Positions 1 through 48,426 of a stretch of DNA of 48,426 bases are shown one piece after another (the stretch's first letter is position 1; the number at the start of each line of letters is the position of its first letter). Source of the stretch: Rhizobiaceae bacterium (GTDB lineage: Bacteria > Pseudomonadota > Alphaproteobacteria > Rhizobiales > Rhizobiaceae). The stretch is taken from assembly GCA_029212415.1 (NCBI GenBank), contig JARGOF010000043.1:1-48426 (forward strand), written 5' to 3'. A program made the translations under genes and the position numbers. The notes beneath the pieces were generated by a model that saw only the letters and a list, made by a program, of their open reading frames with translations, ran no database searches and was not told the DNA's origin.

Positions 1-392
1 GAAATTACTTCAAAGCATGCGGATATGAATTCATTACTTAGTGACAAGCGCTAGAAACAGAAAAGGATACCATTTCGATGATGAGGCCATCCTCGCATCG
101 GACGTAGTGGAGCCAAATAGATGCCATAGCCTTGGCTGGCCCCAGTGGGGGGCTGTGTGTCTGCGGCAAAGAGACCACGAAATTGGCACCTTCGATAGTC
201 CGGACACGCTCGGTATTGCTAAGTGCGGTCGCTTTGTGATGCTGGGCATGGACGGGTCGCGCACCCATGCTCCTGAGGTGGGGAGTTTCGTGATATTAGT
301 TAGGTGAAATATTTGATCAATTAGAATTTTTGCTCTTTGAAGGACCATTCTTCTTCATTGCGTTGAAGGTTTTTTGGGGTTGATAATTGGCG
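1..392. other. Unassigned region at the window edge
   Basis: No gene could be supported here. Overlapping open frames of roughly 76 to 104 codons exist on both strands between about 34 and 348, but none shows a recognisable domain, and their mutual overlap suggests at most one is real. The stretch lies just downstream of the stop of the nuclease-metallopeptidase gene and may be the decayed end of the same acquired segment. It could be a fragment of a longer gene cut by the window edge. Confidence 0.3.
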
Positions 393-1691
393 CTACGATA
401 ACGAAACTTCATTTGCAATAATTGGCGGAATGAAACAATTCTCTGGCCTTTTCCTCTTATCAGTAAGCATTCCCATTTTGCCAAATTTTATCTCGATCAC
501 TTGCTTTGATACCTCAAAATATGACGACAACATCGATAGTAATTGATTGTATATTCCATAGTTGTAAGGTTGATCGTCGACATATATGTAACCAAAACCT
601 CTATTTTTAATATTCAGCCTTTCTCTATATTTCGCAGTTACGATTGAGAATATATTTTCAGGTAGAATTAGATTTGAAGCAAACGTGTTTGCTTGAAATT
701 CAAGCCGCTCGTAATTAAAGCTACTCGATTTCGGGTCGTTTAGTATTAGGTCGCTTTCTAGGATTGATTCTGAACGTAAATACCGAGCATGATTTAAGCA
801 AAAATGACCGATTTCATGCCCAATAGTAAATCGTTCTCTTTTCTTGTCATCATGGGAATTAATCAAGATGGATTTTCGATCGAAATTTGCCGAACCTAAT
901 ATAAAATTGCCGTCACCGTCCTGAACTGCTTGATTCGTGAATTTCAAATCTATGGATAGCACCGAGCAAATTTTTTTCAGATCAACCGGACCGGTCTCGT
1001 ATTCGATTTTTGTTAAAATATTTTGGGCGGAGACTTTAATATTTTCAACCGAGACGTACGGGACAGATACACCAACGCTGTCATTTGCACTATCGCCATC
1101 AACAGATCTATTTGAAGCGAAACCTCTCAACAACTGATCGATTGAACCATAAAACTTACCATCGTGATATGCAGAGAATTTCAAAGATTTTACAGAGCCT
1201 ACATTTTCAAAAATTTGTTTTCTTAAAAAATTTTTCTCCGCGCATGTGCCAGTCTTGCGTTCAGCGCTGATTTCGAATCCGTATTGATCGTACTTTACAA
1301 TCCCTATCCTGCTGTTTCGGGCGACTTTGTCCGCACCCGATTGCAAACGAGAAGACACAACGACGACCCCCTTGGCACCGTGTTTGAAAATTCGGTCAAG
1401 TTTTGCTGAGAAATCGTTGATTTCCTTTTCTTTTATTGGGCTTTTTTGGTTTTTGCATTCAAAAACAACGATCAAATGGGGTGACGCTCTGCCTTTGCGG
1501 TAAAGTTCAATGACAACGTCAAATTCGACGTTTGCATCGCGCACTTGACAGAAATATTTCTTTTTTTTGTAAATTCTGCAAAGCTGTGGTGGGTATGCTC
1601 CATAAACTAGGTCACCCTGACTTTGTTGATCAAGAAGATATTGGTAAAATTTATTCTCAAGTTCATCGCCCTTTTCCACGGTGCTTACCAT
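393..1691 (-). CDS. PD-(D/E)xK nuclease-like domain fused to ImmA/IrrE-family metallopeptidase
   Basis: Two-domain protein of about 432 residues. The N-terminal part (about 10-140) reads like a restriction-endonuclease (Mrr-type) fold: Asp58 ends one strand, followed about 20 residues later by a hydrophobic strand ending in Glu78-Cys-Lys80, the D...ExK signature. The C-terminal part (about 215-345) is an ImmA/IrrE (DUF955) peptidase: HEIGH at 292-296 supplies two zinc ligands and the catalytic Glu293, and Glu331 in the following E..AN.FA helix is the likely third ligand. ImmA-type peptidases typically cleave repressors or antitoxins; no partner gene is adjacent. An upstream ATG at 1730 is possible, but the ATG at 1691 has a GAGG ribosome site six bases ahead. 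The gene is clearly more A+T-rich than nrdJ next to it, suggesting transfer. The fold calls are from motifs; the biological role is unknown, with defence or stress sensing as guesses. Confidence 0.72.
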   Translation of the reverse strand: MVSTVEKGDELENKFYQYLLDQQSQGDLVYGAYPPQLCRIYKKKKYFCQVRDANVEFDVVIELYRKGRASPHLIVVFECKNQKSPIKEKEINDFSAKLDRIFKHGAKGVVVVSSRLQSGADKVARNSRIGIVKYDQYGFEISAERKTGTCAEKNFLRKQIFENVGSVKSLKFSAYHDGKFYGSIDQLLRGFASNRSVDGDSANDSVGVSVPYVSVENIKVSAQNILTKIEYETGPVDLKKICSVLSIDLKFTNQAVQDGDGNFILGSANFDRKSILINSHDDKKRERFTIGHEIGHFCLNHARYLRSESILESDLILNDPKSSSFNYERLEFQANTFASNLILPENIFSIVTAKYRERLNIKNRGFGYIYVDDQPYNYGIYNQLLSMLSSYFEVSKQVIEIKFGKMGMLTDKRKRPENCFIPPIIANEVSLS

Positions 1692-2032
1692 CAGACCCTC
1701 GAGTTTTGAGTAACCATTAAGAACGGCCATTCTATATTTTCGTCAAATTTTCCATTGGTGAAAATGGTTGCGACTTACGTGGGAGTTGCAAACGTTCCCT
1801 TTCAATAACAGAGAAGAAGTTGATCAATATTATTTCACCATTGGCCATATTAGGATGTAAATACGTTATAATCAGACGCTTGGTTCATTCTTGAGCCGTG
1901 CAACATATCCCTCATAACAACAAAAAACCGCCCAATCGTTTCCGATGGGCGGTTTTAGTATTCAGTGCTTCAGGCGCCGAGCCACGGCTGCGTCATTCCA
2001 GCATTTGTAATCCCAACGCCATCTATTGCCCA
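1692..2032. other. Intergenic region between the nuclease-metallopeptidase gene and nrdJ
   Basis: The part near 1692-1890 is A+T-rich and should hold the promoter of the minus-strand nuclease-metallopeptidase gene, but no convincing -35/-10 pair was singled out. The rest holds the nrdJ terminator. No further gene is seen. Confidence 0.4.
1922..1956 (-). terminator. Intrinsic terminator of nrdJ
   Basis: A perfect 11-base-pair stem (1924-1934 with 1946-1956) encloses an 11-base loop. Read on the minus strand the G+C-rich hairpin is followed by a run of six T (complement of the A run at 1922-1927). It lies about 77 bases past the nrdJ stop, and on the minus strand it fits a rho-independent terminator well. 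The flanking T run on the other side means it could also act on plus-strand transcripts. Confidence 0.85.
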
Positions 2033-5000
2033 TCAGCTGCAGCCGCTGGTCGAGCCGCAGGTGTCGCATTTCAGGCAGGTGCCGTTGCGCACCATGGTGA
2101 AATTGGAACATTCCGAGCAGATGTCGCCCGTGTAGCCCTGCATGATCGCCTTAGCGCGGCGGTTGGCTTCGAGCCTTGCGGCTTCGGCCTTTGCCTGTGC
2201 GACGGCATTGTCATCGAAGATGTCATCACCCAAGGCCTCTTCGACTGCAACTTCCTGGCTGAGCTGCACGGCCCGCTCTTCATAGTCGCGCTTGAAGGCG
2301 GTTGTTTCCGCGGCATCGAGTGCTGCAACGGCTGTCGCCAGGGCAGTGCCACCGGAAATGGCCGTGACATTGCTATTGGCCACGGGCAGGGCGCCGAGGG
2401 GGGCTCCGCCAGGGGCAACCAGCTCCAGTTTGTGCCCACGGGTCAGCCCCTTGGATACAGCCGCAGCCTTGCCTTCCTGCAGGCCTCTGCCGAGCGCCGT
2501 GTTGCTGAAGTCCGATGTGTCCACATGGGCCAGATCATGGCGATCCAGATAGGAGACGGCCAATTCGCGGAAGATGTAATCCAGAATGGACGTCGCATTC
2601 TTGATGGCGTCATTGCCCTGAACCATGCCGGCAGGCTCGAATTTGGTAAAGGTGAAAGCCTCGACAAATTCATCCAGCGGCACGCCATATTGCAGGCCGA
2701 GCGATATGGAGATGGCAAAATTGTTCATCATCGCACGGAAGGCGGCGCCTTCCTTGTGCATGTCGATGAAGATCTCGCCAATGCGCCCATCGTCGAATTC
2801 GCCGGTACGCAGATAGACCTTGTGCCCGCCAACGACGGCCTTCTGGGTGTAGCCCTTGCGCCGGTTTGGCAGTTTTTCCCGTTCGCGCGTGACCCTTTCG
2901 ACGATCCGCTCGACGATCTTTTCTGTCACCGTCACGGCTTTTGCCGCAGCGGGCGCTTCCATCAGTTCTTCCAGCGCATCCTCGTCTTCGTCATCCTCGA
3001 TGATCGAGGAGTTCAAAGGCTGTGACAGTTTGGAGCCGTCGCGATAGAGTGCATTGGCTTTCAGCGCCAGTTTCCAGGACATCATGTAGGCCGACTTGCA
3101 GTCTTCGATATCGGCGTCATTGGGCATATTGATTGTCTTGGAGATGGCACCCGAGATGAACGGCTGGGCTGCGGCCATCATCTTGATGTGGCTTTCGGCC
3201 GAAAGGTAACGCTTGCCGACCTTTCCGCAAGGATTGGCGCAATCGAAGACGGGCAGGTGCTCGTCCTTGAGGGCCGGCGCACCTTCCAGGGTCATGGCGC
3301 CGCAGATATGGATATTTGCGGCTTCAATTTCCTTTCTGGAAAAGCCCAGGTGCTCCAGCATGTTGAACTCAATGTCATTGAGCTGTTCGTCGCTGATGCC
3401 CAGCGTGTCGCGGCAGAAGTCGGCGCCGAGAGTCCACTGATTGAAGACGAATTTGATATCGAAGGCGGCGGTCAGCGCTGCGTTGATAATGTCGATCTTG
3501 TCCTCGGTGAAGCCCTTGGCCTTGAGGAATCCGGGATTGACAGACGGCGCCTGGTTGAGATTGCCATGGCCCACGGCATAGGCTTCAATTTCGGCAATCT
3601 GGCTTTCCGTGTAGCCCAGCGTGCGCAAGGCGGCTGGAACGGCCCGGTTGATGATCTTGAAATAGCCGCCGCCGGCCAGTTTCTTGAACTTGACCAGTGC
3701 GAAATCCGGTTCAATGCCGGTGGTGTCACAATCCATGACCAGACCGATGGTTCCGGTTGGCGCGATGACGGTTGCCTGGGCGTTGCGGTAACCGTGTTGT
3801 TCGCCCAGCTCAACGGCCTTGTCCCAGGCAGCCTTCGCATGGTCGATCAGGTCCTGATCGGGGCAATGATCGTGGATCAGTGCCACCGGCTTGGTGGACA
3901 GGTCTTCATAGCCCGTGGACTCGCCATAGGCGGCGCGGCGGTGGTTGCGCATGACACGCAGCATATTGTCCCTGTTGGGCTCAAAGCCCTCGAAGGGTCC
4001 GAGCTCACCGGCCATTTCTGCCGATGTCGCATAGGCAACGCCGGTCATGACAGCGGTGATCGCGCCACAGATGGCACGGCCTGAATCGGAGTCGTAAGGA
4101 ATGCCGGAGGTCATCAGCAGACCACCGATATTGGCATAGCCAAGGCCGAGCGTGCGGTATTTGTAAGACCGTTCGGCAATCTGCCTTGACGGGAACTGGG
4201 CCATCATGACGGAGACTTCCAGCACAATGGTCCACAGACGAACGGAATGTTCGAATTCGTCGATGCGGAAAGCATTGGTCTTGTTTTCGGTGAACTGCAG
4301 CAGATTCAATGATGCAAGATTGCAGGCCGTATCATCGAGGAACATATATTCCGAGCAGGGGTTGGAGGCCCGGATGGGGCCTGCTGCCGGGCAGGTGTGC
4401 CAATCGTTCATGGTGGTGTTGAAATGCAGGCCGGGATCGGCTGATGCCCAGGCGGCGTGCCCGATGCTGTCCCAAAGGTCAGCGGCTTTCAGCGTCTTCA
4501 TCACCTTGCCGTCCTTGCGGCCGATCAGGTCCCAGTCACCATCGTTCTCGACGGCCTTGAGGAAGTCGTCCTTGATCGATACGGAATTGTTGGAGTTCTG
4601 GCCGGAGACGGTCAGATAGGCTTCTGAATCCCAATCGGTATCATAGGTGGCGAATTCAATATCCTTGTGGCCCTGACGGGCGAACTGGATCACGCGCTTG
4701 ACGTAGTTTTCGGGGACCTGTGATTTCTTGGCGGCGCGGACTTCGCGCTTGAGAGCCGGGTTCCTGTTCGGGTCGAAGCAATCGCCCTCGGGACCTTCAC
4801 AATTGACGCAGGCCTTCATGATGGCCTTCAGGTGGCCGGCAACAACCTTCGAACCAGTGACCAGCGCGGCCACTTTCTGTTCTTCCTTGACCTTCCAGTT
4901 GATGTAGGCCTCGATATCGGGATGGTCGATGTCGACCACGACCATCTTGGCCGCACGGCGGGTCGTGCCGCCGGATTTGATCGCACCGGCAGCGCGGTCA

Positions 5001-5782
5001 CCGATTTTCAAAAAGGACATCAGGCCGGAGGAACGGCCGCCGCCGGAGAGGGTTTCACCTTCACCGCGCAGATAGGAAAAATTGGAGCCGGTTCCCGAGC
5101 CGTATTTGAACAGCCGGGCTTCACGCACCCAAAGGTCCATGATGCCGTTTTCATTGACGAGATCGTCTTCAACCGACTGAATGAAACAGGCGTGCGGCTG
5201 TGGATGCTCGTAGGAGGATTTTGATTTGACGAGTTTGGTCGTGAACGGATCGACGTAGAAATGGCCCTGGCCAGGACCATCAATGCCATAGGCCCAGTAA
5301 AGGCCGGTGTTGAACCATTGCGGACTGTTGGGTGCGACGCGCTGTGTAGCTAGCATATAGGCAAGTTCATCGAAGAAGGCGAGGGCGTCTTCCTCGGTGT
5401 CGAAATAGCCGCCTTTCCAACCCCAATAGGTCCAGGTGCCTGCCAGGCGGGAAAAGACCTGCCGTGCATCGATTTCCGATCCGTATCGTTCGTCTTCGGG
5501 CAATTTTTCGAGGGCTTTGGTATCCGCAGCTGAACGCCAGAGCCATGAGGGAACGTCATTTTCTTCAATTTTGCGCAGGCTCGCCGGAATGCCCGCCTTG
5601 CGAAAATATTTCTGCGCCAGGATATCGCTGGCAACCTGTGAAAACTGGGCGGGTACGTCGATGTTTTCCAGACGGAAAACGATCGAACCGTCGGGATTTT
5701 TGATTTCGCTTGTGGCTTTGCGGAACTTGATTTCCGCATAGGGGGATTTTCCGGCTTTCGTGAATTGACGCTCGATGCGCAT
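2033..5782 (-). CDS. nrdJ: Vitamin B12-dependent (class II) ribonucleoside-diphosphate reductase NrdJ
   Basis: Reduces ribonucleotides to deoxyribonucleotides with adenosylcobalamin as radical source, in the cytoplasm and without needing oxygen. The 1249-residue length fits the long alphaproteobacterial NrdJ. Visible signatures are Cys199 in an HACF context (redox cysteine), the NPCSE motif at 474-478 with the thiyl-radical Cys476 and Glu478, and a C-terminal cysteine-rich tail (Cys1222, 1225, 1236, 1239, 1242, 1248), probably a zinc-binding and thioredoxin-reducible segment. The ATG at 5782 has a GAGGAA ribosome site. Two NrdR-box-like palindromes lie upstream and a strong terminator follows. 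No class I genes (nrdAB) are in the window, so whether this is the sole enzyme cannot be judged here. Confidence 0.97.
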
Positions 5783-5915
5783 GCTATTTCCTCGTAGGTG
5801 TTAACCCTGCCGCTGCCCAGTGTCAGCAAGGCGCAAATATGTATTCCCACTGCAAATTTTTGCAGCAAGTCGATGGTTGTGTTCGCGTGTTTGCGATTAT
5901 TTCGCCGCCAGAAAC

Positions 5916-5931
5916 GCGCTATATATGGTGC
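5916..5931 (-). promoter_or_regulatory. NrdR box 1 upstream of nrdJ
   Basis: The 16-base element has the core CTATATATGGTG and agrees with the known NrdR consensus (acaCwAtATaTwGtGt) at nearly every conserved position. NrdR is the zinc/ATP-cone repressor of ribonucleotide reductase genes. This copy lies about 134 bases upstream of the nrdJ start. A possible minus-strand promoter (TTGCAG, 17 bases, TATAGC) overlaps it, which would suit repression; that promoter is inference. Confidence 0.72.
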
Positions 5932-5946
5932 TCAGTTTTGCTGCAA

Positions 5947-5962
5947 ATACTAAATATAGTAT
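5947..5962 (-). promoter_or_regulatory. NrdR box 2 upstream of nrdJ
   Basis: Second 16-base palindrome with core CTAAATATAGTA, weaker at the outer positions than box 1. Its start is 31 bases from that of box 1, about three helical turns, the spacing typical of tandem NrdR sites. The spacing is the strongest argument that both are real. Confidence 0.65.
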
Positions 5963-6463
5963 TAACAACTTCTTTACGCCAATCACTTTTTTTAGTCGCC
6001 CAGATTGCAAAAGTGTAAAAACCTCCACCTCCCGACAAGCTGAAACTTGTCCGGGACGTCTTGTCGGTACACTCTACAAGTGATGATGATCTGCCAGAAA
6101 CGCACAGATCGCGCCGTTTAAACAACGTTCCTATACTAGAACGCGACTCGGTTTCCATCGTCAAGGGCTAGTTTGCCACGGAAATATGCACACCATATGT
6201 TGTGGGTACAGCATGTGGAAACTGCACTGCACACAAGCCATTGAAAACTTTACGATCACGGGTGGGTCAAGATGGAAAATAGATAAAACCTGTGTGCCAA
6301 AAAAAATATATATGCACCAGGTGCCATTTTCCGATTGACCTTTGTGTCCTGTGCAGAACCCGATTCGCCGGATGTGAAAACAACGCCCTGCAACCCTGGG
6401 TGTCTGTTGTGACACAAAAGGGCTGGGCGCGACTTTCGCGATCGGATTTCGCCAAATTGACGG

Positions 6464-7378
6464 TCAGTTGGCCCGGATGAAGGCAATCATCTTTTCAGCG
6501 AGAAGCGGCCCTGCATCTTCCTGCAGGAAGTGTGCGGCGTTTTCGGTAATGAAGTGATTCTGTCCGGTAGCGCCCGGCACCAGTTTCTTGAAAATGGCCT
6601 CGCCACCGCGCATGATCATGTCCTTGTCTGAAAAACAGGTGAGAAACGGTTTGTCAAAGGCCATGAGGCTTTTCCAGGCGGCGCGCTGGTCGTTGGCCGC
6701 AGGATCGTCTGGGCTGGCTGGAACCAGGTTGGGAAAGATCCGTGCGCCGGCCTTGTAGGTCTCGTCCGGGAACGGCGCATCATAGGCGGCGACCTCATCA
6801 TCGCCAAGGCCACGGGCCGTGCCGCGCTTGATGATGCCGCCAATATTGAATTGTGGCGTGGTCTGGCTGAATTCCCGCCATTGCTTGAATGCCTCGCCGA
6901 GATTCTGGTCTCCTGTCGGCAGGCCTGTATTGCCAACCATTACACGGGCAAACAGATCCGGCATTTCCGCCACCAGCCGCAAGCCGATCAGTCCGCCCCA
7001 ATCCTGGCCGAAGTAGGTGATGTCCGTCAGCTTCAGGGCATCGATGAATTGCTTCATCCAGTCAACATGGCCGCGATAGGAATAGGCCTTTCTGTCGACG
7101 GGCTTGTCGGACTTGCCAAAGCCGATGAAATCAGGCGCCAGCACACGGTAACCGGCTGCGGCCAAGGGGGGAATCATTTTCCTGTAGAGAAAGGACCATG
7201 TGGGTTCGCCGTGCAGCAGAAGCACGATAGGACCATCTGCCGGCCCTTCATCCACATAGTGCATGCGCAGCGCATCAAAGCCGGAATCACTCAGGTCGAG
7301 ATAATGGGGAGCGAAAGGGTAATCGGGCAGATTGTCAAAACGCTCTTCGGGCGTGCGCAATACCAGTTTTTTGTCCAT
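6464..7378 (-). CDS. Haloalkane dehalogenase-like alpha/beta hydrolase
   Basis: A 304-residue alpha/beta hydrolase of the haloalkane dehalogenase type (hydrolytic cleavage of carbon-halogen bonds). The HGEPTWS oxyanion-side motif is at 56-62. The nucleophile elbow GQDWGG is at 124-129, with Asp126 rather than Ser as nucleophile and Trp127 as the halide-binding neighbour typical of subfamily I enzymes. A candidate catalytic acid lies at Asp251/Asp253, and the catalytic His283 sits in NAAHFLQED. A GGGGAGA ribosome site precedes the ATG. It is the last gene of a minus-strand run after the MFS pump. The substrate cannot be read from sequence, and related epoxide hydrolases share the fold, but the Asp-Trp pair and the HGEPTW motif favour a dehalogenase. 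Confidence 0.85.
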   Translation of the reverse strand: MDKKLVLRTPEERFDNLPDYPFAPHYLDLSDSGFDALRMHYVDEGPADGPIVLLLHGEPTWSFLYRKMIPPLAAAGYRVLAPDFIGFGKSDKPVDRKAYSYRGHVDWMKQFIDALKLTDITYFGQDWGGLIGLRLVAEMPDLFARVMVGNTGLPTGDQNLGEAFKQWREFSQTTPQFNIGGIIKRGTARGLGDDEVAAYDAPFPDETYKAGARIFPNLVPASPDDPAANDQRAAWKSLMAFDKPFLTCFSDKDMIMRGGEAIFKKLVPGATGQNHFITENAAHFLQEDAGPLLAEKMIAFIRAN

Positions 7379-7457
7379 GATCTTCTCCCCATCAAAAATG
7401 CACCATCACACGGACGCGACGGCAACGTCTCATTTTAATTGAAAAAACTGTGCCTTG

Positions 7458-8687
7458 TCACGATGCGACGCGCCGCGAAGCGACGATCAGCGCAACGAGA
7501 AACAGCAGTGAGCCGAAAATAAACCAGATGCCCGGCAGGTTGAACAGCGGCGAATCCCCGGCCACATGCGACAGCATCATCGATGCGGAAAGCGGGCCGA
7601 CAATAACGGCCACCGAGCCAATGCTGCCAAAGACGCCCTGCAAAAGACCCTGGCGGTCATCGGGCACGGAACGCGAGCATATGGCCTTGAGAGCCGGTTC
7701 GGCCAGTGCTGCACCAAAGACATAAAGCGCGGAAAAGGGAAAGAGCATCCAGCCCTGATCGGCAATGCCGAAACAAAACAGTGCGACAATGGCGATGACA
7801 TAGCCGATGATCACCACGCGGCGCTCACCCAGAATGCGCACAGAGGGCCCCACGAGCAATCCCTGGACAAGGATGAACATCACGCCGACAAAGGCCAGCG
7901 ACAGCGCCGAATCGCGCAAGGTCCAGCCAAATCGGAAATCTGTATAAAGCACCCAGATGTTTTCCAGGCCGCGACCGGCGACGGCAGTCAGAAACAATGC
8001 CGTAAACAAGGGAAGCAAGATGGGGAATTCGGCCATTCCGCGCAGGGCCGACAGGGGATTGCTGTTCCAGATGCGGCCCAGCGGTCGGCGTTTTTCCACC
8101 GGCAGTGATTCGGGCAAGATGAAATAACCGTAGAGGAAGTTCACCGCTGTCAGTGCGGCGGCTGCATAAAAGGGCAGGCGAATATTGATTTCACCCAACA
8201 GGCCGCCAACGGCAGGGCCTGCAATGAAGCCGATGCCGAATGCGACCCCCAGAAAACCGAAATTGCGGGCGCGATTTTCCGGTGTGGAAATATCCGCAAG
8301 ATAGGCATTTGCGGTGGTGATGGTTGCACCGAACATGCCGGAGATCATGCGTGCGGCAAACAGCCACCAATAATCGGGCGCGATGGCCAGGAACACATAA
8401 TCAATTGCCAGGCCTGCTTGTGAAATCAGCAGAATTGGTCGACGGCCGAAGGCGTCCGACAAATTGCCCATCAGCGGCGAGAAGAGGAATTGGGCCAGCG
8501 CGTAAACGGTTGCAATCATTCCGAAGTGAAAAGCGGCGCTGGAAATATCGCCGCCCTCAAAGGACTGAATCAATTTTGGCAAAATCGGCCAGGCCAGCCC
8601 GACACCAAGCATGTTGATGACGATCACGATAAAGATGAAGGCGACGGATGTTTTCTGACGCTTCAGGCTGGCTTCTGGTGAAGGCAC
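7458..8687 (-). CDS. Tet/TCR-type MFS drug efflux transporter
   Basis: Inner-membrane proton antiporter of the major facilitator superfamily, about 409 residues with 12 predicted membrane segments. Motif A between helices 2 and 3 reads GNLSDAFGRRPILL, and the fifth-helix region carries the G...GPAVGG pattern typical of drug/H+ antiporters such as TetA. A longer frame opens at 8756, but its first 23 codons lie inside gpt and look non-hydrophobic and shadow-like. I chose the GTG at 8687, which overlaps the gpt stop by one base (TAGTG), a usual sign of translational coupling. The substrate is not predictable; TetA-like proteins outside resistance islands are often generic exporters. Confidence 0.85.
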   Translation of the reverse strand: MPSPEASLKRQKTSVAFIFIVIVINMLGVGLAWPILPKLIQSFEGGDISSAAFHFGMIATVYALAQFLFSPLMGNLSDAFGRRPILLISQAGLAIDYVFLAIAPDYWWLFAARMISGMFGATITTANAYLADISTPENRARNFGFLGVAFGIGFIAGPAVGGLLGEINIRLPFYAAAALTAVNFLYGYFILPESLPVEKRRPLGRIWNSNPLSALRGMAEFPILLPLFTALFLTAVAGRGLENIWVLYTDFRFGWTLRDSALSLAFVGVMFILVQGLLVGPSVRILGERRVVIIGYVIAIVALFCFGIADQGWMLFPFSALYVFGAALAEPALKAICSRSVPDDRQGLLQGVFGSIGSVAVIVGPLSASMMLSHVAGDSPLFNLPGIWFIFGSLLFLVALIVASRRVAS

Positions 8688-9184
8688 TACCCGGCTGCGT
8701 CTTTGGCAATGGGTTCCTGAAACGTCAGCCCCATGTCCCAGGGGAAATAGATCCATGTATCCTGGCTGACTTCAGTGACGAATGTATCGACGAGTGGTCG
8801 TCCCTTGGGTTTTGCGTAGACGGTGGCAAAATGCGCCTTGGGCAGCATCTCGCGAACGATTGCTGCGGTTTTGCCGGTATCTGTCAGATCATCGATGATC
8901 AGGATGTCCTGACCCTCGGACTTCAGCAGCTCTTCACTGACTTCCTTGATGATATGCATGTCTCCCTGATCGTTATAGGTGTGATAGGAGGCCACACAGA
9001 CAGTCTCGATCAGGCGAATGTTGAGTTCGCGCGCAATGATTGCAGCTGGAACGAGTCCACCGCGGGTGATGCACACAATGCCGCGCCACTGGTTGTCAGG
9101 GCGCGAGATTCGCCAGGCCAGCGCTCTTGCGTCACGGTGGAATTGATCCCAGGAAACCGGGAATGCCTTATCGGGAAGGGACAT
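8687..9184 (-). CDS. gpt: Xanthine phosphoribosyltransferase Gpt
   Basis: Type I phosphoribosyltransferase of 165 residues, the normal length for bacterial XGPRT. It salvages xanthine and guanine to XMP and GMP using PRPP. The PRPP-binding loop is [13 protein letters not shown] at about 93-105; the N-terminal ITRGGL stretch (about 39-44) and the W/YFPW C-terminal segment also match the family. An AGGAG ribosome site sits ten bases before the ATG. Its stop overlaps the GTG start of the MFS gene, so they are probably one operon. Confidence 0.93.
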
Positions 9185-9331
9185 GGATACAACGCTCCTG
9201 ACGACTGATCATGCCCGATTCTCAATAAACGGGCATGGCGAAGTGTTCGCTGAATTAGCCGAAAAACCGTTCCTGATGCAAGGGGCGCGTGTAGATTGTT
9301 GTCCGGACACGGGCAAAAATTGCAGTCTCGA

Positions 9332-10171
9332 TCAACTCGACATCAAGGTCAGGTTTGTCATGGACTGGAATATGGTGCGGGTGACGCCGCCAAACAGATA
9401 TTCGCGCAACCGGGAGCGGCTATAGGCACCCATGACGAGAAGATCCGCGCCTGTATCGGACAATCGATTCTCGATTGCTGACGCCGGCGCCAAACCATCG
9501 GTCTGTTCCGTATGGGCGGTCACATTGATCCCGTGGCGTGTCAGCGTTGCCGCAAGTTCGGCGCCTGCCAGGGCCGATGTCTGTTCGGCATTTTCCTCCG
9601 GATCGACACAGAATATCTCCACCGTATCGGCACGGGTCAGAAACGGCATGGCGTCAAAGGCGGCGCGGGCCGATTGGCGTGTTCCATTCCAGGCGATGAT
9701 TGCATGTTTTATGGGGCGTGTTTCCCGGCCAATATAGGGTACAAAAAGAACCGGTCTGCCGCTCTCAAGCACCAATGCATCAAGATCGGCGTAATCATTG
9801 AGTTTTTCAGGATGTTGTTGACCCACCACAACCAGATCGGCGCAACGGGCGCTTGGCAGGGCAGAAAGGGCGCTGTCACCGGAGGCCGAATGGACCGTTC
9901 GCCATTCCCCGGAAATGTCTTCACGTTCGCATCGCGCAGAAAAAAGCGCATGGATGGCTTCCATCTTCTCCTTGCTTTCCTGCTGATCGATCTTGAACGC
10001 CGTTGCATCGGGAATCTCGATCGGCGCGGCATAGGCAATTCTGACGGCAGCCTCGGCGTTGAACCCGATCAGATGTGAGTCGAACTGGCGGGTCAGTTGC
10101 ACGGCCGTATCAAGCACTTGCTCGCAATCGTCCTGGCTGCGCAGGATCGCCAAAATTGTCTTGTAGCTCAT
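9332..10171 (-). CDS. Tandem-domain universal stress protein
   Basis: Cytoplasmic protein of about 279 residues with two Usp (UspA-like) domains. The first (about 1-146) is degenerate. The second (about 154-278) keeps the nucleotide-binding signature, VMGAYSRSRLREYLFGGVTR near 246-265, the G-2x-G-9x-G(S/T)-like motif of ATP-binding Usps. Two in-frame ATGs are close together. The second, at 10171, has the GGAG site six bases ahead, whereas the first directly abuts it, so I chose the second. An FNR/FixK-like palindrome lies about 170 bases upstream, which would fit induction at low oxygen. Confidence 0.9.
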   Translation of the reverse strand: MSYKTILAILRSQDDCEQVLDTAVQLTRQFDSHLIGFNAEAAVRIAYAAPIEIPDATAFKIDQQESKEKMEAIHALFSARCEREDISGEWRTVHSASGDSALSALPSARCADLVVVGQQHPEKLNDYADLDALVLESGRPVLFVPYIGRETRPIKHAIIAWNGTRQSARAAFDAMPFLTRADTVEIFCVDPEENAEQTSALAGAELAATLTRHGINVTAHTEQTDGLAPASAIENRLSDTGADLLVMGAYSRSRLREYLFGGVTRTIFQSMTNLTLMSS

Positions 10172-10341
10172 TGTCATCTCCGTCAGGTCCTTTTCATCTC
10201 AGGGCGCGCCATCCTCTTGCAAGGAGGCATGCACGAATCTGCAGTCTGTCCTGATCATGTCAATGCATTCAGCCTTGAATTGATGACAAACAACAATGGG
10301 TCATTACAGACGGCAATCTGCATGTTCCTGAGCGGTGTGCG

Positions 10342-10355
10342 TTGATTTCGGTCAA
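10342..10355. promoter_or_regulatory. FNR/FixK-like palindrome upstream of the Usp gene
   Basis: TTGATTTCGGTCAA matches the FNR/FixK half-sites TTGAT-N4-RTCAA. It is 171 bases from the chosen Usp start, so an activated promoter would give a 5' leader of roughly 130 bases. Usp genes are common FNR/FixK targets in alphaproteobacteria. Single 14-base matches occur by chance, so this is a candidate only. Confidence 0.45.
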
Positions 10356-10441
10356 TCGGCAATGCAAATTGCAACCGGGTGGTTTCAAGCAGCCCGTCGA
10401 CAGCGCGCTTCAATGGGGATTAAAGCCCCCGGCAGATCAAT

Positions 10442-11380
10442 TCAGGCGTCAAGGGTGCGGCGAAACCAGGCGATGGTTTCCTTCAGCCCGTCTTCCAATT
10501 GGACCTTGGGTTGCCAGTCCAGCTGTTTTTTGGCCAGGGAGATGTCGGGACAGCGCTGCAAAGGATCGTCCTGTGGCAGAGGGCGAAATTCGAGTTTTGA
10601 TTTGCTGCCGACAAGGCGCAAAATGCGCTCTGCCAACTCGATCATGCTGCACTCGAAGGGGTTGCCGATATTGACAGGTCCGGTGAAACCGGCGGGACTG
10701 TCCATCAGGGCCAGCATGCCGGCAATCAGATCATCGACATAACAAAAGCTGCGGGTCTGTGAGCCATCGCCGTAAATTGTCAGCGACTCACCACGCAATG
10801 CCTGGACAACAAAGTTGCTGACGACACGGCCGTCGTCCGGGTTCATTCTGGGTCCATAGGTGTTGAAGATCCGCATCACCTTGATGTCGAGATCGCTTTG
10901 CCGGTGATAATCGAAAAACAATGTTTCGGCGCAACGCTTTCCCTCGTCATAACAACTGCGCGGGCCAATGGGATTGACCCGGCCCCAATATTCTTCCGTC
11001 TGCGGATGCACTTCGGGATCGCCATAGACTTCGGATGTGGACGCCTGAAGGATGCGTACATTGAGCCTTTTGGCCAATCCCAACATGTTGATTGCGCCAA
11101 GAACATTGGTTTTTGTCGTTTGAATCGGGTCATGCTGATAATGCACGGGCGAGGCGGGGCAGGCCAGATTGTAGATGGCATCCACTTCAACATGCAGGGG
11201 CAGGGTGATGTCATGGCGCATCAGCTCGAAATTCGGACGACTGAGAAGATGTTTGATGTTGCGTTTGGGACCGGTGAAAAAATTGTCCACGCATAGAACG
11301 CCCTGATCACGGGCCAGAAGTGCGTCGCACAGATGGGACCCAAGAAAGCCGGAGCCGCCAGTCACCAATATATCACCCAT
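10442..11380 (-). CDS. UDP-glucuronic acid decarboxylase-like NAD-dependent epimerase
   Basis: Extended short-chain dehydrogenase of 312 residues. The Rossmann motif GGSGFLG is at 8-14 and the catalytic pair is Tyr144 and Lys148 in SCYDEGKR. The stretch [12 protein letters not shown] (about 71-82) and the [10 protein letters not shown] segment are hallmarks of UDP-xylose synthase (UXS), which converts UDP-glucuronate to UDP-xylose; this subfamily is also loosely annotated as dTDP-glucose dehydratase or NAD-epimerase. The ATG at 11380 has a GGAGA ribosome site, so an upstream alternative at 11413 is unlikely. It is divergent from an exostosin-like glycosyltransferase, suggesting a surface-glycan role. 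Confidence 0.88.
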
Positions 11381-11607
11381 CGAATTCTCCAGTACAAGAG
11401 CAACGAAATCCACTACATCTGCTCAGCCTGTGGAGCTATATTCAATTGCCGGGTTTTCATCAACCACGCTGAGCGGTTTTCATGTCTGTTCGCAGGTCAA
11501 TTCTCTCTCGTTGCCGGGCAATCGTGATTGTGTTAGCCAAGTGGACACCTTCCGCATGGCGTGAAAACCGCGGATGAGACGACCAATGGGATCCGGGGCG
11601 AACTGCT

Positions 11608-12642
11608 TTGTCTTTTGCGAAATACAAAAAACGCGCGTCAGAACAAATCGACGCGGCATACAGGTATGGCAATTACCGGTTGTATGACCGTGGGCGCAAT
11701 TCATTGAATTGCCAATTCATTTGCAGCGATGGCCTGAGGAAATCCTGTGATGAGCACTTCAAAGCCGGACATCCGTTTGGTCCAATCGGGCGACCCGACA
11801 AATTTCCACACCACAGTGGCAATTGCCTCTATGTCAAAACCGATTTTTTAAGTGAATTTGCCACCAGAACACTTGAGATGATCGACCAGCCTTTTGTTCT
11901 GGTCACAGGCAGCAGTGATTTCGGCCTGGCCTCGCGTTTCGTGCGGACCGACACGGTCGAACAGATCCTGGCGCATCCGCACTTGACCGCCTGGTATGCG
12001 CAGAACTGCGACTATAGGCATCCACGGCTCCATCCCATGCCGATCGGCCTGGATTACCACACGCTTTCATCGCGGTTTCGCTATCAGTCGTGGGGTTATT
12101 TTTCCACTCCGCTGCAGCAGGAGGCTGCGCTCAATGGCGTGCGGCTTGCAGCGCCAGAACTGACGGACAAGTCTGTATCAGCCTATTGCAACTGGCATCA
12201 TGTGCTCAACCGAGGTGACAGGCTTGCCTGTATCAATGGCGTAGAGCTCGAAGTCATGAAGCTGGAAGAGCCGGCTGCGCGCCGGGACCGCAGCTGGAAG
12301 AACAATGCGCAACATTTCTATACACTCAGCCCATTGGGCAACGGGCTGGATTGTCACCGCACATGGGAAGCGCTGCTTTTGGGGTCGGTCCCCATTGTCG
12401 GTGCATCCGCGCTAACCGGACTGTTCACAAACCTTCCAGTTTGTGTGGTCGATGACTGGCGTCTCGTCACGCGCAGCTATCTCGAAGAGAACCGGCAGCG
12501 CATTTTGCAGTCCGAATTTGATTTCGCACCGCTTTATCTTTCCTACTGGCAGAGCCTGTTTCGCGGTGAAGAAACACAGCCGATCCGGGTGCAATCATTC
12601 CAGGAATTCATCAGGACCGCGCATGACCAGCCGATGGATTGA
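11608..12642 (+). CDS. Exostosin (GT47)-like glycosyltransferase family protein
   Basis: Protein of up to 344 residues. The C-terminal half carries the exostosin-type nucleotide-sugar region at about 238-285: FYTLSPLGNGLDCHRTWEAL, then LLGSVPIV and later a VVDDW motif. The N-terminal half has VTGSSDFG at 99-106 and PIGLDYH near 145-151, also typical of exostosin-like bacterial proteins. No signal peptide is evident. The start is uncertain: the frame opens after a stop at 11575-11577 and contains no ATG before residue 91, so the TTG at 11608 is taken. The divergent UXS-like gene suggests UDP-xylose as one possible donor (inference). Confidence 0.68.
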   Translation: MSFAKYKKRASEQIDAAYRYGNYRLYDRGRNSLNCQFICSDGLRKSCDEHFKAGHPFGPIGRPDKFPHHSGNCLYVKTDFLSEFATRTLEMIDQPFVLVTGSSDFGLASRFVRTDTVEQILAHPHLTAWYAQNCDYRHPRLHPMPIGLDYHTLSSRFRYQSWGYFSTPLQQEAALNGVRLAAPELTDKSVSAYCNWHHVLNRGDRLACINGVELEVMKLEEPAARRDRSWKNNAQHFYTLSPLGNGLDCHRTWEALLLGSVPIVGASALTGLFTNLPVCVVDDWRLVTRSYLEENRQRILQSEFDFAPLYLSYWQSLFRGEETQPIRVQSFQEFIRTAHDQPMD

Positions 12643-12661
12643 TGTCATCTCCTGATCAATC

Positions 12662-12681
12662 GGTCTGATCTGCCTCAGACC
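12662..12681. terminator. Hairpin between convergent genes
   Basis: Perfect 7-base-pair stem (12662-12668 with 12675-12681) with a 6-base loop, 20 bases after the glycosyltransferase stop and directly abutting the stop of the convergent CinA-like gene. No T run follows on either strand, so it may be a weak or rho-assisted terminator or only an RNA-stabilising hairpin. Confidence 0.35.
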
Positions 12682-13434
12682 CTATGCTTCTGCTCGCTGC
12701 AGGCGAATGCGCTCCAGCATGTCTTTGACTTCCTGTGCCGCTTTGGCAATCCTCGCCGGTTCGCGGCCCCTTACAACAATCTGGGTCGAATAGTTCCGGC
12801 CATCGAATTTCGGGTAGGAACCGATGACCGTATCCTTGTGACGGTCCTGAATATCGGAGAGCTCCTGACCGATTGTTCCCTCACCATAGGGACATTCAAC
12901 AATGGTTGATTGGATGACGGTGCCTGTCTCGAGGGTCGGCAGCAGGCCGTCCAGCATGGCCTGAAAAATTGATGGCACACCCGCCATGACATGAACATTG
13001 CCAATGGTGAAGCCTGGTGCTGTCGACACCGGATTGGTGATGTGGGTCGCACCGCGTGGCATGCGCGCCATGCGCTTGCGGGCGTCAGTGAATTCGAGGT
13101 CGCGTGCCTTGTAGGCGGAGCTGAGCACATCCATGGCCTTCTCATCATGCTCACAGGGCAGACCAAAAGCCTTGGAGATGGCTTCTGCCGTAATGTCATC
13201 ATGGGTGGGCCCAATGCCTCCCGATGTGAAGACATAGGTGAAACGGCCCCGCAATTCGTTGACCGCCGCGACGATGGCCTGCTCCTCATCGCCGATGATG
13301 CGCACTTCTTTCAGATCGATACCGGCTGCGGTCAGCATATCGGCCAGATGGGAAATATTCTTGTCTTTTGTGCGCCCCGAAAGCAGCTCGTCGCCGATGG
13401 CAATCATTGCTGCCGTTATGATTTTTCCTGACAT
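12682..13434 (-). CDS. CinA-type molybdopterin-binding (MoCF) domain protein
   Basis: A 250-residue protein matching the N-terminal domain of CinA (competence/damage-inducible protein A, MoaB/Mog-like fold). The IGDELLSGRTKDKN motif is at about 12-25 and SGGIGPTHDD at about 70-79; both are family signatures. The C-terminal nicotinamide-nucleotide amidase (PncC) domain of full-length CinA is absent, as in many alphaproteobacteria, so the function is probably nucleotide or pterin related but not deamidation. A GAGGA ribosome site precedes the ATG. Confidence 0.9.
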   Translation of the reverse strand: MSGKIITAAMIAIGDELLSGRTKDKNISHLADMLTAAGIDLKEVRIIGDEEQAIVAAVNELRGRFTYVFTSGGIGPTHDDITAEAISKAFGLPCEHDEKAMDVLSSAYKARDLEFTDARKRMARMPRGATHITNPVSTAPGFTIGNVHVMAGVPSIFQAMLDGLLPTLETGTVIQSTIVECPYGEGTIGQELSDIQDRHKDTVIGSYPKFDGRNYSTQIVVRGREPARIAKAAQEVKDMLERIRLQRAEA

Positions 13435-13642
13435 GACCTATCCTCACAGCGGTTTTGATGTGACAGGTAGCGCGCATCCCTGTCACTCGCAAGAGACTGA
13501 CTGCGTTGCGTGCGCAAATGACCATTTTTGCACTTGTGGATCAGGGTTGCGATGCGCGCTTTCATTGTGTGATTTGCCAGAAAGCAGGTGGGGCCATAAC
13601 GCAGGCGGGAACCATCTTCGATCAATGTCGGAAAGACTCTCA

Positions 13643-13999
13643 ATGACGATTCCATCACCACTGGATCCGATTATGCTTGCTTCGGCATTTCTGGTCGTAA
13701 TCAATCTGGCCGGTTTCCTGTTGTTTGCCTGGGACAAATATTGCGCGCGGCAGGGAAGGTGGCGGGTGAAGGAGCGCACACTTTTGCTGCTGGCAGCCCT
13801 GGGTGGAAGCATCGGAATTATAGCCGGTCAGAGAATGCTGCGCCACAAAACCCGGAAACAACCTTTCAGAACCTATCTGGCCGCCATTGTCATTATGCAG
13901 ATTGTCCTGGTGGCTGCCATGTTCTTTCCCGCCGGTCGCGACTTTATCAAGGTTGTGTTCGATGTTCTGGTTGGTGCGGCAGAGAAATCACGGCAATGA
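13643..13999 (+). CDS. DUF1294 membrane protein
   Basis: A 118-residue inner-membrane protein with the DUF1294 signature: a first hydrophobic segment followed by AWDKYCARQGRWRVKERTLL, then LGGSIG and the RHKTRKQPF motif, ending in a second hydrophobic segment. Function of the family is unknown. The frame is open from 13238, but the ATG at 13643 has a GGAAAG ribosome site seven bases upstream and gives the normal family length. Confidence 0.85.
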   Translation: MTIPSPLDPIMLASAFLVVINLAGFLLFAWDKYCARQGRWRVKERTLLLLAALGGSIGIIAGQRMLRHKTRKQPFRTYLAAIVIMQIVLVAAMFFPAGRDFIKVVFDVLVGAAEKSRQ

Positions 14000-14284
14000 C
14001 AGGGTGCCCGGAAAGTTATGCCGAAGGCGATCAATTGGAAACCAAAGCCTCACCCCGGTTTGGCTGAAGGGTCGACCAGACGGGTTGTTGTTGCCGGTAG
14101 AGATGCGATTGGGTAGACAGGTCATCCTATGAAATCAATGGGAAGAAGGTATTTCATTCGTTAAAATTTACGCTTGGCTATTGCTATTGCAGTAATCCCA
14201 TGGTCTTTTTCGATGGTGATTTTCAAGCCGCAATGATGAAAAAAATAGTACTTGTTATTATATTTCGAATGGGAATGAAAAATC

Positions 14285-17032
14285 GTGATTTTCAAAAATT
14301 TGTTGGGTACTTTTATTTGCGGATTGATGTTCGCGATGCTCACTTTTCAGGTAAACGCGCAAAACGCGGGCAATCAGAATTACAGCCTTTCTGATGCAAA
14401 ATATGTCTCGCCATCCAACGACAGGCGTGCGCTTGCTTATGTTGTCTGTCTGGAGGGCGCCTTTAATCGGCAGCCACGCAGACTATCCAAACAAAGAGCC
14501 CTCGATAATGCGGTTGCGGAATGTGGAAATGTGGCTTTGCGCATAGGCAGAGGGCAGCGCCAAAGGACCATCGAAAACATTCGGTTGAGTGTGCTGGAAT
14601 GTGGTTTCCGACCGGAGGATGCCACGCCGGGCATGGGGTGCGGCGAGGGCCATGGCGGCGATGACAACAGCTGGATGGCCGATGTTGTCTATCCGGGCCC
14701 CCGGGTTGTCGAGGTCGGCAAGTGGCTCGAGGGTATTTCCTACGACGGCGGTTTCTTGTGGGCGGCGGAGAGCGGCCAGCGCACGGCGGCCAAAATTGAT
14801 TTCCAAACGGGCAGACTTGTCGAACGCTACCGGGTCGGCCGTTTGCCGGTTCAGGTTGTGGCCAATACAAACGGTTCAGCCAATGCCCTGGTGTCCACTG
14901 ACAGGAAAATCGTGCGTCTCAGGCGCAACGGCTCGATCAGGGAACTTGCCCAATTGAATGGTTGTCCCGAGGAGATGGTGTCCAGCGATCCACGCACCTT
15001 GTGGGTTCTGGCGAGCCCTGATTGCAGTTCCGGCACCAGCAATGTGATTCGTATCGATACGCGTTCAGGCCGCCAGATTGTCACAGGCGATCTTGGCGAA
15101 TGGGCGTTGGATATCATCGACTTCGGGCCGGATGTGTGGGTCTCTCACGCACGCGCGTTGCCAATCAACATTGTCAACAAGGCGACGATGGACAGCCAGC
15201 CATTTTATCTTGCAAATGCGGAACTATGGTCGATGGCGAAAGATGATGATTTCATCTATGGCGGCGGCCGTCCCAAGGGGACGTCCAAAAAGGGCGTTGT
15301 CGTCAAGATCAATCCGTTGAACACCTCTGAAGTGGCGAGAACCACGCTGCCGGAAATGGTCGTGCAGATCGCATCGGATGGCAAGATCGTCTATGCTCTG
15401 TCACAAAGCGGCAAGATCTGGCTTCTGTCTGCCAGGGATTTGACTTTGCTGCGCTCGGCGGTACCGGCGACCGGAACCTACCAGCCTACGGACGCCATTC
15501 TTGTGAATGGCAGACTTGTTGTTGCGTCCCAGCAATACAGGGGCGAAGATGGTGCGGTTTTGATCTTTGATGATCTGGTGCCAGCGAATTGGGATGTCGC
15601 ATCAAACCCTGGTGCCTCGCCACCAGCAACCACAGGACCCAAACGTCCAAAACCTGCGTTGCCACCGGCGCATGGCTCCACCAACACGGTATTTCCGTTA
15701 AATGCAATTTCCCGCGGCGGAACGGTGCGGCGCGCGCCAAGCGTCAGCGCCGCACGAATTGGCTCGTCAGTGAATGGCGGGTCGATCACGCTGCTTGCCA
15801 ACGCGGGAGGCAACTACCAGGGGTATCCATGGTTCTCCATCAGATTGCCCAATGGTCTGCAGGGCTATCAATGGGGTGGGGCAATCTGCTTGAACGGCAA
15901 TGCCATTCCGGGAATCAGAAGCGCCTGCAAGTCACGCAGCAATCCAACGCAAATGAACAATGGGCGTCCTGCGGGTAACCCTGGGGGTTCCTTGGACGCG
16001 AATGATGTGGTTGTCGGCGTTTTGGATATTTTTTCAAAGATCCTGGATGAAAATCTGCAAAATAAAAACGCCGGTTCAACCGACACGCAAATCGTTGAAA
16101 CGCCGTTGCGGGTTTTCGCTGGAAGAAGGGCCGTTCAGACCTCCGGCGCCCTGGCGCGCAACCAATTGACCGTTTACGCGGTGAATGGAAAGGCAGGCCA
16201 GACGCTGCAGGTAGACCTGGCAGCCACGCGCGGAGCCCCGACTTTTGAAATCTATGTCGATGAGGCCAGGAATGGTGGCAAGACGCTCGCCGGGGCCGGG
16301 CCGGACAGCAACGCAACATCCTTCAGGGGGCAATTGCCCAGCGATGGTGTTTTCAAGATTGTTGTTGGATCGATGCGCGGGGCATCGGCTTTTCAACTTT
16401 CCGTAAAGCTGGAAAAGGCGGTCACCGGCAATGGCAACAATTCCCGAAACGCCCGCTATATCGGAACCTATGAAAGCCGCACCGCGCCCACCGGCAATAT
16501 TGAACGCAATGGCAATGGCCTGATGTGGACTGATTTTGATGGACGTTCATTCGCACTGACCGTGGACCGGCGCAATCGCCAATTGGTCACCGATACGCGT
16601 CGGCCGCGTATATTCGATCTCGATATGCGCAATGGAAAGGTTATCGGATTCACGTTCGGTCGCCATACCTACACGCGCATGAAGCAAACCATCCTGCCAT
16701 CGACCGGCAACCGAAACACGGGGCGTCGTCAGAAAAATTCCTGCGATCTGCGCGGAAAAATCGTCTCGACATCTGTACGCGAGGGCGCCGTTGCAACTTT
16801 TGTGAATGCACGCAACAGCGATATCCATATCTATTGGATCAGCTATCAGGGCAAGGAAGTTGACTACAGCGGCAAGGCAAACCCGTTTTTCTCCCTCGTG
16901 CCAGACCAATTTTACCAGGTCGATACCCGCGTCGGATTTGCTTTCGTCGTCGTTGATGGCCGTGGAAACTGTATTGATGTGGTTCAGACAAAGAAAATGG
17001 ACAATACCTTCGAGTTTCTGGAAACTCGGTAA
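14285..17032 (+). CDS. Large secreted mosaic protein: beta-propeller-like, SH3-like, PPC-like and VHL-beta-like domains
   Basis: 915 residues starting at a GTG with a GGGAA site. Residues 1-25 form a Sec signal peptide (cleavage after VNA). About 135-430 read as repeated beta-propeller blades (patterns such as FLWAAESG, TLWVLASPD, DVWVSHAR, IVYALSQSG). A proline-rich linker (about 440-465) precedes an SH3-like domain at about 472-540 (RGGTVRRAPS...GYPWFSIRLPNG). About 608-710 resembles a bacterial pre-peptidase C-terminal (PPC) beta-sandwich. About 722-800 is another beta-rich unit. The C-terminus (about 836-900) resembles the beta domain of von Hippel-Lindau protein: FVNARNSDIHIYWISYQGKE, then LVPDQFYQVDTRVG and VVVDGRGNCIDV. 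No catalytic residues are recognisable, so a binding or envelope role in the periplasm or outside is likely. Domain calls are motif-based; the VHL-like and SH3-like ones are the firmest. Confidence 0.72.
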   Translation: MIFKNLLGTFICGLMFAMLTFQVNAQNAGNQNYSLSDAKYVSPSNDRRALAYVVCLEGAFNRQPRRLSKQRALDNAVAECGNVALRIGRGQRQRTIENIRLSVLECGFRPEDATPGMGCGEGHGGDDNSWMADVVYPGPRVVEVGKWLEGISYDGGFLWAAESGQRTAAKIDFQTGRLVERYRVGRLPVQVVANTNGSANALVSTDRKIVRLRRNGSIRELAQLNGCPEEMVSSDPRTLWVLASPDCSSGTSNVIRIDTRSGRQIVTGDLGEWALDIIDFGPDVWVSHARALPINIVNKATMDSQPFYLANAELWSMAKDDDFIYGGGRPKGTSKKGVVVKINPLNTSEVARTTLPEMVVQIASDGKIVYALSQSGKIWLLSARDLTLLRSAVPATGTYQPTDAILVNGRLVVASQQYRGEDGAVLIFDDLVPANWDVASNPGASPPATTGPKRPKPALPPAHGSTNTVFPLNAISRGGTVRRAPSVSAARIGSSVNGGSITLLANAGGNYQGYPWFSIRLPNGLQGYQWGGAICLNGNAIPGIRSACKSRSNPTQMNNGRPAGNPGGSLDANDVVVGVLDIFSKILDENLQNKNAGSTDTQIVETPLRVFAGRRAVQTSGALARNQLTVYAVNGKAGQTLQVDLAATRGAPTFEIYVDEARNGGKTLAGAGPDSNATSFRGQLPSDGVFKIVVGSMRGASAFQLSVKLEKAVTGNGNNSRNARYIGTYESRTAPTGNIERNGNGLMWTDFDGRSFALTVDRRNRQLVTDTRRPRIFDLDMRNGKVIGFTFGRHTYTRMKQTILPSTGNRNTGRRQKNSCDLRGKIVSTSVREGAVATFVNARNSDIHIYWISYQGKEVDYSGKANPFFSLVPDQFYQVDTRVGFAFVVVDGRGNCIDVVQTKKMDNTFEFLETR

Positions 17033-17349
17033 CAGGTCCAAAGGCCTGAGCCCCTTGTCTTGCGTTCTTGTGCGCATCCAAATGAGGTTTCCCAGCGCCT
17101 GTGCTAAAGGGAAAAATGATATTTGCTCGGGCAATGAACGACAGGTAAGAGGCATCCGGATGGGTTACCGTCCATCCGGGCGACAATTCAGATCATTGTG
17201 AAGTTGCATGGCCCACAGGTGAAAGGTGGCTAGCCCTGCACACCCGTGGCACAATTGGAAAACTGATTTTGCACGCGCGCCCATCCCATCAAACGAATCT
17301 GGATGATGGGTAACGACCTGAAAATGGTCAGAACCGGTGGAGAAAAAAT
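17033..17349. other. Intergenic region without a recognised feature
   Basis: About 317 bases between the mosaic secreted protein and the DUF6159-like gene. No conserved frame, RNA or clear terminator hairpin was recognised. It probably contains the promoter of the downstream gene. Confidence 0.4.
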
Positions 17350-18207
17350 TTGGAAAAAATCCGCAACGCATTGGTTCTGGTCAAAGCCAGTTGGCGCGTG
17401 CTGATGCTGGACAAGGAACTTCTTGTATTCCCTGTCCTGTCGTTGACCATTCTGGGTGCTTTGCTCATGGCGGCTCTTGGCCCGATCGGCATGTTCAGCA
17501 ATCCGGAAACAGCGATTGATACCATATCCGACACGCTTGCCAACCAGCAGGAATGGGTGTTGCTGGCATGCTCCTTCGTCGCTTATTTTATCGCCTATTT
17601 CGTGATGATTTTCTTTAACGCCGCGATGATCGCCTGCGTCAAGATCCGCTTCGCCGGCGGTGATCCTACCGTCATGGACGGGTTACGCTTTTCCTCGGGG
17701 CGTCTTCCTCAGATACTTGCCTGGGCCCTGGTCGCTTCCACGGTCGGCTTTGTGCTCGGTCAGCTGGAAAAAAAGAGTAAGGGGCTCACCCGATTTCTCC
17801 TTGGCTTCCTGGGAAGCGCCTGGGCTGTTTCCAGCTATTTTGTTGTGCCTGTACTGGTATCGGAACACATCGGCCCCATCAGTGCGGTCAAACGTTCCGT
17901 TGCGATCGTCAGGAAAACCTGGGGGGAGTCACTGGTCTCGGTTGTCGGATTGTCCGTGTTGTCAGGGATTTCCATGGTGCTCATCGTTGGGGTGTTTATG
18001 ATCGCTATGGTGATCGCAGATTCATCACCCTATCTGGCGATCTCTCTTGGCCTGGTTGCGATTGCCCTTGGTATTCTGAGCGGCCTGATTTTCTCCACGC
18101 TTGGATCAATCCTGAAAGCTGCGCTCTATGTTTATGCCGTGGAGGGAAAAATCCCGGATCAATTTGATGATAACCTGATCAAAGGCGCTTTTTCCTCCAA
18201 GAAATAA
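17350..18207 (+). CDS. DUF6159-like multi-pass membrane protein
   Basis: 285 residues with about six hydrophobic segments (roughly 25-48, 70-95, 119-137, 150-170, 198-222 and 228-260). The N-terminal motif (KASWRVLMLDKELLVFPVLS) and the central KIRFAGGDPTVMDGL stretch followed by VVPVLVSEHIGPISAVKRSV are typical of the DUF6159 family. Function is unknown. It starts at TTG with a strong GGTGGAG ribosome site eight bases ahead, and no better in-frame ATG exists before residue 19. Confidence 0.8.
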   Translation: MEKIRNALVLVKASWRVLMLDKELLVFPVLSLTILGALLMAALGPIGMFSNPETAIDTISDTLANQQEWVLLACSFVAYFIAYFVMIFFNAAMIACVKIRFAGGDPTVMDGLRFSSGRLPQILAWALVASTVGFVLGQLEKKSKGLTRFLLGFLGSAWAVSSYFVVPVLVSEHIGPISAVKRSVAIVRKTWGESLVSVVGLSVLSGISMVLIVGVFMIAMVIADSSPYLAISLGLVAIALGILSGLIFSTLGSILKAALYVYAVEGKIPDQFDDNLIKGAFSSKK

Positions 18208-18376
18208 GGCTGAAGCCATGTTCCATGGGGGAATTATGCCAACAGCCATTGATCCGCAGCCTTATTGACAGCTCTGGGCTGTGTTTATGGTGTGTAAATC
18301 ATAGGCTGGAACAGGTCCGTGAAACAGCGTTATCGCAGGCACGGAAGCAGGCCTTCTTCCCCAGTCCAAATTTCTG

Positions 18377-19696
18377 TCAGCGACCTGTGCGCATATAGAT
18401 CCCGAGATCTTTGGCAGTCGCAGTGTTGAACCTGTCCCGCAGCGCAAGCAATTGGCCGACTTCCGTTGACAACAGGGCATGCGCTTTGGCTTCGAGGCGT
18501 GTTTTCAAAGCCTCGATCGATGGCTGTTTGGCCAAATCATGCGCAAAAGGCAGGATGGCACCAGAGGTTGTTCGAAGCGTGCCAAAAGCCTGCTGGTCAC
18601 CCACTTCGCCATCGCCCACCACGGTGACTTTGCGGGCAAGATCCCTGAGTAAGGGATCGCTGGCCAGTGCATCGTCATAGACGCGATCATCTGCCGTGGG
18701 AATCTCGTGAAACACCATTGCCGCCAGCCAGGCATAGCTGAATTTGACTTCAAGGCCCGTGCGCGGCGCTGCGATATTGCAGACCGAGAGCCAACGGGGA
18801 TTGGTTCTCAGCTCAATAGCGGAAACCTCCTGTGGATTTATTGGGTGATCCTGACGCAGGGTGGACAGTGCTTCGATCATCGCATGCGTACCATGGCAAC
18901 AGGCATGGAACTTGTAGCTGTTGTGCAGGAAGCGAAATTGTTCCGGCGGCGCGTCGACCCAGGCGGATTGTTCATCAATCTCATCAGTATGGGTCGGCAC
19001 AAATCCCTGTGCGCCCATGATTCCATCATCCGCCGAGGTCAGTCCGAGAGCGGCAAGGGCAGTGGCCTCAACGCCGTTCGCTGCGGACAAGCCGGCATTG
19101 AGTGGCTTGCCCATGGTTCCAAATTGCGACTTGAGGCCGGATGCCCTGCTGGCACAAAGGCCAAGAGCGTTGCGCAACTGGTCTGGTGTGAGCTTGCGCA
19201 GGCGGGCTGCGGCGATGGTTGCACCGAATGCGCCGGCCGTAGCGGTCTGATGGAAACCGCGATTGTAATGGGCAGCTCCGAGAATGCAGCCGATCCGGAT
19301 CGCGGCTTCCGCGCCGACAAGAAAAGCGTCGGCGACCTCAGTCACCTTGGCATTGACCTCCTCGCCGACGGCCAATGCAGCCGGATAAATGCCCACCGAC
19401 AAATGACCAACATGATCAAAATGCGTATCGTCGTAGTCAAGGGCATGACTGGTTGCCCCATTGACCATGGCGGCCATCCGCGGTGGTGCCATGCCGCCGC
19501 CAAATAGCGAGGATGCTCCAGAGAGCCCTTCTGCATCCGCAAAGGCCCGCAATTTGATGGCGACCGGTTCGTTGATGCCGGCCCGTCCGCAGAGCAACCA
19601 GTCGAAGAGGGAGATCAGCGCCAGTGCCCGCGCTTTGTCGGGCAGGGTTTCAACGGGTTGGGGTGCGAGTGCGAGCAGATGGTCCATTGTGTTCAT
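18377..19696 (-). CDS. MmgE/PrpD family protein
   Basis: About 439 residues with the MmgE/PrpD fold, the family of 2-methylcitrate dehydratase, cis-aconitate decarboxylase and related enzymes. Recognisable elements are the N-terminal DWLLCGRAG helix, NGATSHALDYDDTHFDHVGH (about 80-100), NRGFHQTATAGAFG (about 145-158) and the YKFHACCHGTHAMI region (about 260-275). No prpB or prpC gene is nearby, so a methylcitrate role is unsupported; members with unknown substrates are common. The frame extends to a TTG at 19744, but the ATG at 19696 gives a more typical start; one at 19687 is also possible. Confidence 0.88.
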   Translation of the reverse strand: MNTMDHLLALAPQPVETLPDKARALALISLFDWLLCGRAGINEPVAIKLRAFADAEGLSGASSLFGGGMAPPRMAAMVNGATSHALDYDDTHFDHVGHLSVGIYPAALAVGEEVNAKVTEVADAFLVGAEAAIRIGCILGAAHYNRGFHQTATAGAFGATIAAARLRKLTPDQLRNALGLCASRASGLKSQFGTMGKPLNAGLSAANGVEATALAALGLTSADDGIMGAQGFVPTHTDEIDEQSAWVDAPPEQFRFLHNSYKFHACCHGTHAMIEALSTLRQDHPINPQEVSAIELRTNPRWLSVCNIAAPRTGLEVKFSYAWLAAMVFHEIPTADDRVYDDALASDPLLRDLARKVTVVGDGEVGDQQAFGTLRTTSGAILPFAHDLAKQPSIEALKTRLEAKAHALLSTEVGQLLALRDRFNTATAKDLGIYMRTGR

Positions 19697-20180
19697 GATT
19701 GGCCTGTCGAGTGGGATTCGATCCGGAGACGATGTGCGTTCCAAAAGATCGCATGGAGGAGGGGTCTGTGCAAATGTATATCGATTGGTCTACCTCGTGG
19801 CGCGCGCCTTGATCGCGTCCAGTCCATGGGGGCTGACTGTCTATAGATTAAGAACCATCTTCATCCGCGCAGACGTCCAATGTGAAGTCTGTGTCGTCGA
19901 ACATTGAGGAAAGGCTTCGGCAGGCGAACCTTCTGAGCGATACACCCTTGGTGATTGTCGCGGAGAAAATCCATATCAGCCCCCGCTATGATCCGTGAAT
20001 GTGTGATAATTCTATAAAGAAGCAGTTCATTTCCCCTTCTGCTATGTTGACGGCAGAAAAGGGATAGCGGGTGAAGACAAATCACCGTCGCCGTTTTTAT
20101 CCACAAAGTTGACGTGAGTGTTCCGTCACTCGACATTGCCTGCGAGAAGCCAGTACATTCAGTAGTGGGAGTGCAGTACT
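19697..20180. other. Divergent intergenic region
   Basis: About 480 bases separating the MmgE/PrpD gene from the proteasome-like gene. The frames present (for example minus strand 19861-20136) are not recognisable. It must hold two divergent promoters, but no operator palindrome was identified with confidence. Composition is mixed and the region could mark the edge of an inserted segment. Confidence 0.4.
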
Positions 20181-21278
20181 ATGACGCTAATTGGTCGACT
20201 GAGTTTCTCCGGGTTTCCGGTAATGTTCGGAGATATCCTTCTGTCGCGAACTAATCAAGACTACCCGCAGCCGATAAATCTGCCTGCGATGTCAGATGTC
20301 AACTCTATGCTCCCAGATGAAGCTTGGGGCTATGTCTCTGGCGTAACACAGAAGCTCAACATCATCGACAACAATTTTATGGTCGCTTGGGCTGGGAACT
20401 ATCTTCAGGCCCGTTTTGCCATCAGTCATTTGAAAAAGGCTATTCGAGCAGGTGCCGCAACGTCCGCCGACATCAAAACTGCGTTGAACGACATTGCACC
20501 AGAAATACAAGAAATCTCTTTGTTGGGCTTACTGGTGCGTCCCAATGGACAGCCAAACGGGGTTCATATCGCTAGCTTCGCCGTGGACGTCGAAACTTAT
20601 AACATCAATGACGTAGACGTTCGGCTCGCGGGGACTGGGCAATGGCATGTGAAAGAATTGTTACCCCATGCCATACAGCGTAATGATCAAATTCCATTAA
20701 TTGAGCAGGCAATAAACTCAAGCATTGCCCTGAGCGGTGCCCTGATCGGTCGAGAGATGGACACTGCTTCCAACCTTGCGCAAATGTGGGGTGGGGCAAT
20801 CGAAATTGGTTTCGTCGCGAATGGCAGACTTCAGAAATTGGATCGTGTACTCCACATACAGTCCCGTGTTGTACATATGGGCGACGGTGTGGTTGAATTC
20901 CAGTTCTGGCCCAAACTTACACATTATCGCTATCTCGAACAGTACCTGCTCATCTCAACCATTGAATTGTTCGAGCAGGGGCAGCCCAAATTAGAGCGTT
21001 ACTTAGTCAGCCCAATGATTCGCAACTCTCCACCCACAATCGAAAAAGATAGTCAATATCATTTAGATTTCGCCTACGATTATGTTTGTTGTTATACTTC
21101 GTTTGAAGACGGCATTTCAGATAGTGGTTATGAAGTGTTGGTGATCAGGAGTGCACAAAACGAACTTACTGTGGTCCGAGAAGGCGATAATATTCTCATT
21201 CAATGGGAACCTGCCTTCATTAAACGGATAATTGACAGCACCCGAAATAGCCTCAAAGAGGGATATAGATACGATTGA
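20181..21278 (+). CDS. Proteasome-fold-like (Ntn-hydrolase) protein, undescribed family
   Basis: A 365-residue protein with no signal peptide. The N-terminus reads Met-Thr-Leu-Ile-Gly, so methionine removal would expose Thr as residue 1. Counting from it, Asp falls at position 17 in a hydrophobic strand (FPVMFGDILLS), as Thr1 and Asp17 do in proteasome beta subunits and HslV. A Lys follows in VTQKLNIIDNNFMVAWAG (Met-based Lys58), matching the K-L-x-x-I-D...AG pattern around catalytic Lys33 of beta subunits, with about 24 extra residues between strands. The following helix and LLGLLVRP strand also suit the fold. Residues beyond about 230 form an extension not seen in HslV. A GGGAG site precedes the ATG. 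No ATPase partner is adjacent. Fold and catalysis are inference from this pattern; it could be a self-processing amidase or an inactive homologue. Confidence 0.6.
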   Translation: MTLIGRLSFSGFPVMFGDILLSRTNQDYPQPINLPAMSDVNSMLPDEAWGYVSGVTQKLNIIDNNFMVAWAGNYLQARFAISHLKKAIRAGAATSADIKTALNDIAPEIQEISLLGLLVRPNGQPNGVHIASFAVDVETYNINDVDVRLAGTGQWHVKELLPHAIQRNDQIPLIEQAINSSIALSGALIGREMDTASNLAQMWGGAIEIGFVANGRLQKLDRVLHIQSRVVHMGDGVVEFQFWPKLTHYRYLEQYLLISTIELFEQGQPKLERYLVSPMIRNSPPTIEKDSQYHLDFAYDYVCCYTSFEDGISDSGYEVLVIRSAQNELTVVREGDNILIQWEPAFIKRIIDSTRNSLKEGYRYD

Positions 21279-21611
21279 TATAAGCGTATGTTCAGATCAA
21301 ATGGACCAAAATCATCTCTTTTTGTGCTAGGTTATACGTAAAACCATTTAATAAACTGAGGCGGCTTATAACGCGATGAAATCATGCCGGATATTGGTTT
21401 TTTACTAAAAATTCGATCAAAATTGACAGACACGAGCCTGTCTTCATTGCGCGGTAGCAAGGAGTTCTGCGGCCACATCTGCTTTTCAATTTTGATTGTT
21501 GTTTGTGTTGTCGACTAATGGACCTCGCCTATCGAACGCAGCACGAATAATCGGCCAGATAGTTTAAGCCGTTCAGCCGTGGCCAAGGTGTTCTCAAATG
21601 AGTGTTTCAAA
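21279..21611. other. Intergenic region between the proteasome-like gene and tRNA-Leu
   Basis: About 330 A+T-richer bases with no recognised gene, RNA or hairpin terminator. Because it lies against the 3' end of a tRNA gene it was inspected for an integrase or a duplicated tRNA end; none was seen. Confidence 0.4.
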
Positions 21612-21698
21612 TGGTGCCCCCTGCCGGACTTGAACCGGCAAACCCATTCGGGTGACAGATTTTAAGTCTGTTGCGTATACCAATTTCGCCAAGGGGGC
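21612..21698 (-). tRNA. tRNA-Leu (anticodon TAA)
   Basis: Class II tRNA of 87 bases with encoded CCA at 21612-21614. The acceptor stem GCCCCCT pairs perfectly with AGGGGGC. The anticodon arm has stem ACAGA/TCTGT and loop CTTAAAA, giving anticodon TAA. A long variable arm and the GGTTCAAGTCC T-arm are present. Confidence 0.96.
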
Positions 21699-22018
21699 AC
21701 GCGTGCCTACTGGTAATTATCCATCACAGGATTGCAACCCCTGTTGTCTTTCGCCGGCATTTTTCATTGAATTTCCAGCGGACCATTGTTGCAAGGTGCA
21801 AAATGTGCAAATCCCATCGCAGGAAAAAGGACCTGACGATAAAACGGTCTCCGGTCAATAATTTGCAGGATAATTCAGCCGCCGCAAAGCGATAGGGGCC
21901 GATCCCGCTCTGGTCTTGGTGCGGTTGGCGTGATTCGCGATCGTCTGTCCTGGCGGATATGCCTTGGATGCGAGGCTTTCGGCATCGCCGCACTGATAAC
22001 TGAAATGGAAAACATGAC
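21699..22018. other. Intergenic region upstream of ilvA
   Basis: About 320 bases that should hold the divergent promoters for tRNA-Leu and ilvA. Open frames on the minus strand here run antisense into ilvA and have no recognisable domain. No leader peptide rich in branched-chain residues and no attenuator hairpin were seen. Confidence 0.4.
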
Positions 22019-23266
22019 ATGAATAATGCCGTTGACGATGCCAGGGACGCAATGCGGGAATTGTTTGCGCCGACGCCGCTGCAATACAATGATTTTCTCA
22101 GCGGCAAATATGGTGCGAACGTCTATCTCAAACGTGAAGACCTGACCCTGGTGCGATCCTACAAGATTCGCGGTGCGTTCAATTTCTTTCGCAAGGCGCT
22201 GCGTGTGGATCAACCGCCGCAGCGGTTTGTCTGTGCCTCTGCCGGCAATCACGCGCAGGGTTTTGCCTATGTATGCCGGCACTTCGAGAAACCCGGCGTG
22301 GTCTATATGCCCGTGACAACACCGCCGCAAAAAATTGCAAAAACCAAGGCCTTTGGTGGCGCCTTCATTGAGGTGCGGCTGGTCGGCGACATTTTTGACG
22401 AATGTTATGATGCTGCCAAGGCCTATGCAGAAAGCGATGGGGCGATGATGGTGCCGCCCTTCGATCACGCGGATATTATTGAAGGGCAGGCCACTGTTGC
22501 ATCGGAAATCGTCGCTCAATTGCCTAAGGGTGCGCATGCGGACCTGATGATCATTCCGGTCGGTGGTGGCGGGCTGTCGGCCGGCATGACCACCTATCTG
22601 CGCGATCAATATCCCAGCCAGGCCTTCCTGTTTTGTGAACCGGCGGGTGCGCCGAGCCTGAAGGAAAGCCTGAAGGCCGGGCACCGGGTAAAGCTGAAGC
22701 AGGTCGACAATTTTGTCGATGGCGCAGCTGTTGCCGAGATCGGGGCGCAGAATTTTGAAGCCCTGAAGCATTTTAGTGCAGATCAGGTCATGCTGATCGC
22801 GGAAAATGCTGTTTGTGTGACCATTACGGAATTGCTCAATATTGAAGGCATTGTGCTCGAACCGGCCGGGGCGCTGGCCATTGCAGCACTTGAGGAGATC
22901 GGCAAAAGCGCGCTGGCTGGCAAGACCGTTGTGGTTATCGTCTCGGGTGGAAATTTCGACTTCGAAAGGCTGCCGGACGTCAAGGAACGGGCCATGCGCC
23001 ATCTGGGCCTGAAAAAATATTTTGTCTTGAGACTGGCGCAACGGCCGGGTGCATTGAAGGATTTCCTCAACATGCTCGGGCCGGAGGATGATATTGCGCG
23101 GTTTGAATATCTGAAGAAGTCGGCGCGCAACTTCGGCTCCATCCTGATTGGAATCGAGACGCGGAATTCCAACAATTTTGATCGTCTGACAAAGGCATTC
23201 GATGATGCGGGTTTGCGTTACGAGGATATTACCGATAATGAGATTCTCGCCAGTCTGATTATCTGA
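22019..23266 (+). CDS. ilvA: Threonine ammonia-lyase (threonine dehydratase) IlvA
   Basis: PLP enzyme of 415 residues that deaminates threonine to 2-oxobutanoate, the first step of isoleucine synthesis. The PLP lysine is Lys49 in the SYKIRGAF motif, the SAGNHAQG substrate loop lies at about 74-81, and the glycine-rich phosphate loop is VGGGGLSAG at about 181-189. The C-terminal part (about 335-415) is a single ACT-like domain, as in the shorter, B. subtilis-type IlvA. The ATG at 22019 has GGAAA upstream. A second branched-chain gene, ilvD, lies about 24 kb away and is not in the same operon. Confidence 0.94.
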   Translation: MNNAVDDARDAMRELFAPTPLQYNDFLSGKYGANVYLKREDLTLVRSYKIRGAFNFFRKALRVDQPPQRFVCASAGNHAQGFAYVCRHFEKPGVVYMPVTTPPQKIAKTKAFGGAFIEVRLVGDIFDECYDAAKAYAESDGAMMVPPFDHADIIEGQATVASEIVAQLPKGAHADLMIIPVGGGGLSAGMTTYLRDQYPSQAFLFCEPAGAPSLKESLKAGHRVKLKQVDNFVDGAAVAEIGAQNFEALKHFSADQVMLIAENAVCVTITELLNIEGIVLEPAGALAIAALEEIGKSALAGKTVVVIVSGGNFDFERLPDVKERAMRHLGLKKYFVLRLAQRPGALKDFLNMLGPEDDIARFEYLKKSARNFGSILIGIETRNSNNFDRLTKAFDDAGLRYEDITDNEILASLII

Positions 23267-23432
23267 ATGCCCGGACTTTCATCATTTCGGTTAGCGATAT
23301 TCAATCGGCGGGGATTTGGGGGATGCGATGTCTGGTGTTGAAAAAACAATGGTTCGTCTGACTGCGGGCGCAGTCTCACACTTTCGGACCGATCGCGGAT
23401 CGGCAACCCGAATGACGAAAGACGGTGTCTGA

Positions 23433-24626
23433 ATGGCCGGTATTGCAGCGCTTGTCACAGCCTATATTTTTTCCCAGTTCTACCGGTCTTTTCTGGCAGT
23501 ACTGACGCCGATACTGGGCTCCGAACTGGGGGCGGACAAGGCGGATCTGTCGCTTGCTTCCGGCGCTTGGTTTCTGACATTTGCGCTGATGCAATTTGTC
23601 GTTGGCGTTGCGCTCGACCGCTTCGGTCCCAAAAGAACTGCGACCATCATATTCGGTCTTGGTGCTGGTGGCGGTGCCTTTCTGTTTGCAGCAGCGACCT
23701 CACCAACAGCTATCATCATCGCCATGGGCTTGATCGGCATCGGCTGTTCGCCTGTCTTGATGGCCGCATTTTTCCTTTTTGCCCGGCGTTTTGCATCGGC
23801 GCGATTTGCCATCCTGTCATCGTGGTTTGTGGCCCTTGGGACAGCAGGCAACGTTATTGGCGCCAAGCCGCTGGCGATCGCCGTGGACCTCGTCGGCTGG
23901 CGGGAAACCATGACCGGTCTGGGGGTTGTCACCTTGCTGACAGCGGCAGCCATTTTCTGGCTGGTCAAGGATCCTCCTGTTGAAAAGAGTCAGGGGAAAG
24001 ATGCAGGCTTTTCCGGCTATTTCGCATTGCTGAAAATCCCGGCCCTGTGGTTCGTCATACCGCTGATTGCCATCAATTATGCGCCTTCGGCCGGCATACG
24101 CGGTCTTTGGGTTGGCCCCTATCTGTCCGATGTCTACGGCGCCTCGACGCAGATCATCGGCAATGTTTCGCTGTTCATGGCCATATCAATGATCATAGGA
24201 GCCTTCCTCTACGGGCCGATGGACACGCTGTTTGGTACCCGCAAATGGGTGGCGTTTTTCGGCAATCTTTGTGGCATGCTGGCGCTGCTCGTGCTTGCCA
24301 CATTCCCGATACAGCCGCTCTGGCAGGTGACCATCCTGTTGTTTGCCATTGGCCTGTTCGGTTCGAGCTACGGCGTTCTGGCGGCCCATGCGCGCTCATT
24401 CTTTCCCGTTCACCTCACCGGCAGGGGGGTGACACTGATGAACTTTTTCACCATTGGCGGGGTCGGGCTGGTGCAATTTGTGATGGGGCAGGCGGCGGAT
24501 TCCAACTTCAATCCGGTGCAACCGGAGCAGACATTCAGTCTGCTGTTTTATGTCTATGCGGCACTGACCGGTGCGGCATTGCTCATCTATTATTTCTCAG
24601 CTGACAGCAAGCCCGGGGAAAATTGA
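23433..24626 (+). CDS. MFS transporter
   Basis: Inner-membrane transporter of 397 residues with about 12 hydrophobic segments. Motif A is present between helices 2 and 3 as VALDRFGPKR, and the first half contains the GIGCSPVLMA helix and FALFARRF-like loop often seen in nitrate/carboxylate-type MFS porters. The ATG has no strong ribosome site. It is convergent with the following hydrolase gene, whose stop is only about 40 bases away. The substrate is unknown. Confidence 0.85.
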   Translation: MAGIAALVTAYIFSQFYRSFLAVLTPILGSELGADKADLSLASGAWFLTFALMQFVVGVALDRFGPKRTATIIFGLGAGGGAFLFAAATSPTAIIIAMGLIGIGCSPVLMAAFFLFARRFASARFAILSSWFVALGTAGNVIGAKPLAIAVDLVGWRETMTGLGVVTLLTAAAIFWLVKDPPVEKSQGKDAGFSGYFALLKIPALWFVIPLIAINYAPSAGIRGLWVGPYLSDVYGASTQIIGNVSLFMAISMIIGAFLYGPMDTLFGTRKWVAFFGNLCGMLALLVLATFPIQPLWQVTILLFAIGLFGSSYGVLAAHARSFFPVHLTGRGVTLMNFFTIGGVGLVQFVMGQAADSNFNPVQPEQTFSLLFYVYAALTGAALLIYYFSADSKPGEN

Positions 24627-24665
24627 TGCGGACCATCTTGAAATGGTTTCACCCAGGAGATGGCG

Positions 24666-25649
24666 CTAAAGCCCGTTTATCCAGTCGGTGATGAGCGTTG
24701 CTATTTCCTCGGTCGTGGAAGGTGACATGGCGTCACCAGCGATCACGTGATGATTGGGATCGCCGCTGTTTTCAATCAGCACAGTCTCGGTCTTTGCACC
24801 CCATTTTTCCGCAATTGTTTTGGTGATGTCCGGGCGCACCACTGCGTCCATTTGGGAATAGATGAAGAGGGCCGGTATCTGGATATTGTGGATTTCGGCC
24901 TTGTTGGACAGTTTCACCAATTCGGCCATCGGCAGCAATGCGCTGCTGGGGTATTCATGGGTCCAATTGTGCCGATGCAGCTCATTGGCCGGTTCAAACG
25001 CGTATCGTTTTCCAGCGATCAGTTCGACGAGTTGCCTGGCCCAGGGCATCGTCAGCATTGAAGCTCCAAACCCCTGCACGCCGTAATTCGGCGAAATGTT
25101 CACCACACCAACCACATCGGCAGCCAGTCTGGGTTTGGCAGCAACCCAGGTCGTCAGCGTTCCGCCGGTGGACATGCCGATGAGGATGACCTTCTCGCCA
25201 ATCCTGCGTCCGATCTCGATGGCCTCGGCAATATCGTTGAGCCACCCCTGCACAGTCGCTTCGCCCATGGCATCGCCGGTTCGCCCGTGGCCCTGGAGCC
25301 GGGTGTAATAGAGATTGGCGCCGAGGTTGGCGGCAATGATATCCGGGAGCGGGCGCACCTCTCCGGAAGAGGCTGAAAAGCCGTGCACATAGACGATCGA
25401 CAGCGGGGTTTTTGCCTTGGAGTTCGGATAGGCCCAGACGATCTGCTTTTGCAATCCCGATCGAATGTCGTCGAATTTTTCTTCCTGACGGGCAAGATAG
25501 GCGTCGATATCATCGCCGATTGCTGCGCCATTGAAGACAATTTTTGTATTCACCGGTGTGCGCGGTCCCATGAAGAATGCAATGGCGCCCGCTACGATCA
25601 AGGCAACAAGAGCATAGAAAACGAGGGTCATCTTGGATCGTCTGGCCAT
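24666..25649 (-). CDS. Membrane-anchored alpha/beta hydrolase (serine hydrolase)
   Basis: 327 residues. An N-terminal hydrophobic segment (about 8-28) after MARRSK suggests a membrane anchor with the enzyme in the periplasm. The alpha/beta hydrolase core shows HGFS at 89-92 (oxyanion side), the nucleophile elbow GMSTGG at 158-163 with Ser160, a probable acid in YSQMDAVVRPD and a probable His in GDPNHH. This places it near the serine aminopeptidase/lysophospholipase (Hydrolase_4) group. A GGAG site precedes the ATG. The natural ester substrate is unknown. Confidence 0.85.
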   Translation of the reverse strand: MARRSKMTLVFYALVALIVAGAIAFFMGPRTPVNTKIVFNGAAIGDDIDAYLARQEEKFDDIRSGLQKQIVWAYPNSKAKTPLSIVYVHGFSASSGEVRPLPDIIAANLGANLYYTRLQGHGRTGDAMGEATVQGWLNDIAEAIEIGRRIGEKVILIGMSTGGTLTTWVAAKPRLAADVVGVVNISPNYGVQGFGASMLTMPWARQLVELIAGKRYAFEPANELHRHNWTHEYPSSALLPMAELVKLSNKAEIHNIQIPALFIYSQMDAVVRPDITKTIAEKWGAKTETVLIENSGDPNHHVIAGDAMSPSTTEEIATLITDWINGL

Positions 25650-25701
25650 GATTTTCTCCGGGGTTTGTTATGGCATTCAACAGCGCGGCTGAGGCCGCTC
25701 G

Positions 25702-26172
25702 TCAATGCAGGTCCACAGCAATATTCGGGCGGTCTATTACCTCACGCAGTGCGAAGGATGAATTGATACGCACCACATGGGGCAGGGCGGAAAGCCATTC
25801 CTTGTGAATGCGTTCATAATCCTGCAGGTCCCGGGCGGCAATGCGCAGCAGGTAATCATATTCGCCGGACATCAGGTAGCATACCATCACATTCGGACAG
25901 CGTTTGACGGCTGCCTCAAATTCGCGGAGTATTTTTTCATACTGGCCGGATAGCGAAATGTGGACGACTGCCGTCATGGAATAATTCAGCGCCCGATTGG
26001 ACAGCCGGGCATGATAACCCTTTACGATGCCTGATTTCTCCAGAATATCGAGCCTTCGCGAACAGGCGGAGGCTGACAGTCCAACCCGTTCCGCAAGGTT
26101 GGCATTGGATATCCGACCGTCCTCCTGAAGGGTGTTCAAAATGGCGATATCAATGGCATCCAGCTTGTCCAT
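25702..26172 (-). CDS. Lrp/AsnC-family transcriptional regulator
   Basis: A 156-residue regulator with an N-terminal winged HTH (about 5-60; IDIAILNTLQEDGRISNANL and the recognition helix near SACSRR) and a C-terminal RAM ligand-binding domain (about 70-148, containing the GEYDYLLRI strand). It is transcribed divergently from alanine dehydrogenase, the classic arrangement for an AldR-type activator that responds to alanine or another amino acid. The regulatory link is inferred from position. Confidence 0.92.
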   Translation of the reverse strand: MDKLDAIDIAILNTLQEDGRISNANLAERVGLSASACSRRLDILEKSGIVKGYHARLSNRALNYSMTAVVHISLSGQYEKILREFEAAVKRCPNVMVCYLMSGEYDYLLRIAARDLQDYERIHKEWLSALPHVVRINSSFALREVIDRPNIAVDLH

Positions 26173-26202
26173 TGGTGGTTTCTTCCAATATTTTATAGTT
26201 CA

Positions 26203-26253
26203 CGCAAGGATAGTTGAAAAAACCAGCCGTTGCAAACAATCTTCGCAAGGACA
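26203..26253. promoter_or_regulatory. Candidate regulator-binding repeats between lrp and ald
   Basis: The 10-base direct repeats CGCAAGGATA (26203) and CGCAAGGACA (26244) lie 41 bases apart, close to four helical turns. A TTGC-N11-GCAA inverted repeat (26230-26248) overlaps the second. Lrp/AsnC proteins bind phased degenerate sites, so these are plausible operators for the divergent lrp-ald pair. The consensus was not verified. Confidence 0.35.
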
Positions 26254-26328
26254 TTTCATATCTGCTGTGGTGAAATATTGGTCGATGAAAGCGCCTGTCG
26301 GTGCGACGAACCCATTGAAGGAACGCAG

Positions 26329-27447
26329 ATGCGAGTCGGTTGCCCAAAGGAAATCAAGAACAATGAATACCGTGTCGGACTGACACCAGGTTCGGTGCGC
26401 GAATATGTGGCGCATGGTCATGATGTCATCATTGAAACCAATGCAGGTCTCGGCATTGATGCCGATGACGGTGCCTACCAGGCAGCCGGTGCAAAGGTTG
26501 TCGGCAGCGCACGGGATGTTTTTGAACAGTCGGACATGATCGTCAAGGTCAAGGAGCCGCAGCCGTCGGAATGGGCGATGTTGCGCGAAGGCCAGTTGCT
26601 CTACACCTATCTGCATCTGGCTCCTGATCCAGCCCAGACCAAGGGTCTGATCGAATCGGGTTGCACAGCGATCGCCTATGAAACCGTAAGCGATGAGCAT
26701 GGCGGTCTGCCGCTGCTGGCGCCGATGTCGGAAGTGGCCGGACGTCTGGCTATTCAGGCCGGTGCGACCGCATTGCAGAAGATCAATGGCGGCCGCGGCG
26801 TTCTGCTGGGCGGTGTGCCCGGAGTTCTGCCGGGCAAGGTAACGATCATCGGTGGCGGTGTTGTCGGCCTCAATGCGGCCAAGATGGCCGTTGGACTTGG
26901 CGCAGATGTCACGATCCTGGATCGTTCCATTCCACGGCTTCGTCAGCTGGATGATATTTTCAACGGACGTGTTCATACGCGGTTTTCGACCATCGAAGCG
27001 CTTGAGGATGAGGTTTTCTCCGCGGATGTGGTTGTTGGTGCCGTTCTGATTGCCGGTGCGGCGGCGCCCAAGCTGGTCACCCGCGAAATGCTCACCGGCA
27101 TGAAAAAGGGTGCTGTCATTGTCGATGTTGCCATCGATCAGGGCGGTTGTTTTGAAACGTCACACGCAACAACCCATTCCGACCCGACCTTTGAGGTCGA
27201 AGGCATCATCCATTATTGTGTGGCCAATATGCCGGGTGCCGTTCCGGTGACGTCAGCCCATGCGCTGAACAATGCGACGCTTTATTACGGCCTGCAATTG
27301 GCGGACAAGGGCCTGGAAGCCATTGCCGAGAATCGCCATCTTCGCGCCGGCCTGAATGTGCACCGTGGCCGTATCACCAGCAAACCGGTGGCGGAAGCTC
27401 TCGGCTATGAATTGGCCGAACCGCTCGCCGTTCTCAAATCCGCCTGA
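26329..27447 (+). CDS. ald: Alanine dehydrogenase Ald
   Basis: NAD-dependent enzyme of 372 residues that interconverts L-alanine with pyruvate and ammonia. Substrate residues Arg15, Lys75 (VKVKEP) and His96 (YLHLAPD) are in place, and the Rossmann motif is [20 protein letters not shown] near 168-187. The frame is open upstream to 26230, but the ATG at 26329 has an AGGA site and gives the standard N-terminus [10 protein letters not shown]. The divergent Lrp regulator probably controls it. A strong terminator follows. Confidence 0.96.
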
Positions 27448-27479
27448 TCAGGCTGTCTTGAGCCAATATCTTGCACCTG

Positions 27480-27520
27480 AAAAACCGCGCTGCAGCAAAG
27501 GCAGCGCGGTTTTTCATTTT
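27480..27520. terminator. Bidirectional intrinsic terminator between ald and the OmpA-like gene
   Basis: A perfect 14-base-pair stem (27480-27493 with 27501-27514) with a 7-base loop; the distal stem ends in T5 and continues CATTTT. The complementary A run makes it serve the minus-strand OmpA-like gene as well. Confidence 0.88.
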
Positions 27521-27534
27521 GATCATGCAACGCT

Positions 27535-28164
27535 CTAACGGTATGCAATATCGGTAATACGGCGCAGCGTGACCCGGCGATTGCGCCATTCTTCATAGGG
27601 GGTGGGCACGAGCAGGTCTTCTTCGCCATAGCCAACGGTTTCAAGGGCATGATGGGGAACACCATAGTAACCCACCAGGACTGCGCGCAGCGAATTTGCC
27701 CGCTGCTCGGAAAGAAGCATATTGTTCCAATCGGAACCCACGGCATCCGTATGACCTTCAATCAGAAACAGCTCACCACGGTTGCGGCGCAGAATACGCT
27801 TCATGGCATCGGCAATCTGCTCCACCTTCCAAAGTTCTCCGTCAGGTATACGGGCTGATGCAAAGGCGAAGTTCAATGATTGTATTTCGATGGACGGTGC
27901 ATTGTGGCGCAAGGACTTGCGGCGCTTGATTTCCTGAATGCTGTTTTTCTGTGACGGTTTGATCCGTTTGATTGTCGGTGCGCTCAGGCTTTTTTCGATT
28001 GAAAGCGCTGATGGCGCATTCTTGCTGAACGTGTCGGTTGCAGCACGTATCGCTTTTGGCATGTGCTTCTTTTGAGGAGCCCATTTTTCAATCTGTTCAG
28101 CTTTGGCCGCGACGGGCAGGGCTAAAGCGGCGCCAATGGCTGTCAGAAAAGTGCGGCGGTGCAT
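27535..28164 (-). CDS. OmpA-family C-terminal domain protein
   Basis: 209 residues. A twin-arginine-like signal (HRRTFLTAIGAALALPVAAKA, about residues 2-22) directs export. A basic linker leads to an OmpA-like peptidoglycan-binding domain (about 105-205) with the core EGHTDAVGSDWNNMLLSEQR and a terminal NRRVTLRRI. It has no beta-barrel domain, so it is probably a periplasmic peptidoglycan-associated protein. The ATG at 28164 has an AAGGGAAA site; a second ATG at 28185 lacks one. Confidence 0.85.
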   Translation of the reverse strand: MHRRTFLTAIGAALALPVAAKAEQIEKWAPQKKHMPKAIRAATDTFSKNAPSALSIEKSLSAPTIKRIKPSQKNSIQEIKRRKSLRHNAPSIEIQSLNFAFASARIPDGELWKVEQIADAMKRILRRNRGELFLIEGHTDAVGSDWNNMLLSEQRANSLRAVLVGYYGVPHHALETVGYGEEDLLVPTPYEEWRNRRVTLRRITDIAYR

Positions 28165-28287
28165 GGTCAGTTTCCCTTTCATCATCGAACCGGCTCAATG
28201 GCGGGTTCCTTGGTCGATGGGGAAACAATAGACAGGCGTGGCTGAAGCGGGGATGAACAGCCCATTCATCAAGCAGGAGTTTTGGGC

Positions 28288-28851
28288 TCAGCACATTTTG
28301 ATCAGGCGCAGCAGATCAGCATCGCCAAGCGGGTGGATGAATGTCTCGCTTTGGCCGATCGGAGAAAATCCGAACTTCTGATATAGCGGCAGGGCGGCGC
28401 TGTGGTCCAATGTGCATGTATTGACCGTGACCCGAAGCGGGTCGCTATCCCAGGCCGCGTCCAGTGCCTGGGCCAGAAACCAGCGGCCCAATCCGCGTCC
28501 CTTGGCATGATCCATCAAACCGAAATATTCCAGATTGACTGTTTTGGAGTCTGTTTTGCACAATTCGAAGAAACCGGCCGGCGCTCCATTGAGGTAGAGC
28601 ACGTGGACAGAAGCCTCAGGCGCATGGATGATCTTTTCCAAAGCATCGTCATCGAGACGAAGGCGGGCGACCCAGTGCAGCTCTCTGCCGGTGTGAAATT
28701 GCAGATAGCGGTAAAAGTGCAGCGGTATTTCTGAAACGCGCATCAAGGCCGCATGCTGATTGACCGGCATCGGATAAAACAGTTTCGGTCGGTGCAATTG
28801 CTCAAGATAGGTGACCACGGTCTTGATGGGAGGAGGTGCCTTGGCCATCAT
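28288..28851 (-). CDS. GNAT family N-acetyltransferase
   Basis: 187-residue protein with a GNAT core. The acetyl-CoA motif A reads MDHAKGRGLGRWFLAQAL at about 118-135, and the following strand carries NTCTLDHSAALPLYQKFGF, typical of the family. The ATGA overlap with the sseA stop suggests translational coupling within the cysK-alaX-sseA cluster. The acceptor substrate is not known; a role in sulfur or amino-acid metabolism is a guess from context. Confidence 0.85.
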   Translation of the reverse strand: MMAKAPPPIKTVVTYLEQLHRPKLFYPMPVNQHAALMRVSEIPLHFYRYLQFHTGRELHWVARLRLDDDALEKIIHAPEASVHVLYLNGAPAGFFELCKTDSKTVNLEYFGLMDHAKGRGLGRWFLAQALDAAWDSDPLRVTVNTCTLDHSAALPLYQKFGFSPIGQSETFIHPLGDADLLRLIKMC

Positions 28852-29699
28852 GCGTCACCGGTTGCTATGGGCGTATCGTCCTTCGAACCCCATTCCGACC
28901 AGGAGCCGTCATAGAGTTGAAGTTCCTGGTGGCCGAGCGATTCCAGCGCAAGCGTTATGACTGCGGCGGTAACACCTGAACCGCAGGTGGTCACAACTGG
29001 CTTCGACAGATCAATCCCGGCTTGTTTCATGACATCGCGCAACGCGTCCAGGGGAAGCAATTGCCCTTCGCTTGAAAGGCTGAAAACCGGTACATTTCGG
29101 GCGCCAGGCATATGGCCGGATCGCATGCCTTCTCGAGGCTCCGCGTCGGCGCCGGTGAACCGCCCGGCACTGCGGGCATCGGCAATCTGCATGGAACCGG
29201 TGTCAACGGTTGAGCGCATGTCAGCCAGGGTGGCAACGGCTTGCCTGTTGAGGGCAGCCTGAAAGGTCCCCCTGACCGTTGGTGGAATATCATCGGTGAT
29301 CGGCAGACCGGCCTCTTTCCATCGGTCAAAGCCGCCATCAAGGACAAAGACATTCGGCGCGCCCATGGTCCGCAACAACCACCAAACGCGTGGTGCGGTG
29401 AACATGCCCGGACCATCATAGACGATGATCGTATCACTGTTTGACAGGCCGAGATCGCTCACCTGTTGGCCAAAGGCCTGCGGAGAGGGAATTGTATGCG
29501 GCAGATCCGAAGCGGTGTCCACGACAAGGTCCTGGTCAAAAAAAACGGCACCGGGAATATGACCGCTGCGATATTCTTCCCGCGCATTGCGGTTTTGCAT
29601 CGGCAAATACCAGGAGGCATCGACAATTTTGATGTCCGGTTGTCCGAGGCGTTGCTCAAGCCATTGTGCAGACACGACAAATTTGCTTCTTTCGACCAT
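28848..29699 (-). CDS. sseA: 3-mercaptopyruvate sulfurtransferase SseA
   Basis: 283-residue tandem rhodanese that transfers sulfur from 3-mercaptopyruvate to a thiol acceptor. The N-terminal inactive domain (about 7-135) precedes the catalytic domain with Cys239 in CGSGVTA, the six-residue loop diagnostic of mercaptopyruvate rather than thiosulfate preference. The open frame runs up to a TTG at 29723 that would overlap alaX, but the ATG at 29699 has an AGGATG site. Downstream it overlaps the GNAT gene by four bases. Confidence 0.9.
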   Translation of the reverse strand: MVERSKFVVSAQWLEQRLGQPDIKIVDASWYLPMQNRNAREEYRSGHIPGAVFFDQDLVVDTASDLPHTIPSPQAFGQQVSDLGLSNSDTIIVYDGPGMFTAPRVWWLLRTMGAPNVFVLDGGFDRWKEAGLPITDDIPPTVRGTFQAALNRQAVATLADMRSTVDTGSMQIADARSAGRFTGADAEPREGMRSGHMPGARNVPVFSLSSEGQLLPLDALRDVMKQAGIDLSKPVVTTCGSGVTAAVITLALESLGHQELQLYDGSWSEWGSKDDTPIATGDA

Positions 29700-29719
29700 G
29701 ATATTCACATCCTGCCTGC

Positions 29720-30454
29720 TCAACCCGGTATGTCACCGAAGCGAATTCTGAAGCGGCGGTTTTCACGCCCTTTTTTCTCGATCTTGCCGATGTGGATTGC
29801 ACCGACCTCTTTTGTCTCTGATACATGTGTGCCGCCACAGGGCTGGCTGTCAATTGACGCATCATCTCCGATGCATACAAGCCTGATGCGCCCGGTGCCG
29901 CGAGGGGGACGGACATTCTTGGATTTGACCAGACCGGGATTGGCTTCAAGCTCGGCTTCGTCGATCCACCTTGTGAAGACCGGATGGTTGGCCGAGACCA
30001 GCGCCATCAGTTGTTCACTGATGGTGTTTTTGTCAACGGCTTCGCTCATGTCGAAATCAATGCGACTTTCATCCTCACCGACGGATGCGCCGGTGATGGG
30101 GAAGGGGCAAACAACAGTCAGCAGGTGGCAGGCCGTATGCATGCGCATGAGCTTGTAGCGTCGGTCCCAGTCGATATGTTCAATCAGCTTTTCTCCCGCC
30201 AGCACCACAGGCTGGCCATTGGCGGGGAGGTGAACGATTTCAGACTTTGACTTACCGTTGACGGTTGCAGCGATTTCGATACGTGAACCGTCCGCCCGTT
30301 CAAGAAAACCGGTATCGCCCGGTTGGCCGCCGGACGTGGCATAAAAACACGTTTGGTCCAGCAGGATGCCGCCGCGGTCATTGATGGCCACAACCGTGCC
30401 TTCCGCGGTTGAAAGATAGGCATCATCCAGAAACAGGGGATTTGTCTCGATCAT
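29720..30454 (-). CDS. Alanyl-tRNA editing protein AlaX
   Basis: 244 residues, a free-standing homologue of the AlaRS editing domain that hydrolyses Ser-tRNA(Ala) or Gly-tRNA(Ala). The zinc ligands are in the canonical pair HTACH (His106, His110) and CGGTH (Cys206, His210). The ATG at 30454 has a GAGG site about ten bases away; a TTG at 30460 overlapping the cysK stop is less likely. It sits between cysteine synthase and mercaptopyruvate sulfurtransferase, an unusual partnership. Confidence 0.92.
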   Translation of the reverse strand: MIETNPLFLDDAYLSTAEGTVVAINDRGGILLDQTCFYATSGGQPGDTGFLERADGSRIEIAATVNGKSKSEIVHLPANGQPVVLAGEKLIEHIDWDRRYKLMRMHTACHLLTVVCPFPITGASVGEDESRIDFDMSEAVDKNTISEQLMALVSANHPVFTRWIDEAELEANPGLVKSKNVRPPRGTGRIRLVCIGDDASIDSQPCGGTHVSETKEVGAIHIGKIEKKGRENRRFRIRFGDIPG

Positions 30455-30456
30455 GA

Positions 30457-31494
30457 TCAAACCGCCTCATAGGGAACGGAGATGTCGCTCTTGCGTTCCA
30501 TCCAGCCGGGGACCGGCAGTTGTTTTTCTCGCAGGAATTGCGGATTGAACATTTTGGTCTGATATCGGTTGCCGTAGTCACACAACACGGTGACGATGGT
30601 GTGTCCCGGTCCCATTTCCCGCGCCATGTGCATCGCGCCGGCGATGTTGATGCCGGACGAGCCGCCGAGGCAAAGGCCTTCTTCTTCAATCAAATCAAAA
30701 ACAATCGACAGGGCTTCCGAATCTGCAATCCGGTAGGCCAGATCTGGCGTGAAACCTTCCAGGTTTGCCGTGATCCGCCCCTGGCCGATACCCTCGGTGA
30801 TCGAATTTCCCTCTGATTTCATCACACCAGTCGTGTAGTGGCTGTAAAGGGCTGCGCCATGCGGGTCTGCAAGGGCGATCTTGATGTCTGCGTTGAATTC
30901 CTTGAGGCCAAGACTGACGCCGGCAAGCGTGCCGCCGGAGCCAACCGCACAGACAAAGCCGTCCACTTTGCCGTCGGTATCACGCCAGATTTCCGGAGCC
31001 GTCGTTTCGATATGGGCCTGCCGATTGACAATATTGTCGAATTGATTGGCCCAGATGGCGCCGTTGGGATCGTCGGCGTTGATCTGCTGCGCAAGACGTC
31101 CGGACAGGCGCACATAGTTGTTGGGGTTTTTATAGGGCGCCGCAGGCACTTCGATCAGTTCGGCGCCCAGAAGGCGGAGCGCGTCTTTCTTTTCCTGACT
31201 TTGTGTTTCGGGAATCACGATGACGGTGCGATACCCCAGCGCCCTGGCCACCATGGAAAGGCCGATGCCGGTATTGCCTGCCGTTCCCTCGACGATAACG
31301 CCGCCCGGTCGCAAGAGGCCCTTTCGCTCAGCGTCCCGAATGATGAACAGTGCGGCGCGATCCTTGACCGACTGACCCGGATTGAGAAACTCGGCTTTGC
31401 CCAAAATGGTGCAACCTGTCAGTTCGGATGCTTTCTTGAGTCGGATCAACGGCGTATTGCCGATAGCATCCAGTACAGATTGTAATACGGTCAT
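30457..31494 (-). CDS. cysK: Cysteine synthase A (CysK-type)
   Basis: PLP enzyme of 345 residues that makes cysteine from O-acetylserine and sulfide. The PLP lysine is Lys44 in GQSVKDRAAL, the substrate loop is EGTAGNTGIGLSMV near 69-82, and the C-terminal GGSSGINIAG phosphate region is intact. The frame is open upstream to 31524, but the ATG at 31494 gives the standard N-terminus. The start of alaX lies next to its stop codon, indicating one operon (cysK, alaX, sseA, GNAT). Confidence 0.92.
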   Translation of the reverse strand: MTVLQSVLDAIGNTPLIRLKKASELTGCTILGKAEFLNPGQSVKDRAALFIIRDAERKGLLRPGGVIVEGTAGNTGIGLSMVARALGYRTVIVIPETQSQEKKDALRLLGAELIEVPAAPYKNPNNYVRLSGRLAQQINADDPNGAIWANQFDNIVNRQAHIETTAPEIWRDTDGKVDGFVCAVGSGGTLAGVSLGLKEFNADIKIALADPHGAALYSHYTTGVMKSEGNSITEGIGQGRITANLEGFTPDLAYRIADSEALSIVFDLIEEEGLCLGGSSGINIAGAMHMAREMGPGHTIVTVLCDYGNRYQTKMFNPQFLREKQLPVPGWMERKSDISVPYEAV

Positions 31495-31645
31495 GATCGA
31501 ATCCCGGTTGAATTGATGCAACACTATTTGGCCCGTTGTGGATTATCAACAAGGGGCTGGACAAGAAATGGCGTTTGTTCGCACCGCAAAGATCGGGAAT
31601 AAAATTTCAAAACAGCAAAGCAAGTGCCGTTCACGGGAAAAGAGA

Positions 31646-32902
31646 TCAATTCCTCTCGTATATGACCTGCCGGACATTGATGTTTTCAGCGCGAAAACCG
31701 GCTTCGCAATAATGCAGGTAGAATTCCCATAGTCGTTTGAACCGTTCATCGAATCCCATTGTGCTGATGGTCGGCCATGCATCCCAAAAGCGGTCGCACC
31801 AGTCTGACAGGGTTCTGGCATAGTCCTGAGCAAAGGCCCGATGCCCGGACTGGTGCAGATTGGCCTTGTGCGCCAGATCCTCGAGGATTTCCATCGTGGG
31901 CAGCATGCCACCGGGGAAAACGTAGCGCTGGATGAAGTCGGGGTTCCTGCGGTAATTCTCATAGGCGTCTTCGTGGATTGTTATGATCTGCAAGCCAGCA
32001 CGACCGCCGGGTTTCAGGCACTCGTTGAGCTTGGTGAAATAACCCTGCCAGTACTTTTCCCCAACCGCTTCAAACATTTCGATCGATGCGATGTGGTCAT
32101 AAACCTGCTGCTCTTCACGATAGTCCTGGAACTTCAGCTCGACCCGGTCTGACAGGCCGGCTTTCTGGATACGCGCTCTGGCATAATCCAACTGCTCGCG
32201 GCTGATCGTCAGTCCAGTGACGCGGGCGCCGATTTCGCCGGCCGCATATTCGGCAAAACCGCCCCAGCCACAGCCGATCTCCAGCACATGACTGTCTGGC
32301 GTGATGCCAATGGCTTCGGCCAGCGCCTTGTATTTGGCTTTCTGGGCGCTTTGCAGGTCGTTGGCTCCGGTCTGAAATAGACCCGAAGAATAGGTCATGC
32401 TGGGGTCGAGCCATTTTTCATAGAAGGCATTGCCCAGATCATAATGGGCCGCAATGTTCTTTTTCGCGCGGGTTTTGGTGTTGGAGCGAAACAGATGGCG
32501 CAGGCGCTCAATCAGATGGGCGATCCCACGGGCGCCACTGGCCACATAATTGCCGATCTCGACATTGACCAGAAACAGCTCCAGAAAGGTCGGGATATCA
32601 GGGCTTTCCCAGTCACCATCCATGTAGGTTTCAGCGACACCGATGGTGCCGCGCTGGAAGGCGCTGTAAGGCAGGTTCCAATTGTGCAGAACCAGCTCCG
32701 CTTCGGGACCTGGCTGCTGTCCTTCAAACCGCAACCGCCGTCCGTCCGGTGTTCGCAGTTTCAAAATGCCGCGCTGCATACTGGCCAGCGAGCGAAGAAC
32801 GAGTTGTGCCTTCCAGGGAAGTCCCTTGAGATGGCTGCCAATACTTTCCGTCGAAACGACTTCGATCCGGTCGTTTGTTGGTGCTTCGGAACCGATCATC
32901 AT
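31646..32902 (-). CDS. cfa: Cyclopropane-fatty-acyl-phospholipid synthase
   Basis: 418-residue SAM-dependent enzyme that methylenates unsaturated acyl chains of membrane phospholipids. The SAM site is VLEIGCGWGGFAEYAA near 208-223, and the flanking stretches HYDLGNAFYEKWLD (about 150-163) and SSGLF and FPGGMLP are CFAS signatures. It starts at ATG 32902 (a second ATG follows at once). It has its own promoter region and ends about 150 bases upstream of the cysK start on the same strand, without an apparent terminator. Confidence 0.93.
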   Translation of the reverse strand: MMIGSEAPTNDRIEVVSTESIGSHLKGLPWKAQLVLRSLASMQRGILKLRTPDGRRLRFEGQQPGPEAELVLHNWNLPYSAFQRGTIGVAETYMDGDWESPDIPTFLELFLVNVEIGNYVASGARGIAHLIERLRHLFRSNTKTRAKKNIAAHYDLGNAFYEKWLDPSMTYSSGLFQTGANDLQSAQKAKYKALAEAIGITPDSHVLEIGCGWGGFAEYAAGEIGARVTGLTISREQLDYARARIQKAGLSDRVELKFQDYREEQQVYDHIASIEMFEAVGEKYWQGYFTKLNECLKPGGRAGLQIITIHEDAYENYRRNPDFIQRYVFPGGMLPTMEILEDLAHKANLHQSGHRAFAQDYARTLSDWCDRFWDAWPTISTMGFDERFKRLWEFYLHYCEAGFRAENINVRQVIYERN

Positions 32903-33536
32903 CCTGCGTTCTCCCGTATGAATATATTAAAGCGCATCCTCTTGTATCAAAACGGGATGCTTTTCTTTCTCCAGCCGGTTACAAGCGATGCCGGTTTCAA
33001 GACTGTCAAATACATGCCCGGGATACGCTTGCCTGACCCTGCCAATTCCATGTAGGGCGGGATCAGAAAACCTCCATATTCCACATTGTTCATATAGAAA
33101 TGCGTTTTAGCAAGAGGCATGTGCGCCAGCTACACACAAATGGATAGCCCATTGTGTTCCAAATGCAGCAGTTTGCGGGGGCATTGTCGTTGTAACTCCG
33201 GCAAGTCAAAGCAAAGTCTTGCTGGAATAGGTTTCAAAGGCCGTGGACAAGCAACAGCCCTTGTCGGACAAATGAAGAATGAAAAGTCCTGTCGGCAATG
33301 GAAGGGCAAAGGCGCAGCAAGCCCAATGGGCCCAGAGCAAGCACCGCCATGATAACATCAATCTCCGCAATGGCTCCGATCATTGCGATTGCAAATCCTT
33401 TCCTGGCACACAGCCAGGTCAGATCTTGCTAAGCCTTATGCGGCTTTGCCATGAATGGCTTTTCCCTTCGCCGGGCTCAATCACACAGGCTCGATCATAC
33501 TGTCCCAATCACACGGGCCCAATCACTCGGGCTCAA
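32903..33536. other. Long intergenic region upstream of cfa
   Basis: About 630 bases without a supportable gene. A plus-strand frame at 33119-33352 is unrecognised and probably not coding. The right end contains a tandem array of 14-base units that runs into the 3' end of the DUF1993 gene. Confidence 0.4.
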
Positions 33537-33544
33537 TCACTCAG
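33475..33544. repeat. Five tandem 14-base repeats
   Basis: Five adjacent degenerate copies of 14 bases: GCTCAATCACACAG, GCTCGATCATACTG, TCCCAATCACACGG, GCCCAATCACTCGG and GCTCAATCACTCAG. The shared core is YCRATCAYWC. The last copy contains the stop codon of the DUF1993 gene. There are no spacers, so it is not a CRISPR array. The period is not a multiple of three and the array is otherwise non-coding. Confidence 0.9.
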
Positions 33545-34031
33545 GTTTGCCAAGGAAGTCGCGTTTGCCGATCTCTACGCCATTATGGCGCAGGATGTTG
33601 TAGGCAGTGGTCATGTGAAAATAGAACTGCGGCGTGACGAAGGACGACAAATATTGCGATCCTGTGAATTGAATGTCACCGGCACGCATTTTTAATGTCA
33701 CTGTGCGGTCCTCTGCCCCTTCAAAGGCGGCCTCTGGAATGCTTTTCATGAAATCCAGTGTCTTTTGAATGCGGGCGTGCAATTCGGCAAATGTGGTCTC
33801 AACGTCTTGATGGCTGGGTATTTCAGTTTGCGAAAGCCGCGCCGCAGCGCCCTTGGCCGTGTCACAGGCCACCTGAACATTTCTGGTAAAGGTGAACATG
33901 TCGGGGAACAGGCGCGCTGAAAGGAGGGCTGAGGGGTCAATGTTGCGTTTCTCGCAATGCACCTCGGCTTTGGATAATATCGCCGCAAGGGCGTGAAGCG
34001 AATGCGAAAGAGCTGGAACGGGAGACTGCAT
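33537..34031 (-). CDS. DUF1993 family protein
   Basis: 164 residues matching DUF1993, a DinB-like four-helix family. The typical N-terminus PALSHSLHALAAILSKAE and the later FPDMFTFTRNVQVACDTAKG and SYLSSFVTPQFYFHMTTAYNILRHNGV stretches are all present, ending in IGKRDFLG as in relatives. Function is unknown. The frame is open to 34121, but the ATG at 34031 has an AGGA site and yields the usual length. The stop lies within the last copy of the tandem repeat. Confidence 0.88.
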   Translation of the reverse strand: MQSPVPALSHSLHALAAILSKAEVHCEKRNIDPSALLSARLFPDMFTFTRNVQVACDTAKGAAARLSQTEIPSHQDVETTFAELHARIQKTLDFMKSIPEAAFEGAEDRTVTLKMRAGDIQFTGSQYLSSFVTPQFYFHMTTAYNILRHNGVEIGKRDFLGKPE

Positions 34032-34601
34032 GGCTGAATTCCTGTCGTGCAACGCGATATTGCGCATTTGAAATATGGAAGCAGCAATAGCAAGGTTCAT
34101 CGCATTGGCAATAGTCGCCAAGCCGATAGATCTGAAAGCGGTTCAGGAAAAGGCCAGGATGTATGACGGATTTGGCATGCCGATCGTCAGGGGAAGGGCG
34201 GTCAAATCCATCGGGTTAGCAAGGCCTGGGCGGTCCTTGGTCGTGCAACAGTGAAATCGGTGGTCCGACACCGCATCATGGGCGCGTCGGCCTGTATGCG
34301 GCTGCTACGGCCGATCCTGATGGTGTTCCGGTCAGTGGCCAGCCAGGGCAATGGAACGAAGCGGTGATGGTCCGACGGTTCGTCAATTCTTATGATAGCG
34401 GAGCGCATCGTGCCAATTGCATGAGCCGAGATGTCTAAGGCGCAATTGAGTCTTGGCTTGGCCGGATATTCTGTGATTCGGACACAGTCACCCATGAAGT
34501 GAATATGCTGCCATGGTTTGTGGTGAAAACCCGTCGACAACGTCGAAAGGCGCCAATCAATTGCAGAGTAATTTGAATAAAAATAGAAAATTTATGAAAA
34601 A
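34032..34601. other. Intergenic region between the DUF1993 gene and tRNA-Asn
   Basis: About 570 bases. An open frame at 34202-34540 on the minus strand has no recognisable domain and poor coding character. The region may hold a decayed gene. No structural RNA was recognised. Confidence 0.35.
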
Positions 34602-34676
34602 TGGCTCCCCGGGCCGGATTCGAACCAGCGACCAATTGATTAACAGTCAACTGCTCTACCACTGAGCTACCGGGGA
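34602..34676 (-). tRNA. tRNA-Asn (anticodon GTT)
   Basis: 75 bases with encoded CCA (34602-34604). The acceptor stem TCCCCGG/CCGGGGA is perfect, and the anticodon arm GTTGA-CTGTTAA-TCAAT gives anticodon GTT. The GGTTCGAATCC T-arm is canonical. Confidence 0.96.
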
Positions 34677-34886
34677 ACGGTCCACATGTGTGGTGTGGGT
34701 GGCCGTATAACAAAAGAATTTCGTTGTTGCCAAGCCTTTTATCAAAATAAATTGCAGCGAACCGAGAATATGGCTCAGAAAGCTTAAAAGTGATATGTTT
34801 ACACCTATATCAAACCCTCGATTCAACGCGTGCAGGCTCCTTCCATGGTCCTGTTCCTTCCCGATCAATGTTCTGTGGAGAAGCAG

Positions 34887-35123
34887 ATGAGCAACCGGAT
34901 TCGTTTTGGTTCGCGACAAATTCATCTGCCAAAGAACCGGCTGTTGCGGATCGCACTGGGAATTGTGCTGCTGCTTGGGGGCATTCTCGGGTTTTTGCCG
35001 ATTGTCGGCTTCTGGATGGTTCCGCTTGGGTTTATCGTGCTCTCTCATGACCTGCCGTCGGTGCGGCGTTGGCGCAGAAGGATGACAGTGCGTTGGGGAG
35101 CCCGCTGGCGCAGACGAAACTGA
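34887..35123 (+). CDS. Small PGPGW-like transmembrane protein
   Basis: 78 residues starting at an ATG with a GTGGAG site. A basic N-terminus is followed by a hydrophobic hairpin (about 20-53) and a highly basic tail. The pattern ...LPIVGFWMVPLGFIVLSHDLP resembles the PGPGW family of two-helix membrane proteins (P..GF/W...PLG...LS.D.P). Function is unknown. Confidence 0.68.
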   Translation: MSNRIRFGSRQIHLPKNRLLRIALGIVLLLGGILGFLPIVGFWMVPLGFIVLSHDLPSVRRWRRRMTVRWGARWRRRN

Positions 35124-35236
35124 CTTGGCAAAACCGAATTGGGGCAGGGTAATTGCTGAAATTACCGTCCCACCTCTTGCCATTGTGCACAATTCATTTT
35201 ATGTGCTGGCGGCTGCCCTTTGAAGGGTGGCATTGG

Positions 35237-35310
35237 GGCCTCGTGGCGGAATGGTTACGCAGAGGATTGCAAATCCTTGCATCCCGGTTCGATTCCGGGC
35301 GAGGCCTCCA
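35237..35310 (+). tRNA. tRNA-Cys (anticodon GCA)
   Basis: 74 bases with encoded CCA (35308-35310). The acceptor stem GGCCTCG/CGAGGCC is perfect. The anticodon arm GAGGA-TTGCAAA-TCCTT gives anticodon GCA, and the T-arm is GGTTCGATTCC. Confidence 0.96.
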
Positions 35311-35543
35311 AAATTCTTTTGATCTTGCGCAGTGCGCCGCAGATTGGCTCTACCGGAAAAAGCGATATAGTGCATGCAACTGGTCGATTGTCTGCTTTCT
35401 TAATATGTGCAATTTGCATAATATTGCGCAAAATCTATTCATAATGTGTAAAACATGCGGACAGATAGACCGCACGCGCGTCTTGTCTTTAGCCGAATTG
35501 CTGTGAAAACTGGCTTCTCATAAATCGATGAGAGGCAAATTTC

Positions 35544-36281
35544 ATGCTCGAATTTTTGGACCAGATGAACCGGGTTGCAGGCCACTACCGTTCCCTGATT
35601 GAACGTCAGGGTTTGGAGGTGCGCCATTCTTCAGACTTTGTGCTGCTGGCCGATGAAGCAACCAATATGGGCTTTGCAGTGACACCGCATTTTTGCCCGA
35701 TGTTCAACGCATTTTACCGCGATGAGGCATTCTGGATTGGCGTTTATGATGGCGAACAATGTGTGGCAATGCTTGCCTTCAAGCGCCAGCCACTGGGCAG
35801 CGAATCACTTGCGAGCTACATGAAGCGCTCCTGGGTCAGATATTATGCCCGGGATTCGGAAAACCCTGTCGTCTTTGCAAATGAGCAAAAGCCATTCATG
35901 GATTTGACGAGTGGCAATATGGCCTATTGCGGCGAGTTTCGCGTGATGCCGAAATATCAGCAAAAGGGGATCGGCCAATTGCTGGCTGCCTACGCCAAGC
36001 CGGCTGCATGGACCTTCTGGCCTGACACCGACATGCTTTACATCTTCATGGAGAACAAGGACGTACGCCGCGGTCTGATGGCGGCCATAGAATTGTCTAT
36101 GCAGATAAAGAATGCCTTGCAATGGGTTCAGCATCCGAGCCAAGCAAAACGTGACTATTGGATGGGCGCAAGCCCTCAACGCGATTTTGTAGGCTGGCTA
36201 AGGGATGAGGTTCGCAACCTAGCCGTTCCTGTGTTGAAAACGTTGCCAAAAAGGGAAAGCCTTTTGGAGTCCGTATCATAA
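35544..36281 (+). CDS. GNAT-like acetyltransferase domain protein
   Basis: 245 residues with a GAGG site before the ATG. The middle part (about 125-160) reads like a GNAT motif A: a strand YCGEFRVMPKYQQ followed by KGIGQLLAAYAKPAA, matching the (R/Q)xxGxG/A pyrophosphate loop. The flanks are not recognised. The last 185 bases overlap the 3' end of the PAS-like gene on the other strand. The catalytic substrate is unknown. Confidence 0.65.
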   Translation: MLEFLDQMNRVAGHYRSLIERQGLEVRHSSDFVLLADEATNMGFAVTPHFCPMFNAFYRDEAFWIGVYDGEQCVAMLAFKRQPLGSESLASYMKRSWVRYYARDSENPVVFANEQKPFMDLTSGNMAYCGEFRVMPKYQQKGIGQLLAAYAKPAAWTFWPDTDMLYIFMENKDVRRGLMAAIELSMQIKNALQWVQHPSQAKRDYWMGASPQRDFVGWLRDEVRNLAVPVLKTLPKRESLLESVS

Positions 36282-36675
36282 GAACCAGCCGTTTGTATTC
36301 GAGTACAAACAGTTTGCCGTGACGCGTGGTGGTGAATTTGACCTGTTCCAGGGTTGGTTCGCCCTGGCAGGCTCTTCGGTAGGCTGCCGCCACCGCGTCA
36401 TCGTTGCCGAGGTTCTTGAGTTCGCTTCGCCATCCAGAGCCCATGACCTTGCCGGCCAGTGACTTGCGGCCGACATGGGTTATGGCTGGTATGTCGGAAT
36501 GGATTGGCATCCCGAACAGCACCAGATCATCGGTAAGACGCAGAAGGAATTGATGCAGATTCTCATTGATCAGACCGCCGGTGCGTTCCCATTGCTGAAA
36601 CAGGTGGCGCTGAATATTGGATGTACCTTCATCCTCAAGTGCAGAATCATGGAGAAGCTCAGTGTGGACGTCCAT
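36097..36675 (-). CDS. PAS-like domain protein with a C-terminal antisense overlap
   Basis: 192 residues from the ATG at 36675 (GGAAGAA site). The core (about 40-145) resembles the PAS-like fold found in many Rhizobiales proteins: LVLFGMPIHSDIPAITHVGR, then a long helix and the strand pair KLFVLEYKRLVLMIRTPKGFPFLATFS. The last ~60 residues, encoded antisense to the GNAT-like gene, look unstructured and may be a read-through extension after loss of an earlier stop. It overlaps the preceding small gene by 17 bases. Function and ligand are unknown. Confidence 0.6.
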   Translation of the reverse strand: MDVHTELLHDSALEDEGTSNIQRHLFQQWERTGGLINENLHQFLLRLTDDLVLFGMPIHSDIPAITHVGRKSLAGKVMGSGWRSELKNLGNDDAVAAAYRRACQGEPTLEQVKFTTTRHGKLFVLEYKRLVLMIRTPKGFPFLATFSTQERLGCEPHPLASLQNRVEGLRPSNSHVLLGSDAEPIARHSLSA

Positions 36676-36919
36676 ATATCGTTTCTTCCGCCGCCAGAAA
36701 TTGCGCAATAATTCTGCCGAATAGAGCCACGAACTGGTCCCATTCGTCAGCTGTAAATAGTTCCAGATTGGTATGGCTGGATACTGTTACTGCGATGATA
36801 TCGCGGGACAAATGGCAACCGAAATGTTCACACATGGCGTTGAGATAATCGTGATCATTTCGATACTTGTCCGGCTCGGAAATGATCTCGTCGACAGAAT
36901 GAAACCCAATTTCGTTCAT
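36659..36919 (-). CDS. Small hypothetical protein upstream of the PAS-like gene
   Basis: 86 residues from the ATG at 36919 (AGGAAA site); an ATG at 36943 is also possible. The protein is acidic and helical with no recognised domain (MNEIGFHSVDEIISEPDKY at the start). Its end overlaps the ATG of the PAS-like gene by 17 bases, suggesting translational coupling and shared function. Confidence 0.6.
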   Translation of the reverse strand: MNEIGFHSVDEIISEPDKYRNDHDYLNAMCEHFGCHLSRDIIAVTVSSHTNLELFTADEWDQFVALFGRIIAQFLAAEETIYGRPH

Positions 36920-36993
36920 GCGAGAATTTCCTGAGGAAAGCATTGTGGCGGTTCCCTTTGCGAATATCGATGGATTCGGTTTAGCTGAAAACT

Positions 36994-37431
36994 CTAGTCT
37001 TTGTCCATAACCAGATTCTTGGAACGCAGGTTTTGCAGGCTTCGATACTGTTGCTGTATCAAGCGGTGCCGTTTCTCCAGTGAAATTTTCTTGCCGAAAT
37101 TTTCAATGATCATGTCCGCAGTATGGGTTGCCTGATCAAAAAGCTCCAGATCAAGTTCGCTTTGCGGTCCCCGGTCGGAAACCAGAGTTGTGTTCGGATA
37201 TCCGCTGTCGGATTGCATCGGTCCATCACCTTTCCCAGTCAGAAGCCAATCAGTGGTGATCTTGAAACGACTGGCGTATCTCGCCAGCAGTTCCCGGCGA
37301 ACGCCGCGCGATCCATTTTCATGTGCCGCGTAGGTCGAATAAGGAACGCCCATGGCTTCTGCAGCAAGTGCTGCAGTGGAATATCCTGCAGCTTTCCTTG
37401 CCGCCAACAATCTGCCGTTCAATTGTTCCAT
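36994..37431 (-). CDS. XRE-family helix-turn-helix regulator
   Basis: About 145 residues from the ATG at 37431. The HTH (about 1-65) reads GRLLAARKAAGYSTAALAAE, then STYAAHENGSRGV, close to XRE/Cro-CI type domains; the TDWLLTGKG stretch follows. The C-terminal part (about 80-145) is helical with no peptidase motif, so it is not a LexA/CI-type self-cleaving repressor. The frame is open to 37545 and contains further ATGs (37455, 37461, 37509), but none has a clear ribosome site. It may regulate the adjacent small genes. Confidence 0.72.
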   Translation of the reverse strand: MEQLNGRLLAARKAAGYSTAALAAEAMGVPYSTYAAHENGSRGVRRELLARYASRFKITTDWLLTGKGDGPMQSDSGYPNTTLVSDRGPQSELDLELFDQATHTADMIIENFGKKISLEKRHRLIQQQYRSLQNLRSKNLVMDKD

Positions 37432-37791
37432 GCGTCTATTATGCGACCATTTCATAAGCATTGGGCATAGAAATTTTCCCAATTCAAGCCCGGGTTCTTC
37501 AAAATGCATATTTTTGAGAGATTGCCAAGCCCGCAACGATGTCACTGTCCATTGTAATGGTTACATGTTCGGTGCATCGGGTCCCGGGGAGGGGCTATTG
37601 AGCAATTTGACGTGATCTGCTGCGCAGATCAGGTCAAATGGGCGGTTGGATTGTGAGTATCGGGATTCAAACAGACAATCGCGGATATATCTTGCTTTGA
37701 CCGGGTGATGTCCAGGGAGGGGACATCCGGGGCTTCGGCAAATGCCAACAATCAGCGGACCACGTCATCGCAGTTTATGATCAGCATTCGT

Positions 37792-38190
37792 TCATTCAAT
37801 AATGAGATCGTCAACCCTGACTTCGAGTGCCTTTGCTATGGCACATATGGCTCTGAGCGATGCTGATTTTGCTCCATTTTCGATGCCAAGCAGATGGTGC
37901 TCGGAAATCTCGGTCCGGTTAGCCAACTCCGTCAGGCTCATCCGGCGATATTCTCGGAAGACTCCAATGGGTCGGCGTCCGCTGCGTATCGCTGCGAGCA
38001 CCTCGTCAGGAAAAACCTCTCGCTTCTTATCGTCATTTTCGTCCGCAAGATTAAGTGCGTCCTGAAGCACTCTTTGCAATGCCGTGAATTCACTTTCCGG
38101 CAAGATCACATAGCGCTCGTCACTCGTCGGCAACGTAAACGTGCTGGCGTTGGCAGCTATCGTGTCTATCATGCTCATATGCAGGTTCAT
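37792..38190 (-). CDS. Antitoxin-like XRE-family regulator
   Basis: 132 residues with a GAGGGAAG site. The N-terminal region (about 25-55; RYVILPESEFTALQRVLQDAL) resembles the segment found before the HTH in type II antitoxins of the HTH/Phd type. The C-terminal HTH (about 78-131) contains LTELANRTEISEHHLLGIENG. No toxin gene is adjacent on either side, so it is an orphan antitoxin-like regulator or a solitary transcription factor. Confidence 0.72.
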   Translation of the reverse strand: MNLHMSMIDTIAANASTFTLPTSDERYVILPESEFTALQRVLQDALNLADENDDKKREVFPDEVLAAIRSGRRPIGVFREYRRMSLTELANRTEISEHHLLGIENGAKSASLRAICAIAKALEVRVDDLIIE

Positions 38191-38929
38191 TTGCTTCCCT
38201 CAAGCCGCACCTGACGCCTTACCGAAAATGTTCAATGATCAAAGCCATTTTGCCATCGCCCATATCGGGTGCCGCTGGTGCTTTATATATCCCCTGAAAC
38301 AGCGCACTTTGCAGTGCTCCGCTTCGATTATTCTCCTGCTCCACCAAGCCATTGGGAACCGATCCCTGGCCGACTGTCGCTGGCATTCAAACTGTGCACG
38401 TGACGCTCGCAATTGGTGGTATTCGCTTTGCAGGCCCTGCGACAAATAGTCAGGCCCCACCTGAAATCGCGTTGCGTCCCAAAATGAACTGGCTCCCACA
38501 AGCCAATACAATTTTACGGTGTTGCACACAGATTACGCTTGCAGCATACTCCTTTCTGCCTTCGATGATCAAGTATGACTGACAAAAAATGCGCGCCTGC
38601 CAGATCCGGTTCCGGCGTCCTTTTCAAGGCACTGCTGGAAAGTGTTCTTTGATGATGGGTTTTGCGATTGTGCTGCCGGGCCAAGAGGTTACCAATGGTC
38701 AGTGAGCAGATCGCATGGAAGGTGTTCACCCATGGTCGCGGGCATTGTCCGATGTTGCCTGATTCCTGCGCGTTTTTTTATCTCCCCAATTGCGCTGCCA
38801 ATCGCAAAATACGGCCCAAATTGAAATTTTCGGGGTATAATGAGAGAAAGACATTCTACCCGGCTTTGATTGCTTGAATACTGGTGTTGTCGCGATTAAG
38901 ACGCATGGCAGATATAACGGAGAGTTTGC
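38191..38929. other. Long intergenic region upstream of pcm
   Basis: About 740 bases with several overlapping short frames on both strands and no recognisable domain. No RNA gene or repeat was recognised. It presumably holds promoters for the minus-strand antitoxin-like gene and for pcm. Confidence 0.4.
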
Positions 38930-39604
38930 ATGACCATCGATTTCAAGCTGGCGCGTCTCAAAATGGTGGACAATCAGATCCGCACCACGGATGTGACTTC
39001 CCATGCGGTGCTGGACGCCTTTTTGTCGGTTGAGCGGGAAAAGTTTGTCCCGGCAAAACTCAGGCCACTTGCCTATATTGACGATGATCTGCGGATTTCC
39101 GGCAATCGGGAAGGGGAGGTGGATCGTTACCTCATGGAACCATCGCCTCTGGCCAAGCTTCTCCAACTGGCAGATGTCAAACCTGATGATGTCGTCCTCG
39201 AAGTTGGCTGCGGCTGTGGCTATGTGTCGGCATTGCTATCCGAATTGGCCGGTTCCGTAGTGGCGCTGGAAACAGACGAAGCGCTTGCGACGACTGCTGC
39301 TGATACGCTTTCGCGCCTTGGCTATGACAATGTCGCCGTTGTCACCGGGCCGCTCAACGAGGGCTACAAGCCGGAAGCGCCCTATGATGTCATTTTCATT
39401 GGGGGTTCGGTTGAGGAACTGCCCCAAACGCTTCTGGAGCAACTCAGGGACGGTGGACGTCTTGTCGTTGTGGAAGGCCAGGGCAATGCATCAAAAGCCA
39501 AACTCTATGTGCGGGAAAATGGACACACAGCGGCACGTCGCGGTTTCAACACATCCGTCAAACCGCTGCCTGGTTTTTCGAAATCGCAGGTATTTGAATT
39601 TTAG
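38930..39604 (+). CDS. pcm: Protein-L-isoaspartate O-methyltransferase
   Basis: 224 residues of the alphaproteobacterial Pcm type, which repairs isoaspartyl damage by SAM-dependent methylation. The SAM motif I is EVGCGCGYVSALLSEL starting at 91, and the pre-motif DDVVLEVG and the later YDVIFIGG are present. The ATG has a GGAGAG site. It heads the conserved pcm-tolC-popZ-valS run, with tolC starting about 170 bases later. Confidence 0.9.
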   Translation: MTIDFKLARLKMVDNQIRTTDVTSHAVLDAFLSVEREKFVPAKLRPLAYIDDDLRISGNREGEVDRYLMEPSPLAKLLQLADVKPDDVVLEVGCGCGYVSALLSELAGSVVALETDEALATTAADTLSRLGYDNVAVVTGPLNEGYKPEAPYDVIFIGGSVEELPQTLLEQLRDGGRLVVVEGQGNASKAKLYVRENGHTAARRGFNTSVKPLPGFSKSQVFEF

Positions 39605-39772
39605 GTACGACCTGTTAAGGATTGTCGTGTTTTATGGTTAACAATACTTATGATTGCGGGCGTATCAGCAAAGGCATTGTCGGTTGCGCCGGTCGTCATG
39701 AAAATCGGGTCTAATCCGGATAGGTTTGCCATCAGCGAATGTTGTGCCGCTGTTTTTCAAGGGAATTGGGTT

Positions 39773-41125
39773 TTGTCAAGTTTGAGTCGTAGTCTGTTGT
39801 TTTCCGTCGCACTGAGCGCCGCAGCATTTGCCCCCCTGTCTGCCAGTGCCGAGACAATTCTTGGAGCGATGGCTGAAGCCTACACCAACAATCCGGATTT
39901 GAATGCCGCCAGAGCAGGGTTGCGGGCAACGGATGAGGGTGTAGCAATCGCCAAATCCGGTTATCGTCCGCAGATTTTTGCAACAGCGAATGCTACCAAG
40001 ACGTCAACGCACCTGGGCGGCACAAATTTGGATTTTCAGTCAAATTCGGCTTCTGTCGGCGTTTCGTTTACGCAATCGTTGTTCGATGGCTTTCAGACCA
40101 AGAACAATGTGCGGGCGGCCGAATCGACCGTATTTGGTGGTCGGCAAGACCTCGTCAATACGGAAATGACGATCCTTCTGTCTGCCGCGCAGATATATGC
40201 CAATCTTGTTCGTGACCTGAAAATCGTTCAGGCCCGCAAACAGAATCTGCAGTTCCTGCAGGAACAGAGGAATGCATCACAGGCCCGGTTTGATGTGGGT
40301 GAAGGAACCCGCACAGATATAGCGCTTGCCCAGGCGCAGCTGGAATTTGCCCGCGCAGCTTTGCTCGCCGCGCAGGCGCAGTACAAATCGAGTATTGCTG
40401 TCTATGTGCAGATTGTCGGTAAAGCGCCAAAGAACCTCAAGGCTCCAACTGCCGCGCGGAAAATTCTTCCTGCTTCCTCTGCCGCGGCTGTGCAGATAGG
40501 CCTGCGTGAGCATCCCAGCATTCTCAGTGCACAATATACGGTGGATGCGGCAGGCTTTAATGTCAAATCAATCGAAGGCACGCTGCTGCCCAGTGTTTCC
40601 TTGAACGGTTCGGTCACCCAGTCTGATGCAGGCGACTCGTTGGGCAGCGTTTCGGCCAATCTGAATGTACCAATTTATCAGGGCGGCGTTGCATCTGCCC
40701 GTGTCCGCCAGTCGAAGGAAACGCTTGGACAAGCGCGGATACTGGTGGATTCGGCGCGTCGGGAAGTCGAGCAGAGCATTTTGACCGACTGGGCTCAGCT
40801 GGAGGCCTCGAATGCATCCATTGCGGCCAACCGGGCCCAAGTCAATGCGGCGCAGCTGGCGCTGAAAGGCGTCGTTGAAGAGCGCAAAGTGGGCCAAAGC
40901 ACAACCCTTGACGTTCTGGAAACGCAGTCGAATGTCCTGTCTGCTCAGGAGGATCTGGCCCAGTCACAACGTGATGCCGTGGTTGCCAGCTATTCCCTTT
41001 TGAGATCAATGGGGCGCTTGACCGTGCAGCGTCTTGGGCTGCGTGTTGCCGGATACAAGCCCGAGCAGCATTACAAGGCCGTCAAAGACAAGTGGTTTGG
41101 CCTGCGCACGGTTGATGGTCGGTAG
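39773..41125 (+). CDS. tolC: TolC-family outer membrane efflux protein
   Basis: Outer-membrane channel of about 450 residues for type I secretion and efflux. A Sec signal (LSSLSRSLLFSVALSAAAFAPLSASA) begins at the TTG at 39773, which has a GGGA site nine bases ahead. ATGs at 39650 and 39698 would bury the signal more than 25 residues inside, so I reject them. Two OEP repeats follow, each with long coiled helices (AMAEAYTNNPDLNAARAGL; then VQIGLREHPSILSAQYTV), and the conserved TPLDVLE-like stretch appears as TTLDVLETQSNVLSAQ. Typical neighbour pcm lies upstream. Confidence 0.88.
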   Translation: MSSLSRSLLFSVALSAAAFAPLSASAETILGAMAEAYTNNPDLNAARAGLRATDEGVAIAKSGYRPQIFATANATKTSTHLGGTNLDFQSNSASVGVSFTQSLFDGFQTKNNVRAAESTVFGGRQDLVNTEMTILLSAAQIYANLVRDLKIVQARKQNLQFLQEQRNASQARFDVGEGTRTDIALAQAQLEFARAALLAAQAQYKSSIAVYVQIVGKAPKNLKAPTAARKILPASSAAAVQIGLREHPSILSAQYTVDAAGFNVKSIEGTLLPSVSLNGSVTQSDAGDSLGSVSANLNVPIYQGGVASARVRQSKETLGQARILVDSARREVEQSILTDWAQLEASNASIAANRAQVNAAQLALKGVVEERKVGQSTTLDVLETQSNVLSAQEDLAQSQRDAVVASYSLLRSMGRLTVQRLGLRVAGYKPEQHYKAVKDKWFGLRTVDGR

Positions 41126-41428
41126 CAGCATCCAGCCATCCTGACCTTGCCGGGCAATTGCCGGGGCTGCAACGGCTGAGATTGTTTCTTGTTCTGGCCT
41201 GCAGCCAATCCTCATGCTCTGCGGGTAAACGTTTCTCTTTGGGTGCGCGTTTTGCCTTCTCGCCAAATGCCTGAGTGTCAAAGATTGATCATTAAACTGT
41301 GTACCGTGAATGGCATTTTGCCGCTTGGGATTCTTTTCTGCATTTCAATAGCATAGACTTGTGTATGTGATTCGGGTTGCGCCTTGCGGCGGTGCTCGGG
41401 TGAAAAGCGGCAAATCTCGAGGAACGAT
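41126..41428. other. Intergenic region between tolC and popZ
   Basis: About 300 bases with no recognised gene. It probably holds the popZ promoter. No clear terminator hairpin was found after tolC. Confidence 0.4.
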
Positions 41429-42424
41429 ATGGCACAGGCAAATGTGGCGCGTGAGCCAAGTATGGAAGAAATACTTGCTTCCATTCGCAAGATCATTGAA
41501 AGCAATGAGGATACGGCGGAGGCTGCACCTGAGGTGGCTGCCACTGACCGCCCCGCTGTAGCGCCATCGATATTTGGTGCGCGCGATACCGAGACGCCGC
41601 TCAGCGTTATCAATGCTGCACCGGCGTTTCGCGCCCCTTCATTGGGTGAGGCCCCGCGCGCGACCCTTTCCGGCGCCACCGCGCCAAAAACCATTGCGCC
41701 AACAACGACATCCTCGACATCGCCAACATCGGCTTCGCCAACGTCGACATCGCCAACATCGACATCGGTAGCATCGAATACGGCATCATCAATTCCGGCC
41801 GCAGCGACTCACTCGTCCGCCGCCACAGCGCCATCTGCGCCGGCAGCCAGCAGAAGCTATTTTGCTGCCGAAGACAAAAAGACCGGTCTGACAGGAACGG
41901 CTAACCCGCTCGGTGATAGAGCCACTGATATGGCCAATAGCGCCGCAGCCCGGCCCGTTGTCTCGCCAAATGTGCCGCCTTTGGCAACGGCTGATGCAGC
42001 ATCTACTTCAACCTATAAAAGCAGGCAGTCTGAGGCGTTGGCAGGTGGCAACAAATTTTCCGCCAGCGCTTCCACTGTTGCTGCCGCTTCACCCGCGCCG
42101 GAAATCAGGAAAACAGATCCCGTCGCAACAGTGAGAAAAGAACAGATGCCCATCAATACATCTGCCCAGGCGACGCCCCGTCGTGAAGACGCACTCATCT
42201 CGGATGATGGGCGTGCCCTGATCTCAGCTGAAGCGGGAGCCAAGGTGGCCGCGTCCTTCGGCAACCTCAATCATGCCGTTTCGCATGGACCGACGCGTTC
42301 CTTTGACGAAATTGCCGAAGAAATGCTTCAGCCGATGTTGCAGGAGTGGCTGGATGACAATCTGCCTACCCTGGTCGAACGTCTTGTCCGTGAAGAGATC
42401 GAACGGGTTGCGCGCGGACGCTGA
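41429..42424 (+). CDS. popZ: Polar organising protein PopZ (DUF2497)
   Basis: 331 residues. PopZ self-assembles at cell poles and tethers the chromosome origin in Caulobacter and relatives. The N-terminal amphipathic helix (MEEILASIRKIIES) and the C-terminal helical module (FDEIAEEMLQPMLQEWLDDN, then LPTLVERLVREEIERVARG) are the conserved ends. The long middle is rich in Pro, Ala, Ser and Thr and intrinsically disordered, with a short in-frame tandem repeat (see below). The ATG at 41429 has a GAGGA site; an earlier ATG at 41384 does not. Confidence 0.93.
   Translation: MAQANVAREPSMEEILASIRKIIESNEDTAEAAPEVAATDRPAVAPSIFGARDTETPLSVINAAPAFRAPSLGEAPRATLSGATAPKTIAPTTTSSTSPTSASPTSTSPTSTSVASNTASSIPAAATHSSAATAPSAPAASRSYFAAEDKKTGLTGTANPLGDRATDMANSAAARPVVSPNVPPLATADAASTSTYKSRQSEALAGGNKFSASASTVAAASPAPEIRKTDPVATVRKEQMPINTSAQATPRREDALISDDGRALISAEAGAKVAASFGNLNHAVSHGPTRSFDEIAEEMLQPMLQEWLDDNLPTLVERLVREEIERVARGR
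41714..41773 (+). repeat. In-frame 15-base tandem repeat in popZ
   Basis: Four copies of a 15-base unit (TCGACATCGCCAACA and variants) that encode STSPT-like pentapeptides, residues 96-115 of PopZ. They lie in the disordered linker, where repeat-number change would alter only linker length. Confidence 0.8.
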
Positions 42425-42686
42425 TCTTTTTTGATCTTGCGACACATCTCCATTATCCTGATACGCAATGGCCCATTGCGCATTTGACCTGTGCGGATTT
42501 CGATCTGCTGGCCATTTGGCTTTTTGGATGCGCGGCAATGCTGCCGTCACCATGATTTTCTCGAAATGACATTTTCTGTCGGTCGCTCCATATCGAGCGT
42601 TGGCGCGCCAATCGGGGATTTGGCTTGAATGGTGTTGTCGGTGCGGGTACACCAACTTCAACACTCCCTTATTGATGGCTGAACAC

Positions 42687-45461
42687 ATGCTCGAAAAAAA
42701 CTATAATGCTGCCGAAAGCGAACCTGAAATCGCCAAGCGCTGGGAAGATGCCGGTGCTTTCAAGGCCGGTGCGGGCGCCAAAGAAGGCGCAGAGACCTTC
42801 AGCATTGTCATTCCGCCACCCAATGTAACGGGCTCGCTGCATATGGGCCATGCTCTGAACAATACGCTGCAGGATATACTGGTTCGCTTTGAGCGGATGC
42901 GCGGCAAGGATGTCCTGTGGCAACCGGGCATGGACCACGCAGGCATTGCGACACAAATGGTTGTCGAACGCCAACTGATGAAAGTTCAACAGCACCGTCG
43001 CGACATGGGTCGGGAAAAATTCATTGAAAAGATCTGGGAGTGGAAGGCCGAATCGGGTGGCACCATTTTCAATCAGCTTCGCCGTCTTGGCGCCTCCTGT
43101 GACTGGTCGCGCGAGCGGTTCACAATGGACGAGGGCCTGTCAAAAGCTGTTCTGCAAGTGTTTGTCACGCTCTTCAGGCAAGGGCTGATCTATAAAGACA
43201 AAAGACTGGTCAATTGGGACCCCAAGCTGCTGACCGCCATTTCGGATCTCGAAGTCGAGCAGGTCGATACCAATGGGCATTTGTGGCATTTGCGCTATCC
43301 ATTGGAGGAGGGTGTTACTTACGAACACCCGATCGCTTTTGACGATGATGGTAACCCAAGTTCCTGGGAGACCAGAGATTATCTGGTGGTCGCCACAACC
43401 CGTCCTGAAACCATGTTGGGCGATTCCGGAATTGCCGTTCATCCCGACGATGCGCGCTATGCGGCGATTGTCGGCAAACATGTCGTGCTGCCACTGGTCG
43501 GCCGACGCATTCCGATTGTCGCGGATGACTATCCGAACCCCGACGAGGGCACGGGCGCAGTGAAGATGACGCCGGCGCATGATTTCAATGATTTTGAAGT
43601 CGGAAAGCGTGCAGGTCTGCGCGCCATCAATATCATGACCCGTGATGCGCATATCACGCTCAAGGACAATGAAGACTTTCTGGAAGGGCTCGACAGTTCT
43701 GATGAACTGACGCGGACATTGGAAGACTATGAAGGCGGTGAGCGTTTTGCCGTGCGCAAAGCCATTGTCGAACGCCTGGAAGAGCTTGGCCTGCTGGAGA
43801 GGATCGAAGACCACAAGCATATGGTGCCGCATGGTGACCGTGGCGGTGTTCCCATCGAACCGTTCCTGACGGATCAATGGTATGTCAACGCCGCCGTTCT
43901 GGCTGAGCCGGCCATTGCCTCGGTTCGTGAGGGACGCACCAATTTTGTTCCCACGACCTGGGAAAAAACCTATTTCGAGTGGATGGAGAATATCCAGCCC
44001 TGGTGTATTTCTCGCCAGCTGTGGTGGGGACACCAGATTCCTGCCTGGTATGGACCCGACGGCCATATATTTGTCGAGTATTCCGAGGCTGAAGCCGAGG
44101 CTGCGGCGCAAGCCCATTACGGCGAGCCGACTGCCTTGGTGCGCGATGAAGACGTGCTTGATACATGGTTTTCGTCAGCCCTCTGGCCGTTTTCGACTCT
44201 GGGCTGGCCTGACCAGACAGCAGAACTGGAAAAATACTATCAGACCGACGTTCTGGTCACCGGTTTTGACATCATATTCTTCTGGGTTGCCAGGATGATG
44301 ATGATGGGTCTGCATTTCATGAAAGATGATGAGGGCGTGCCGATCGAGCCCTTTCACACCGTTTATGTGCACGCGCTTGTACGCGACAAAACGGGCGCCA
44401 AAATGTCCAAGTCCAAGGGCAATGTCATCGATCCTGTTGAACTGATGGACGAATATGGCGCCGATGCACTGCGCTTTTCGCTGGCGATCATGGCAGCCCA
44501 GGGGCGTGACGTAAAACTGGATACCCAGCGTATTGCCGGGTATCGCAATTTTGGTACCAAACTTTGGAACGCTACCCGTTTTGCCGAGATGAATGGCGTT
44601 GCCATACAAAGTGATTTTGATCCGCTCAAGGTCAATTTGACAATCAATCGCTGGATTTTGACCGAATTGTCGCGCGCGGTGCACGATGTAACGGTTGGCA
44701 TTGAAACCTACCGCTTCAATGAAGCCGCATCAGCGGCCTACCGCTTTGTGTGGAACCAGTTCTGCGACTGGTATCTCGAATTGTTGAAACCGGTGTTCAG
44801 CGGTGAAGACGAGGTTGCAAAGCGCGAGGCACAGGGGTGTGCTGCCTATGTTCTGGAGGAGATCTACAAGCTCCTTCATCCCTTCATGCCATTCATGACT
44901 GAGGAATTGTGGGGGCAAAGATCCGGTCAGGATACCCTGCTGTGTCATTCTGAATGGCCAACCCCGGGACACCTGGACGAAGCTGCGGCTGATGAAATCA
45001 ACTGGCTGATCGACCTCGTGTCGGGGCTTCGTTCGGTGCGGTCGGAAATGAATGTGCCGCCTTCGGCGACGTCGCCGCTGATTGCGGTTGGCGCAGATGA
45101 TGAAACCTGTGCGAGACTGCTGCGGCACGATCCGGCCATCAAACGTTTGGCGCGGGTGGAGGATATTGTTCTCGAAAGCGAAGCGCCCAGAGGATGTGCC
45201 CAGATCGTGGTCGGTGATGTCACCTATAGTTTGCCGCTTGGAGCCCTCATTGATCTGGCGGCAGAAACAGCGCGGCTGGAAAAGGCCTTGGCAAAGATTT
45301 CGGCTGATTACGAGAAGATTGGCAAGAAGTTGCAGAACGAAAAGTTCGTCGCCAATGCACGCCCGGAGATTGTCGCAGCGGAACGCGAGAAATTGACGGA
45401 ACTGGAAGGGCAGATGGAGAAGTTCACCACGGCTTTGAAACGCGTTGAGGATGCCGGCTAA
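42687..45461 (+). CDS. valS: Valyl-tRNA synthetase ValS
   Basis: Class I synthetase of about 924 residues. The HIGH-type motif is HMGHA at 52-56 and the KMSKS loop is intact in GAKMSKSKGNVIDP. An editing (CP1) domain lies between, and a C-terminal coiled-coil arm (about 855-920) completes the ValS architecture. The frame is open upstream to 42600; of two ATGs (42675, 42687) I chose the second because its N-terminus (MLEKNYNAAESEPEIAKRWE) matches rhizobial ValS, with low certainty. A terminator follows. Confidence 0.95.
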   Translation: MLEKNYNAAESEPEIAKRWEDAGAFKAGAGAKEGAETFSIVIPPPNVTGSLHMGHALNNTLQDILVRFERMRGKDVLWQPGMDHAGIATQMVVERQLMKVQQHRRDMGREKFIEKIWEWKAESGGTIFNQLRRLGASCDWSRERFTMDEGLSKAVLQVFVTLFRQGLIYKDKRLVNWDPKLLTAISDLEVEQVDTNGHLWHLRYPLEEGVTYEHPIAFDDDGNPSSWETRDYLVVATTRPETMLGDSGIAVHPDDARYAAIVGKHVVLPLVGRRIPIVADDYPNPDEGTGAVKMTPAHDFNDFEVGKRAGLRAINIMTRDAHITLKDNEDFLEGLDSSDELTRTLEDYEGGERFAVRKAIVERLEELGLLERIEDHKHMVPHGDRGGVPIEPFLTDQWYVNAAVLAEPAIASVREGRTNFVPTTWEKTYFEWMENIQPWCISRQLWWGHQIPAWYGPDGHIFVEYSEAEAEAAAQAHYGEPTALVRDEDVLDTWFSSALWPFSTLGWPDQTAELEKYYQTDVLVTGFDIIFFWVARMMMMGLHFMKDDEGVPIEPFHTVYVHALVRDKTGAKMSKSKGNVIDPVELMDEYGADALRFSLAIMAAQGRDVKLDTQRIAGYRNFGTKLWNATRFAEMNGVAIQSDFDPLKVNLTINRWILTELSRAVHDVTVGIETYRFNEAASAAYRFVWNQFCDWYLELLKPVFSGEDEVAKREAQGCAAYVLEEIYKLLHPFMPFMTEELWGQRSGQDTLLCHSEWPTPGHLDEAAADEINWLIDLVSGLRSVRSEMNVPPSATSPLIAVGADDETCARLLRHDPAIKRLARVEDIVLESEAPRGCAQIVVGDVTYSLPLGALIDLAAETARLEKALAKISADYEKIGKKLQNEKFVANARPEIVAAEREKLTELEGQMEKFTTALKRVEDAG

Positions 45462-45492
45462 CGCGCAACCATATGGCGAAGTTGAATAATTG

Positions 45493-45525
45493 AAGGGAGC
45501 AGATTTTATTCTGTTCCCTTTTTTT
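45493..45525 (+). terminator. Intrinsic terminator of valS
   Basis: An 11-base-pair stem with one G-T pair (45493-45503 with 45510-45520), a 6-base loop, and a T run continuing to 45525. It lies 31 bases after the valS stop. Confidence 0.85.
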
Positions 45526-45699
45526 ATGTCTTGAAACGGACTCTGATCGCGAGTTGTGACGATTTCGCAACACTTTTTCAGTAAAGATTTGCTAAGACCG
45601 CTGTTCAACCCTGTTGCCAATTTCCCGCCACAAACCGGGCGCATCCGTTTGTCTGTGAACGGGTCTGGACGATTTACTCTTTACCTTCCGAGGATTCAA

Positions 45700-47424
45700 A
45701 TGGACGTTAAAACCATCGATAAATCAAAGCTGCCCAGCCGCTACACCACTGTAGGTCCTGCACGTGCGCCGCACCGTTCATACCTTTATGCGATGGGGCT
45801 TACCTCCGAAGAAATCAATCAGCCCTTGGTCGGTGTTGCCAGTTGCTGGAATGAGGCGGCGCCGTGCAATATCTCCCTGATGCGTCAGGCGCAGGTGGTT
45901 AAAAAGGGCGTGGCCGCGGCCAAAGGCACCCCACGCGAATTCTGTACAATTACAGTGACCGACGGGATCGCCATGGGGCACCAGGGGATGAAATCCTCAC
46001 TGGTTTCTCGAGATGTGATTGCTGATTCGGTCGAACTGACCATGCGTGGCCATTGTTATGATGCGCTCATCGGGCTGGCTGGATGTGACAAATCTCTTCC
46101 CGGCATGATGATGTCCATGGTGCGCCTCAATGTGCCATCGATCTTCATTTATGGTGGCTCGATCCTGCCCGGCACTTTCCGCGGTCGCCAGATCACCGTG
46201 CAGGACGTATTCGAGGCTGTTGGCCAACATTCGGTTGGTGATATGTCCGATGAAGACCTTGCGGAAATTGAACAGGTTGCATGCCCGTCCGCCGGTTCCT
46301 GCGGCGCCCAGTTCACGGCCAATACAATGGCAACCGTTGCCGAGGCCATTGGTCTGGCTTTGCCCTATTCCTGCGGTGCCCCGGCCCCTTACGAGTTTCG
46401 CGACCGTTTCAGTTTCGCCTCGGGCGAAAAGATCATGGAACTGATCGCACGCAATATCCGACCGCGCGATATTGTTACGCGCAAAGCGCTGGAAAATGCA
46501 GCAACGGTTGTTTCCGCCACCGGTGGGTCAACCAATGCAGCGCTGCATCTGCCGGCTATCGCTCATGAATGCGGCATTGAATTCGATCTGTTCGATGTGG
46601 CCGAGATCTTTCGCAAGACACCCTATATCGCCGATCTCAAGCCGGGTGGCCGCTATGTTGCCAAGGACATGTTTGAAGCCGGTGGCATTCCACTCCTGAT
46701 GAAGACCCTGCTGGAACATGGCTATCTTCATGGTGATTGCATGACGGTTACCGGTCGTACCATTGCCGAGAATATGGAATTTGTGAAATGGAACGATGAG
46801 CAGGATGTTGTGCGGGCCGCAAACAATCCCATTACACCGACGGGCGGTGTTGTCGGGCTGCGCGGCAATCTTGCTCCGGAAGGGGCGATTGTGAAAGTCG
46901 CAGGAATGGTCAAGCAGACATTTACCGGCCCGGCGCGCTGTTTTGATTCCGAAGAAGAATGTTTTGAAGCGGTTTCGGCACGCAGCTACAAGGAAGGTGA
47001 GGTCATTGTCATTCGCTATGAGGGACCAAAGGGTGGTCCTGGCATGCGCGAGATGCTCTCGACAACGGCAGCGTTGTACGGACAGGGCGTTGGCGACAAG
47101 GTCGCTTTGATAACGGATGGACGCTTTTCCGGCGCGACACGCGGATTCTGTGTGGGCCATGTGGGTCCGGAGGCTGCTGTTGGCGGTCCGATCGGTCTCA
47201 TTCAGGATGGCGACATTATTGAAATCGATGCAATCAAGGGCACCATTGAGGTGCATTTGACCGATGACGAACTTGCAGAACGTCGCAAGGCCTGGCAGCC
47301 GCGCGAGACGGATTATACCTCCGGGGTTCTTTGGAAGTACGCTCAGACGGTTGGTACGGCCCGGTTGGGTGCGGTGACGCATCCGGGTGGAGCGAAAGAA
47401 AAAGAGTGTTATGCGGATATCTGA
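45700..47424 (+). CDS. ilvD: Dihydroxy-acid dehydratase IlvD
   Basis: About 574 residues, an Fe-S enzyme that dehydrates 2,3-dihydroxy-isovalerate and -methylvalerate in valine and isoleucine synthesis. The recognisable cluster-binding stretches are [13 protein letters not shown] (about 43-55), [14 protein letters not shown] (about 124-137) and [17 protein letters not shown] (about 193-209). Homologues of this length often belong to the IlvD/Edd group that can act on sugar acids as well, but the overall pattern favours IlvD. The ATG at 45700 has an AGGA site; the frame is open upstream to 45556 without one. Confidence 0.93.
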
Positions 47425-48208
47425 TATGATGTTTGGGCGCGTCTTCGCCTGTCTTTTATATATTACGCTAGGGGCGTCCGGGTCAGCTTATGCTTTTGAC
47501 CTGGATGCCGGCGTAACCGAGAAATCCGGTCCGCTTGTCTTGTTCAAGTTCGGATTTTTCTCCTATAAAAGCGGCAAGAAAGATGACGCGGTCGAAGCAT
47601 ATCGACATGCTGCACAGCAAGGCCATCGTGGTGCACGCTGGGCTTTGGCCAATATGTATGCCGCTGGCGATGGTGTTGTTGAAGATGATTTTGAAGCCTT
47701 CAAGATCTATGACAAGATTGCCCGTGACGGCATAGAGCCCGGCTCCAATGAAACCGGCTATTTTGCAAATGCCCTGGTTTCCCTGGCCTCCTACTACCGG
47801 CGTGGCATTCCCAATTCTCCGGTTCAGCCGGATCTTGCGCAGGCCCGGCAATTGTATTTTCAGGCGGCTTCTGTTTTCGGTATTCCGGAAGCCCAGTTTC
47901 AACTGGGCCGCATGACGCTGGTGGGCGAGGGTGGCAGACGCAATCCCCGTCAGGCCAAGAAATGGCTCAACAGGGCCCGCAAATCCGGTCATCCGGGTGC
48001 TGCAGCGCTGTTTGGTGACACGATTTTTCAGGAAGGCCACACAGTGCGTGGTCTTGCCTATATGACGGTGGCTCTGGAACGCTCCAGATCCGGTGATCGC
48101 GACTGGATCAGGTCAATCCAGGAGGAAGCCTTTTCCATAGCCGATGAGGCTGACCGGCGCACAGCCATGGCGATGGCGGAAAACATGCTGACCAAAGGTG
48201 GCAACTGA
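47411..48208 (+). CDS. exoR: ExoR-like periplasmic Sel1-repeat regulator
   Basis: 265 residues with a Sec signal peptide ending at SAYA (about residue 28). The mature part contains Sel1-like repeats (for example [42 protein letters not shown] and [16 protein letters not shown]). These segments match rhizobial ExoR, the periplasmic inhibitor of the ExoS/ChvI two-component system that represses succinoglycan synthesis. The ATG at 47411 overlaps the ilvD end by 14 bases; ATGs at 47426/47429 are alternatives. Confidence 0.85.
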
Positions 48209-48426
48209 GCAATCCGCGCAAAATGTTTACTTGTCCGTGAATAACTTGGTTGTGTCGTCTATGACCACTTCGTTTTATGGAATGGTTAGATCAACCGATC
48301 CTATAATTGCCATTCAGCGTTTTTTGTTACAGATTATCGTCTTCGAATAGAACTATCTGGTGACAATCCGGTTTAGCGCTTGTCGCCTAATGTCAGATTC
48401 GGGATTCCCAAATTGGGATTATTGTG
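48209..48426. other. Window end without a recognised gene
   Basis: About 218 bases downstream of exoR with no clear terminator and no recognisable frame. A longer gene may begin outside the window. Confidence 0.4.

Follow-up and report, generated by a model that had tools for sequence, protein, structure and literature searches.

Fuchs, Alva and Lupas (2021) described 22 new subfamilies of proteasome-like proteins from bacteria and archaea, which have the same residues as those considered here and in some cases carry C-terminal domains; according to the accessible part of that paper (PMC8665760), the authors saw no genomic context that pointed to a particular function. For the proteasome itself, the accessible text of Huber et al. 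(2016; PMC4792962) names Thr1 as the nucleophile, Lys33, oriented by Asp17, as the base, and the NH of Gly47 as the oxyanion hole. The Lys at position 33 and the Gly at position 47 are likewise given in the accessible part of PMC8665760. Among the literature consulted on the family, on a ubiquitin-like link and on defence, PMC8665760 was the only directly relevant paper. The kind of protein discussed below is already described in its accessible part, though perhaps not this particular subfamily, which may itself be in print.

Here, we follow up a gene of a Rhizobiaceae bacterium that lies in a stretch of 48,426 nt (the window, meaning the whole stretch analysed) and whose product had been likened, in a sequence-only reading, to proteasome beta subunits and HslV. 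We put at about 85% the probability that this product is a catalytically competent Ntn threonine hydrolase of the proteasome-like family. Because the equivalents of Thr1, Asp17, Lys33 and Gly47 are all invariant among its homologues, a working enzyme of this type is the likely product. The features of the locus are as follows.

19777..21608, no strand: variable segment; the sister genome G004 has 3.3 kb of other DNA there
20167..20171, + strand: possible ribosome-binding site GGGAG, 9 nt 5′ of the ATG, by eye
20181..21278, + strand: CDS of the predicted proteasome-like Ntn threonine hydrolase, 365 aa plus stop, ATG start
20184..20186, + strand: codon of Thr1 (residue 2 with Met), predicted nucleophile, invariant in 11/11
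20232..20234, + strand: codon GAT of Asp17 (residue 18 with Met), invariant in 11/11 and at mature position 17 in each
20253..20330, + strand: S3/S4 insert, approximately residues 25–50, placed by model secondary structure, spacing and alignment; missing from the Tenderia homologue
20352..20354, + strand: codon AAG of Lys57 (residue 58), equivalent of proteasome Lys33, invariant in 11/11 and aligned by hhalign onto HslV Lys33
20394..20396, + strand: codon of Gly71 (residue 72), equivalent of oxyanion-hole Gly47, invariant in 11/11; position 46 in Tenderia
20631..20639, + strand: GxG motif, residues 151–153, likely equivalent of proteasome Gly-Ser129-Gly, both Gly invariant in 11/11
21009..21275, + strand: C-terminal extension past the proteasome core, residues 277–365, modelled as a small, mostly beta domain
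21612..21698, − strand: tRNA-Leu (taa), its 3′ end abutting the variable segment

The reading frame and its surroundings

Five codons separate the upstream stop from the ATG of the window ORF, and none of them is ATG, GTG or TTG. Promoter and terminator scans yielded about as much as they did on shuffled sequence. The sequence-only reading had placed the gene between a tRNA and a metabolic gene, with no ATPase or partner gene adjacent and in DNA of differing base composition, and this description holds. The tRNA is tRNA-Leu, the neighbour on the opposite side is an ORF (18377–19744) that is MmgE/PrpD-like by eye, no ATPase or partner was seen by eye at the window locus, and the GC content is 46.8% in the gene versus 53.8% in the window at distances above 500 b. 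A gene GC content below that of the surroundings is found at 11 of 11 loci, with differences from −0.009 (locus L018) to −0.307 (L014).

The gene lies in a segment that varies between close relatives. In the sister genome G004, the flanks align at 92–94% (window 18000–19776 and 21609–23600, the outer limits being the ends of the query), and the 3.3 kb replacement encodes a 998-aa UvrD-type helicase instead of the window gene. One break of the variable segment falls three bases off the 3′ end of tRNA-Leu, a site that may be a hotspot for accessory genes. Within 19600–21800, the sole direct repeat is one short pair with both copies inside the gene, and hence there is no att-like scar; given this and the lack of an integrase at the site by eye, we do not claim insertion by an integrase. 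As a separate observation, the G004 helicase (L047:2536-5529) carries a topoisomerase-type zinc ribbon and is matched by the GajB helicase models of PADLOC (best E 2.8e-43).

Homologues and their conserved residues

The family comprises 11 distinct members, window protein included (the Tenderia gene was recovered twice). In the 11-member alignment, the other ten are 17–37% identical to the window protein. In the individual searches, the homologue of Oricola indica showed 39% identity over 320 aligned positions (one scan of genome contigs), and tblastn against plasmids gave homologues in Oscillatoria nigro-viridis (25%, E 2e-19) and Candidatus Tenderia electrophaga (20%, E 4e-6). Whole-genome searches were positive for 1 of 101 relatives, 2 of 397 genomes in the order and 5 of 385 in the class, and profile searches for 4 of 299 genomes in the phylum; searches around other positive genomes gave 1/78, 2/120, 1/17, 1/15 and 2/274. 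Each of these tallies counts its centre genome, and the samples overlap partly. The gene is absent from the seven other genomes of its genus among the relatives searched (0/7), and a search of viral contigs for relatives found none. Its distribution is sporadic, and it appears to be an accessory gene that moves between genomes.

Invariant columns of the 11-member alignment are M1, T2, D18, K58, G72, G151, G153, G204 and P278, that is, 8 of 364 columns once Met1 is excluded, at a mean column identity of 29%. All three of T2, D18 and K58, which had been named from one sequence before any homologues were available, are among these eight (hypergeometric 7e-6, a value that is indicative only, since the members share ancestry and the alignment is anchored at the N-terminus). 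Minus its Met, the window protein thus has Thr1, Asp17 and Lys57, the Lys within 'QKLNIIDNNFMVAWAG' and in the context 'QKLNIID...AWAG'; the invariant G72 is the Gly that follows 'W[A/S]'. Thr1 and Asp17 at the spacing of proteasome beta subunits and HslV, and a Lys in a K-L-x-x-I-D...AG context as the third member, were the core of the sequence-only reading, which had also named beforehand the loss of these residues in homologues as the outcome that would speak against it. Thr, Asp and Lys are kept in 11 of 11 members. Ten of the 11 members have Ser or Thr as the middle residue of the GxG motif (Ser129 of the proteasome), and L007 has Val. The C-terminal extension is poorly conserved except for Pro278.

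How much weight the pattern bears can be judged from a chance control. Among 182 ORFs of at least 100 aa from ten loci, T2 and D18 occur together in 10, 9 of them family genes and 1 another gene; with the 10 family genes excluded, the pattern is present in 1 of 172. ORF calling in this control was crude (longest ORF) and gave the family gene of L014 a start further upstream. By extrapolation, dozens of proteins per genome would carry T2 and D18, so the pattern is weak in a single sequence. At the level of sequence, the issue is decided by conservation across homologues, the single-sequence pattern not going beyond chance. A fortuitous resemblance, or an Ntn fold that is catalytically dead, would fit the commonness of that pattern and the fact that no curated model was reached, but it sits badly with a complete triad that is invariant at 17–37% identity and with the predicted proteasome fold, and we give it hardly any credence.

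All 11 members start with Met-Thr, with a GTG start codon in two (Tenderia and L009), and in 9 of 11 there is no in-frame ATG, GTG or TTG upstream (L004 and L012 are the exceptions), which makes a propeptide unlikely. The mature position of the Lys is 54–60 in ten members and 32 in the Tenderia homologue, whose Thr1/Asp17/Lys32/Gly46 arrangement has nearly proteasome spacing and which lacks an insert of about 24 residues. The long Thr–Lys distance, which the sequence-only reading had flagged, is accounted for by this insert.

Predicted fold and relation to described proteins

Searches with curated models and single sequences gave little. The window protein has no significant match in Pfam, NCBIfam or PADLOC, and eight members reached no Pfam family. 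The best Pfam line, DUF7680 (E 0.07), fell under its cut-off and was treated as chance. PF00227, which the sequence-only reading had suggested as a search model, failed to match the window protein at E≤10 or eight members at E≤1; searched genome-wide, it finds another locus only and misses the window protein. One sequence run against the PDB with phmmer gave one match (E 0.38), which is not an Ntn protein. Of the 25 matches of the family profile to PDB sequences at E≤1, 20, with the 18 best among them, hit proteasome subunits or HslV (best E 0.011), and the profiles of earlier alignments gave 16/16 and 20/23 proteasome or HslV matches at E≤10. In hhalign, the profile aligned to six HslVs with E 0.0029 and a probability of 10.8%, in a register that puts T2, D18, K58 and AG onto T1, D17, K33 and AG of HslV; a single HslV gave a probability of 0.5% and no useful score. 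The sequence link to proteasome and HslV is therefore a weak one, consistent across searches and individually marginal.

AlphaFold2 models were obtained for the window protein (pLDDT 84.1, pTM 0.87) and for L009, a member with 21% identity to the former (pLDDT 77.8, pTM 0.83), from shallow alignments of 8 and 9 rows, respectively. A two-sheet core with flanking helices H1–H4 is predicted in both. Foldseek against the PDB at E≤0.001 returned 416 matches for the window protein and 709 for L009, and all of the 50 listed per model are chains of proteasome entries. The best match of the window model is 1j2q_H (E 4.6e-6, TM by target 0.60), that of the L009 model is 8fz5_K (E 6.6e-8, TM by target 0.64), and target-normalised TM-scores among the matches listed range from 0.45 to 0.66. 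Only one viral model, that of a phage protein bearing the name proteasome beta type-2 (E 1.5e-6), was matched at E≤0.001. A proteasome fold is thus predicted for the window protein, as had been anticipated from its residues. A model without the alpha-beta-beta-alpha sandwich was the other outcome named in advance as contrary to the sequence-only reading; neither contrary outcome appeared, and that reading is supported. The model places the S3/S4 insert in the loop between strands 20–23 and 51–55, where it forms no helix of at least 4 residues, and contains H1 (74–89) and H2 (95–104). Our best reading is a propeptide-free Ntn threonine hydrolase of the proteasome-like kind, extended by an S3/S4 insert and a C-terminal domain.

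The window protein resembles HslV in that Thr1, Asp17, Lys33 and AG align and the HslV GSG recalls the GxG motif. It differs in lacking a PF00227 match, in its size (365 versus about 180 aa), and in having the S3/S4 insert and the C-terminal domain. Identity with HslV was rejected on the PF00227 result, the lack of an hslU neighbour by eye and the presence of a separate HslV-like gene: the genome's own PF00227 protein (L025) shares up to 85% identity with HslV proteins of related plasmids, which bears out the sequence-only reading on this point. With the 20S proteasome beta subunit (e.g. 1j2q_H), the window protein shares the predicted fold and the catalytic triad; unlike that subunit, it lacks a propeptide, has no neighbouring gene for an alpha subunit or an ATPase, and carries its Lys at 57, and the 11-member alignment holds no invariant counterpart of Asp166, of the proteasome's second triad. 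Anbu has a long C-terminal coiled-coil helix, H5; the window model, compared with it by description, has one C-terminal helix (344–357) after the beta domain.

Archaeal connectase calls for separate consideration. It shares Thr1 and the S3/S4 insert and, in some variants, a C-terminal domain (accessible part of PMC8665760). It is conceivable that the window protein is likewise a transpeptidase, a protein ligase in which the Thr1 acyl-enzyme is resolved by another amine. The insert found in 10 of 11 members lies at the site of the connectase specificity element, as the accessible part of PMC8665760 describes it, and the window gene has no ATPase partner beside it. However, the insert of the window model is short and forms no long helix; H1 and H2, which connectase lacks, are present; and one member (Tenderia) does without the insert. 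The two-helix insert and missing H1/H2 of connectase are thus not seen in the window model, compared by description, and we regard a ligase as unlikely.

Close parallels are also the proteasome-like homologs of Fuchs et al. (22 subfamilies, e.g. RPC, DAH, GPH and PMI-5/6), as the accessible part of that paper presents them. Common to these and the window family are an N-terminal Thr without propeptide, equivalents of Asp17, Lys33 and Gly47, an H1–H4 core, S3/S4 inserts or C-terminal domains in some, and a scattered distribution. Judged by its predicted processing and fold, the window protein has the features of the broad proteasome-like family in the sense of those authors. It is nearly an even bet that the window family simply belongs to one of the 22 subfamilies, for example DAH, GPH or RPC, in which case only its context would be new. 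Its occurrence in Proteobacteria, on a cyanobacterial plasmid and at a prophage end (by eye) would suit such membership. Yet DAH is reported in phages in the accessible text, and 50,697 phage records contained no tblastn match to either the window protein (E≤0.1) or L021 (E≤1), nor was a PHROG family reached (nothing below E 0.2 for ten members). In addition, the S3/S4 insert is named there only for connectase, PMI-5 and PMI-6, and its combination with a C-terminal domain only for connectase variants, a comparison made by description and not by sequence. These arguments do not settle the matter. The window family is possibly a further proteasome-like subfamily, set beside the 22 by description only.

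Genomic settings and a possible role

The sequence-only reading had advised a look for conserved neighbours. No conserved operon partner was seen, and neighbours vary between loci. In Oricola, genes that by eye resemble those for phage tail and lysis proteins precede the homologue, and tRNA genes follow it. In G1036 (L018), the gene adjoins a NOV_C-domain protein that matches the PADLOC candidate PDC-S36 (E 2e-99), and a PtuA-like ATPase (E 1.5e-53) is found about 5 kb from it. In Oscillatoria, hsdS and hsdR flank the gene within a type I restriction operon, after which comes an SprT metalloprotease. At five of the six loci taken with about 20 kb (L014–L017 and L026), by contrast, the genes are housekeeping-like by eye, and no mobile or defence genes were seen by eye within about 10 kb; these five loci count against a mobile or defence setting that is general to the family. 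For the window gene itself, a mobile or defence role is a possibility that we hold tentatively. Beside the Oricola homologue there is also a 169-aa protein (L003:7572-8078) that matches neither Pfam at E≤0.01 nor PADLOC at E≤0.001.

Both plasmid-borne homologues (2/2) have a multiubiquitin/ThiF cassette whose near edge is within 5 kb. The Oscillatoria cassette has the order multiubiquitin–E2–ThiF–DUF6527, and 4.7 kb separate its end from the gene downstream. In Tenderia, Multi_ubiq (E 1.6e-34) and ThiF (E 9.1e-35) matches mark a cassette with its near edge about 3 kb from the gene and a weak JAB match (E 0.0054) below the cut-off; an integrase-like gene (by eye) and a KfrA gene lie in between. 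This co-occurrence is notable because, out of 72,556 plasmid records, 169 were matched by the multiubiquitin protein of Oscillatoria (151 with the Tenderia query). It raises the idea that the cassette tags proteins and the proteasome-like enzyme cuts or degrades the tagged protein. Gene and cassette are in separate operons in both plasmids, however, and three other multiubiquitin plasmid loci have no family member. At the nine other loci (4–48 kb), phmmer at E≤0.01 found no match to seven ubiquitin-system proteins, although such a search could miss diverged genes. Defence islands group unrelated systems, and large defence-rich plasmids are a strong confounder. We consider such tagging and cutting improbable, and just as improbable the wider proposal that a new proteasome-like subfamily is the proteolytic arm of anti-phage defence, paired in some plasmids with a multiubiquitin cassette.

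Some details of these plasmids may be recorded in their own right. The stretch NC_019763.1:27247-39615 (L060) holds the Oscillatoria cassette, then the type I restriction operon with the proteasome-like gene, and SprT last. On a Methylomagnum ishizawai plasmid (L062:6887-10711), a multiubiquitin–ThiF–DUF6527 cassette is followed by an SprT-like gene, and SprT is possibly a recurrent companion. Upstream of the Tenderia multiubiquitin gene, a 305-aa protein is encoded (L027:7454-8368) that has no Pfam match at E≤0.01.

Methionine aminopeptidase takes off Met ahead of Thr. In the mechanism we favour, that of a proteasome-like threonine hydrolase, this enzyme would bare Thr1 directly, with no propeptide involved. 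Thr1 would then act as nucleophile, Lys57 (the Lys33 equivalent) as base, with Asp17 orienting Lys57, and the backbone of Gly71 would provide the oxyanion hole. A peptide or amide bond would be attacked with no ATPase encoded alongside, and the target is probably an unfolded or a specific protein. The S3/S4 insert and the C-terminal domain may set specificity and assembly. Most likely, the enzyme would be a processing or degrading protease that serves a mobile or defence element.

The accessible text of PMC12799240 reports protease–nuclease pairs in bacterial immunity (2025). The contexts found at some loci, namely the variable site by the tRNA, the type I restriction operon and the multiubiquitin cassettes, give concrete tests. 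If true, a defence role would tie the proteasome fold to bacterial immunity.
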